Assembly: GCA_000697665.1 (NCBI GenBank)
Contig: KL197752.1
Location: 87,498-151,497 of the forward strand
DNA: 64,000 nucleotides
DNA from: Jaapia argillacea MUCL 33604
Taxonomy: Eukaryota; Basidiomycota; Agaricomycetes; Jaapiales; Jaapiaceae
Direction of reading: 5' to 3'
Below the pieces are notes generated by a model, which searched no databases, was not told the DNA's origin, and saw nothing but the letters and a program-made list of their open reading frames with translations. This document shows, piece by piece, positions 1 through 64,000 of the stretch. A program made the translations under genes and the position numbers. Position 1 is the stretch's first letter. The number at the start of each line of letters is the position of its first letter.

Positions 1-829
1 GGGGTTCTATCGCCCTTGTCTCTCCGCAAAGCGACGTGTATGTAGGTCACGACCAAGAGAGGGCAAGCGGTGTCTGATTCACCTTTTCACCACTTCCATC
101 AGTTTCCTTCTTGCCCAACCTTACACATTTAGAGACGACGCCCGGCCGTTCAAATTCCACTAGTGTTTCGTCGGATACTTAGTCAGTTCTTATGCCAATA
201 TTTACCTATCCCAAACTGCAGTCACTGATCAAGGATGTGGATGGGTTCTGCACAGCTTCGGAGCCAGTACAGACTTTATTCAAACGTTTGGCATGCGGAT
301 ATGGCCACCTTTCGGTGTAAGATGGAGCGCTGGGTGCCTGTTTGTAGCCTCGTGCATCCTCGCATCAATCAATGACGTGTTTTTGAGATCCTCTTCCCTG
401 ACTTTTGGAGAGTTGATCAGCCTATCAAACACTCATTGTTTATCTCTTGATCGTGGGAGGACATCATGACCCATGAGTTAGTGGGATCCATTGAAGATCG
501 ATATATGTACGCATCCCTGTCGCTGAGTCGAGCGCACTCGCATATCATCAGTCTCCGTCTCCGTCTTTGTCGAACTTAACCGCTTATTTGCGCAGGGTGG
601 ATGAGGAATCGGGAGAAGAACACAAAGCGACGCTCCGGTCACCTGAAGTCAAATATCGGTGGTTCTCAGTCGCCCAACCACCGCACGTTGGAGCTATGAC
701 CGTTCCTGTGCAAATTCACTCCTCTCGCAGTCCCTAAGCACTGCCTCCAGCCTTCAAGTCCTCACAAAATTCGGGGAGGAAGAGGGCTGATTATCGTCCT
801 GCCTGACATCTGCTAGGACCATCAAGTTG
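1..829. other. Left-edge region without a supported gene
   Basis: No reading frame here resembles a protein I know, and none joins convincingly to the gene that starts at 830. The last 150 bases or so probably hold the promoter and 5' leader of that gene. Part of the region could be the 3' end of a gene lying outside the window. Confidence 0.4.
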
Positions 830-3394
830 ATGGCTTCGCCTGCCTCTTCTCCTTTTGCGCCCCTTCCCAAAACAAGTCCCTCTAAAACGAATCCATCGCG
901 ACAACTCCGCCATCTTCAAACCCAAACTCTGAGCTGGCACATCGTCATCGTCATCGGACAACTAACTCTCATGGCATTTGCTTGGGGTTTCTATGGGGCA
1001 ATCGTTCGATATAACCAAATCACTCTACCCGATAAATTGGCGACGACCACATTGACATATCCACGCTCGACGACGGCCGTTGTCACAACAATTGCCACGA
1101 TACTTTCAATCGTCTCCTCATTGTATGTGTTACCATCTGTCATTTATCGTAGTTGGCGTTCTTATCCTCGTAGACTTTGCTCGCGAGCGGTTCGCTACTT
1201 GCTGGCATCCCGCCTTATTTCTCATAAACCCGTCTCCTTCTTCTCACTAAACGTGGGAATCGAATTATCCAAAAAATCTTTTGTCTTAAATCCTCGCCAT
1301 CCTTGGTGGGCCCTGGGCACGGCCGTCGTTGTTATCGCACTGAGCTCGCAAACAGCTGGGTTGGTTAGTCCTCAAACTTGTAATCATCGATTCTGATGTC
1401 AATTTAGATGGACCACCCTGCTAACTCCCACACCGATAACGGTGGAACGCTCCATCCATGGGACGGAGCTGAACATTGGAAGCCCTGCTTTTCGTGAATT
1501 CGTCGAAGCTAGATACCCTGCAGGAGATTATTATGACTATGAGGCGGGCGCAGGTACGACCGTCGACCATCTCCTCTACGGATATTTTTGCATGGATTGA
1601 CAACGCTGTAGGTTCATCTTTGGCAGGGGATGTCATCTGGCTTCCTACCGATATCAGCGGCATCGCATCTGCGGGTCGTCGCTTTGGTATTCCAAACATT
1701 ATCAACTACAATTTGGTGGCTTTCAATATCTCCACAGGTAAATCCATCTGCTCAAGAACCGTTCTTCGTCGACGTTGACCTTGCGCTTCGTCTCATGATT
1801 AGGAGGAATTCTCCCAACCGGCTCATCACAAACGGTTGGGTTCAACCATGGCATCTATGCTAGCGGTCTTAATTTTGTTGGGGGTCCAATTCTCAGCAAC
1901 TTTACTATGCAAGGTCCACCTCATGCAACGGGATTTACGAGCAATTACTCCCTCCTTCAGCAGGGATTCAGTGCCGACGTATCGTGCGAACAGCCCTCGG
2001 AGGATTATATTGGGCCACCAACGTTGAATACATCCTCATATACCTTCCCTATCACTCCTCGTGGTCCCGGAGACACCGATGCCTCACTCCGTAACTACAC
2101 GCAGTGGTCATGGTTTTTGAACTGCGCGGTCGGTACAGTACCACGTTGGTGAACGAATTCTATCTATCCCGACTCGAATCTGATGAGCTTTCTTCTCAGC
2201 CGATTACAATCAGGTCACTGCGAACAATACTGACGGAATATTCTGGGGCAGTGTATGTCCTTTCCAAAATACGAGTTCAACCAACACAAGTGGCCATGAT
2301 TCATCTTCACATTGTAGGTCCACAGGTCTGCCTACCCTTCTGATCAAATTTTGACACGACTTGGTCATGATAGTGGCGGTGATGGCAGGAGGAGGCAATT
2401 CGTACAACTTTCTTAACGGAACTATCTGTACGATCAAACCGAAACTCACAACAGTCCGCGTTGATTATACCTCCGTCGTCAACATCTCTGAAACGGTTAC
2501 TTCCCAAACCCACGTACCAATCGACTTCAATAGTCAATACAACATATCCAAATTTGATATTGGACAGTACACCGCCAGGACCTTTATGGCCCTCTTCTAT
2601 GGTTCGCAGAGTCTTTGGGGAAACTCCATTGGCAATGGCATTTCCTCAGTCTATTCCAGCCAGCCTCAGAGCCAAAATGGAACTAGCCAAGAGCAGGAGG
2701 CCCTTTTGAACGGTATTCTGGTGAGCAGTGTGAACTGATGCCCTGTATCCGCATTTCATGGTCCCTAATAGGAGGATTACCTGAGGGGACTCGTTGAGTT
2801 TGCGGCAACAGTAACCCGTCTTTCTCCTGGATTGTTAGATTCGAGTTGATTTAGTTACTGTAGGACTTACGGTCGGGGTTTTCGACGAGCGGCGTGTTCC
2901 CGGATGACAAGATCCCCGAAAACATGACCGTCAGCTATAACGGTACTCTTTTCGCAGGGACCATGGGATGGCAGCACCACGAATCCTCAATATCCTTCTT
3001 CATCCTGATTCCCATGACTGTAACAGCCATATTGTCCATCGTGATGGTTTGCCTTTCGCTCAAATATCGGCAAGGGTATGAGGATGTCACAGTTCGTGGA
3101 AAGAACGGTTCTCCTGAGTCATTCGACCCCACGCACGCGCTCCATCTGATCTTAGCATCCTCTGGGCGCGGACTCGCTGATGCTTTTGATTCGGAGGACT
3201 TCACGAGGAACGAAGGGATGGCACTTCGGCTCCGGTCCACCTTGGAGGGTCCGGCATTGGTCGAAGCGGGGCACGGCTCTCTGAAGCAGAACCGTGCTTC
3301 CTCTAGTGATCATACTCCTTTGCACGCCCAGATGGGGAATGATGGCGATTACCGGGAAGAATCCACCCCATCGACTGCCCTGAAATCATTCCAA
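830..3394 (+). CDS. Multi-exon membrane protein with large outward domain, unknown family
   Basis: I do not recognise the family. Exon 1 (ATG at 830) encodes a Ser/Pro-rich N-terminal tail, then hydrophobic segments around residues 38-58 and 84-105, and a further one after about residue 160. The following exons (from about 1410, 1619, 1801 and later) join with GT...AG introns of 45-60 bp. They encode a long soluble region with many N-x-S/T sequons (for example NYT, NFT, NGT, NIS), as expected of a glycosylated domain outside the cytosol. The last exon starts near 2865 and has one strong membrane helix (FFILIPMTVTAILSIVMVCL) followed by a roughly 100-residue polar tail. Basidiomycete genomes commonly hold orphan membrane proteins of this architecture; a role in transport or sensing would be a guess. 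Exon limits between 2140 and 2870 are uncertain. Confidence 0.6.
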
Positions 3395-4221
3395 TGAATG
3401 TTGACACTTGAAATACATCCAGTTTGATACTTTGGATTGGTCGACTTCTGAACTGCCTTTTTTACATACGCATGGGCCACATTTTGTGTCGGTTTTCTTC
3501 TCGGTTTAGCGTATTTGGATCCCTGTACGATATACGATACACACAGATACACACAAAGACGGTCGAGAAGACTTATGGAATGTCCATCCCGCGAGTGAGT
3601 CTGTGCGGAGGTGAATCGTAGTGGCTTCATGGACAGATTGGTCGGACAGGCAAAAAGGTAGGAAACGAAGTATGCGCACAGCATCGCGATTGTGCGTGTC
3701 CGTAGGCCGATGTCGTGGTGGTAGTCATACACAACGCAAGACTCGGAGAAGAAAGGATTGTCACACCTCTTCGGGAAACCAAATTGCCCAAATGGAAACA
3801 TCAGAATCGTTGGTGGTGATTCTGCTGTCTGTGCCTTTTCGCTATCGTATTGTTATTTGCAGCCCAGCGTCGCTTCTACATTGCAAGTTCGGTAATCGGC
3901 CAGTGAACAGGTTGAAAGGGATGGGTCTGCACATGTCGTCAAGAGAGAAGAACCTCCCTTTGGAAATCCATTGCCTTCGAGGGCTAGCTGAGGGATGGCT
4001 TTTTGTTCGACAAGGGTAGGCCGGGCGAAGAATAGGTCTGAGAGAGCTCGGAGGAGGAGAGCTTCGAGGGGATGGAACAGCGATGAGAATGTTGGAGCGG
4101 AGGTGCTCACCATGTTTTGAGGAGGAGCAGTCGGAGGGTCAGCGACACCATAGTAATCAAGTCGAAAAATGATCGGACTTGGAATCGGCGATCGCGAGCA
4201 CAGCCACAACTTTGACTTTGC
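3395..4221. other. Intergenic region
   Basis: This stretch lies between the membrane protein gene and the ZNHIT2-like locus. Frames are open for up to about 150 codons on either strand, but none shows a recognisable motif, intron structure or plausible composition. It probably holds the 3' UTR of the upstream gene and the old promoter of the ZNHIT2-like locus. Confidence 0.4.
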
Positions 4222-5828
4222 ATGGCTTCCTCGTCCGTTTCCATATCTGTAAGCCATCGCCATTAACCGTCTACGATGCCTCTAACCACTACATGTTGCC
4301 TTAGCTGTCGGGAGACAGTTCGCAAAATACAGCTGCCCCACATGTAACCTCCCTTACTGTTCCCTCACTTGTTTCCGTTCAGAGTTACGTCTACCTCCTT
4401 CCTCCGCGTATCTTAATTAAATTTAGTTCTGAAGTCACACAACCATTGCTCCGAATCTTTCTACCGGAAAGAACTCGAAACGGACATCCAATCGTCCCCT
4501 TCCAAGACCGCGGAGGAAAGACTAAAGATGATGGAGGTTCTTAGACGGTTCGAGCAAGACCAACTCGAGGTAGAGGGTGATCTTGAAGACGATGGCGAAG
4601 ATGAAGACGAAGAGGCAAACGGGGAAGAGGAGGAGAACGATCTCAAAAAACGAATGAAGAACGTCGACCTCAGTACGTCCCCCGTCCCTCCCTCCCCTTC
4701 TCCCCAGTAACTCTCTCCACCATCATCAGATTCAGCATCACCAGAAACCCTCTGGTCCTTCCTAACCCCCTCCAAACGCACCACATTTCTCGCAGCTCTC
4801 ACAAACCCCTCATCCGAACTAACCCAACAACTCCTCTCCTCCTCCGATCTCGAAACAGAACTCGTAGAGACTTAGTGGGAAGTCCCCGAAATTGAAGAGG
4901 ATGGCGATCTCGATGAAATTGGTGCTGGCGAAAGGGAACCACAAATGTGCATAACCATTCCACCCAACCTAATAAAACCCCTCCCACTCGGCTCACCCCT
5001 ACTCTATAACATCTGCGCAATCACGTAAGTCCACCCACCCCTCTCCTCACCCTACCATAATAATCTCTTACAGCATCGCATACGCATACACATCCCGCCA
5101 TCTGTCCCTCTCCCCCCTCTCATCGCCCTCGGAAGAAAACGAAGAACCAGCAAAACTCCTATCGACCCTAATCCCATTCCTCATCGACAAGAAATCAACA
5201 GTCAGATTCGAGAGTCTAGAAAGTGTGATTACAGATCTATGGGCTCGGTTCAACCAAGTCAGTCTTCCATCCATCCGCCATCGCTCACACAGCACCATTC
5301 CTCCTCCCGCCACCTGACCTGAACCTAAATCTAATACCACCTTGTTTCTTCCAGGGAACGATATCACCCTCCTCATTCTCAACCCTCCTCAAAGATACCT
5401 CCAATCTCATCTGACCATCCAGAATCACTAAAATCACATCCCCATCTACCCAGAAGTCCAAAAAAACACCGGAAGATCCCACCACCTCAAAACAAGATTT
5501 CACATCGCACCCCTCCCGAAAAATCCTTCTCGTCCTCTCAGATCTTTACTCCCTATTCTCTCCTCCCCTACCTTCCGATCCACCAATACCGATATCCCCA
5601 CCACCATCTCCACAAAACGCCCGCCCACACACCCCTAAAACCCACATAGCCCACAAAATAACATTCTACGCCTCCCAAATCCTCTCCACATCTCCTTTCA
5701 TACTCGACACCCTAGCAAACGAGTTGGAAGTTCAGGCGGAGAGTATGATATTGGAAGAGCTGGAGGTGGGTGGGGAGGTCAAGAGGGTGCGTGGTGGAGA
5801 GGAAGCGAAGATTGTAGAGTTGGCTTGA
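4222..5828 (+). pseudogene. ZNHIT2: ZNHIT2 (HIT zinc-finger protein 2) homologue, apparently inactivated
   Basis: ZNHIT2 is an R2TP/HSP90-linked factor for U5 snRNP assembly. The homology is collinear over the whole gene. It includes the zinc-finger half AKYSCPTCNLPYCSLTCFRS, a segment ending in KTAEERLKMMEVLRRFEQ, an acidic stretch, and the C-terminal parts IAYAYTSRHL, FLIDKKSTVRFESLESVI and HKITFYASQIL, ending at a stop at 5826-5828. Introns lie at about 4669-4729, 5024-5073 and 5259-5353. Three defects are seen. The first CxxC pair (CLSC, about 4297-4308) is one base out of frame with the rest of the finger. A TAG at about 4873 interrupts the exon where WWE would fit. A TGA near 5416 replaces a residue, probably Arg. 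Both stops could come from single C:G to T:A changes. Sequencing error or very unusual introns are the alternative. Related 3' fragments lie at 13.1 and 13.6 kb. Confidence 0.72.
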
Positions 5829-5986
5829 TCTTATCGTTGATCAGCTTTTCCTTGTTCCTTTCCAGGCTCGTATGGAGTCCCACCAAAAGTTCGGGTCAAC
5901 ATTATGAGTTTAGCATCCACTCGCACGACAATAACTCGTACACGACAGTCCATTCCGCCAGAAAAATAGTAGAAGGAATAGGTCAA

Positions 5987-8193
5987 TCAACAGGAATCAA
6001 AAGCAAAGGTAGTCTGCCACGATCCATCAATAATTCCACCGTTTAGTTCCCATCGCGGAGTCGCTAGGATGGCATCCTTGTGAGCATCAAAACTAAGAAT
6101 GAAGTGCGAATACGTACAGTAGCGAGGTCACGACAATAATTGGGAGCATTCGCGTTCGAGGCATATTGGACGATGTAATCATACTGCATTTGAGGTCAAC
6201 GATGAGCGTCCTGGTGGAAAACCCAATTATAGGTACTCACGACTCCCTCATATTCGGCGACCAGGTTCTGTTTGGAGAGACTGGAAAGGATTGAAGGTGC
6301 ACAAGGTCAATCTTAGCCGAGAATCGCAAAAATGACAATTACGCACAGATGATCCTGATAAAGCCGCCCAATCATATAAACCATCCCAGCATCTCGCAGG
6401 CCAGCATTCTTCCGGTCTCGACTATCAGTGTTGTGGGTTACAAAAGTGTTGAAGAAGTAACTCACCATCTCATAAGGCATCGGCATTGCGGAGTCAACGA
6501 GCATCTGAGTAGAAGGCGTCATCTTTCCTGGCTCCGCCCATGACAGGTACAGGCCCATATCGCCGCGACGTTGGTTACCGTTGGCGATGAAATAGTTGGT
6601 GCCGCCAATTGCAATTTTGACTTGCAGCGGTGGTGTTAATCAGGCTTTCACAGGAGAGGCGAAGGGACTGCACTCACGAGAAGTGTACATGGCGTTGAAC
6701 CACTCCGGCGATTGACGGGCACCATTGCCAAAGTTGTCTGTGAAAGCCTCGGCGAACGCTCTCATCTTAGCAAAATTTTTCGCCGGTGGATTAAATGCAT
6801 CTGCTCCTTCGATGATTAATGATGTCAACTGCTCGCCGCAAAGCAACGGATTGTCCACGGTTAACGAATCGAGAACCGCATTGACTGTAGCTCGGTCAAA
6901 CTGGATAACCTTGACCCCGAAACGGTCAGGCTCCCTCCTGCGCTGCCCGAAAACGGGCCGTTCGAAACGCCAAGATTCAAATTTGCTGGCGACGGGCTCG
7001 ACAGTGGGGTGTTCTTGGAGGTAACGCAACCCTTCTTCAGCCTGATGCTGAACGAGGTCGAGGACGCGTCCACAGTCTTCTTCCACGTTCAAGACGCAGA
7101 TATCGAAGAAGACCTGGCTGTCGCGCCCGATGTCGCATTTGTAGGTGATGCTGACGTCGGGGCACTTCTCCTTCCGAGGAAGGGTTCGGGCATACGCGAC
7201 CAACCAAGCGGTGAGGAAGGACTTCAAACTCTCTGCGAAAAGCTTCCCCTCTCCCTGACCGCGCCTAGCCGAATCACCAGCGAATTCTTGGTACCTCGTG
7301 ACGATAAGCTGGAGAGTAGAGGGAAGGAATTTGTGACGGTTGGAGTCGTCGATGCCTGGTTGGGGAACGGCGATATCGAGGTTGTTAGGATCGTAGTCCT
7401 GGTCGCCCTTGAATATCGCCGCAACGTCTACGGTCTCGATGGGGTTGTAATATTCCAAGAGATGGTTGCCCTGAACCTGCTCCCATAGCTGATCACGGAT
7501 GCGACGCTGTGTCCCTATGTCCACCCCGCCGTATAGAGTCTGGACAATGCCAGTAACGTCGTTGAGGTTGAGGTTGTCCAATTTCGCTGACGATATGACG
7601 AGCGAACAAACGACGACGTTCTTGGTGATCGAGGTGAGCGACTTGGAAGTGTATTCATACGAGTAGAAGTCGGCATCGATGCGGCAAAGGCCACCAAGCT
7701 CTCCCGTGGTGAGAGCATATATCGTAGTCGAAGATGCATTGGCAGAATAATTGCCCAATAGGTATCCCAGAGCGGAACCGACTATGGTGTTAACTCCCTT
7801 TTGCTGCAAGAGCGGAAGATGGGGTCAGACGGGGATGTCAATCGGTGCTCAACTGAGAAACTTACCACGTCTCCGCTGATGAATGCCCCAAGGGAATCTA
7901 AAGGAAACAGTTGAGTACAGGGCAGTTTCGGGGTAAGAACCTTCCGTACCAGAAATGGCGCTCGATACATCACTTGCATTGTTGGACACACCACACTGGA
8001 AATACTGGTATTTGTAGATCACCTTGCTGATCGGCACCAGACCTGGGTCAAATTGAGGGGAGATGACCCTCTGGTAAAAGGTGTCGATGCGAGTTTTGGC
8101 GACTTGAGTGAGCACGTTGAGGGCGTCGTTAGCCTCCTTCTCTTGCTCCGGATTTTCAAGGGATTTCTTGAGTGCAGAGATCGTGGAACCCAT
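5987..8193 (-). CDS. Paralogue A of an unrecognised two-copy gene family
   Basis: I do not recognise the family. Exon 1 is 8193-7950 (MGSTISALKKSLENPEQ start, a helical charged region), exon 2 is 7897-7866, exon 3 is 7803-6678 and encodes most of the protein, and three or four short exons follow to about 5987. All introns are 50-70 bp with GT...AG ends. After exon 2 a Gly/Ala/Ser-rich, weakly hydrophobic stretch (NTIVGSALGYLLGNYSANA) is followed by a beta-like region with TKNVVVCSLVISSAKLD. The C-terminal half is helical and polar and ends near GRLYQDHL and NYCRDLA. There is no signal peptide and no firm transmembrane helix. Conserved cysteines include those in KYQYFQCG and VVVCSL. The last exon is read in a different frame from that of copy B, so the C-termini differ and that exon is uncertain. 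Intact frames in both copies argue for function. Confidence 0.7.
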
Positions 8194-8275
8194 GTTGTTA
8201 GCGCTGAGATTGATGAAGATGTGAACGATTGCCGAGTGGTTGATTGGTGATGTTGCAACCGAAGGAGATCAACGA

Positions 8276-8283
8276 TACTTATA
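8276..8283 (-). promoter_or_regulatory. TATA-like element of gene A
   Basis: TATAAGTA on the minus strand lies about 83 bases before the ATG of gene A. The equivalent place in copy B reads TATAAATA, and the sequence from there to the ATG is almost identical in the two copies. This fits a core promoter kept in both. Confidence 0.5.
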
Positions 8284-8957
8284 CCCAACGGCCTCCGCAA
8301 ACTGCGGTAGATTGACATAACCAGGGGAGGTTTGCAAAGCCCCCAATGGTCATCCATGGATTGTCGTCTTCACCGCCGTGAGACTCGGGGCTAGGAACGA
8401 GATCGCTGTCGAGTGACCATCCAGAACCGATGCGACCACTGGGGCATTGAAACAGGGACAGAACAACCGCGAAGTACGGACGCTGCATGTCGAAAGTGCG
8501 GAGGAAGAAGATCACCGTGTCCCATTACTCCAACTTAAAGTTTGGCATTTTGATAACGGTCGATGTAAAGAAGCCGGACGACGGCACGGACGATGCTGAC
8601 GCAGGAACGGCGACGCACTTGGGGACGCCTGACCCGTAGGTGACGGAAGGTGACAAGAGCTTTCTCGACGGATATTCAACTGAATGCCGTAAGGTACAAC
8701 TTCGCAATATCCACCCAGAGTGGCTGTGCAATATCGATGGGATCTAAAAATATGTCGCCGGCGAAGTCGCTGTTGAGGTGAAATCCGCGATACGTGCAAG
8801 ACAGAGATACAAGAGTTGTCCCGACGAAGACGGAAAACATAGGCGAGGAGGATGAACGATGACTCTGATAGAGACGATGGTGTAAGACAAAAAGCGTCTT
8901 GTAAGGTCAGGTTAAGAGGCTCGAGGAATGGCGCCATGATTCAAGTTGGCAAACTCG
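8284..8957 (-). other. Conserved block upstream of gene A
   Basis: This 0.65 kb block matches 12,472-13,165. A 142-codon minus-strand frame (ATG at 8937, stop before 8512) and a second frame (8731-8525) share short stretches with copy B, such as SGVPKCVAVPAS against SGVSKCVAVSAS, and GWSLDSDLVPSP against GWSLDSVLVPQP. The matches shift between frames, so I read it as a decayed or non-coding copy of something once coding, or as a long upstream regulatory region. No function can be assigned. Confidence 0.35.
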
Positions 8958-9640
8958 AAAGAATGTGGGTTTCAGCCTTGCAGTGATCGCCAGGCATAGT
9001 TCTTTGTAGTCAGGTGTCGGCGCTAGACTCAACGCCACCTGAGGATAGAAAACGACCCGGGCCATGGGGTGAGGTCAGTTGGGGTGAAGGACAGAGGAAG
9101 ATGGATACACGCTGATAGCCAAATCGTACGGATGTGCCGTCAGGTGGCTAGCGAGTCGGCGCTGGACTGAACGACACCTGATAGAAACCCGTGAATGCCG
9201 TCACAGGGTGGGTGAGATTGAAAGCGGGATTGGGCAAGAGGGTGAGTGCGCAGATATTGCTGGTCAATTGCAATACCTGGAAATATTGTCAGCTGCAACC
9301 TGGAAAAAACTAAGAAGCAGAACTTGCAATTTTTATTCAACAACGCAGATGATGAACCTGTATCGATCGAAAGGGCGGAGCTTGTGTCGAAGGCATGGAG
9401 GCCCGACACTGTCCAGCACTGTGGTGTCTTGGTGTCGGGCATAGCTGGTGATGGACGGAGGAAAGGCCGGACAGTGTAAAACTGGATGCTTTGTCCATTC
9501 CTTTATATACGTATATACGTTGCCCTGGGGATTGAAAGTTCGCTAATCAGCCAATCATATCGGGTGGGTGGGCTTGTGCATAGACAAAGGCATGGAGCGT
9601 CGAAGAAATGATCGTCGTTCCCTTTGGGGCCCTGTATGCG
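8936..9640. repeat. Duplicated block with two palindromic-core units
   Basis: This block resembles about 14,987-16,110. Shared landmarks are atgattcaagttggcaaa (exact, 8937-8954 and 14,988-15,005), repeat cores at 9010-9042 and 9140-9181, and a stretch around 9255-9320 containing ttgctggtcaattgcaatacc that matches about 15,560-15,620. Similarity fades towards 9640. A minus-strand frame with ATG at 9442 could be a small gene, but it does not hold in the other copy. Confidence 0.55.
9504..9520. promoter_or_regulatory. Overlapping TATA-rich palindromes
   Basis: TATATACGTATATA at 9504-9517 is a perfect 14-base palindrome, and ACGTATATACGT at 9509-9520 is a second one overlapping it. Read on the minus strand it gives TATATAAAGG about 60-70 bases ahead of the ATG at 9442, so it could be a TATA box for a small minus-strand transcript. 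No direct evidence of transcription is visible. Confidence 0.3.
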
Positions 9641-10074
9641 CAAGATAACGCGAGTTCTAACTTGGCCGAGCAACCGAAGTCAACTCTGCGTAAAAGTAGT
9701 ATCCATTGAGCTCAGTCTGACATGCAGGCAGTTCTTCGCGATCGCGGGTGTCCTATCAGTATCAGTGCCTCAAGATATCCTTGAACCAGAGAGTCGAATC
9801 TAGGACGGAATGGACGGGCTCGCAAAGCCCGAGGAATGCAACTGCGACCACAATGACGTCACGACATACGTTCTTCAAGAGGACTCCATTCCGGGCCCCT
9901 GTCATTGTTCTGACATCCTGCAAGTAGGGCATGTAACTTAAACTACTTAGACGAGCACTATCCATCGCTCTAGAGCACTACCCACACGCTCTTGGCGGCC
10001 TAGTGACCCCATGCGACGCCGATCAGACATTCTGTTGGCACTTCCTCGTTCGCTTCGAGACCACTGCTTGAGTT
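9641..10074. other. Spacer between duplicated copies
   Basis: Nothing recognisable is seen between the repeat block and the left limit of copy B. A 67-codon minus-strand frame (9965-9762) has no homology that I know. Confidence 0.35.
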
Positions 10075-10217
10075 AATATTATGAGTTAAACATTCACTCG
10101 CACTACAATATCTCGTACACGACAGTCCATTCCGCCAGAAAATAGTAACAGGAATCAGCCACTGAACAGAAATCACAATCAAAGGCAGTTTGCAGGATTC
10201 ACCAATAGTTCAAATAT

Positions 10218-12382
10218 TTAGGCCCCGTCTCGGAGTTGCTGGGAGGGCATCTTTGTGAGCATCCGATCCAAATATCTGAGAATGAAGTGAGAATACGTAC
10301 TATGGCGAGGTCACGGCAATAATTGGGGGCAGCATTGTTCGTGGCATATTGGACGATAAAATTATACTGGATTGGAAGTTAACGATGAGCGTCCTGGTGG
10401 AAAACTCAATGCTAGGTACTCACGACTTGGGTGTATTCGGAGACCAGGTCTCGTTTAGAGAGACTGGAAACGATTGAAGGTGCACAAGGTCAATCTTAGC
10501 CGAAAATTCAAAAATGACAATTACGGACAGATGATCCTGATAGAGTCGTCCAAACATATAAACCATCCCATCACCTTGCAAATTGCCATTCTTCCAGTCT
10601 CGACGATTAGTATTGTGGGTCAAAAAAGTGTCAAAGAAATAACTCACCAACTCATAAGGAATCGGCATTATGGAGTCAACGAGCATCCGAGTAGGATCAG
10701 TCATCCTGCCTGGCTCCGCCCATGGCCAGTACAGGTCCATATCGCCGCGGAGTTGTTTGCCGTTGGTAACATAATAGTTGACGCCGCCAATCACAAGTTT
10801 GACTTACGGCAATGGTGTTAATCAGGCCTTCACAGGGGTGGAGAAAGGAGCTGCACTCACGGACAGTGTACAAGGCATCGAACCATGGCCTTGTTTGACG
10901 GGCGGCATTGTTAAAGTTGTCTGCGAAAGCCTCGGCGAATGCTGTCATCTTGGCTACCTTTCGCGCGGGTGGATTAAACGCATCTGCGCCGTCAATGACC
11001 ATTTGAGTCAACTGCTCGCCGCACAGCAATGGGTTTTCCACGGTTAACATGTCGAGAACGGCGTTGACTGTAGCTCGGTCAAACACGATGACTTTGTCCT
11101 CCTCACCGCCAAGGACCCTCCTTCCCTGCCCGAAAACGGGCCGTTCGAAACGCCAAGACTCGAATTTGCTGGCGACGGGTTCGACAGTGGGGTGTTCCTG
11201 GAGGTAACGCAAGCCTTCTTCAGCCTGGCGCTGAACGAGGTCAAGGACGCGTCCGCACTCTTCTTCCACGTTCCAAACGCAGATATCGAAGAAGACTTGG
11301 TTGTCGCGCTGTGTGTCACATGTGTAGGTGATGCTGACATCGGGGCACTTCGCCTTCCAAGGAAGGGTTCGGGAATAAGCGACCAGCCAAGCCGTGAGGA
11401 AGGACTTCAAACTCTCTGCGAAAAGTTTGCCCTCTCCACGACCACGCCTAGTCGAATCCCCAGCGAACTCTTGGTACCTAGTGACGATAAGCTGGAGAGT
11501 CGAGGGAAGGAATTTATGGCGGTTAGAGTGGTCGAGGCCTGGTTGGGGGACGGCTTCATCGAGATCGGTAGGATCGTAATCCTGGTTGCCCTTGAATATC
11601 GCCGCAAGGTTTGCGGTCTCGAGGGGGTCACGATATTGCAAGAGATGGTTGTTGCCCTGAACCTGCTCCCATAACTGATCACGGATGCGACGCTGTGTCC
11701 CTATGTCCACCCCACCGTATAGAGTCTGAACGATGCCAGTAACATCATTGAGCGTAAGGCCGTCCAATTTCGCCGACGAGATGACTAGCGAGCAAACGAC
11801 GACGTTCTTGGTGATCGAGGTGAGCGACTTGGAAGTGTATTCGTACGAATAGAAGTCGGCATCAATACGACAGAGGCCACCAAGCTCTCCTGTTGTGAGA
11901 GCATATATCGTAGTCGAGGATGCATTGGCAGAGTAATTGCCCAATAAATATCCCAAAGCGGATCCAACTATGGTGTTGACTCCCTTTTGCTGTAAAGGAG
12001 GAGAATGGGGTCAGATGTGGGCAGCGTGGATGGGTGCTCCGCTCAGACACATACCACGTCTCCGCTGATGAATGCCCCAAGGGAGTCTAACGGTGTCCTT
12101 GAGTACAGGAAAACGGCGAAGGTAGGAGCGTTGCTTACCAGAAATGGTCTTGGATACGTCGCTTGCGTTGTTGGATACGCCACACTGGAAATACTGGTAC
12201 TTGTAGATCACCTTGCTGATCGGCACTAGACCTGGATCAAATTGAGGGGAGTTGACCCTCTGGTAAAAGGTGTCGATACGAGTCTGTGCAACTTGAGCGA
12301 GCACATTGAGGGCGTCGTTCGCCTGCTTCTCTTGTTCAGGATCTTCAAGGGACTTCTTGAGTGCAGATACTGTGGAGCCCAT
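10218..12382 (-). CDS. Paralogue B of the unrecognised two-copy gene family
   Basis: The exons mirror those of gene A: 12,382-12,139, 12,086-12,055 and 11,989-10,861 (1129 bases against 1126 in A), then shorter exons to a stop at 10,218-10,220. The ATG context and the first 45 residues (MGSTVSALKKSLEDPEQ) are almost the same as in A. Kept features are KYQYFQCGVSNNASDV, the Gly/Ser/Ala-rich GYLLGNYSANASS, VVVCSLVISSAKLD, TLYGGVDIGTQRR and a helical C-terminal half. Differences are spread out, with small indels in multiples of three, which is the pattern expected under selection at the protein level. The final exon is read in a different frame from that of A and ends sooner. Function unknown; soluble and cytosolic by default, since I see no signal peptide. 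Confidence 0.72.
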
Positions 12383-12463
12383 GTTGTTATCGCTGAGATT
12401 GATGAAGATGTGAGCGGTTGCCGAGTGATGGTTGGTGATGTTTCTACTGAAGGAGATGAACGA

Positions 12464-12471
12464 TATTTATA
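12464..12471 (-). promoter_or_regulatory. TATA box of gene B
   Basis: TATAAATA on the minus strand lies about 82 bases before the ATG of gene B, at the position of TATAAGTA in copy A. The sequence between this element and the ATG is strongly conserved between the copies. Confidence 0.55.
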
Positions 12472-13075
12472 CCCAATATTCTCCGCGAGCTGCGGTGGTT
12501 GGCATAACCAGGGAGGTTTGCGGAGCCCCTACCAGATGATCCATTGCCAGGTTGTTGCCTTCACCACCGTGAGCTTCGGGGCTGTGGGACGAGAACGCTG
12601 TCGAGTGACCATCCAGAAAAGGTGAAGTTCGCCACATCTGCGACTTTTCCATCGAAACAGGGACAGAACGACCGGAGAGTACGGATGTCTGTGTCGAGAT
12701 TGCGGAGGAAGAAGATCACTGTGTCGCATCGACATATAAGTAAGTCGGACACATTGGTGACGGTCGATGGAAAGAAGCCGGGTGATGCTGACACAGCGAC
12801 GCATTTCGAGACGCCCGACCTGCAGAGCGATGAGATGGAGGCAGGAGGCATTCCTCAAAGCATGATACGCAACGGAATAAGGTACACTTTCGCCATAGAC
12901 CCCGAGCCTAGTGGCTGTGCAATTGGTCGTCGGCGAAGTCGCTATGGTGGGGGATTCCGCGATACATATTGATCTCGGAACGACAAAGACGCAAAAGTGG
13001 CCCCGACGAAGACGGAATGCAGCTACGTAGGTGAGGAACCTATTGAACACGATGACACTGATCGCGATAGACATG
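12472..13075 (-). other. Conserved block upstream of gene B
   Basis: This is the copy B partner of 8284-8957. A 181-codon minus-strand frame (ATG at 13,074) begins with a hydrophobic stretch and keeps AFRLRR as in copy A, but matches jump between frames elsewhere. It may be a relic gene or a long upstream region; coding is not supported. Confidence 0.35.
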
Positions 13076-13104
13076 GGTGTTGTAAGACAAAACGCTGGAG
13101 ATCA

Positions 13105-13227
13105 ATTTCGGAGCGCGAGGCCCGAGGAACTCGAACAGCATTACGAGTCAAGTTGGAACTTCTGGCGGAGAAAATGATATCGGACGAGCTGCGAACGAGG
13201 GGTGAGGCGAGGATTGCAGAGGTATAG
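13105..13227 (+). pseudogene. 3' fragment of a ZNHIT2-like gene (fragment 1)
   Basis: The plus strand reads LELLAEKMISDELRTRGEARIAEV and then a stop. It lines up with the end of the ZNHIT2-like locus at 5725-5828 (LEVQAESMILEELEVGGEV, later GEEAKIVELA and stop), with an internal gap of about 8 residues. Only the last 30-40 codons are present. It sits at the right limit of duplication copy B. Confidence 0.55.
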
Positions 13228-13589
13228 ACCACGACAACTGCAGCAGATTTGACATTTATCCCAAACACGCCGGACATTCGTTTCGTTGGCGCCCTCGGTG
13301 TCCGTATTCCAGGGATTCGAGCGACGTTCCACTATATGAAGGGCGATGTACTATAGCCCCCAGTTGTCTCGTCACCGCCTACCAAATGACCAAGAGTTAT
13401 CACCAATAGTTATCACGAACAGACGTCAGGGACCTACGTTATCAAAGGTTGCGGTAGCAGCGGAGGTCCTACGTCCTCCAGTGTATAAACCTTAACCTTA
13501 CAGTAATCGTGGGATTATCACACGTCACCGATGTCTCGGCTCACCTCCCTGGCCAAGCCCTCTCACTCACCACATCGAAATGTACACCG

Positions 13590-13780
13590 CCGCCACCTTA
13601 ACCTGCACACGTACCCAAAATCGCATAAGCTGGCGTTTTACGCGAGTACGAAATCCGCTCCGCACTTCCTTTCACACTCGGTTCCTTACAAAGGAGTTGG
13701 AACTTTGGGCGGACTCCGAGAGATTGGCGCTGGAAGAGTTAGAGACGGCCCTGGAGAGTGCGGTGTTGGGTAGGAGGTGA
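13590..13780 (+). pseudogene. 3' fragment of a ZNHIT2-like gene (fragment 2)
   Basis: HKLAFYAST at about 13,621 matches HKITFYASQ of the locus at 4.2-5.8 kb. Then, in a shifted frame, TKELELWADSERLALEELETALE and a stop at about 13,780 match ANELEVQAESMILEELEVG. The change of frame between the two parts and the absence of the zinc finger mark it as a remnant. It is clearly distinct from fragment 1, so the 3' end of ZNHIT2 occurs three times within 10 kb. Confidence 0.55.
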
Positions 13781-14471
13781 AGATGATAACGTTGTCTTGA
13801 TTTTCGGGTGGATTGAGGTGATACGTGTCGTTGATCACTGGGTTGGACGGCCGGCGTTGATGATTCCTAGTGGTAATAAGCGGTAATAATCATGATGGTC
13901 ACGATTACTGCCAACTTGGAGACTGTAGGTTGTAGGTTAGGGCCTTCTACAGGGCCGTAATATGTTTGTCACTCCATGGCGATTTCAAGAGACTGAGCTG
14001 ATGCCTGTGCTCTTTCTTCTACATACGTAAATAATCTACTAAAACTACAGCTAGTTGTCGATATTAGTAACTACTTATAAACATTCTGACCTACTTTACG
14101 GTACACTATACCAGGGCCGAATGGAGACGGTATAATTGACGTATGAGGGTCGATTCGTAGAATGTGGAGGGTACTACATATGTAGAAAAAGCCACACAAG
14201 GCAAGGAAAAGAGATTCGGAGCCACTGGGTTCAAAAGAGCATTTTTTTCAAGTTCGTCAACATCAGCCAAAGTATTAGTCAAGGTAAACACATACCAGAG
14301 AATCCCCACTAAATGAGAATCTAAACGGGAAGGTTGGGAGGAAGGCGGAAGGGACTCTGCTTCACTTGAGAAGGATCGACGGATGCTCACGACAACACCG
14401 GCACCATATGGATCAAGTGGCAAGGAGGAAGGTGGGTATTCAGGCTGAACGCCATACGATGATTTTTCGTA
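13781..14471. other. Region without a supported gene
   Basis: A 105-codon minus-strand frame (14,423-14,106) has no recognisable motif, and its start lies inside sequence that is repeated about 580 bases further on (14,340-14,450 against 14,925-15,030). I therefore treat it as repeat-derived rather than as a gene. Confidence 0.35.
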
Positions 14472-15497
14472 GGCAGGTAGCTAACATCGACTCGTTGGGG
14501 TCAACGACACCTGATAGTTAGGTGATAGCGATTGGAATGAGTCGGAGAGGAGAACGCGGGAATCCGATAGCCAGAGGGTAGTTGTTTGTAGTCAGGTGGC
14601 CTACAAGTCGGAGCTGGGCTGAACGGCACCTGATTTGGGACCACGGAGGCCACCGTGTGAGGGTGGTCAGGGTAGTGGGAGGAAGAGATGGAAGGCGGCG
14701 GCGGCGACGACAAGGACGAGCAGGTGGCCAGCGAATAGGTGCTCGGTTCAACGATACCCAATAGAAGTCCGGTGAGGGTTGTTAGGATGAGGGAGAGGGG
14801 GAAGGCGCCAGGGCATTCGGGCTAGTAGCCAAGGATGATTGTTGGTATCCAGGTGCCCAGCCTCAACTCTCTGGGCTCAGTGATACCTGGAAGAACATAG
14901 CCGAGGCCCCCTGGTTGAGGCAGTGGAGAAGTATGCTTCGCTTGAGAAGGATTGACGGATGCTCACGACAACACCCGTAGAATCATGATTCAAGTTGGCA
15001 AAGAGGAAGGTGGGTGTTCGAGGTGGTGGCCAAAGGATAGTAGTTCGCATTCAGGTGGCAAGTAAGTCGGCGCTGGGCTCAGCGACACCTGATAGACAAC
15101 GGCCAAGACTGTAGGTGAGGGCACTTGGGATGAGGGAGAGAGGAAGGCGGGCATTCGGGATGATAGCCAAAGGATGGTACTTCGTATTCAGGTGGCCAGC
15201 GTCGACTCGCTGGGCTCAACGACACCTGATAATTAGAATATGGCGAAAGCCATCGGAAGAGGGCGACTGGGATGAGACAGATGGAAGCATGTGGGTATTC
15301 GCGCTGATAGCCAGAGAGAGTTTCTCTTAGTCAGGTGGCCAACATATCGGTGATGGGCTCAACGACACCTGACTCAGAACTACAAAGGCGGCGTGAGGGC
15401 CGTGAGAATGATGGAAGAAAGGGATGGAACGGAACGACGGTGGTGACAACGACGAGCAGGTGGCCAGCAAATGTGTGCTGGGCTCAACGACACCTGG
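14472..15497. repeat. Degenerate array of about eight units with a palindromic core
   Basis: Cores of 41-43 bases lie at 14472-14514, 14592-14633, 14721-14761, 14848-14890, 15051-15092, 15188-15229, 15331-15372 and 15456-15497. Each begins with (T)CAGGTG, usually followed by GCCAGC, and ends with GCTGGGCTCAACGACACCTG(A) or a close variant, so the ends form inverted repeats (CAGGTG/CACCTG and CCAGC/GCTGG). Units are spaced about 120-145 bases, with one gap of 203. Spacers also share phrases such as gatagccaaagg and gtgagggt. A higher-order period of about 740 bases is suggested by the pairs 14592/15331 and 14721/15456. Two further cores lie at 9010-9042 and 9140-9181. No terminal repeats or transposase were found. 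Confidence 0.8.
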
Positions 15498-16603
15498 TCG
15501 AAAGCCGCGAAGGCCGTCAGGCAAGGCAGAGGGGATGGTAGGACAGCGAGGAGCAATTATTGCTCATCCAATTGCAACGCTTGGAAATGCGTCAGCCGCA
15601 GATTGGAAGTGAGCAAGAAGTAGACGTACTGAGTTCAACCGATACATCGGATGATGCAGACACATAGGTCGAACGGGTGGTTGGAGGTGTAGAAGACTGA
15701 GCGGTCTGCCGCTGTCTATAACTGACACCTTATTCCGAGAGATGGTCTTGAAAAAGGGTTAACTCACCATAAACCCTGTCAACATCATGGATGGTCGTTG
15801 TCCATTGCTGGACTCGAAGGGTCGAGGGTCATCGCCGACAAATGTCAGTGACCCACATCGTCGAACGTAGCACTATCTTTCGCAAATTCGCGGGAGGGCG
15901 GGAGTCGATAGGGAGGTCGACCACAGTGGGGGAAGGAGGAAAAGAACGGATGTTGAACTTGACGGTTTGTCTGCTCTTTTGTACGTTGCTGGAGGTTAAA
16001 AGTCCGATGGTCAGCCAGTAAACACATGGGGTATGTTTGCATGTGAATTGGGCAATGTTGTCGTGGTCGTCATAGGCAGAAGTGAACGAAGCGCGAAAGG
16101 ATCTTCGCCCCCTTTGGAGAAACCTAGTTTCCTAAACTGGACCACCGAAATCTGGGGTTGTACCATGCGACTTTGCTTTCCATCAATTCAACGTCTGACG
16201 TCACGAAACCGGCATCTTTATCAATGACTAGTGACTTGGACGGGGAGACCTGAGGGAGAGTTAACGCGCTATGACAAGGCACAAATAGAGCATCCAACAA
16301 TATGATCCTGCCTAGTTTGGCAATCGTCACGCTTTCCACGTGATCTGGCCTTGTCACATAACAACTTGAAGCGCCCTGTTCATTAACTTATCGCTGTTTT
16401 CACAAGCTGTTCGCGAGTAAATTTTCATACAATGGCACTTTGAAAAGTTTATGTCACTAGAGCATGCCAGGGCCTGAGTCACGGTAGCGCGATTTGAGGG
16501 CAGAGCTTGGAAGAATTGGCACGGACTCGGACATCATCGGGGGCCGGCTGGAGCGCTCACTCCTTGTCCAGTGCCTTTGACTGGATCAAAGGGAAGACTC
16601 TAC
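15498..16603. other. Repeat tail and intergenic region
   Basis: Up to about 16,110 this resembles the block at 9200-9640 (ccaattgcaacgcttggaaatgcgtcagc against caattgcaatacctggaaatattgtcagc is an example region). From there to 16,603 nothing is recognised; the promoter of the next gene is probably in the last few hundred bases. Confidence 0.4.
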
Positions 16604-17956
16604 ATGCTATCGCTTGTCAAGACAGTGCTCAACACTTTCAGTGGCTCTCCCTGCCCAATCCTCTTTCTTGTACCCATCTTGGATCGTTTGCCCCATTGCT
16701 GGACATTGGAAACAGATTGTCGCCACAAGTACAGACTTCTCGAACACGTTCGCAGTCTCTCTGCGTATGATTATCTCTCAGATTATCTCGGTGAGCATCT
16801 GGTCTCGTGGTATGAATGTACGTGTCCTACGTGTGGGAAGGGGAGGTGGAGGGAGAGAGTCATCAGGGACGACAGAGTCGTTAAATGCTGTCGGCGCTTG
16901 GTCAGCACTTATGGGTGGGCAGTCATTGTACTCAATCATGGGTGCACCCTTACTTATTGATATCTCGTAGAGACGCCCCAGCTCCCTCCTCACATCGAGC
17001 CGTTGCTTCTCAATGCATCAAAATCCTCGTAGTTTTCTGCTCACACTTCCAACTCCTCTTCCCGGAGCTTGGATGCAGGGAAGTCATGGAGCGATGTATC
17101 CAAGAGAGCTCTGTAAAGCCCGACCGGTCGGGAAAGTTTATGGTCGTAGGACCATTGCAAAGAGTTTCGACACAGTTATACGAAGTCTTGGACAGTAATA
17201 GTGACATTTTCAAGGCTGTGGTTTTGGCCGAGAACATCGGTTCAATGATCGAGGAAGGTGTCGATTTTAGCGAGAATAAGTTATTGGGAAAGGCGTTGGT
17301 GACCTTGTTAGAGTTGACGAAGTCAGTAACGATTATACCCTCCTTTAACCTGCTCCATCACATCTTACCATCCTTTTCTTAGTGATTCCTATCATAGAAC
17401 CCTAGCAGCTTCCCATCTATCCAACGTTCTATCCATCCACTTCCCTGCATTCCGCCGACAGCTGTACACCCTTCTTCGCCAACACCTCACGCCTAAACTC
17501 GTTTCAGCGTGGTGGAATAGCTGTGATATTGCGTCAAGATTTTGCATCGAGGATCTGTGGAAGCGATTGTTGGGGGAGGTATATTGGCTCTTATTAGATC
17601 CTGAAGTTGCTCGTTCTAGGATTGTGGACGAGCGATGGGTCAAGTCGTGTTTCTTGGACACCATTCCCCGACACCCAGGAGGATCTACAACTAGTCGACA
17701 GATTTCCCAACCCAAAGAATACGAGATCATCGCGAAGACCTTCTCACCACTCATTGACGACATCTTTGCTTACATTCGGTTGAAATATACCAACCCCGAT
17801 GTGCATCTATGGACCGTATTTCTCGCATTCGAATCACAGGCTCACTCTTCCTCCGCTTCAACATCGACGGAAGCCGAAGGCATTTGTGTGCCTCCGGAGT
17901 ATGACCAACTTCCGACGTATGAAGAAGCGTCTTCGACCTCGACCCGGGATTCTTGA
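16604..17956 (+). CDS. Hypothetical protein, four exons
   Basis: The most likely start is the ATG at 16,604 (MLSLVKTVLNTF). Exons are approximately 16,604-16,790, 16,972-17,032, 17,083-17,321 and 17,383-17,956, joined by GT...AG introns that keep the frame; the intron of about 50 bases at 17,033-17,082 is inferred. The protein would be about 350 residues, mostly helical and soluble, with a Ser-rich stretch near the C-terminus followed by PPEYDQLPTYEEA, which contains PPxY-like and acidic Tyr motifs. I do not recognise the family. The upstream exon might extend further 5', since the frame is open before the ATG. Confidence 0.5.
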
Positions 17957-19087
17957 AGATATGCAGGACGTTTCCTCGTCCACTGAGTTTCTTCGACAAC
18001 TTTGATTTGATCTGTAACAATGGCGCCTTCACAACTCGTGCAGCATTCCACAACCTGCTCGATGAAGGTCGGAAGGGTTGATCATCGACGTGTGATGACC
18101 ATATTAATCCTCGCGACCTCGCCACCACGGGACCTCGAACTTTTGTGCCAAGTCAACATTCATTCATCGACGATAAATATCGTCCATGGTCCTCTTCCAG
18201 CTCCAGTCATGGTTACCTACCGTCCTCTACGTCCAAATTGCATCTGGCGATCCTCCAGGTTTGGAGGGTGGGTGGTCACAGCCCCTCGATTGCAGAGCCT
18301 TTCCTTCACTATTCAGCGGCCATGATGTGATAGATGGGGAATATGATTTGTATGATTTCAACTTGCACTGCCGATCTACGCTGCTTGTAGTGCTTGCTTG
18401 AATCGAAGCCCGAAATCAAATTGACAGGATATCAAGACTGCTGTCCGCACCCTGTGCACCTCGATTCACATCATAAGTACTCCGGTTGGAGGATGTTTCT
18501 CTCTGGTCCGTGACCTACGTACATCCCTGAGCTCGGATAAAAAGTGGATGAGCGACGGCACAAGTCCTGTGTTTACTCGGGAACGGTTCTGCTTCTCGGA
18601 ACACCGTATCGACAGAGTCGGGATGCTGTTATGGGAGGCGAAAGGCTGAAAAATGTGAACGTGAGTTATGTCGTAGCCTTTTGTAGGCTTCAAGTGAAGA
18701 GAATCTATGCCATTCTCGTGAACAAACAAAAACACGACCTTCACATTGTCCAGGAAGCCCGAAGGCGAACCGCCACAGGATCCAAAAGGGGAAACTGAAG
18801 TTCCCACGGAGGACAATGCCGGTGTTTGCAAACAAAAGTTTGTCATCGTGATCACTGTCCTGCGTCCTCCCATTCCCCGGCAGCCTGACATAACTCCTCA
18901 AAACCCAGCGCTGGCGCTTCTTAAGCTTCTTCTCCTACGTACACCATCTTTCAGCCTCCTGCTACCCCTCCGCCAAATAAATCTTCTATAGTTCCCCTAA
19001 TTCCTCGATCGCTCATCCACCCCTTTGCTCACGTCACCACACCGCGCTCGACTTCAGCAATATCTGTCTCACACACGAAACACAGTC
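17957..19087. other. Intergenic region, possible extra exon near 18.0 kb
   Basis: Between 17,963 and 18,075 one plus-strand frame reads SFFDNFDLICNNGAFTTRAAF, which looks protein-like and could be an additional 3' exon of the preceding gene if an intron removes its stop. I could not find convincing splice sites. The remainder up to 19,087 holds no recognisable gene and contains the promoter of the copper ATPase; it is CT-rich just before the ATG. Confidence 0.3.
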
Positions 19088-22000
19088 ATGTCTATATTTA
19101 CGGCTGCCCTGAATCTTTTGCCCAAATCCCCCCTCATTTCTCGCTATCCTTCTTCGTCTTCGTCGCGCAAACTGGTTTTTGATATGGAAGAGGAGGAGCA
19201 ACCACTCACTGCCAACAAGGAACATGGGACGGGATCGGACGCGACCGAAAAGTGCGAGTTGAGGATTGAAGGGATGACTTGCGGGGCATGTGTTGAGGTG
19301 AGTGGCTTGTCTTTGGATGTATGCGCATATTCAGGGTGGGGAGTTTTGGGTGATACTGGTGTCCTCACAATGACACGAGGATTCCATGCCGTTGTAACTT
19401 GTTGACAGAGTGTGCCCTCCTCCCTACCCAATGCAGTCTACCATCCTCCTTTTTTCTCGTGTTACGTCGTGTTACGATAAAATGCTGAGCATCCCAATCC
19501 CCAGTCTATAGAGGGCATGCTTCGTAACCAACCTGGCATTCTCTCAATAAAAGTCGCACTACTGGCGGAGCGAGCTTCGATTGAATACGACCCCTCAATG
19601 TGGACATCAGAAAAACTAATTAACGTGAGCCTCTTCAAAGTATGCATTGTAGTCCTATCTGAACTCGATTCCAGGAAATATCTGACATCGGTTTCGACGC
19701 GACTCTGATCCCACCCACCCGTTCCGACGTCGTCACCCTACGAATATATGGCATGACATGCTCATCATGTACATCGACCGTGGAATCGCAACTCAGTGCC
19801 CTCCCGGGAGTCAATTCCGTTGCTGTCTCCCTCGCCACTGAGACCGCCAAAGTCGAATTCGATCGCACATTGATTGGTCCTCGTCAACTTGTAGAGCGGG
19901 TAGAGGAGATGGGTTTCGATGCTATGCTCTCGGATCAAGAGGACTCGACCCAGCTGCGATCCCTAACCCGAATGAAGGAGATTCAAGAATGGCGAAGCCG
20001 ATTCCATTGGGCATTGCTATTCGCTCTACCGGTGTTTTTCTTCAGCATGATTGCACCAAAGATATCCTTCTTTGCGCCATTCGTCAACCACCAAATGTGT
20101 CAGGGAGTTTACGTTGGTGATCTGTTGATCCTAGCCTTAACTACCCCAGCGCAATTTTGGATCGGGGAGAAGTTTTATAGGAATGCATGGAAGTCACTGA
20201 AGCATGGGACGGCTACTATGGACGTACTCGTTATGCTAGGAACCTCGGCAGCCTACTTCTACTCGCTTTTTGCCATCATCCTCGCCACCGGGAACCAAGA
20301 GCCGGGTTTTAGGCCATACGTCTTCTTCGATACGAGTACGATGTTGATCATGTTCGTCTCCCTCGGTCGTTATTTGGAGAACCGAGCGAAGGGGAAGACC
20401 AGTGCGGCGTTGACGGACCTTATGGCCCTGGCTCCTTCCATGGCTACCATTTACACGGATGCGCCGACCTGCACAGAGGAAAAGAAAATCCCAACCGAAC
20501 TGGTCCAAGTCGGTGATATCGTCAAGCTCGTTCCGGGAGACAAGATCCCAGCAGACGGAACCGTCGTCAAAGGCTCTTCGAGCGTTGACGAGAGCGCCGT
20601 CACAGGTGAACCTATACCCGCCGTCAAACAATCAGGGGATCACGTTATCGGCGGAACGGTTAACGGACTGGGGACGTTTGATATGTTGGTCACTCGTGCA
20701 GGGAAGGACACGGCCTTATCGCAGATCGTCAAGTTGGTCGAGGAAGCGCAGACGTCCAAAGCTCCTATCCAAGCATTCGCCGATCGGGTCGCGGGGTATT
20801 TCGTCCCCACTGTCATATCACTCGCCGTGGTGACTTTCATCTCCTGGATGATCATTTCCAACCTCGTCACCGAAGATTCACTTCCCATGATGTTCCGACA
20901 TCACGGCTCGACAAAACTGGCTGTTTGCTTGCAGATGTGCATCAGCGTTATCGTTGTTGCGTGTCCTTGTGCTTTGGGACTGAGCACGCCGACTGCCATC
21001 ATGGTTGGGACGGGGGTAGGAGCGAAGAATGGTATTTTGATCAAAGGTGGAAGGGCGCTCGAGGCGAGTAGAGGCATCAAGAGGATAGTGCTGGATAAGA
21101 CCGGGACGGTTACTGAGGGAAAGGTTAGTGTAGTGGGATTGGTTTGGGCACCCCCTCTCGATGGTCATTACGACGACTCGGTTCCCGCTGGTGACGCCGA
21201 GGCATCTCTGGCGAAGATGAGTGGCGATGGAGTCACGTCGAGAGCAAGTGTCGTTGCGATGATCGCCATGACTGAAGCTCGCTCTGAACATCCCCTCGCG
21301 AAGGCCGTGGCTGTTTACGGAAAGGATATCCTCTCGCAATCGGGAGTCACCTTACCGGAAGCCATAATCGACGCTTTCGAGGGTGTCCCAGGTGCAGGGG
21401 TCAAAGCAACAATCATTATCCCCGATTCGAAAGCCAAATACACCGTTCTCGTCGGGAATGCTCGATTCGTTCTTCAATCCAACGATTCCTACCTCCCTTC
21501 GTCTCTTTCAGATTTCGAAGAGAAGGAAACTGTATTAGGGAGGTCTGTGATTTATGTTGCTATTGGTTCCAAACAGAACCAACGGCCTGCGGTTACTTTG
21601 GGAATCTCGTTATCCGACGCACCGAAGCCTTCCTCTGCGAGAGCGGTTAGTGCGTTGCAGGCTATGGGGATTGAGGTGAATATGATGACTGGCGATGGGA
21701 AGGCCACCGCCATTGCCATCGCGAATCAAGTTGGGATCAAGCCTGAAGGGGTATGGGCTAACATGAGTCCCAAGGGGAAGGCTGCCATTATCACTGACTT
21801 GATGGAGAAGGATGGAGGTGTTGCGATGGTGCGTTCATGTTTTTGGAATTGTGTAATCCGGCTTGCTGATGCTATCCTTATTCTAGGTCGGTGATGGTAT
21901 AAATGACTCGCCTGCTCTTGTGGCCGCTTCCGTTGGTATCGCCCTGTCTTCCGGCACCTCCGTCGCCATCGAAGCCGCCGACATTGTCCTCATGCGCTCC

Positions 22001-22396
22001 GACCTACTCGATGTGGTCGCTGCTCTTCATCTCTCCCAATCAATATTCACCGTCATCCGTCGCAACTTATTGTGGGCGTGCATATACAACGTCCTCGGCA
22101 TCCCGTTGGCTATGGGCTTCTTCTTGCCTCTTGGTTTCTACCTCCACCCCATGATGGCTGGTGCTGCCATGGCTTTCTCGAGTGTGAGTGTTGTGACGAG
22201 TTCGTTGACGCTCAAGTGGTGGATGAGACCCCAAGACAGTCTGATGCCCGGAGAGAAGGTTGTGGGCGAGACTATGGTAGATAGCGCACGGACAATGGTG
22301 GGTGAGACTTGGGACAGTCTGAAGAACCTTGTGCCCGGTCGGAGGGTTGGGGCTGGGTATAGTCAATTGCCCGTAGAATTGGATGACAGGGTTTGA
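19088..22396 (+). CDS. CCC2: Copper-transporting P1B-type ATPase (CCC2/ATP7 type)
   Basis: It pumps Cu(I) from the cytosol into the Golgi/trans-Golgi lumen to load multicopper oxidases. Exons 19,088-19,297, 19,505-19,624, 19,675-21,828 and 21,887-22,396 give 997 residues. There are two N-terminal heavy-metal domains with GMTCGAC and GMTCSSC; each copper-site domain starts before an intron. The membrane part has a CPC motif (VACPCALGL), the actuator has TGEPIPA, the phosphorylation site is DKTGT, the nucleotide-binding domain has SEHPLA, and the hinge has MTGDGKATA and [14 protein letters not shown] replaces the more usual GDN in the hinge. Yeast Ccc2 also has two metal-binding domains, so length and layout fit. 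The gene is complete, and the 1.7 kb central exon is unbroken. Confidence 0.96.
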
Positions 22397-22721
22397 GGTG
22401 TCTTCGCTGCTAGATTTATGAGCTTCATTCATTTGGTTTTCATCTATTCGACCTTCTTGTACACCGTATTCTTATTGTTGTTCTCATACCTGTATTTCTA
22501 TCGATTTTGCGTTGCCCATGCAATGTACCGTCGCTGAACACGGTCATCACAGTTTTTGCTCGCTGTTGTCAACGACGATGACGTCCTGATGAATATAGGC
22601 TGTCGGGCCTAGATGACATTGTCTAAAAGTGATCTATGCACTCTGTACATCTACCCTGGCGAACTGTGCCGGTTGGACTGCCTACCCACGACCGTCACAA
22701 TAGTCTGCTTCCTATCATCCC
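22397..22721. other. Intergenic region between CCC2 and the dynactin gene
   Basis: This 325 base stretch is T-rich just after the CCC2 stop (probable 3' UTR) and then holds the promoter of the next gene. No open frame or motif of note is seen. Confidence 0.4.
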
Positions 22722-23709
22722 ATGAGTCACATTGGTAGCGTATTCTTGGGGGATGTGCAACGAAGTCGCATCCTGTCATCTTCCACGCCACCAACGTCCC
22801 CTCGACCGACAATCTCCCCACCACCCAGACATCACACAATTTCGCCAATAAGCGCGTTCGAGCGCGATACGCCTCCGCGACCAATCATTCCACCCACAAT
22901 TGATCCCGCCCAGTCGTTGGAATTGCGGATACGATGGCTTGAGGCTTTGGTATATGGAGTTCGTCAGGACGCTCCTGGGCGTAAAGGTAAGGAGAAGGGA
23001 CCAGAGCTGAGGAATGGAGAGACTTTGGTGAGGCGGGCTGAGGAGGTTCAGACTAAACTCAACGGCGTTGTGGAGGGTAACGATGGTTTGCAGAGATTTA
23101 TGGATCACTGTTAGTCTCCCTCCAACCAAACCCTTCCCGTTCTTGACCCATTAACAGATGAACGACATGCACATTTACTGAGTCCATCGTTCGCGTTATC
23201 GGGAACTATCCCGACGGGCCCTCCATCATACGAGAGCATGTCCCCAAGTGAACTGGAGGCATTCTTGGCTGAGATGGAGCCGGAAATACGTGCAGCGGAC
23301 CGAGATATGCGCGAAATAGAGAATCTTGAAAGGAAAGGTGTTACTGGGCCGGGGCGCCTTGCGGGTTCGCATACACTTTCTCTTCGTGATTCTTTGTCTC
23401 ACCGTACTTCACTCTAGATTTCCAGCCTCTGAAGCCAAGGTTGGAGGCTCTCGCGAAGGCGCACGAAGAAGACATCAAGTTAGCTGCAGACCTAGAGAGA
23501 CGTGTAGCTGCCCTCATGGAGCGGTATGCGACGCATGTGAGTCAATCTCATTCTTACCAGAATTAGGTCGATTGACAAGGCCTCTCCTCAAGGTGGATGC
23601 CTTGTCCGAGTTGTTCGTTGCTTGGGATGAAACAATTACGGAAGTAGAAATGAAGGTGTCGAAGCTCGAGCGAGAACGAGGCGAGAAGCGACGATTAGGA
23701 TTCGAATGA
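22722..23709 (+). CDS. Dynactin subunit 3 (p22/p24) homologue
   Basis: This is the shoulder subunit of dynactin, the activator of cytoplasmic dynein. Exons 22,722-23,109, 23,158-23,337, 23,418-23,536 and 23,593-23,709 give 267 residues with all frames in phase. A Pro/Ser-rich N-terminal tail of about 65 residues, absent from the animal protein, precedes LELRIRWLEALVYG, which corresponds to the start of the animal p24 (LEERVYG-like). The C-terminal half has LEALAKAHEEDIKLAADLE and LSELFVAWDETITEVE, matching the family pattern RLAQIH...LLSKQFVQWDE. Long coiled-coil helices are predicted from the heptads. Family assignment rests on these stretches because the sequence is short and diverges fast. 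It converges with the Far1-like gene. Confidence 0.78.
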
Positions 23710-24111
23710 CTTTACACCGTCTTCAGTCCTCGGGTCTGCGTGCCCCGCGAATACTTGTGCGCGTGCGGGCGTCGCACAGGATGGAGGAGGCTTGGTGATC
23801 ATGGAAGGAACGCTCGTATTGGTAGTCTAGCGATAATAGGACAGGATTTTCATGCGCGAGAAAACACCAACACACTGGCATGGTATGATACGAGGCCAGG
23901 AGTAACACTGGACAGCCCATTACAACAAGAGGCGAAAGGAGAGAGGGTCCAACGACATAGATAAAATATGATTTACCGCAGACAAGATAGTAAGATGATG
24001 ATGATACAGACGGGTGAAGGAGTGGAAAGATTCAAGAGGAAGGATATAAACAGCCAGAGACCAATAAGGATGCAAATGAATGAGAGAGGAAATCAGTAAT
24101 GACAGCAGGAG
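23710..24111. other. Convergent 3' intergenic region
   Basis: This lies between the stops of the dynactin gene and the Far1-like gene. It is probably made up of two 3' UTRs. No gene is seen. Confidence 0.45.
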
Positions 24112-27100
24112 TTAGTCGCGCGCGACCCAGTCAGTACTTCGAGACACAAGCTCGATGGAATTATCGCTCGTCCAGAACAGTCGCTCTGTTGCGCTACGGC
24201 CGCTCCAACTCTTTTGATCGCGAAGAATCATAGCCTATTACAAATCAATGATCAGCAAAGATGGAGAAGAACGATGTATGTCATGCGAACCTGTTGAGCA
24301 CCAAAGTTTCGTTGATCGTGTGCAAACAGATCGACATTCTCTTCGAGCGCTTCATACAGAACTTGTAAATCTTGGAGGATGGCTTGGAGGGCCCGAACAG
24401 TGGCGAGGGTGAGGATTTCCTTGCGATTGCGGACCGTTCCACCCTGGCTATTGGGAGGTGGTAGCGTTTGAGTGACGCTTTGTAATACGGTGTGGAGGAT
24501 ACGCTTCGTCTCGCTCATGATCTTTTGAGCCTGTGGGAAGTTTTTCCTCGACACAAGGACCAAAGCTCGAGTGATCATATCCGATGCAAGTAGTTCCATC
24601 CTTCGACGGACTATTGATGGATCAGAGCTATTATTCGGGGTTCGCGGCCGGCTACCGTGGGGCGGCAGGACGGTGACGGTCAACAGAACCGGATGTGCCA
24701 GTCGGGACACATGCTTGATAGCTTGAGGGTCAAAGAAGGAGCCATCCACCTCGAAGACAGGAACTTCATCAATCATGCGATCCATCATGCCGTCAACGAG
24801 GTTGATTCCGTCTTCGATTGACAACGCGTCAAGTCCCATCATCTGGTTGAACTGGTCCGTCGCGTTCATCGACCGCCCGTTGCTGCCCCTACTGCCTCCG
24901 CGGACTTGAGGTAAATCGGTGTTGTCGAGTTCCAACTCTATCAACATCTCTTTTCTTTCACCATACCGCAGCTCGCCGACGTCAACATCTACATCCCGTC
25001 CGTCGGAGGACAAGATCGCTGTTGGGCCACCAGAGACCTTGCGAATCCGGAATTTGTGCCCATCCAAGACCTTCATGTGCAACTTCATGTTCATGAGGCC
25101 GATGGACATCATACCTCCGACACAACCAGCGATGCAGTCTCGCAAATCGTACCAATCCTTAACAAACACATATGTGCCGCTTGTATGGTTTGACATAAGC
25201 CAAAGAGATGCGGGATCGTGCGATCGACCATATCCGAAGGAGTGGATGGGGATATTGGCGGCTTCGGTTCGAGCGAGGACGAGGTCCATTTGGGCACGAC
25301 GAGTGCTCTCCGAGGAGTCACTCACGAGGATCATACCAGAGACAGGGTTACGCGCCTTGCGCTGTAATACCACGTCGAGGCCTAGAGATCACAAATGCAA
25401 TCGTCATCGATGTGGAAATGAAAGTGGGGAAAGAGACATACCATGATTGACAGCAGTAACGACATCGGTTTTCTCATCCTTGCTGCCTCGCACCATGAAT
25501 TCATCTTCGTGCTGATGCTCCTCGTCGCGCCTAAACCCAATCTCATCCACGAACTTGTTCAATCTGGCGCGGCTTTGGGTCCGACCAACGGACAAGAACG
25601 GTGTCTTCCTGACTTTTCCTCCGATCCCAACTTCGAAAGTCACCAAGCTCAGTCGATCCTTTGGTGACATGGAAGCGATCAAGAAGTCAAGAGTGTTTTT
25701 GATAACTCGCACTTTGAGGGTGGCTGTGCTGGGCATGGAGTTGGGTGCAGGGATAGATATGACGAGGCAGAGATCCATTGACGGGTGTGGAAGGGGGGTG
25801 AGGGAATTCGAAGGGCCAGAAGAAAGATGGGGCGTGACGAGATTGGAGTGGCTGTCATACCGACCTCCGTCGTCGTCGTCTTCTTCGAGCGTCCCTAGTT
25901 TATTATGCATCCCGTGTCGAGCCATCGCCATCGAGCCCTGAGATGTCGAGGAGGACATCGTCGACCTGCCCGAGCCGCTGAGGAGGCTATCGTTGGTGCT
26001 AGTTGTAGCGGTGGTGCCCCCACTAAGCATCCTGGCAGCCTTGGCACTTCCGCCGAACTCCTCCAAGTCCGGTGCTTTGACAGATTCCTGTGCCGACTGC
26101 CTAGTTGCGTACTGCGACTGGAACATGGTCACCAAGGCCTGAACGTGATTCTTCCAAGTCTCCAGGGACGAACGGTCCCTAAAGATTAAGATGAACGAGT
26201 CAAGTCTCTCATCCTCCATGTCGATGGTTAAGCTCATCTCCCCGGCCGACGACGTATCGGTTACGTGCTTGATGTGTCGAATATAGATTCGGCCTTTGAG
26301 GCGCAAAACACCCTTGCTGGGCACATTTTGGACACCATTCACCGAAGCTCCATCACCTCCCGCACTGGCAAGGAATCGACCCAACGACTTCTTCTTCTCT
26401 TCGATGACGCAGATGATTGCTTCTTTGAAGAGGTAAACGAAGAATTCGCGGACAAGAGAGTCACGTCGAACCGACAATAAGTCGTACATCTGCAAAGGGC
26501 CGAGACCGGCGAGCGGGTGACCTTTCCAATCAATGATACGGTTGCGAAGGTCCTCTGTGATGGAGGCGAAAGGATCATCTTCGCCTGATTGCGAAATTAT
26601 TGATGGAGACATAGTGGAGTCTTTGGGGCTAGGAGGGGAAGTGCCGTATTGGTTCTCGACAAGAGTGGCTGAGGCAGAGTTCGGCGGAAGACCATTGTCG
26701 GCGTAGTCAGCGTGGATACGCTGTTGCGACCGTTGTGATCGCAACTCGGGTGCGGGACTCGAAGAACCGGAATGCACGGTATCGTGTCGATTATGATTCC
26801 TTCCTCCCGAATATGGCTCGGACATCACGGGTCCCGGGACATTTGTCGGGTTGCGCTTGCCTGGTAGTTCGACAACCACAATGCAGGTCAAGGGTTGATG
26901 GTCGTCATTGGTTCTTGTCAGGGATGGGTATTCGGATCGAACTTGGATGGAGGGCGCGACAATGTAGTGTGAATGTTCGTTAATACCGGAACCACCCGAC
27001 TTGACAGACATGGCGTGTTCGAGCGGGTCGTCCTCGTTGGGATCGTAGGGTTTGGGAGGAGCATGTACAGGGCGACCATGGCCATGGCCGTGTCCATTCA

Positions 27101-27949
27101 TCGAGCGCATGCCTCCAGGGTTGTCACGACCGGGGAACACAGTGGGCGCGTTACGCTCTCCCATCCCCGTCAGGGCAGCGAGCTCTATTGGCGACTAAGC
27201 ACGGGCTGCTCAACATCAGGGGAATTGGTGACTTACTGTTTGACCTGCTACCGCCATCCCCATCACCAACTTTCATTGGTCGCCGACATACACCACATAC
27301 TCCCAAATTGGACTTGCGTACTACAACACCTTTAGTTGGACCTGGAAGTGGGCCATATACCGCCGTGAAGCATGCCTAACGACAGAATAACATGAGCGTT
27401 GTGCTGAACATAATGGACCGAAGATTGGATCCAGACGCCAATGGGGTGGTCCCAACCCATCGTGCATATGCTTTCCAACGCCTTGACGGCACTCACCTCA
27501 TGAAGCGCGTGTCCACACTCAGGCATAATATGAGGCTTCTCTCCCGGTAGTCTGAAACTGAAACTCAAGGGCTCAAGGCAAACGGGACATTCATCTTCCT
27601 CTTCTGACGAGTCGTGACTAGAGATTACGGGTAATGGCGCGGGAACCATCGCAGCGTAAGGATGTGGGTTATGGTCTGTGTATGAAGACGAGTGGGAAGA
27701 GGCGGAGTAAGAGGAATGTAAAGAGCCTAACGACGGTACACGAGGGGGCTGGCGGTGATTGGAAAGGGTAAATCGGAGGGATGAGGGCTTCGGGGGAGGA
27801 GGTGCACTGCGTGGAGCCGTATACGGGCCTGTGGGAGGGAGGTGCTGCTGATACGAGTTGGAGTATGAATCCTGAGGGTAGTCGTAAGATTGCTGCTGTC
27901 GACTGCTGTGACTTTTCGCGATCCAAGAGGGGAGAGGTGCGCCCTTCAT
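24112..27949 (-). CDS. Far1/Ste5-type pheromone-pathway scaffold (RING-PH-VWA)
   Basis: Proteins of this type hold together the mating MAP-kinase pathway and link G-beta-gamma to Cdc24/Cdc42 polarity. Exons 27,949-27,497, 27,375-27,237, 27,184-25,442, 25,381-24,291 and 24,234-24,112 give 1182 residues in phase. A Ser/Pro-rich N-terminus leads to a RING domain beginning CPVCLEPLSF, with PECGHALHE and CGVCRRPMKVG on the next exon. A PH-like module follows around residues 420-560 (GLGPLQMYDLLSVRRD, FVYLFKEAIICVIE, FILIFRDRSSLETWKNHV). The C-terminal half is a von Willebrand A-like fold (MDLCLVISIPAP, RLSLVTFEVG, ILVSDSSESTRR, HSFGYG). The metal-binding DxSxS of classical VWA domains is absent. 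Domain order is that of Far1 and Ste5; whether it acts as one, the other or both in basidiomycetes is not settled by sequence. Confidence 0.82.
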
Positions 27950-30925
27950 GCAGACGGCTGAATGTTCGAGACGGGTGAGATCGAAAAAAATTGCGGGGAC
28001 CGTCGAGGTCTGTCGCTTGATAGCCTGAAGGGGAAGTCAAATATTGGCTGGATAGTGCTGTCGCTTAGGCGGGATATGCTCACGGTTTGCCGTTAGATCT
28101 CCGATATAGGCCTTCGCTTCTTTTTCTGCTGGAATTTGCTATATCGTTTCGAGGATATTATACAGTTGATGGAGGGTGCCAAGTAGAGGTCAATTAGAGG
28201 TTGCTGCAGATGTTTCTGGAGGTGCGGTTCACCATCGCTCGCCACTCCACCATGAACAATGCCTCCCCCACAATGAACCGAATACTGCATCGCGCGTATT
28301 GTCCCCATTATGGCATCACGTTTCATCCTCTCTGCGATCATCATCGAACGCTAACCCAGTCCACACACAATCCACTTCCATCTTGCGCTGTGTCCGACGT
28401 TCTAACGTTCGAAGACGACGAACATCCCACCACTGTCAGACAGTACTAGTTTGACAGCAGATCTGACATCAGTCACTGGCCTCCCATCTAAGTTTGTATT
28501 CTAATTTCTCCAAATTCCTATCTATTCCTATCCACGTTCTCGTGGGTAACTCTGACACCCCTGGAGCAACACCCGAGGCTCAAGGGAGAGCCCGAGAGCC
28601 AACTGAAAGGTGGCAGCAGGTACGGATGGCGGTTGGACTCGGATTCTTTCACCGGCTGATGTGGACTCGCCTTCCAAGTTACAGGTATTATTGGACGGTG
28701 GCCCCCGTCGTATCCAGATCAACTCATTGACGAGAATCCGTCGAGCGGCGAGTTGAGCAATCAACTTTCAAGTTGAAGTTTCGAGGGGCGACACGCCACT
28801 ACGGTCCAAAATAGGCAAGTCCCACGTATTCGCTCTTGTCCGTGCTCTTCATCAACGCAAGGATCATCAAGGATCGATCTTGGTGACTGAATTCAATCAC
28901 ATCCGTTTGATGGCGGTTCTCGTCGCAAACCACGCAAGGCCGGGTCGTCGCACATCTCGCCAGGAATCCAGAAATCCAGGATGTCCCACCAGGCTCACAT
29001 CACCATCCACACGAACCCACAACACCCGAGACAACTTCTTGGAACACCAATCTTTCTTTCGAAAGCACCAAGAAGATCCAGGGTAACGGAGACTTTTTGC
29101 ACAATCCCTCGTATTTCAAGGTCTAGGCATTTGGTCACGTCTGATATTCCAATCCTTCGGTCTGGATGTTTTGTGACCCTCTGCAAGAGTTGCTCAAGAT
29201 GTTTTGTCGCCCCTGTTTGCGCCCTTTTTTCCGTTAGAACATAACTGGTTTGCCTCCGTAGATTGTCTAGGTTATTCGAATGTCGAAACATGTGGTGGAG
29301 AATCCTCTTCGACATGGCTCGCAACCATCTCCACGGCCTTCACTCGGAACGGTATTTTGCGAGAGGGCTCCAGATACTGGTTCCTCTGACACCACTATAC
29401 TGATACAAGTTGGTCGTCCTTCATTTGTTGGCTTATGGTTCGTCTTCACGATGGCACGAAGTCTATTCCTTGTGGATCCCTATCTATCCAGCCGGGCATC
29501 TCGTGGATTCTCCATCTACCTGACCCCTCAACCCCCACCGAGTCATCGCACGAGTGCAGGTTAATCAAACCCTCGTCTCCCAGATACCTCCTCCGTACGC
29601 GTCTTGATCCCTTTCAAAAGCCATTGTTTCCTCATACGTGAGACCTCTGGATATCTAGTGCTTGTCGAAATTTCTGGGTGTTCCTCCACAATCCGTTCTT
29701 TGAACCCCGTCGGCCCCGCAGTGGGTCAAATCGCAGCAAACGCTTAGCAACGCCACACTCGACGATGTCCCCTTGTTCGTCAAGCTTCAAGGTTCATCAA
29801 TGGATCAGGGCCGATGACGCTAGTTCCAAACCTTCAAATTCTCTCTATTTCCTCTCCTTCCTCGTGGAGGATTATCGGGATGGGTATCACCGTGCAAGAG
29901 GGTTCAATCACAGACATGGCCTTCGCTAGTGGATGCTGGCATAACATTAGGACCCATCTTGACTCTGATTCCATCAATAATATGTCAATGCCTAAAGGTT
30001 GCCTTAATTGCGGAGGTGAAGTTTGGAACGGAGGACGTAGGCATTGAAGATGTGATATGTTTCGCGCCCCTGACCTGTGAGCATGATGTCGCCAGCTCAT
30101 TGTCACATAAGCAAGAGAACCCGATTCAGGCTAACAGTTGTACATCCCGCTGAATCACCTCATCCACGATCGTGCACCAACTGCTCAGGGCAAAAATGCC
30201 GTGCAATCAGATGGAACGAGGCTTGTGAAATCTGTGTCGAATGCCGAGAAGGCGAGAGCGACTCCGACGAACAAATGGGTATAGGAGCAACGCTATGGTA
30301 GGAGAGAATATTGTGTTGGACCCACGGAAAAATAGGCCGCCAAGCCCAATGGTCGACGTGGAGAGAAGAGACCGGCTTCTCTTCCTGCCCTTGCCTGTGC
30401 TGAAGCAGATGTATATGGACGTCACAGAGTACTTCCTTGGATAGTAATCCTCGACATGGGTGAGAAGTCTGCCAAGAAGGGGACGTATTCGGTCCCGCGC
30501 TCCAAAGTTAGATCGAAAAAAGGTAACACTCGGTGTGGACAGTGAGGCGAAAAGTATTATTCAACGATTTCAGAACATGCATCGACGCTCGACATTCAGC
30601 ATTGGTTGGAGAATTTTTGTGGGAGCGAGGGAACACATTTAGAGTCAGGATGGCTAAAGCTGTGTGCACCACCTCAGGCCGTGAGGAGGTGGTCGAAGGC
30701 GAAGGTCAGAAATCTTACGTAAGTGCAACAAAGCGCCGTTCGGCCAACAGCCGGATTCCTACCCCTTCATCCTCTGGCGGTCTTCATCGCGCTGTGCTGA
30801 TACCTGGTTCCCCTTATTCACGAAGACACGAAGACTGTAACGATTTTGCTGCTGCTTGCTGTCGGGTTAGTGTCTTCGAAAATTGTTATGCCTTGTCTCA
30901 TGCTGGACATCGTGATCAGTTCGTG
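27950..30925. other. 2.9 kb gene-poor interval
   Basis: This lies between the divergently oriented scaffold and ZDS1 genes. Many short frames (60-110 codons) occur on both strands, but none has recognisable homology or consistent intron structure. One stretch at about 30,150-30,240 is cysteine-rich (CTNCSGQKC, then CEICVEC) and is followed in another frame by a plausible polar peptide ending at 30,444; I could not build a gene from it. The interval probably holds long promoters and leaders, or an undetected fast-evolving gene. Confidence 0.4.
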
Positions 30926-33636
30926 ATGCAGCCTTCAGAGGACGAGATACAACGGGAGGTCGAGGCTTTACGGGATCTCAGACGACGCTCAACTGCTCAG
31001 GGAGGGCCAGGGGCACTTATTTTGGATCCTGACTTACCCGCACAAACCTCCCCGACCTCTCCTCATTCCGCTTATTTTAGCGGTGGCAATCCATCACACG
31101 ACGATTCAAGCAGCAGCTCCCATGAAGACTCAAATACCGATAGCTCAGGGGACGATCCCTTTCATCTGTTCTGGGTTCCCGCTCGTTTGCACCCTGAAAT
31201 TGCCCCAGACCAGTTCAGGGCATTCCTGAAGGAACACGCAGTGGAGGGAGCTGTCAACCTTTCGCGATCCAGTTCAGTGTCATCCGTCTCTAGCCTGGGG
31301 CGCAAGAAATCAATGCTAAGTAGGCAATATCGGCCAACTGAAAACGACGGAGTGGAAAGCGAAGAGATAGTGCCGTTGCGGAGAAACAGGAGCAGTTTCT
31401 ATGCCAATACAGGCCCGCAGCTCACCATGCATGACCTTCAGAAACTCGAAGAACTTGCGGAAGAGGCATCGAAGAGCGACGACCCCAGTAAACTGAGAAG
31501 CGTTCTCCGCCGAAGCCTCAGTCTCAATGTTGCCCCTACAAGTGAGTAGTATGTGTACGAAAGGAATCGCCAGCTGCTGACAATTGCAATCGGCTGCTCA
31601 TAGTCGCTGATCAAATGGATGATATGCCCAACATGGGCGATGAGGCGGACGCCCCCATTATCGTCCCTCCTCCAGGCCAGATCCTTCGCCGTGCTGCCAG
31701 AACGAAGATTCGTAAACCTGGACAGAAAGGCGAGGGTAGCCATCGATTCCAAGCCACTCGACGAGGACCTGGTCGTGCTGCTACCCAAGACCCGCGATCA
31801 TCCAGTGACCTATCATCGAACGACCATGGTGAACTTGAATCGCCAATTAAATCGAGGCCGCCGACCACCGAAATTTCGGAGCCTACGTTCCACAGACCAG
31901 AGTCCTATAGTGAAGAGGCGTCGATATTCGACGCCTATATCACCGATGAACCTGAATTCGAGCCCGAAGCTCCCATCATAGTCACCTCCCCTCCGCCACA
32001 GGTTGAGTCCATTACACTGGTCCAATCGAGGGAACCCGAGCCAGAATATCAGCCTCCCCCAGTGACAGTCCCCATTCTCCACCATCCACAGCCCAAGAGG
32101 TTAGTGGTACCGCCCAGTGACTCTATCGTATCTGGACGATCCCCTTCCCCCGACGCAACATCTCAATCAGGGCCAACGTCCGAAGGCGGTGCCACCAAAC
32201 GACCATCGCCTTCGCCCGAACCTCCTGCGTTCTTATCAACTTCACCGACGCCATCGCAACTTCGAAGCCCCAGTCCAACACCACAACAGCCTAAGGACGA
32301 TAAGGCTCGGCCAGGGAAAAAGCCAGTGGAGAAGCCCGGGAAGAAGGAGAAGGAGAAAGAGAAGAAGAGTGGTTTCTTTGGCTCATTGTTTGGAGGAAAG
32401 AAGAAGCAGGAAGAGCAAGCACCGTCGAATATTGGGTTGGGTTCGGGGAGGGAGACGGCTGCGGCGTTACTCGGTGCCTCGAAGTCATCGAAGTCTCCTG
32501 CTCCTTCGCCATCACCCCAACCCGGAGGTCCCTATGCTCGATACCCCATTCACGTCGAGCGAGCCATATACCGACTCAGCCACATCAAACTTGCCAACCC
32601 TCGGAGACCCTTATACGAGCAGGTTCTAATCAGTAATCTCATGTTCTGGTATCTGGGCGTTATCAACAAGGCTCAAACTCAGGCGGCATCCTCAGCTGCG
32701 GCTCAGACTGGCGCGGCTGGGCAGGGCCAGCAGCAGTCCTCCCCTACTGAGAAGGAGCAACGTGAACGGGAGCAGAGAGAACGGGAAGAGAGAGAGAAGG
32801 GCGAAAGCGAGAGAATGGAGAGGGAAAAGGATCGCGACCGAGTCGAGCCAAAAGCTCAGTCTCGGCGGGGTGGCCTGACCAAGCCGGCTGCAGGGACGCC
32901 TGGAAATGGGTCACGGAAGGCGGAGATGCCTGTGCGGGGCCCTCAGTACGAGATGCAACATCGAGCAATGGAGCAAGAGTACGTGGGAGGACCTAGCACC
33001 ACACCAATGGCTCGTACGTCGTCAGCTCCTCCTACAGCCGGCTCGTCGTCGTATCAGGGCGGATACAGTCGTGGTCCCCAGTCTCTGTCTCCCCAATATT
33101 CAGGTCCTTCGGCATCGCAACAGCAACCTCAGATACCCAATAGCTTTTATTACGATAGTGCCCAAAATCCTGACGGTCAACAGAAGCAACAACCCACCAA
33201 CGGTCCGCGGAGATCGCGTTCTCCGGGTTTGCCCCCCGGTGCCATGCAACCTGTGGCCGTAGATGGGTGGTCTGCCTCTGACTCCGCTTCTCCACCACCG
33301 CCTTCTCGGAGTCCTAACTCAATATCCCCTCCTCGCGATTCGTCATCTTCGAACGCACCCAGTTCCAGCGCATACTCGAATCCGAGACAATCTCGCTCTC
33401 CACCTCCTCAGAATCGATATACTCCTGTCCAGGACACCCGCTCCCTGGATGGAATGACACCTCGTCCAACTCGGTCTATGTCGGCCACCGCCGCTCCTCC
33501 AAACATGCCTGCAGTTAACGGGAAGATCAAGAAAGTCTCCAGCGCTCACGCTGTTGCTCCTCATAGACCTCGGACGAGTGACGGTGGAGAGGAAGATGTC
33601 CCTCTTGCGTTATATCAGCAGCAACGACGCCGATGA
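30926..33636 (+). CDS. ZDS1: Zds1/Zds2 homologue (PP2A-Cdc55 regulator)
   Basis: Zds proteins bind PP2A-Cdc55 and control mitotic entry and exit and cell polarity. Two exons (30,926-31,541 and 31,604-33,636) give 882 residues. Near residue 75 lies the conserved block PFHLFWVPARLHPEIAP. The diagnostic Zds C-terminal motif (YPIHVERAIYRLSHIKLANP, then RRPLYEQVLISNLMFWYLG) is encoded at about 32,539-32,664. Unlike yeast Zds1, where it is close to the end, here a further 320 residues of Ser/Pro/Gln-rich, probably disordered sequence follow. A lysine-rich tract (about 32,320-32,410) lies before the motif. The frame is open upstream of the ATG, but composition there is not convincing. It is transcribed convergently with COQ6. 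Confidence 0.88.
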
Positions 33637-34074
33637 GTCTTCGACGTTAATCATTAAACCTATTCCACCCCAGGGACATCGACTCGCTGTATATTAGTCG
33701 TCGTACCCAATTGCTATCTAGATCTTCCCCGCAACAACTTGAATCCTACCTTCGCATTCTTTTTACTCTCCCACCGCCTACTCTACCTTCACGTTACCGT
33801 ATCTTCTTTCAGTCATGTACCTCGCATCACACTGACGCTTGTCCCTTTTCCATTCCCCCGGACAATCTTTTGCTGTGGTACACTGTGGACCGTTTCATCT
33901 TATAGCATTCATGTCGTATTTCTGTATTCAAACCTTGGGAACATCATCAGTACTGGTCGCGTCCAAAACGCCCATATTGCCTGTGCGACTGATTTTCCCC
34001 ACCGAGGCGGATGGAGTGAAAAAATTCAATTCCAAGTTCACTTGGGACATGGGACAAGCCACAAGAACACTTCG
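33637..34074. other. Convergent 3' intergenic region
   Basis: This lies between the stops of ZDS1 and COQ6. It is T- and CT-rich near 33,700-33,900. No gene is supported. Confidence 0.4.
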
Positions 34075-36088
34075 CTAATTTTTCTGTGGCAAAGATTTGA
34101 GAAGCTGCCGCAACCCTGATCCTACAACGTCTGCAGCTGCACCACCCAACATGCTCGCAACCTTGAACCCACCAGCCAAGCCCTCTATCCCCTGTGCTGC
34201 TCTGTTCCAACCCGCCGCACCAGGACGATGAGAGCTTCTGCCCTTGGGACTAGAACCAGCTGATAACATAAGAGCAGCCTTGATGGAGTCCAACTCATTG
34301 ATCACCTCCAATCCGACGGACCGAGCCCAGACGACTGGCTCGAACGTGGTGGTGTAAAGTTTGTGTAATTTGTCGCAAGCAGACATAATTTTGTGGTTTT
34401 CGATGTAACGTTCCTGAGCATAAGGAAGGAGAGCAGTGTGGGAGCCTGTTGGGCGAACATCAAGACGAGTTCGGAGATAATTTCACAAGTTAACAACGAA
34501 CCGATATCACCCCCTTGCAGGACGGTGTTACTGATGCATCGAGCGAGACATTCAACATCCCCAAGACCCAGGTTCAAACCTTGTCCGGCGAGAGGGTGAA
34601 TAGTGTGGGCGGCGTCTCCGACAAGGACAGTACGACTTCCCTTTCCTTCTCCAATATAACTCTCTGCGTGGTTGAAACGAAGGGGGAAGGACGCCGCTGT
34701 CCCTGGCTGGATGGAGCTGATCAGGGGCGGCAAGGTCTCTGAATGCTCTAGGGGCATCCCAGTTTGATTGGATTCGGTGAGCATGGAGGAGAATGCAGAG
34801 TGCTTGTCGATGTTATGCGACTTTTCTCGCCAACTGATCTCATCTTTGATTTGCGAGAGCGTGAGGGGCGTACCAGCGGCTTCCGCTTCCAGGATAACCT
34901 TGTGTAGGTATTCCATAGACACATTGGGTAAACGGAAAGCAGCGTTGATCATAAGTGCCAAAACTCCAGAAACTCCTTTGGTTAGAGCGGCGGCTAAGGG
35001 CGGTCGGGTAGACCAGACCAAGGAAGATGCGGTTGGGGAGAGGGGGAGGAACGCAATTGGACCTGTGGGAAGAAACCGTTGATACGCTGTAGTGTTCGGC
35101 GGTTCGAAGGGTGTGCGAGGCGGGTGGGAAAGGGTAGCGACAATGGCTTGGGTGTCGTATGACCATCCGAATGAGGAGATTCCGGCGTAGGAACGCACAG
35201 GAGAATTGAACCCATCAGCACCCACCTGGTAGAGACTACTAAGCGCGACGACCAAGAAGGAACGGAATGGATGACCTACCAGCAATCGTGCTCGCAGTGT
35301 TCTTCCGTCAGACAAATGAATCAGGGGCCACCCTCCGCCCTCCCGCACCTCGGATTCAATAGCTTTGACTTTGACTTTGTCTGATATTTGAATCCCCGGT
35401 GAAGCTGATAGATGACGCAGGAGACCACGTTGCAAGTTGAGATTCTCCGTCAAACGGGCCATTTGTGGTGATACGCCGGAGTCGTTGTTCGCAGCCGTAA
35501 GCCCCAGCTCGGAGGCGGTGAATGTGATTCGAGCATCCGACACACCATCCCAGACCTTGAAGAGCGATTAGCTGAGACAGATGTCAATTCTGCGCGACCA
35601 ACCTGCATCTCTTCAATGGGCGAGGTACGGTCATTCTCAACGTGATCCCATGCCCCGACGGCTATTAAGCAGTCAGAGACGAGTTGTTTGGTTCAGGACT
35701 AGGTTACTAACCCTTCAAAAAGGCCTGCGACGCGTTGGTGATTGAGCTGACTCTGTTGGAGAAACTGCCTGAATTAAGGGACCAGTTCTCGACACTGGAA
35801 AGGTCCCCCGCTTCGACCAAGGTGATGCTAAGGGAGTCCCGGACATGCTTGTATGAGGCTATCCCCAGTGGTTATTACTTGAATAGAACAATGAAGAATA
35901 TACATACCTAACGCCCCCGCAAGTGCCAATCCCGCAGGTCCGCCCCCGACGATCACAACATCCCGCTCCTCCGGATGGGGACCACTCGCGGCTCCAGTGG
36001 ACAGTTTCCGAACCCTTTGAGCAACATTTGGTAGAGCACGTTGTCGAGAAAGGAGAAACACCCTAACGCTCACTATGCATGGCGACAT
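34075..36088 (-). CDS. COQ6: Ubiquinone biosynthesis monooxygenase COQ6
   Basis: A FAD-dependent hydroxylase of the mitochondrial coenzyme Q pathway that adds the C5 hydroxyl group. The start at 36,088 gives an Arg-rich, Ser-rich N-terminus (MSPCIVSVRVFLLSRQRAL) fit for mitochondrial import; an ATG at 36,136 would add 16 residues. The FAD-binding VVIVGGGPAGLALAGAL follows in exon 1 (ending at 35,908). The middle has the LVGADGFNSPVR motif split by an intron, and the second FAD motif GDAAHTIHPLAGQGLNLGLG is encoded near 34,560-34,640. At least five introns are seen. The last exon encodes the ARSVGLEVINELDSIK region and ends at 34,075. It is head-to-head with SEC6 across 137 bp. Confidence 0.93.
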
Positions 36089-36225
36089 TGAGCATGATGA
36101 AGGAAATTCACACGTGAGAATGCATCGCCGAAACACATCGCCTGATTCACGGCCACAGACAATTGTCGCAGCATGCTGCGTGTCTCCTGATATCTTACCA
36201 TTTGCACTCGTATTCGTCGTTCACT
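36089..36225. promoter_or_regulatory. Shared promoter of COQ6 and SEC6
   Basis: Only 137 bases separate the two start codons, so the promoters must overlap. No clear TATA element is seen in either direction. Confidence 0.6.
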
Positions 36226-38660
36226 ATGGGTTCTATCCAAACAATAAACCCACCAACAGTTTCGGCGGCTCAGGCGGTTGGCGAATACCTGCAGTCTCCC
36301 GACGATCTTCTCAAAATTGCTGCTTTCAGGAAGAAACTGGAGAAGGAAAAGGCATCCATCGACACTAGATTGAAGAGCGGTGTGAAGGAACAATTAGATG
36401 CTACTCGAGAGGGGTTGAGAAAGCTATTCAGCACGCGACACAATGTCCAAGTTATCAGGGACGAGATGGTTACCGTGGACAGACTCTGCAGTGATCCCCA
36501 GACCGTTGTCTCAACCTTTGACCAGATTAGTAGAGTGAGTGGCTTTTGAATGAAGATTTTCTTCTTGCTTATGAAACGCGGCCTGTAGGTGTCGATGGTC
36601 CATCGAAACTTCGAGCAGACGGCAGAGATGGTCAACAATCTTGTGGAGATGAGCGCCAAGCTGGACGCACTGGAGGAAATGCTCGATGCCGATCGAAGCG
36701 ACATACTTGGTCCTGCCCCGAATCTTCTCATTATGCACTACCACATCAACCAGCTCGAGAACTTTCGGAATCAAACCATGCACCAGGCTAAGAAAGCCTC
36801 TGCCCAATCCCGAGCCACGCTCGCACGATGGTTCGAGCGACTGAATCAAGTCGTTGAAGCCTTTGACGAATATGTCTTGGAGCTGGCTCGGAATGTCTTA
36901 CCTTTGGTAAGGGCTGGTCATCCAGGCGTGATTGTCAAGTTGGTGAAGATTGCGGAAATTGAAGGACGAGAGGACGAGAAAGTGAGTTATCATAGTTTCA
37001 GAGCTGCCTCTATCGCAACGATCTCATGCTATTGTAGGCAATCGCCATCAGGCTGGTGAAACGAGCCGCCAAAATGGATGCTGCCTCGAAATTCAAGTCT
37101 ATGCAGGCGAACGCTCGCATCATCAAGCATTATAGGTCCAAAATCAACAAAACCGTCGTAGAGTCTATCAAGCAGAAGTTCGATAGCGCATATCAACAAG
37201 GCGAAAAAGCTCCTACCGGCTTCCTCAATGACCTCGGTTGGATATACCAAGACTTGATTCGAATCGAGGAAGAAGTCGTCGCTTGCTTCCCACCCGACTG
37301 GGAAATCTACCCCTTATTCATCAAAGAGTATCACAAAGCTTTGAACGGCGCCATCACGAAGATGGTAGCTTCAGAGCCCGAAGCAAGTACACTCCTCGCG
37401 ATCCATGCTTGGTTGAAGGAGTATAAGAAGAATATGAAGGAGTTGAATGTCCCCCCAGAACTTCTCCAACCCCCGTTGTTGGAAGGGAAAGAGCAGTCTC
37501 TAATCGAGGACTACGTCGCTCTAATAGTCAAGAAACTCGACGAATGGTCGGCCAATCTCATGAAGACTGAACTGGAGCAGTTTGTTACCCGCGCTGAGCC
37601 ACCGGAGGTGGACAGCGACGGCTTATATGGCACACAGGGGGCGGTCATCTTGTTCCAGATGGTGAACCAACAAGTCGACGTCGCTCTCGACAGCGGACAG
37701 GGTGCTATTCTTGCACGCGTTGTCGGCGACGTCAACCGTGTCATGCGAGGCATTCAGGACCAATGGATGAAGAGGGTGGATGTCGAGTTCAAGAAGCAGA
37801 TAGAGAAGCCCGAGGAGGTTGCTAGGGGACTCGTGGAGTATATTATTGCTCTCGCCAACGACCAGATAAAATCGGCAGACTACGCGGAAGCCCTTTCTGG
37901 TAGGTTGGAGCCCCTGGTGTCTGAGAAGTACAGGGTCAATATCAGCGAGCGACTCAATGACGCCATTGACGGTTATCTCGACGTAGCCAAGAAGTGCATC
38001 CAAGTTTTGATTGACATCATGTTCAACGACTTGAAGCCCGCCGTCAAGCTGCTCTTCCAGGCGTCATGGTACGAAGGCATCGCCGAACAAATTGTGGCCA
38101 CCATCCGGGACTACATGACCGACTGCCAGGAATTCCTCAATTCGACTCTCCTGGAACTACTCGTCGAAGATGTGCTGGACGCGTTCCTAGTGACCTACAT
38201 CACCGCCTTGGTTAATAGCCCCAGTAAACTTCGTATGCCGGACGCCACTGATCGCATAAAGGCGGATGTCAGTGTGGTGTTCAAATTCTTCGCCACACTG
38301 AAGCCCGCCAAGGAGCTCGAAGCGTCCTTTGAGGTCGTGGAGATGATCTTGGCGATGCTGGAGGCTTCAAAAAGCCTGGTGTTCCTGTCATTTTGGTCAT
38401 TCGCCAAAGTACACGGTCCCAACATTGCATTTGTGGAAAGTCTGATGAAAATTCGAGGTGACTTTGACCGTACTTCTACCAATGAAGTCATGGACAGTGT
38501 CAAGCGCAAGGTGAGGGACGAGGGTTTGACCGATCGTAAGTACCACTGGGAATGGATGGAAGACTTGTTGCTCACTTGGAACCTAACAGCTCCGGAACCG
38601 ACGATCATGAAGAAGATCACCATTCAAGGCACATTTTCTCGCTTGCTTCAAAGGGCTTGA
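36226..38660 (+). CDS. SEC6: Exocyst subunit Sec6 (EXOC3)
   Basis: This is a subunit of the exocyst, the complex that tethers secretory vesicles at the plasma membrane. Exons 36,226-36,534, 36,589-36,981, 37,038-38,535 and 38,590-38,660 give 756 residues, the usual length for the family. The N-terminus is a coiled-coil region (LLKIAAFRKKLEKEKASIDT, then LDATREGLRKLFSTRHNVQ). The characteristic helical body follows, with KMDAASKFKSM, RIIKHYRSKI, CFPPDWEIYPLFIKEYHKAL and LLVEDVLDAFLVTYITAL. The final exon ends RLLQRA. It converges with QNS1, with 156 bp between the stops. Confidence 0.95.
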
Positions 38661-38816
38661 CCATCGCGACGGAGTTTCATTCCCAGTTGGACCTTATCCT
38701 GTATCTCGACGCTTTCTCATACCCTTGCGTGCATTGTATTCTATTCATCACTGTTTGTATCTATCACTACACCTTCTATCTGGACCTCTTATATCCACTC
38801 GCCACTTACCAGGAAT

Positions 38817-41800
38817 TTATTCCAACTTCGCTGAACGATCCTGCAACTTGGCAGCAACTTCATCAATCTTCCTGAATTGCCAGGGAAAACGGGATGGATA
38901 CAAGAATGGTCGCAAGTCGAATCCTACGAGCGTCGTCAGAATTTGCTCGAAACAAGCACAGGAAAAACTCACGATTGTCGTCAGGGCTGTATTGTTCCTA
39001 CAGAAGGTAAGAACATCAGCAAACATGCAAAGCCCAAAGTTCAAATACACAAAAACACGAACGGCATGGTATGAGGGAGTGATCGTGGTCATCTTGTGGC
39101 GATTTCTAGCGTACTCAAAGAAGAAGTGCTTGACTTTCTGAGCGATCTATATAGCAATCAATATTTATGAGCGAAGAAAGTGCATGGAGGTGGGGGTCTT
39201 CACTTGAGTGGGCGACAACGTCGATCCCCATTCGTGGACTAGTTTGGTAAACATGCTGTAGGGTCCACACTTCTCCACTTTTCGAAGTCGACCGAATACC
39301 GAAAGGTCGTCGTAAGTCATCCCCATATCGGCCTGTGCCGGTGAAAAGTGAGTGCAAAGCCTATTCGGCGGACGCAAAACATTCCGACCTCATCAGATTG
39401 AACATAGGTCTCTGTGATCGGCTCAAGCTCCGCTGTTGGGGTTGCGTCGAGGAATCTAAGGAGGATTAGGAACAAAAAGTTGCTTGAGGAGCGGTACTAA
39501 CTCTGCCAAGATGGGCAAGTCAAATTTCTCTTGGCCGTAGGCGATGAACCGCTTGAGGTCGGTTTTACTGATGCCTCCGATGGGGTTGATATCCGCTAGC
39601 GAGGTCAGAGATAATGAGTGGAATCTATATGGACTACGACGAGACTTTACCGGAAGAACAGTCATATTTTGTCAGGTAGCCTCGAAGACTGAAGACTTGA
39701 ATCAGGGTCAATGCGGAAGAAATACGACCACGCATACCTTTCGTCAACATTGGCACTACCAAGTACGAGCAAACCTCCATATTTCCCCCTAACCCAGGGA
39801 AGAAGCTGAGCGAACAGATATGCCAAAACCATCCGTAACCTTGCTTGAATATTTTGTAGTGCGAGATTCTCGGCATCGGAGCCTCCTTGTACTCGAAATT
39901 TGGGCTTCACACCCGTTACGAAACTGAACAAATCTCGAACGGAGGTAACGATAGTGTCCATGTTGAGATCGACGTGATAGCTGTGAACATAGCGGGACCT
40001 CAGTTAAGTGGGGTCTCATAAGTTCCCGAGTCGGGCGCACCTGCCAATGGCCTGTGCGAGATCCTTGGCGCGTTTTCTCGTTTCCACGCTGGAGTTTTCC
40101 GTACCCATATAACAGGTATGAAAGATTCTCTTGCAGAATTCATGTGGATCGGTAGGGAGGTAGCTGGAATCGGCAGGCTCGCCAGCAATACGACGGGCGT
40201 CGTCAATGACCTGTATATCTGGGGAAATGGTCAATATGTATTAGGAAATGGCAGTGGAGCGATGCATACCTCCGTTGCGAGCGGCTTCGGCAACCAAACG
40301 ACACATGGAATAGGTGATCACCGCAGTCGCACAACTGTCTATTCCACCACTGAGAGGTAAGAAATATCCAACTGTGCGTGAACGCCGGAGATAATCCCAC
40401 AACCAACACGCTGGCCCCAACCTAAGAGGCTGTTATCAGAGATACTGAAAAGCTCTCCAGGGGATACTTACGCAATCTCCTCTTCTGGCTTGTGGTAACG
40501 GACTTCGAGGGCTTTACCAAGACTCATCTCACTAGGGTCTTTCATCTCTTCCCACTTGCCGCTCGATAGAGCAAAAGGAACTTCAACTCGGTGATACCTC
40601 GCGGATTGGGCTGCTTGCATACTCCTACTACTCTTAGCTCTGTGGGCGCGGACATCTTCGATGTCGACGGTGGCACTAATCACCTCGACCTCTTGGAGGG
40701 AAAATTGAGAGCCTTGAGCTACAAGACGGCCATTAACGGCAATCATGGCGCAACCGTCGTAGTAGAGGCGATCTCCGTCACACCCTTGTTGGTTGGCGTA
40801 TAGGTATATCCCCCCGAGCTATTTACGATGTCAGAAGTGAGATAGGATTGAGCCCGATAGTTTCCGACCTTGAGTGTAGCCTCTTTGATGAGTTCCACGC
40901 GACCATAGAGCTTGCGCAACTCGTGGTGACTGCCACTGGAATTCGTGAAGATCTCAACTCCATCGAGTCCCATCAGGATATGTGGACTGGGGAGGAAGGT
41001 GAGGTCGCTAGGGGTTGATAGAAGAGATATGACACGACGAACCTCGAGGGAGTGAACAACTCCTCACACAACTCGACACCAATACACGTATCCTGGGTAC
41101 TCACAATAGCGTCACCGAATGGGACTTTGATCTGCAAAGCTTGTTACACTCTCTGATTGAAAAAAGGAATCGAACTGGGTGCGCACCTGTTGAGTGACCT
41201 CTTGTATCATTCTGGGGAGGTAGTGATCTTCCCACTGTCGATGCTTTGCCCAAGGAGTGAAGTATCTCAGCTCGCGATAATTCCCATCGTTAGCGAGCCA
41301 CATCTTAGGCCGGATGAGTAAAATCTTCTTGTTGTGGATGATAATCCGGCAGTTGTAAATGACATTCTTATGGGTAACAGGCCTTCGACGGGTAAGTATG
41401 CGATCGGAGTCACGATGGTGTGTCTTACATGCCAATATCGCAGACGATGTCTGTTGCCTCTTCTGAAGCCAAGATCTTCGCTAGGACCTCCCAAGAATGG
41501 AGGATTGTGTCACCTGCGACAAGGTAGTTAGACCAGAAGAAGAGAATGCGCCGCTGCTTACCTTCGAGGAAGTGGTCGTAGCAGCCATAACCTCTGAATC
41601 ATCAGTGAACGAAGATTATGATTGAAGACAACAAACGCATACGGTATTTCGAGCTCTGGCCCTACTCGTAAAGTTGCACCTCGCTCCTTGGCAATTATAA
41701 TACTGGCCATGATGCGTTCATAATTACCCTGTGCATGGAAGTGAGGTGGTGGAGTACCTTCTCTAGAGATTACTTGCCTGGAAATCGAGGGCCCATTGGT

Positions 41801-41960
41801 TCAGCGAGCTGGAAAAGGTTCATCATGAGCCGTAGAGTCCCAATCTGCGGTCGCATTTGGGTCAACCACACACCACCTACAATCAGGGTGAGATCCCGAG
41901 GTGGATAGTGATAACGAACGCGACAAGGACATACGTTGCTAGAGTGATCAAATGGCCCAT
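38817..41960 (-). CDS. QNS1: Glutamine-dependent NAD(+) synthetase
   Basis: It makes NAD from deamido-NAD using ammonia released from glutamine. The ATG at 41,960 begins MGHLITLAT. The N-terminal nitrilase-type amidase domain shows RVGPELEIP (catalytic Glu, about 41,660) and [10 protein letters not shown] (catalytic Cys, about 41,060). The synthetase domain has the ATP-binding [14 protein letters not shown] near 40,330, a glycine-rich GSANVDE near 39,740, [15 protein letters not shown] near 39,570 and [18 protein letters not shown] near 39,310. The C-terminal exon reads [20 protein letters not shown] and ends at 38,817. About ten short introns divide it. The family length of about 700 residues fits. 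It is divergent from the UNC80-like gene. Confidence 0.94.
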
Positions 41961-42193
41961 GATCGCTCCAAATCTTCGAAGCTACAGTGGGTGACTGCCG
42001 TTGGAAACACCAGCGGACGCAGACCCAGGCAGATTGTTGATTGTATTCGTGAGAGGGAAGATGAGAATAGCAAGTTTGGCCTTGTCAGCGCCAATAATCT
42101 ACCCGACGCGAAAGATCACCTGATCTACGGCCATCACGTTCCCCTCTGCTGTTTGCACGAGTCTTCGCCCCGAAACCGAGGTCATACGTCGAG
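41961..42193. promoter_or_regulatory. Shared promoter of QNS1 and the UNC80-like gene
   Basis: 233 bases separate the two start codons. No TATA element or clear repeated site was recognised. Confidence 0.5.
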
Positions 42194-45100
42194 ATGAGTT
42201 CTTCAGGCGACGACCCCAAGGGCAAACGAACTTCCAAGGATTCACACAAGCGACCCTCAGGAGGCAGACCTCTGCCTCGAAGGCTCCTCTCTCTGGATAG
42301 TGACAAGGATGGTTACTCAAGTTCGGAATCTGAGAAAGTTGGAGTTGTCTCGCGAGAAGGAACTGGAGGCATGTTTGGGAAGCTCCTTCATGGGCGCGAT
42401 CAGTCCAAAACGTCTACGTTACGGTCGGTGGAAGAGAACGAAGGGTTTGATCCATTCTCTGACCGGCCGTTCATGGGGACATGGACCGAGAAACCTTTGG
42501 TCGAATCTCCAAACGAGAGCCCAAGAGATGAGGAGAAGCACCCTTTCCTTGGCTCTAATGCTTTCAAGTCAGGATCCATGGACAGCAAGTCGTCTTCTCC
42601 GACGTCCAGGTTTCGGTCGATCCCACCGAACCTCAATTCGACCACGGACTTAACCAAATCTACTCCCAGCTCTGGGGGTGCAGCACTGGATCCGCCACCT
42701 CCGTCACCCTCCAAACGACGATGGGAACAAGTGCGTCAACAATTCCTCTTATCGGCTGCCACCGCTGCACCACGCATTCCTGGACCTTCTCCATCCGGCT
42801 CATCCTTTGGCACCCCCTTCGTTACGCCTCAACCGTCCTTGACTTCTCTCGTGCCCCCTCCAACACATCCGTCAACCCCAAAACCTTCAAGGTTTGCGAG
42901 GCTTGGGTGGGGGCATACCGTTGAGAGGGTTCGGCAGATGGCTTCGGACGATGCGAAGAAGTTCGAAGAAGAACTGAGAAGAGCCTGCTGGTTTGTTCGT
43001 TTTGGCGGAATTGGCGCTAGCGTTGCCCATCCTGGTGGTGGGCCTGGTGTAGATTTCGCATCAATTACCACCAAGTCATCGTCCTCCAAACTCGATACAC
43101 CTGGCTCGTCTCTCAAGCCCGCGGCTCTGTACAAACCCTTTATTTCGACCACCTCCTTGCCATATTCTGCTAACTCTAGTACCTTCACGCTTCCCATCCA
43201 AACCCCAGGAAAGTACGGTATGCGCAGACCGCAATCTGTTCAAAGTTTGGGTCTCGCTGGAGCTGCCGCCCTTGGCGGGCCCAGCGTGAAGACTTTGAGA
43301 AACGTATTGATCAAATTTGCTTCACCTGAGAGTACCTCTACTGTCCTTCGTGCACTTCCGTTTGAGAACGAGGTGCTTTCTGCCTTGCTGGTTCCTTTCC
43401 TCGACCTGGATACCTCCGAAGGAGCTGAACAAGAGAGGTTGGATGCCATTGATGGGTTTGAGGTCGCTCTCAAGACTTGGCCTGCGACCTCTCAAGAGGT
43501 ATGCTCGAACGTACTTGCCACTCGTCGAATGGTGTTGCTCATGTGTATTTAGGCCGAGTTTTCTCGATGCCTTTGGTGTTGTAAGGCAGCATCCATGCCT
43601 CCTTCCCGTCTTCGTGTGCGTATCATTGGTGTTCTCGACCGTCTTCTCTCCAGCAGCGAGGCCTTGCAATCCAGCACTCCTATGTTGTTCCAGACACTCG
43701 TCCAAGAACTCTTCGTGTTACTTCCCTCTTACACCTCACAGTCGACATCTAGCCCAGAGCTGAAGATGCTCAAAGATATCGTTGGTAGAATCCGGAGGGC
43801 AGAGCTTTTGGCTCTCACATCTTTGTCGATCGAGCAGGAGTATGGAATTTCGTTTTCGAAAGAAGAGGGAATCGAGCATGCCACGGATTCTATATTTTTG
43901 GTTGCTGTTATGAGATGTATGCAGCATGGTTCTGATGAGAACAGGAGATGGATACTGCAGAATGTTGTCAAGGTGTGTCCGTTTCTTCCGTTCAATGAGA
44001 TGGACCTGGAAGTTTTGGACTTCTTAGGAACACTGGCCACCCGTATCGCCTTTTGAATCTGCCTCCCCTCTGCTCTCAAGTCTGCGTATTCGCCAACTCA
44101 ACATTTTTATCTCCGGCTGCCTTGGGATGATCTCATTGGAAGGGGCATCTCCCATTACGCGGGCAGTCGATGCGGAGATTATCCTCCGAATTTTGCAAAC
44201 TAGAGCGATGCAAGAAGTTGAATCCGTACTTGTGGAAGAGAGCAAGGGCACTAGAGCCATGCTCGTTGAACTCGTCCTCACGCTACTGTGCATCGATGTG
44301 AGCAGGAATCAGGCCAGAGATCATTTGTGCAGTTGGTATGGAAATGATTTAGAGTGGAAAATACCCTGCGAGGATGCATTTCGAAAGATTGTGAGTACCC
44401 TTTAGTCGCCTCGCATGAGATGTTGATGACCGATTGGTAAAAGATCAACGACAGTAGTTGGCCTGTCCTCGTCGACATCTTAGGCGCTGTGTTGAAGGAT
44501 CTTCCCGATGACAAGCGAAAATCTCTCGTGGGGTTCAGCTTACCACTTTTACACGATGTAGGCCCTCTAAACTGAAGTCATACCCCTGATGTATTGAAGT
44601 CTTCATTTTAGCGATTAGTCTCTGAGCCGCCTAGGTCGCCCTCCCCAGCAGTCACGGGCCTCCTCGATATTCTCTCCCGAATATACCCTCCACTCTTCTT
44701 TAAACCACTCTTCTTATGTGCTGCTTCATCCAAGCAGGCGACCATCGTGAAACACCTTCGTATCCTCACGTCCCTCTCAAACTTTCTGCCAGACTTTTGG
44801 ACCCGGGACCCAGAAATGATGTCGGTCGTTCTTATGCTCGATGCCAGAAGTGGATCGGTGCGACAAGGGAAGGAAACTGGTGCTAGGTTAGGGCAGATGA
44901 CGGTGCTATTGGAACTCATCCAGCAACTTCGCCAGGTTAGAGAAGGAAAGTCTTCTATTTGCGTGAGAAACTGTTTCCAATTTCACCATCTATGAGAGCT
45001 CATGGTGTCTCTAGAGCTCAGAGGACGCTGTCACCGGTGTCGTGAAATTTGCCCTCGTGCTCGACGCACGTATCGGGGTAACAGTGGAGGCGAAGGTGCT

Positions 45101-48100
45101 GAGGACAATCGTTTGATAGCTGCCCAAGTGTAACTTGCTTCTCCATTTTAGGAACAAAAGGCTGTGATCCCCCCCTCGCAGAGGCTGCTGTTTGTGACCC
45201 TCTTCCTGGAGATCAGATTGCTTACACGTTCCTTGAAAGGGTATGCCATCTCATTTTCTCCCACTCACCTAGACATCTCATTATGCAACTTCAGTGCTCC
45301 ATGGCTTCCCCGGATAGTTTTATGGACGCTTCAAGTATTTCCAGATGAGGGAAATGGACGCAGGGCTGAAGAAAGTGAGGTTGGCGAGATGATGGACCAA
45401 ATTCGGGAGGTCTATCACGCTGCCAAAGACTATAATCCGGGAAGCCGCAAGGTTCATCCTCCGTGGTTATTGTCGTTGTTCCATCGCTAACTTGGCCATC
45501 AGCGAAAGAGTACTCTGCTACCATCGACTTCATCGGAGTCCCCTCCTTTCTCCGCGGTTCCAGCCATTCCTTCTGCATCCCGCCAGTTACTTGAGACACA
45601 AGATTTGATATCCTTACTATCTCCTAGTTTGCTTTCAAGCTTTCTCAAGCTCTTGGTGGCTGTATCTGGATTATTGAGCCTCAGTGACTATCGACGACTA
45701 GCAAAGGTGCTGTGGGGCCGTTGTTTGGATGAATCAGATCCGCATATCATCGCCCCCGTGTGTATTCTTCGACTCTTGTTTTGAGGCAACTCTCATACAT
45801 TCTCTAGGCTTGTTTTTTAGTAATGCAATGCGCAGAGAAGCTACCTGAAGAATTTCTGCAAATCGTTCGCGGAGATATTCAGAGGTGAGCTCATCTTTAC
45901 CCGTCATGATATGACTGGTTGACTTCGGGCGACAGCTGTGACAAGGATCTTCGTCGACGGACCATCGAAAGACTTGGTACCTTGGCCGGGTGGCGATTTC
46001 AGATCCTTTCTCAAGAATATATCGTCGATATCAATCACCGCCGACCTTTCAAACTCGTGCGACCTCCAATGGCCTTTGTACCAACCGATATGGGTACGAG
46101 CCTCTTCATCCATTCCGAAGATCCCGAAGAGTACCAGGACATCAGTGGAAACACAATTCCACAAGAACTGCGGAAGCGGCTTTCGGAAATTGGGTGGACA
46201 CAAGACGAGAAACCCATTGACCAGAAACTGCAGTGGCAGAGAATGCCCATGTCAATCCTGCCAAATCACCAGCTCGACCGATTAAATTCTGGATTGGAGA
46301 TGGCGATTCCTCCTCCTTCCTCGCCAAATCCTAGTCCCACCCCAAGCCCCCAATCTTCCCCGACTAAAGGAGGAGGGAAGCATGGCGTCACTCGGAAGGG
46401 GAGCTCTTCGGGCTCATACCGCGGAGTGAAGCGACGAGCCGTCTTTGTGCACCCATTGGTGTCAATCTTTCCAGATGTAGCCATCCTCACACACGACGCC
46501 GACTTCACTGTTGCTCGACCTGCCCAGGCATTCATCATGGAGATGATGCGCAATGAGCCGGCATTGCTTTGTCGGCCTGTGTTTGATACCATCGCTGGAG
46601 ATGAGCAAGCATTGGTGGGGGCCATCACGACCCTACGGATGTTCCTTCATATTCGACGCACACTCCCTCCTAGTCTGACGCATCACATATTCAATCACCT
46701 CGCAGGATTCCTGAAACTCTGCGTTCGTCTACCAGAGGAATCCAAGCCATTCGAGGGTTTTGCGCACACAGTTCCTATCCTTTCGAAACTCGCTTCTCAA
46801 GTTGGTGAAGTATCTATCCGAGAGATTCGGCGCGCCAAATTTGAGGTTTTCGTCATTCCATCTGGATCATTATGGTTTTCGTCTTCCACTCCTGAAGCGC
46901 CGATGTTCCCAAGACGATTCGACGAAGGTCGAAGTCCATTTGACGATTTACCGGCGCAGTTAGTCTGGATAACAATGATCCGCGTCTCGCAAAACATGCT
47001 CTTTGTCGATATGATCAAGAGAAGTCCTCAGGATGTGCAAACGATTAGGAAGAAACTATCTCGATTCGCTCTTCCCTCCTTAGATCACGACGCCGACCCA
47101 CCGTCACTGGAACTAACCGATTTCGTTCCACGCAAGTCCCAAGCTCGCCCGTTTGGATTCGCTCTGAATTCGGGACTTACTGGACTCTCCCTAATTCTGT
47201 CTCGCAGTTACCTCCTCTTGATTGCTCAAATTTTCCGATCAATGTCGCGTCATTTGAACGATCGCGATGAATTATCGGTTTATACCGATGGCTTGAATAG
47301 GATTCTCCTCGCTCACGGGGATGATATTGGCATTGTCGGTCAAGCTATGATAGGTGACAGAATTTCCTGATCGTTCACATTTGCATGCTGAACCTTTTGC
47401 AGCCTTGATGACAGCAACTACCAGGTTTCAACGGCTCTTCAAATCTGGAAGCGGCTACACGCTGTTCATGCCAGTTGTAATCAAGGTGTATACGGAGTCA
47501 GAGAGCCATTCCGGCATCAGAGCTGCTATCGAGTATGCTCTCAACCGGTTCTTTGCGCTGCACGACTATGCCTTCATCTTCCAGAGCATGAGCATAATGG
47601 CCCACATCATCAGCTTACCCAATCTGGATAACGCGTGGATTGCGAAGGGAATATTTTATCTATTTTCGACCTTGAAAGGTGGGGTCTCTGCATCTGGAGA
47701 CGCTGCTGGGATACACAACATCAATAAGAGGCAAGAAAAGGAGGCCCTGATGATCAGTACCGCGGAGGAGAAGCCGCAAGCATTTCTAGCGTCACTGAGG
47801 CGGAGCGATCAGAGTGGCGATCATCTCGCTGCTCTCCCCGACGAATATGAGGGCAAAAGACTCTCCCTCAAAGAGTTCACTCTCTTCTTCATCAATTTCA
47901 TTGCGGAACAGGACGCCACCCACCTCCGTGCCGAACAGTTTCTACGATTTCTGACACTTTTGGCGCCGCATCTCTATCAAGGCTCGACTTCTGCTCGTCA
48001 TTCCTTGCATGATGGAATTGAGCACATAGGTGGAGTGCTTCTTACAAGAACTCCTTCTAGAGCCAAGATCCCCGAGTCGGCGCTACTTCGGCCAGTCGTC

Positions 48101-50071
48101 AGCGACAGTGTGGATGTATTCGCTGGAGAAGCGCACGTCTCACATCTAGAGAACCGCCTGATGACCAAATCGACGTCGCCGAGCGATATCTTCACGATGA
48201 GAGTGGACTATCTCTGTTTAGTCGCCGCGTTCACCCAGGCTGGTGGCCAGTTGAGTACGCTGGCGGCTCAGCGTGTCATGGAACTTCTCAAGCTGCTGTT
48301 GAAGGATTCCACTCGATCCCAGGATGACAGGCTCGCGGCCTTCATATCAAACTACACGAAAACATCCTTAATTCGGGAGCCAGCTGCGAGCCTCAAGGAG
48401 GTCACTTCATTTCTTCTCCAGTTTTCTCCCGTCGTCAGCGCTTATGCGAGCACCGTGGACCTGTCTGGTTTCTTCCAGTCGGTCTGCCAGCTTGCTGGAA
48501 ATTCGTTGTACTCAAACGAACCGGCCTTTGGTCGACTAGTGGTCAATAAATATTGCGCTCCGATATTGGCCGTTTGCCATCTCGCCGCATCGGAGGACTC
48601 GGCCTTTGACTTACCTTGGCGTCCTGCATTCATTGCGTTGTTGCAGCAAGCAGTCTCCCTTGTTGGAGCAGATGTCATTACCGAGCTGGAGAGCTTCGAT
48701 CCATCCTACGGTTATCTGTCAGGGGTGATTTTCCCCATGGTCATTGGGCTTAGGACCAGCGCTGAAGCAGTCGCCGAGAGCCAGTGGGCACAATCATGGC
48801 GCCGGGACGTACATTCACGGGCGTGGGTTCGTCTATTGTCGTACACTTTGTCGGCCTGCGACAAAACCAACAATCCGAAGGCAGTGACGAGATCTTCCTC
48901 TTTACAAACCTCTGATCGGCCCCGATTTCGGGGCAAGGTTAGCAAGAGTGCAGAATCGGACTCAATCCCAAGGCTAGCTCTATCGATGCAGATCCTCAAG
49001 ATCATTGTCACGAAGGCCGCTGATGACCTGTCAGCATCCCTCCCGGGTATCTGGCCCCGGATCTCGTCTGTAATCTTAACGATCCTCTGGGACGGTGACG
49101 CATCTTTTGCCCTCCAACGTTCCGCCGACCGCTCGGTGATGCCCACACCGACCCATTCACCGAGAGCGAGCGCAACTCCCGCTCCCAACTTTGATCCGTC
49201 AAGGTTATCTAGTCATTCCCCTTTCCTTGCGTCTCCGGTGCTTCCTGGAACCGACAGGTTTTCCTCGATATCATCTGACTTAGACGTACTATCTTGCCCT
49301 CCCTCGTCGGTTCCAAAGCCCCGCATTGTTGACTACCTTCTTTGGTCCTTCCTCGAGTGGGTGTGTTGCCATCGAAGCCCATTGAGCCTACAATTGCGCC
49401 TTTTTGTTCAGGAGAAGACGTCGGTGTTGGCTCAACAGTTGGGTTCTGAGCAGGAACATAGTCTGTCTCGTCCGAGAAGTCGTCGATTTTCCTCAGCTTT
49501 CGTGAAACCCCGTCGCATTGTGTCCAGCTTCCATCAATCGGCTACGCCATCGCCAGAGGCATCTCCGATGCTCACACCGACGCTGTCTTCGCCCAATATC
49601 CCTGATACTCCGCAAAGATCCAGTCTGCCCGCTACCCGTCGTCCAGGGTTTAGTCTATCGCCCAGCCCTTCAGTCGAAAACGCTCGTGACCCCTCAGGGC
49701 TACGGATTGTGCACTTGGGTCCTGTTCGCCAGTCATTCGTTGGGCGAGAAAGGTCCAGTTCACCTGGCGCTGGAGTGACAAGCGCCTCTCCAGCCTCTCA
49801 AACGACGACAGTCAAGTCCATATTGCTTGTGCGAAATACATACAGGAGGGTCCGACTTGTTCAGCATTGCATGGGATATGAAATTCTTCTTCCCTGTCCA
49901 GAGGAATGGGATGACGATCCTCAGGTCCAAAGGAGATCGTGGACGAGAGCTTTTGCGACCAACGCCATTGTTGCAGAGACGCGGGACTTGATGGATGAGT
50001 TTGCTATCGGCGAGGGCGACGACAAAGGGGATCCAGTGGCGACGAAGAGGGATTCAACGAGTTCCACATAA
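42194..50071 (+). CDS. Very large helical-repeat protein, probable UNC80 homologue
   Basis: In animals UNC80 is the scaffold subunit of the NALCN cation channel, and fungi have a related channel, Cch1. The gene has about a dozen exons, the main ones being 42,194-43,498, 43,553-43,972, 44,028-44,390, 45,938-47,355 and 47,403-50,071, with several small exons between 44,450 and 45,900. The product is about 2300-2400 residues. The N-terminal 220 residues are Ser/Pro-rich and disordered. The rest is mostly helical with HEAT-like character, including WRFQILSQEYIVDINHRRP and, near the start of the last exon, SGYTLFMPVVIKVYTESES followed by AIEYALNRFFALHDYAFIFQ. I link these to UNC80 from family memory rather than from a hard motif, so the name is tentative. 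A second Ser/Pro-rich stretch lies near the C-terminus, before LVRNTYRRVRLVQHCMGYE. Confidence 0.6.
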
Positions 50072-50228
50072 GTTCAATCGTGGCATTGGTTCTATGAAAA
50101 TCATCTAAGTAATCTACGGATATTAAACTGACGAGCGAACGAAAGCCATTGCAACACAACACATGAGGATGACAAAAACCATACTGGTACAAATGATACG
50201 ATACTGGGATGGACAGTCCTGACCACGT

Positions 50229-53200
50229 CTAATTAGAAGTCGAATGTGCGTACGATGGTGGGCCTAGAGATCCTTCAGTCTTTCATAATGCGACAATCGA
50301 GATCTTTGAACTTACCAGGGGAACGATTCGAGTTTTGAAGTGCAGATATGAGGCTCGACTTATCGTCGTCGTTCAAGTTGTCCACCAAACGGACTAATCC
50401 GTCCAGAGTCGCTTTTCGGTCCTCTTGAGCCATGGCAAGGATGCGACGTCTGAGGTGGTCACCCTTAAGTTGCGAGACAGTCTGTGACAAATCCAGCTTC
50501 TCGATGGTCTCGGCAACAGTACGATTGTCCGTCTCATCATCCACAGGGGCCAAAGTGCGCAGTAAGTCGGAACGGTATTCGAGGGTAGACTCTGGGCTAG
50601 CGTCCGCGAGAAGCTGAAGGGCGGATAAACGCGCGAGGCGAGCACGAAGCGCCCAGTAGAAGTATCTTCGAGATTCCTTCCACACGCAAGGCTTCGCACA
50701 TCCTTTGGCCTCCATCCGGCCGACTCGGCTATCATGAGAGGTCAGACGAGGTTAATTGTCCGACACAAGGAAGGTTACTCACTCGTGAAGGTCCGCGTAC
50801 AATAGCGCTATTTGCTTGTATGTGGGTTGCAAGAAGATCTCTCTCCTGGATAGCTCCTCCTTCGCGGCCGCTCGCTCCTCGGCGGTCTTGGAACTGTCAT
50901 TGCTGTCACGTTTTAATGAGGAGTAAGTACCATCGAGGCGGTCCATAAGGCTCAACATCCTTTCACGGCGGAACTTGATCTCGACCACACCCTCCGGCTC
51001 AAGAACACCAGCGCGTGAGTCGACGTCGGCGTACATCTCCATCTGGCCCTCGGCGTTGATCGCTGAATCCAACACAACCCATGCTCCGCCACGCAACTCG
51101 CCATTTGGAACGATGTAAACGAAAACCGGCTGCTTGTAGCTTGACAGACCGTCCACAATCTTTGATCCTTGTTTCAGCACTTCGTCATACATGTCCTGCT
51201 GGCCACCCGAGAAGCCTCGCCAGTTAGCAAAGATAATCAAGGGTAAACCTTCCCGATTGAAGTCGAAGATGGCCTGGGCAGTTTTGTAGGCCGAGTTGGG
51301 GTACCATACTTGTCCAGCTTCCATGATACGCTGCTCGAAAGAAGAGGGGTTGGCGGGGTCTGCTGGAACGATGCGCTCGATGGTCCTTGTTTCGACGGCG
51401 ATAACTCCCATAGGGATACCACCCAAACGAGCTCGTCCAACCACCACCGTCTGGGCCCAACCACTTAAGGTCTCCTGGAATGATCCTTTATCGAAAAAGC
51501 CGCTCAACCACTCGGAGGTAGTTTCGTCGGTCTTGCCCTCAATGAACCATCTGGGATCATATGGTCCCTTCGGCGGGGTATAACCGATTGGTCGGTCCCA
51601 GGTGTCGGGAGTCTCGAGGAGGGGCAGCGGGCCACCTTTGACCTCAGGTACATACGTCAGCCACTGGAGGATGTGTGTGGCACCCTCTAGGTCGCTGCTG
51701 GCCGTAAGATGAGAAACTCCATTCTTGAACATGATCTGAGTACCACCAAGCTGTAAGTTGGAGGTGTACACTTCTCGACCGAGGACCTTGTTGAGAGCAG
51801 GGGCGCCGGTGAGAATGATGGGTTGGCCTTCGACTTGGACCGCACGTTCTCCAAGACGAACGAGGTATGCACCAATACCAACAGAACGAGCAGTGACCAG
51901 GGTGATCGTAAAGATGTCGTCATATGCTCGAGAAGTCTCGCCAGCGATTAGGCCGGAACCCTTCAGCGACTCGACGCCGAGACCTTCCTGCAGCCCAATT
52001 ATGTCTGTGATCTTGTGACGCACTTCGCCGTCCTCTTCGACCTCAACTGTGCGAACAGCTTTTGGCGCTTTGTCCTGGAGCTTCAGGAAGTTCTCGTGGG
52101 TGAGATACAAGTAGTTCACACCCTTCTCGGGATGGTTCTTGTCGTTAAAAGCGCAGGAGAAGAGGTTGATTGCTTCTTCGGCTAAGCCGAGACGAGCTCC
52201 GGAATTGGCAGAAAGATAGATTCGAGGAAGTCCAAGGTCACGGGCGTACTGGGACGCAAGATAAAAGAATTGGTCTTCTTGAGGACCGAAGGAACCGATC
52301 CTGAAGGTGATGTCGTTGGCAATAACAACTGCTTTACGGCCTAGTGGGGACTCCGGAGTACGCATCGTGAATACCCACCCAACCATACCAAATGTATTGT
52401 TTCCCGGGGCGCGATCGACCTCCGTGAGTTGGTCGTTCTCGTCCAGTACAAGCTCCCTCGATTCCAAATACTTCTTCGGTTGAACCAAGGAGGGGTTATT
52501 CTGACGCGCTTTGGCCCATACGCTCTGCAATGCTTTCGAAAAGAGATCGGGGAAGTCGTAGACATAGGTAGTACCGATGAGATGCGCTTGATGGCGTTTC
52601 GGCTGCAGGGACTCCTTCATAGCGTAAGGCTGGTGAACGGGCTGAAGGTGCAAGGGACCTTTCTCGCCAATGGACTTCAGAATGGTCGTGCCTTTGTCGG
52701 TAGTGATCTCCTGATAACCATGATAATTGACGATGAAACCGGAGACATTCTCGATGACACAACGAATGGGAGTGACGTTGCCCTCGTTATCCTCGAGGCT
52801 GATCCGAATCTCCGAACCTGTGACATGCAAACGCCACAGCCTCTTTCCGTGTCGCTCGATGAAACCCGATATCGCCTCAAGAACATCTTCGTAGGTCACT
52901 GATAAGTTATAGACGAAGTTCATGAAGATGTGGTTGCAATCGGTGTTCCGGTATTGGGCACTGACAACCTCCAGTGCATCGAGGACACTATTGACAAGGC
53001 GGTCGGTCTCCGAAATGAGGTATTGTGCCGTCGAAATTGATCCTCGATGACGACCAGGTCGAACGAGTGCTCGAACGAAGAACCTGCTGTCCAGCTGATT
53101 CTCGCGAGCAACGGCATGGTAGATGTGGATTTGCTTGCTCTCAACGAAGACGGGGGTAAGATTGTAATGTGAGACACGACTGAGTTCCAGCTGGAAGGCG

Positions 53201-56200
53201 AGGGCAGGCTCAATATTTCTGATCGCTTGCTCTTCGCCCCACGAACCACCCATGTCACGGAGGGTAAAATAGACCGGATATTGCCCTTGACGACAAACGA
53301 GAACTGTAACGCGGCGGACGCCGCGTTGAGCCAGAATGCCTCGCTTGCTGTTAACGAGGGTCTGAATCTTCTGGGACCAGGAGTCGTCAGTCATGTCATC
53401 TGCCAAGTTGAAGATTCGAAGGGCCAAATTCAGGACGTTAGGGGGCTGCGTGGTGCCATGACGCTGAGCGAAGTCACGAGCGTCGAAGACTGGCAAGAGA
53501 GCCGCAACGTCGTCGAAACCGTGGGACAGGGAGTCGATATTATCGAAGGACGCGAGAGCTCCAGTTCGTATAGCTTCCGATTGGTGGCGGTTGATCATGT
53601 AAGTTAAGTCACTGACGGAACCCTGTCGATGAGCGTCCAGCCTGCAAGTAAGTTCTGTGTTAGCGTGGTAAGATACCAAGATGGTGGATCACTTACCCAT
53701 TCGCGATACTGGGAGTGGAGGGAGGCGAGTGGGATTTCCCGAGAGTGAAACGCCAAGTCACCACTGTTGGTTCACCGTCACCCATATTGTCTCCTTCCTC
53801 ATAGTCAATGGAAAGAAGCGTATAGGCGCGATAAGCACGGCGGATGTAGACCTCGAACGCAGCTATACAATTGATTAGACGGAAGGAACTCTGATAACAA
53901 GGTGGACCATACCTAGAACAACCCATGGTTCTGGATGATTAAAGAAGGTCGGCAAGACATCGTAGACAGTATATTTGGAGTCGCTGAGCTCTCTCAAGAC
54001 CTCCGCATTGGGGTGCCTGGAAGGGTGTTAGTGGAGGTTGTAAAGAAGCAATGGATATACATACTTGAAACTCGAGCGCTGCTCGCCATAGTACTGATTG
54101 GAGACTGCAGCCCTCAGGATGGTCTCCATCTGACCCTTGCGCTCGTCGTATGACGGCAGTTGGCAATAAATGAGAACTTCCCTCGCCTTGAGGGCGACCG
54201 CAGTTGACGACCTGAGGCAAGACGACTTCAGCCTACAAATCACTCAAAAGAGGGTGGGAGTCAGCGTACCTGGCCTCAAGAGCGGTCAGTGACTGGAGGA
54301 CTTTGTTCAAGGCGCTGTCGGCGTCCGACACAGGTAGACCACAACTCTTTATGTAATCCAGGATGGCCAGAACCAACTTGGCCTTACTCTGAGCCTTGAT
54401 GTGGCTGAGAACAAGCCCCACCACCTTATCCAACTCGTCCTTGTGCTGCTCCCTCAATAGCAACACTCGGGCCTCAAAACTCCCTCCGAATAACTTTTCG
54501 GTTTCCTCATATCGGGCCAGCAAGCTCGCCATTGTATTCGTCTCGTGGGTTTTCAAACCACCAGAGTAGCGCTCGACGACATCGAAGATAGGTGCCAATT
54601 GGGATCTGACCAAAGAACGATCTTGGGGACGTATATTGTCCTGCAAGTAATGATCGAGTAACCGTTTGATTCGACTCGCAGGGAACTCGCTGGCATCACT
54701 TTTGGATTTAGCAGCCTCGAGGGCGTGGCGAATACCTTCCTCTAATTTGGGCGGCATACGGCCAGCGAGACTGGACAGGATAGCAGTGATCTCGCTGAAT
54801 GGGAGTAGAGGGTTCTGGAGGACGTCGATAAGTTCCTTGAGAGTACGTGCCATGATCGAGGAGTTGTCGTATCCGTCCAGGATATCGTTCAAGATGCCAA
54901 CACATCGAACGAGTTCTTGATGAGGCTTGCTACCGACGACATTGGGCATGCCCATATCGGGGAGGAGGCCTTCGAAGGGCTTCGCATGCTTGACCCGACC
55001 GGGATCATCGAGTGTGAGGATACCGAGGATATCGCCGGGTTCAAGACTGACACCAGGTTGCTTGACAAACTGCACGACACCATCTTCTGACGCAACCAAT
55101 GGCATGTACATTTTCATCACCTAACGGTAGCGACGCGTCAGCAAAGGTTCGAGGGAGACGCCGACATTACATACCTCGATCTCAGCGTACGGCTCCCCGG
55201 CATTAATATGGTCACCGCTGTCGACCAAGAACCGAACCAGCTTTCCAGGACTGGGACTCCTCAACTGAGTTGGATCATTCTCCTGCTCGATCAGGCACGT
55301 CTTGGCGTCCACCATCAACCTGAGAGCCCCAACTTCCTCCCTCCAATACACAGAGTGACTTTTCCCGTCCAAAAGTACCAACAGACCTCCGTCAGCCAAT
55401 GGACGGGCCCCAACCATATTTCGCCCACCATTCAGATACAACGTCCAGGTGGTAAGGGAAGATCGAGCACAAGTGAAGGAATAGCGCGTGTTGTCGTAGA
55501 TGAAGTCGATGGTGAAGACAGTCTTCAAAGTGTCACGAGACGGAACTTGACCCTTGTCCAAGATTCTTTTGTACTCGTTCCAGCACGCTTCCGAGGCGAT
55601 GTGCGCTTTAGTGACTGCTCCGCAGATAACAGCCAACGTAGCGTCGGGGCGCTCCGCAGTGAGCTTGTTGCTGATCAGTGAGTCCAGCCAACCAGTGGTG
55701 ATGGTGTTCTCCTCGAATGCCTGGGTCTCAAGGAGCTTGATGAGGTATTCGACGGTCGTCCTGAAATCGCCTCGAATGCTCAACTCCTTCAACGCCACAA
55801 CCATGTTCTTCCTACTCTCGGAGCGATCCTCACCATACGCAAAGATATGTCCGAACTGGGAATCGGCGAACTCATGCAGGCCGCCAGCGCTGTTGACTGA
55901 AAAGTAACCCCACACGTTGGTACTTGAGCGGAAGTTGAGTTCTTGCAGAGATCCAGACGAGGGCTTGAAGCCTGCGTCGGGGTTCTCGGCAGTGATGCGA
56001 ACAGCAACGACATGACCCTTGGGACGAGGCCTGCGCTGATGTTGGAGGGACTCCGGGTTGGTCATCTCGAAGTCAATCTCGGAAGTGCCATTAGGAGCGA
56101 CACCATAGAGCTGTCGGATACCGCGGATGCGATGAAGAGGAATACCCATGGCCACCAGGAGCTGCGCAGCCGGCAGATTGACTCCTGAAACCATCTCAGT

Positions 56201-57590
56201 GGTAGGATGCTCCACTTGAAGACGTGGGTTTAGCTCGAGGAAATAGAAGACATCTTCTGCGTGGCTGTAGAGATCTAACAAGGAAATAATGCATGAGATC
56301 AAAATATGTAGAGTGCATACACACGACCCACATTCTACAGTCCCCGCACTGACATAACCAACGAGCTTTGCAAGTCGAACAGCTGCTCGTTCCATCTCCC
56401 CGAAGGTGTCGGGCTTTGCAATGGTGACCGGCGCTTCTTCGATGATCTTCTGGTGACGACGCTGGACGGAACAATCCCGTCCAAATAGAGAGATCGCGTT
56501 GCCGTACTGATCAGCAAGTAGTTGGACTTCGAGATGGCGAGCCTGCCCAGCAAGCTTCATGATGAATATGGGAGATCCTGCAGACGTTTTGTCAGATAAA
56601 ACCGAAGACGAAAGGTACGGAATGAATGCAAACCCACCTGGAATCTCTCCAGCAACTGCATGATAGGCATTCTTGAAGGCATCCGCCTTTTCGACCTTTC
56701 GAATACCCTTTCCTCCACCACCCTCACTAGCCTTGATCATCACAGGCCAACCAATCAGCTCTGCCTTCTCTAAACCTTCCTCCACCGTCGAGACACACGC
56801 GCTCATATACGCTTTGTCAGGTACGGTGACGTATCCCTGCTCAGAAAGCACCGTGTCCGAGATTCCTGTTCCCGACCAAGGCATGGTCGGTACTTTGGCG
56901 TGCTGAGCGACGATAGTACTCGAAATCTTGTCTCCCAAACTCCTCATCGCGCTGCCAGGTGGACCAATGAAGACAATCTTGTTCTTGCTTGCCGCCAAAC
57001 TCTCCGGCAGGCGAGGGTTCTCGGAAGCGTGACCCCATCCAGCCCAAACGGCGTGGACACCAGATCGTTCGGCAATATCGACGATCAAGTCAACGTTAGC
57101 GTAGTTGTTGTTATTGGAACCTCCGGGCACTTCGACATAGCGATCTGCCATGCGAATATATTCTGCGTTGACTTTGAGATCTTCAGGAGTCGCCATCACC
57201 GTGAATTCGACGGCTCGCTCGGTTCCAAAAGTCTCGTAACTCCATTGTCGGATGGATCGAATTTCTTTCACGGCAGCGATACCTGTGAAGTCAAGATGAA
57301 CGAAAACACATTGTACGTAGATCGAATGAACGAACCATTGTTGGCAATTAAAACCTGTCGAAGGACCGACCTCAGCTCAATAATCGAATACGCAAATGAT
57401 CGATGATCTTACCTTCGTGATAACGGTATGCCCACCCTGCTCTTTAACAAAATCATAAAATTGACCATGGGGGGCTTTGTCTAATGAATTTCCGCCTGGG
57501 AGTTCCAAAACGGTAAGCACAATTCCCCACACCGAACTTCCCAAACGCACCGATGAATTGGGTAACTTTGGAGTGGTCGTAGGTCGTCAT
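50229..57590 (-). CDS. ACC1: Acetyl-CoA carboxylase, multifunctional eukaryotic type
   Basis: It carboxylates acetyl-CoA to malonyl-CoA, the first step of fatty acid synthesis. The ATG at 57,590 begins [15 protein letters not shown], with an intron inside the last Gly codon. Further short exons read [20 protein letters not shown] and [20 protein letters not shown]. The biotin carboxylase domain has [13 protein letters not shown] and [12 protein letters not shown]. The biotin-carrier site is EVMKMYMPL; an intron falls just before its Val-Met. The central region runs about 55,100-52,900. The carboxyltransferase part includes [31 protein letters not shown] and [12 protein letters not shown], and then [17 protein letters not shown]. 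The end is either a stop at 50,275 or, if a consensus GTAAGT donor at about 50,310 is used, a stop at 50,229 after a short last exon. Length about 2230 residues, as usual. Confidence 0.97.
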
Positions 57591-58319
57591 GGCTTCCGAC
57601 GTCCACTACGCTGGGAAACAAGTGTGAGGAGAAGATGGAGGGGAAAGGCAAGTTGTGAATGGCCACAATGGGGCCGTAAAATATGCTGGCGGAGGAGGGC
57701 TGGGGTGCAACTCCGTCCCCAAAATCTTGCGATTACGTCAGCTAAAGCACTCGACGTCAAGGCGAACAGTGGATGCCGATATTCAGGATGCTATAGATAT
57801 CCAGTGACCAGAAACGTTGACGCTGAGTTGGTCGTATATGCACGCGGTATGAGCTGGCAGAAGGCAGATGAAGTGGATAATCTGATGCAGAGCCCCCGAG
57901 GCGGAGTCGGTTTATAAAGTGGATGGAGGCGACAAGTTCCGCTCTCGGAGTCTCTGAACAAAATTGAGGCCGATTGCTAACAAGTTCCTCTTATCATTCC
58001 TCGCTACATCGATGGGTGAGCTCCACTGCATGCACGAATGTCCTCCTGGAGTCCGCGACAAATCCTCCACCCATCCACGTCGCTCACAACGCGGTGGTCA
58101 CGAGTGACAGACGCGTATTGGTTGTCACAGACGCGACGCCGCTACCAAAGTCCCCGACACAAGTTCGCCATTCAGGATGCTTTCGAAGGGACAGATAAGC
58201 AAAAGTATACCAAGATGACGTGTGATCAAACGTCCGGCACGACTATCCGAGAGCGGCGATAGAGCTACCTCAACATTCCCGTACCCCAACGAATGATTAA
58301 TGATCGTCCAGCATGCAGT
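57591..58319. other. ACC1 upstream region
   Basis: No gene is supported between the ACC1 start and the carboxypeptidase stop. A plus-strand frame of 146 codons (57,477-57,917) overlaps the first ACC1 exon and lacks recognisable features. The near-duplicate phrases gtgacagacgcg and gtcacagacgcg occur about 27 bases apart near 58,105-58,136. The region is likely the ACC1 promoter. Confidence 0.4.
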
Positions 58320-60834
58320 TCAATCCACCAGGTCCGTCTCGTCAGCATTCAAGATCAGTCTGCTATAGAACCTGATCATCTCTAAAAATCCCTCTCCTCG
58401 TTTCGCTGGAGCAAAAGTCGTCATATAGCCATCTATGGGAAATGATCCTGCCGCTTACCTTCGTTGATGGTGTGAGCTCCGTTGTAACAGTCCCGAGGAT
58501 CTTGGTGACCATATCGATAGATATGCTTGGTGAGGTTCCAATAATGTCGAGTATCTGTTACAAGTCAGTCGATGAACCGACTGAACTTCACAGCGAGACG
58601 CCAACGTACCGGTATTCCCTGACAAGTAAGTTAAATGACCGAAAATCAGTGATCGCAGCATAAAAGGTCTTCGTTCCAATCTCACCAAGTGACAGCCCTG
58701 GGGAGACTACAACAGGATTCTTGAAATCATGTCTCGGTGACGTAGCGAAAGTCGCCAAAATGGTACCAGACATCAGCTCGTAAGCACCTCCGTTCATCGG
58801 TGTCACAGGAGCAGGCTGCAAGGCTGTCCCGAAAGCATCAGAGAGACGAATGTGGCCAGCAGGAGATGCTTCCACGTCTCCTTGCCCGAATGGATCGCAA
58901 GTCAAGTTGAATTTAGCTGCCTCAGGTGCGATCACACCCGAGAAATGGGCTTTTAGTTCCTCCACGGAACTACGTGAAGGCATCAGGGCGAGTATCCACG
59001 GACGGTCGACGAACCACGAACCTATAATCAGCAATTCGGTGATTTACGACAACAGAGGCGTGCTCAGGCAGAGCATTCGTCTTCACCCCACCCTTGATAA
59101 CATCCGCAGCTTGGGTAGTACCTGCCAAAGCTCCGAAACGTCTACCCTCCTTCACAGCAAGCACGGCCTCGAGCTGTTTCAGAGCCCAATCTTTCGTCCT
59201 CGACTCTTTGATGAGGGCTCTAATGTCAGTTGGAAGTGAGGAGTCATGCTCTGCATAGCATTGTAGTTGTTTGTAATACGTTGAGGTGCGGTTGAGGCGA
59301 GGGACGGTTGGGTTTGCTTCTAAGGAGGTGATGAGGGAGGCGAGAATCCCGATGCTCTATGCGGGGATAAATTCGGGTACTTTCGGTGCGAATATGTGAA
59401 AGCTCACCGTATGAGGAGGTGGGATACTAGAGTGTCCTCCGGATGTGAGAACTTCCACCAGCACGTCCATCTTCCCTTTTTCAGCAATGGCAGGGGAAGA
59501 GAATATGGTACCGTTTTGATCTTTGTACTCGCCTACAACATATTCAGCCGTTACATCCAATCAATCGCTAAGTCTGACGTTGGACTCACCACCCTCGTCA
59601 ACCAGAAGAGAGAATGCATTTGAGCCATATGTCGAAAGGAGGTAATCACGGATAGCAGTTGCTCCCTAGTGTGTCATTCGATGGGTACCCTACCAGCCTT
59701 TGACCCGCGACGGGAGGTGAAACCCACCGATACGCCCCCTCGTTCTTCGTCGATGCCATAGGCCAGTACAATCGATCGGCTTGGCTTAAAACCTTGCTCA
59801 AGAAGGGTCTCTGCAGCAATTCTTCCAGCACTTCGATTAGACGTCAACACGGCAAATGACAACAAGTTGTCTCACAATGTGCCGATTAAGCCAGACTTGT
59901 CGTCACAACTGCCTCGGCCCCAGATCCATTCACCTTATACCAGATATCAGGGGCCGTAGATTAAGAGATCACTGGTGGCGCACCGTCGTAATACCCGGAG
60001 AACGGTGGATGAACCCACTTCTCAATCGTGAGAGGCTCGACTGGAACGACATCTGAAGATATTCGTCGCACCATTACATGGGTCAGTGTTAACGGTGACA
60101 CATGCAGTGGATGAACTTTCCTTGGTGAGCAGTTAGGAGAATTGGTTTCAGAGCCTCATTAGTTCCTTTCCATTGATACACAAGGGCGTAAGTGTTGACC
60201 TTCTCCAGGGACAGAGTCGAATGGCTAGTAAATCAATGTCAGAAAGTTGCACACAAAGTCATTTCGACAGAAGTACACCAAAGGGAATCTAGCTTCCAAA
60301 TATTCATGAAGTTGGCCCAATACTTCCCACCTGGGATCTTCGCCAGGAGGCTTGTAATCGTCATATGTTTGCGTGCTGGATGTAAATCCTCTGATCATGA
60401 GTGACCAAATCGAGGGAACAACGATCGGGCGTACGGAATTCTAACGGCACCTCCAAGAGACTCATACGCTGTCAACTTGAAATCTGGAGACGCAAACAAG
60501 GCTTCGAGATTGTCCAAGAGCTTGGAATGTTTATTGGGAGAGATTGGGGTGTATTGCTCGCAGGTGAAATCATCGACTTGGGGGTTCGCTTGTGACATCC
60601 CGAAACCGACATATCCCCTCAAATAAGGGGAGGAGAAAATAGCGTACAGAGGCAGGCCAAGAGTACAAATAGCCAACTTGTACAGTCTTCCCCTCGCAGG
60701 CTTCGAAGTTGCGTGAGGCTTCAAAGTGACGCCAAGACCCTCTGGGTCCAGCTTTAGACACCGAAACAAATTATTGAGCTATTTGCACAGATTTCATGAC
60801 AAACTATACATACAGATTCATTCTTGCCCCCCAT
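58320..60834 (-). CDS. Carboxypeptidase S-like M20 metallopeptidase, with one odd intron
   Basis: A Gly-X carboxypeptidase (yeast Cps1 type) that acts in the vacuole. The start was placed at an ATG at 60,834 on a 21-base exon (MGGKNES), spliced to LDPEGLGVTL. A signal-anchor helix (LYKLAICTLGLPLYAIF) follows near residue 35. Metal-site motifs are TAHQ-DVVPV, GRGSCDDKSGLIG and the catalytic DEERGG. The C-terminus reads DCYNGAHTINE, then KRGEGFLEMIRFYSRLI, ending at 58,320. The intron that splits the Asp of HQDVVPV (60,120-60,053, 68 bases) begins GAAAGT instead of GTAAGT. All other junctions checked are GT...AG. The gene may therefore be mis-spliced, use a GA-AG intron, or contain a base error. 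Several internal exon limits are approximate. Confidence 0.85.
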
Positions 60835-61722
60835 TACTATCTGTGTGGTGGGAGCGAGGGTGGGTGAGCAAGAGAGCGTGTGATCGAGATCTCCCCAGAT
60901 TGCCTTTTTGAACTCCGCGACAAGAAAGGATTGAACGAAGTGGCGTTGCGAACTTGACTGAAAAGTTGAATGCTATCGAGCGAAGTAACTCTGGTCAACC
61001 GCCCCATTACACACCCTTTGTCCTTCGAGTGCCGCTAATCAATCCAAGTCACGAAACACTTCAATGCATCACCTCTCTGAAGATACATACCAGTCCCCGC
61101 TTGGTTGTCACCACCAATAATTGCGATTCTAGTGGTTACGGTACACCCATGTAGCAGATCAACGGGCACCTCTTATTATTTCTACAGCACGAGGCGAAGG
61201 TCTATGCTCCCGCCGCTAATGGATTTTCACAGAGCCCAACGCTTCACCTAATTATCTGGTGGCTGGGTTTATTCAACCATTCCAACAATCACATAATCGG
61301 TGGCCCCCAATGTACCACAAGAGGCAGGCCGGATAACTAGGCAAGTTATCGAGGCTCAGTGGCCATCTACACAGCAGGTAGTCTGACTGGGCGTTGAAGG
61401 AAATCGGCTGAGACATGGGTTCCCTATGAATGAGTCTCCCGACATCGTCTTCGAGATCGCAGTCACTTCGTCGAATCCCGATGAGCACCTTCGTTCTCTT
61501 TGCGCGAGATACATTATTCCGTTCGTGGTCGAGGAAACGATGCCCAATGGGGCAGAGGGCCGACAATATGATTCCGTTGAGGGATGGGGTGAGGGAAGAT
61601 TAATACACAGATCAGATTGCTGAAGGAACTACAAACAGGTTGTACGATGTTATAACACATGTTGCCAATGAAGAGATGGGGACGACCGAGATAAACCTGA
61701 AGCCAGGTGAGCAATCATTCGC
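60835..61722. other. Intergenic region without a supported gene
   Basis: This lies between the start of the carboxypeptidase gene and the stop of MMS2. Open frames are short and unremarkable. It probably holds the carboxypeptidase promoter and the MMS2 3' UTR. Confidence 0.4.
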
Positions 61723-62297
61723 TCAGAAGGTTGTGCCTTCGGGAGGTTGGGGAAGTTTCCTGTTGCTGGCGGATGCCATCTCCCTAAGATATGGCATTGA
61801 ACACTGATCACATAAGTCAGAAGCATGATCAACGCACTTTCTTATCTCCACCAAAATCGTCTCGATGCTGAAGTGTCGACCCCAATGGGCGAGGACGGGC
61901 AACCTCGAGGACTCGACTTTGCCATCAACTTGATTCACGAAAGGGAGATTCACTCGCGATATGAACTGGATGGTAGGCGGACGATCGGGGTAATCCAGGC
62001 CACAGTTGATCTTGAGACTGTAGATGCGATTCTCGTGGACGGTCTGAACGACGATGAATGGGTGAGACATCAGCGGGAGAGGAACAAAGCTTACGTGTCC
62101 TGGGCCAATGATAGTGCCATTCCAGTTACTCATCAGCATATCGTCTCCATCCTCAAGACCGTATGAGCAGGAGCCGTCGCCGATTCCCTTCTCGCCCTTC
62201 TCGAGCTCCTCCAGGAGACGGAAATTGCGGGGAACTGAGAGAATATTTCAGAACAATAATTAATATTTCGAAGGGTGTCGACGATACCTTTGGCCAT
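61723..62297 (-). CDS. MMS2: Ubiquitin-conjugating enzyme variant Mms2/Uev1
   Basis: This catalytically inactive E2 variant pairs with Ubc13 to build K63-linked ubiquitin chains in DNA damage tolerance. Exons 62,297-62,288, 62,234-62,095, 62,043-61,838 and 61,783-61,723 give exactly 138 residues, the normal size. Signature stretches are VPRNFRLLEELEKGEKGIGD, SNWNGTIIGPGH, TVHENRIYSLKINCG, DYPDRPPTIQF, and the C-terminal EMASASNRKLPQPPEGTTF, which is highly typical of the family. No cysteine is present at the E2 active-site position, as expected. It is head-to-head with HSE1. Confidence 0.95.
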
Positions 62298-62486
62298 CAA
62301 GACTGGTATTAGCGAAAGAAATGAGCGAGATACACCAGATACACCCGGGAATGAGGTCGACTCAGTATAGCTCGGCAAGTTCCGTAAGGCCGAGCGCTGC
62401 TGTCATTGCCTCAGTCCCAGACAAGCACACCCTCTGCCGCAGTTCATTTCAAGTCTACACCATTGAACCATAGTAACGACCGAGAT
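62298..62486. promoter_or_regulatory. Shared promoter of MMS2 and HSE1
   Basis: 189 bases separate the start codons of the divergent MMS2 and HSE1 genes. No clear TATA box is seen. Confidence 0.5.
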
Positions 62487-64000
62487 ATGTTCAAGGGCGG
62501 GCAACCAAACCCTTACGACGACATAGTCGGTGAGTGACCTGCTTGATCCCCTGCTTCCGAGTCCTGATCTGGAGATAGCCAAGACGACCGACGAGAATCT
62601 GACCGGGGAGAATTGGGAATTAATCCTCAACCTCTGTGACAAGGTCGTAGACGAAAGAGAGGAGGGGTAATTCCACCACTTGACTTCGACATCTCATATG
62701 CTTACCCTGTTCCAGGGCCCGAAATGTACTCGGTGCCATCATCAAACGTTTGGCTCACCGAAACCCAAATGTCCAACTATACTCCCTTTCCCTGGCCGAA
62801 TCGCTTTCGAAGAACTGCGGAATTGAACTCCATCGTGAATTGGCTTCCCGTGCATTCACACAAGCTTTGGAGAAGTTAATCACCGATCGGGTGGGTGGCT
62901 TGCGACGTCTGGCTTGTTGTGGCACGATCCTAAAGATAAATAACTACAGACTACACATGACAAAGTGAGAAAGCGAGCGTTATCGCTGATAGCTATGTGG
63001 ACGTCGGAATTTCACAAGGATCCCAATCTCAGCGTCATGGAGGAATGTTATAATAACCTGAAGTCGAAAAGTCAGGCCCCACTCACGCGCTCTTATCCGA
63101 GATATTGACGCACGGTGTCTAGATTATAAATTTGAGGCACCGCAAGAGGCCCCTCCTCCCGATGTTGATGATGAAATTCGACGACAGGAGGAGGAAGAGC
63201 TCCAGCGGGTGCTTGAGATGTCAGTTAAAGATAAAGGAGGTCGAGGGAATTGGGACCAATACTCTGCGTACACATCTTCTGCAGCTGGGGGATCTTCTGC
63301 CAACGCTAGGCCCGCCGCCACTACCGCGCAAACTTCTACGCCGGCATCGTCCCGACCAAGAGATAGTTATTCCGCTCCGTCTTATCCCTCCGGATATGTT
63401 CCAGCTCGTAGCCCTTCTCCCAAACTTCAACCTCAAGTACAGGCCCAGGCTCCTGCTCCTGCTCCTGCCCCTGCCCCCGTCGCCGTTGTCCCGGCGTCCG
63501 CACTTTCAGCCACTCCTGCGCTTGCCTCCGTTCCTGGACCCAGCACCTCACCTGTATCTGCTGCATCTCAGGCTATCATCACTCGAGTTAAGGCTTTGCA
63601 TACCTTCGAGCCAACCGAGCCCGGGGAACTTGCCTTTGAGAAGGGTGATATCATCAAAGTTGTTGATAGGGGGTATCAAGACTGGTGGAGGGGGCAGCTG
63701 AAAGGCAGAACTGGTATTTTCCCTGTGAACTATGTGGTGCGTAGCACGTGCGTGTGGATTATCGCCATTTAGGCTGAAATCGCCACTCGAAGGAACCGTT
63801 ACCAGAGCCTACCGCGGCTGAATTGGCCCGAGAAGCTGAGAAGGAGGCAGCAGTCTTCTCGCAAGCGGCTAATGTTGATAGACTTCTCAGTCTGTTACGA
63901 CAACTCGACCCTGCCAAAGACAACCTTGCTGATAATGAGGAGATTCAGGTCCGTTCGTGATCACCCTCTGCTTTCCTTCTCTAATCAGTCTTTGTAGGAA
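62487..64000 (+). CDS. HSE1: Hse1 (STAM homologue, ESCRT-0), partial at the right edge
   Basis: With Vps27 it forms ESCRT-0, which sorts ubiquitinated cargo at endosomes. The ATG at 62,487 begins MFKGGQPNPYDDIV. The VHS domain covers the first 140 residues or so (ENWELILNLCDKV, NPNVQLYSLSLAESLSKNCG, HDKVRKRALSLIAMW). A UIM-like helix (DDEIRRQEEEELQRVLEMSV) starts near 63,170. A Ser/Pro/Ala-rich linker with a QAPAPAPAPAP run follows, then an SH3 domain (ALHTFEPTEPGELAFEKGD, WWRGQLKGRTGIFPVNYV) near 63,592-63,740. The next exon reads PEPTAAELAREAEKEAAVF and starts the GAT region, cut by the window end. At least five introns are present. Confidence 0.93.

Follow-up and report, generated by a model that had tools for sequence, protein, structure and literature searches.

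A gene family in Jaapia argillacea whose N-terminal module evolves slowly and whose C-terminal module evolves faster

The full-length copies of a gene family in the basidiomycete Jaapia argillacea MUCL 33604 begin with an N-terminal module (residues 1-204) that evolves slowly and end in a C-terminal module (approximately residues 393-581) that evolves faster, and the C-terminal module also exists alone, as an open gene. Such an arrangement is suggestive of functional genes, one part of which is fixed and the other variable. Two of the copies, genes A and B, lie within the window (the whole 64,000-nucleotide stretch of DNA that was analyzed), and the family as a whole comprises at least seven genes: six full-length copies (A-F) and a stand-alone C-terminal gene (G).

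Exon structure and upstream regions of genes A and B

Gene A extends from 8193 to 6043 on the minus strand of the window and encodes 581 amino acids; gene B, on the same strand, extends from 12382 to 10218 and encodes 582. Each has eight exons separated by seven short introns. Their features, in window coordinates, are as follows.

5895-8895, repeated block with gene A, 80.4% identical to 10072-13095
10072-13095, repeated block with gene B
8194-8323, minus strand, upstream region of A with TATA-like box, aligned with the other six family genes
8193-7950, minus strand, A exon 1, with start codon and N-terminal module (MGSTISALKK...)
7897-7866, minus strand, A exon 2
7803-6678, minus strand, A exon 3, with the rest of the N-terminal module, the middle region and the start of the C-terminal module
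6620-6466, minus strand, A exon 4
6408-6347, minus strand, A exon 5, donor inferred from phase
6280-6241, minus strand, A exon 6
6183-6118, minus strand, A exon 7
6063-6043, minus strand, A exon 8, with stop codon
12383-12512, minus strand, upstream region of B with TATA-like box, aligned with the other six family genes
12382-12139, minus strand, B exon 1, with start codon
12086-12055, minus strand, B exon 2
11989-10861, minus strand, B exon 3, 1129 bases
10802-10648, minus strand, B exon 4
10590-10529, minus strand, B exon 5, donor inferred from phase
10463-10424, minus strand, B exon 6
10366-10301, minus strand, B exon 7
10238-10218, minus strand, B exon 8, with stop codon

The two blocks, each about 3 kb long, are 80.4% identical across 3,080 aligned columns. 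The original prediction, made from the letters of the window, held that A and B keep a common exon pattern with near-equal long exons and open frames, and the gene models agree: all eight exons and all seven introns of A have counterparts in B, exon 3 measures 1126 bases in A and 1129 in B, and each spliced frame is uninterrupted up to its stop codon. It also placed the leader and TATA box almost identically in the two genes, which was borne out. By our count by eye, the start of the TATA-like box (TATAAG in gene A, TATAAA in gene B) lies 90 bases 5' of the ATG in A and 89 bases 5' of it in B, and the upstream regions of all seven family genes can be aligned around this box, that of F most loosely. 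It further noted that introns and flanks had diverged. The introns are 84% identical between A and B, a divergence no greater than that of silent sites (dS 0.42).

Exon-5 donors were located through the reading phase; the sequence at this junction is GTCCGT or similar in most of the copies on contig C44, on which A and B lie, and GTGAGA at the matching junction of F. With these donors placed by phase, the splice sites of the five full-length C44 copies are GT-AG, apart from one intron in copy D (locus L004). The donor of its intron 2 reads GC (GTG/GCAAGT) where A, B, C and E have GT, making it a probable GC-AG intron.

Further copies in the genome

Copies were sought throughout the window's own genome (43.7 Mb in 95 contigs) by DNA search and then by protein searches with B and F as queries. 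Besides A, the DNA search identified five places on C44: B, C (L002), D, E (L005) and a C-terminal piece (L006). Copies C, D and E are open to the stop codon and encode 585, 583 and 585 amino acids, respectively. The protein searches added a divergent full-length paralogue, F, on contig C4 (L034:4014-6490), which encodes 684 amino acids, has a longer proline-rich linker, and is 48-50% identical in amino acid sequence to the other full-length copies. F keeps the eight-exon plan, which, together with an open frame, is common to all six full-length copies. Read without splicing, F has a frame that meets no stop in introns 1 and 2 and ends only shortly after exon 3 (632 amino acids from stop to stop), so that retaining these introns would alter the residues encoded there and not stop translation.

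L006 is not debris and reads as a gene, G (C44:14762-13864): its frame stays open for 195 codons and is split by five introns, and it joins MSSTGG straight onto the C-terminal module and has an upstream region that aligns with those of the family. The C44 members lie within approximately 86 kb (13864 to 99879). The tandem duplication originally predicted is thus present as a repeated block of about 3 kb, but the pair is not isolated, with further copies on C44 and on another contig.

Several similar copies on one contig could in principle reflect an assembly or haplotype artefact, or a set of decaying copies. We regard this as scarcely credible: A and B are separated by a dS of 0.42, the copies occupy separate places, their spliced frames contain no internal stop, and the splice sites on C44 are GT-AG save for the GC-AG intron in D (exon-5 donors being phase-placed).

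The surroundings of the window copies have features of their own. The stretch 802-9384, which includes neighboring genes as well as A, has an inverted partner some 31 kb away (C44:48001-57005) that carries E; its pieces correspond to 802-2896 (76% identity), 3971-5885 (83%) and 5711-9384 (77%), and the partner, examined as far as 48001, may extend beyond. A cluster of diverged repeats of approximately 40-360 bases occupies 14358-15519 and has a relative at 8935-9203, just upstream of A. The gene adjoining A (approximately 4290-5830, plus strand) encodes a Cys-rich stretch and then HNHCSESFYRKE. By eye, it resembles a HIT-type zinc-finger gene; one frame of it, searched against Pfam, gave no match above the cut-off.

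Selection differs between the two modules

Values of dN/dS were calculated by the NG86 method from spliced codons, leaving out the last few residues of C and E and taking F without one residue there. The original prediction proposed that A and B are both in use and named dN/dS between them as a check. The A-B comparison gave a dN/dS of 0.23 (dN 0.096, dS 0.424), which supports selection on both copies, and all six full-length copies are open. Over the whole protein, dN/dS ranged from 0.14 to 0.33 among the ten pairs of full-length C44 copies.

These whole-protein values conceal a gradient. In all ten pairs of the five C44 copies, dN/dS was 0.04-0.08 for the N-terminal module (residues 1-204), whereas for the C-terminal module (residues 393-581) it was 0.36-0.60, and within no pair did the bootstrap intervals of the two modules overlap (200 replicates). 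Gene conversion was considered as a source of the likeness among N-terminal modules and rejected for the six pairs that do not involve E; there dS spans the same range in both modules (0.19-0.48 in the N-terminal and 0.22-0.47 in the C-terminal module), which argues against homogenization of the former. In the four pairs with E, dS was about twofold higher in the C-terminal module (0.64-0.76) than in the N-terminal one (0.31-0.38), so part of the contrast in these pairs may be due to recombination or conversion, and E may be a mosaic.

Because F has diverged too far for dS to be reliable, its gradient was read from amino acid identity to the five C44 copies: 64-68% over residues 1-204 and 36-46% over residues 381-581, with the end of its C-terminal module (residues 468-581) still 42-46% identical. 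G compared with the five C44 copies gave dN/dS values of 0.32-0.45.

These results would also fit an ordinary lineage-specific family, in which the N-terminal module is essential (for example, in a structural or developmental, membrane-associated role), the C-terminal module is weakly constrained after duplication, no recognition role exists, and G arose by deletion and has stayed open by chance. We consider this a serious contender whose chances fall somewhat short of even. Consistent with it are the C-terminal dN/dS of 0.36-0.60, below 1, the position of the copies in duplicated blocks, one of them inverted and taking neighboring sequence along, and the domain searches described below, in which PADLOC was empty for two N-terminal modules and Pfam cut-offs were not reached. 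Against it, the C-terminal modules are open with intact splice phases in all six full-length copies and in G, and the identity retained at the C-terminal end of F, together with the dN/dS of G, indicates real constraint on this module.

Domain, structure and N-terminal features

No Pfam family reached its cut-off for the full-length copies or for G, and searches of NCBIfam and of PDB sequences with the family proteins gave no match; a PADLOC scan of two N-terminal modules matched no defence family. PF23706 (Rv1893-like) was matched weakly by each of the five C44 copies, with a best E-value of 0.043 (A, residues 70-104; 14.1 bits, short of the gathering cut-off of 27), and was not matched by F. 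Pfam holds models for HeLo, Goodbye-like, NACHT and NB-ARC domains; none of these was among the matches listed at E ≤10 for the five C44 copies and F, where HMMER filters drop most matches above approximately 0.1. Many multi-copy fungal genes lack a named domain. In the portions of the literature on fungal effector, orphan and incompatibility families available to us, the family was not found, which does not by itself prove it unpublished.

AlphaFold models were too poor to be used, and we treat them as uninformative. Exon 3, with only A and B as input (85% identical), gave a mean pLDDT of 34, and a 118-residue middle piece, with two similar input sequences (85% identical), gave 57. Foldseek with the latter model returned nothing at E ≤0.001; its best match (0.09) was to an OsmC-like protein.

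All six full-length copies start with MGST[V/I]SALK. The PROSITE N-myristoylation pattern PS00008 fits B and F, the two copies tested, and the alignment shows by eye that A, C, D and E have this start in common; G starts with MSST and has no glycine there. The start of the full-length proteins resembles an N-myristoylation site. Averaged over 19 residues, hydropathy peaks at 1.39 in B and 1.47 in F, which is low for a classical membrane span. From this combination of a myristoylation-like start and low hydropathy we propose a lipid-tethered intracellular protein.

A likely distant relationship to a phage protein family

When whole proteins were searched against PHROGs v4, the one strong family was phrog_25382, a phage-protein family of 231 positions with no assigned function, which was matched by all five C44 copies. 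The isolated N-terminal module of copy E matched it co-linearly (E-value 2.7e-9; profile positions 7-163 to residues 12-165), as did those of B (3.7e-9), A (1.3e-7) and F (1.7e-4), and the reversed copy E used as a control did not match. At its widest, the co-linear likeness takes in residues 11-168, the greater part of the N-terminal module. Full-length F gave no match; a 92-residue piece of F likewise gave none, and the same piece of copy E gave 0.0022. An exon-by-exon genome search gave weak E-values of 0.09-0.18. At E ≤10, two of 14 control genomes matched the family in the search that included phages EA1 and PG216, and none did in the exon-level genome search at E ≤10 or in the stricter prokaryote searches. 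Among the five copies, phrog_992 (two copies, best 0.026) and phrog_30214 (one copy, 0.17) were also matched; both were set aside as near chance level, the reversed control having reached 0.29 and 0.36 with two other families.

The N-terminal module is likely a distant homologue of phrog_25382. The original prediction of an unrecognized family stands as far as Pfam, NCBIfam and the PDB are concerned and is qualified by this likely relationship. The fungal proteins differ from the phage family, with which they were compared by profile alone, in having at least 370 extra residues and introns, and we do not file them as members; they are likely distant relatives through the N-terminal module. Nor do they reside in a phage or prophage: all are genes with introns, located on large contigs of a genome of 43.7 Mb.

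Domestication of a phage, bacterial or mobile-element protein might explain why phrog_25382 alone, among the libraries that were scanned, matched strongly; the N-terminal module would have arrived by horizontal transfer, gained introns and been fused to a fungal C-terminal module. Searches for a donor lend this little encouragement, and we judge it improbable. Searched by tblastn, the N-terminal modules found nothing better than an E-value of 2 among 50,697 phage records (5 and 7 records matched, all at 2 or worse, and were read as chance) and nothing among 72,556 plasmid records. Two of the phage records, Enterococcus phage EA1 and Vibrio phage PG216, contained no match to phrog_25382 at E ≤10, and scans of viral and GTDB contigs, each restricted to a pair of short peptide patterns, did not confirm any relative.

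No convincing carrier of phrog_25382 emerged from a sample of 1,621 prokaryote genomes, in searches that had no positive control and so do not show absence. At E 0.001, the family was matched in 0 of 398 genomes from the phylum of Paraburkholderia, 0 of 395 from that of Flagellimonas and 0 of 396 from that of Streptomyces (no positive control in any), and in one of 398 from that of Neobacillus, where the match (E-value 1.4e-4) was partial, covering profile positions 40-98 only, and is unproven. A lone match in 34 assorted prokaryote genomes (E-value 0.025) was rejected, the frame there appearing sigma-factor-like by eye. A profile of the N-terminal module (A2) at E 0.01, again with no positive control, matched 0 of 125 genomes from the order of genome G023 and 0 of 122 from that of G019.

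Discussion

We tentatively propose that these genes encode a membrane-tethered intracellular family in which a constant N-terminal output module is combined with a partner-binding C-terminal module diversified by duplication. The protein would be held at a membrane by N-myristoylation of its MGST[V/I]SALK start. The constant N-terminal module, probably distant kin of a phage-encoded domain, would carry a common biochemical activity, such as assembly or action on membranes, and the C-terminal module would bind a partner that differs among copies or shifts over time. If both roles are as proposed, duplication on C44 would have yielded a few paralogues that share an output but differ in specificity, as in recognition or defence families. 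As a decoy or regulator, G could then engage the partner and produce no output.

Several considerations temper this proposal of a tethered, recognition-type protein. A C-terminal dN/dS below 1 is as compatible with relaxed constraint as with diversification, and the putative phage link comes from one unnamed family. We regard the proposal as about as likely as the ordinary lineage-specific family set out above. A bolder version would make this a novel fungal intracellular recognition or defence family, in which a lipid-anchored, near-invariant executor of ancestry shared with a phage-encoded domain is coupled to a fast-changing recognition domain, with G as decoy or regulator; this we think unlikely. 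The asymmetry in selection, the stand-alone C-terminal module and the likely distant phage relative offer handles on whether the family has a part in the poorly known self/non-self recognition or antiviral defence of fungi.

A comparison can be drawn with fungal allorecognition and cell-death proteins of the HeLo, Goodbye-like and NLR types (PMC9815663). The present family differs from these in giving no Pfam match to such domains and in that no nucleotide-binding domain was found. The likeness lies in the general plan only: a duplicated family in which the N-terminal module of each member is conserved and the C-terminal part varies more.
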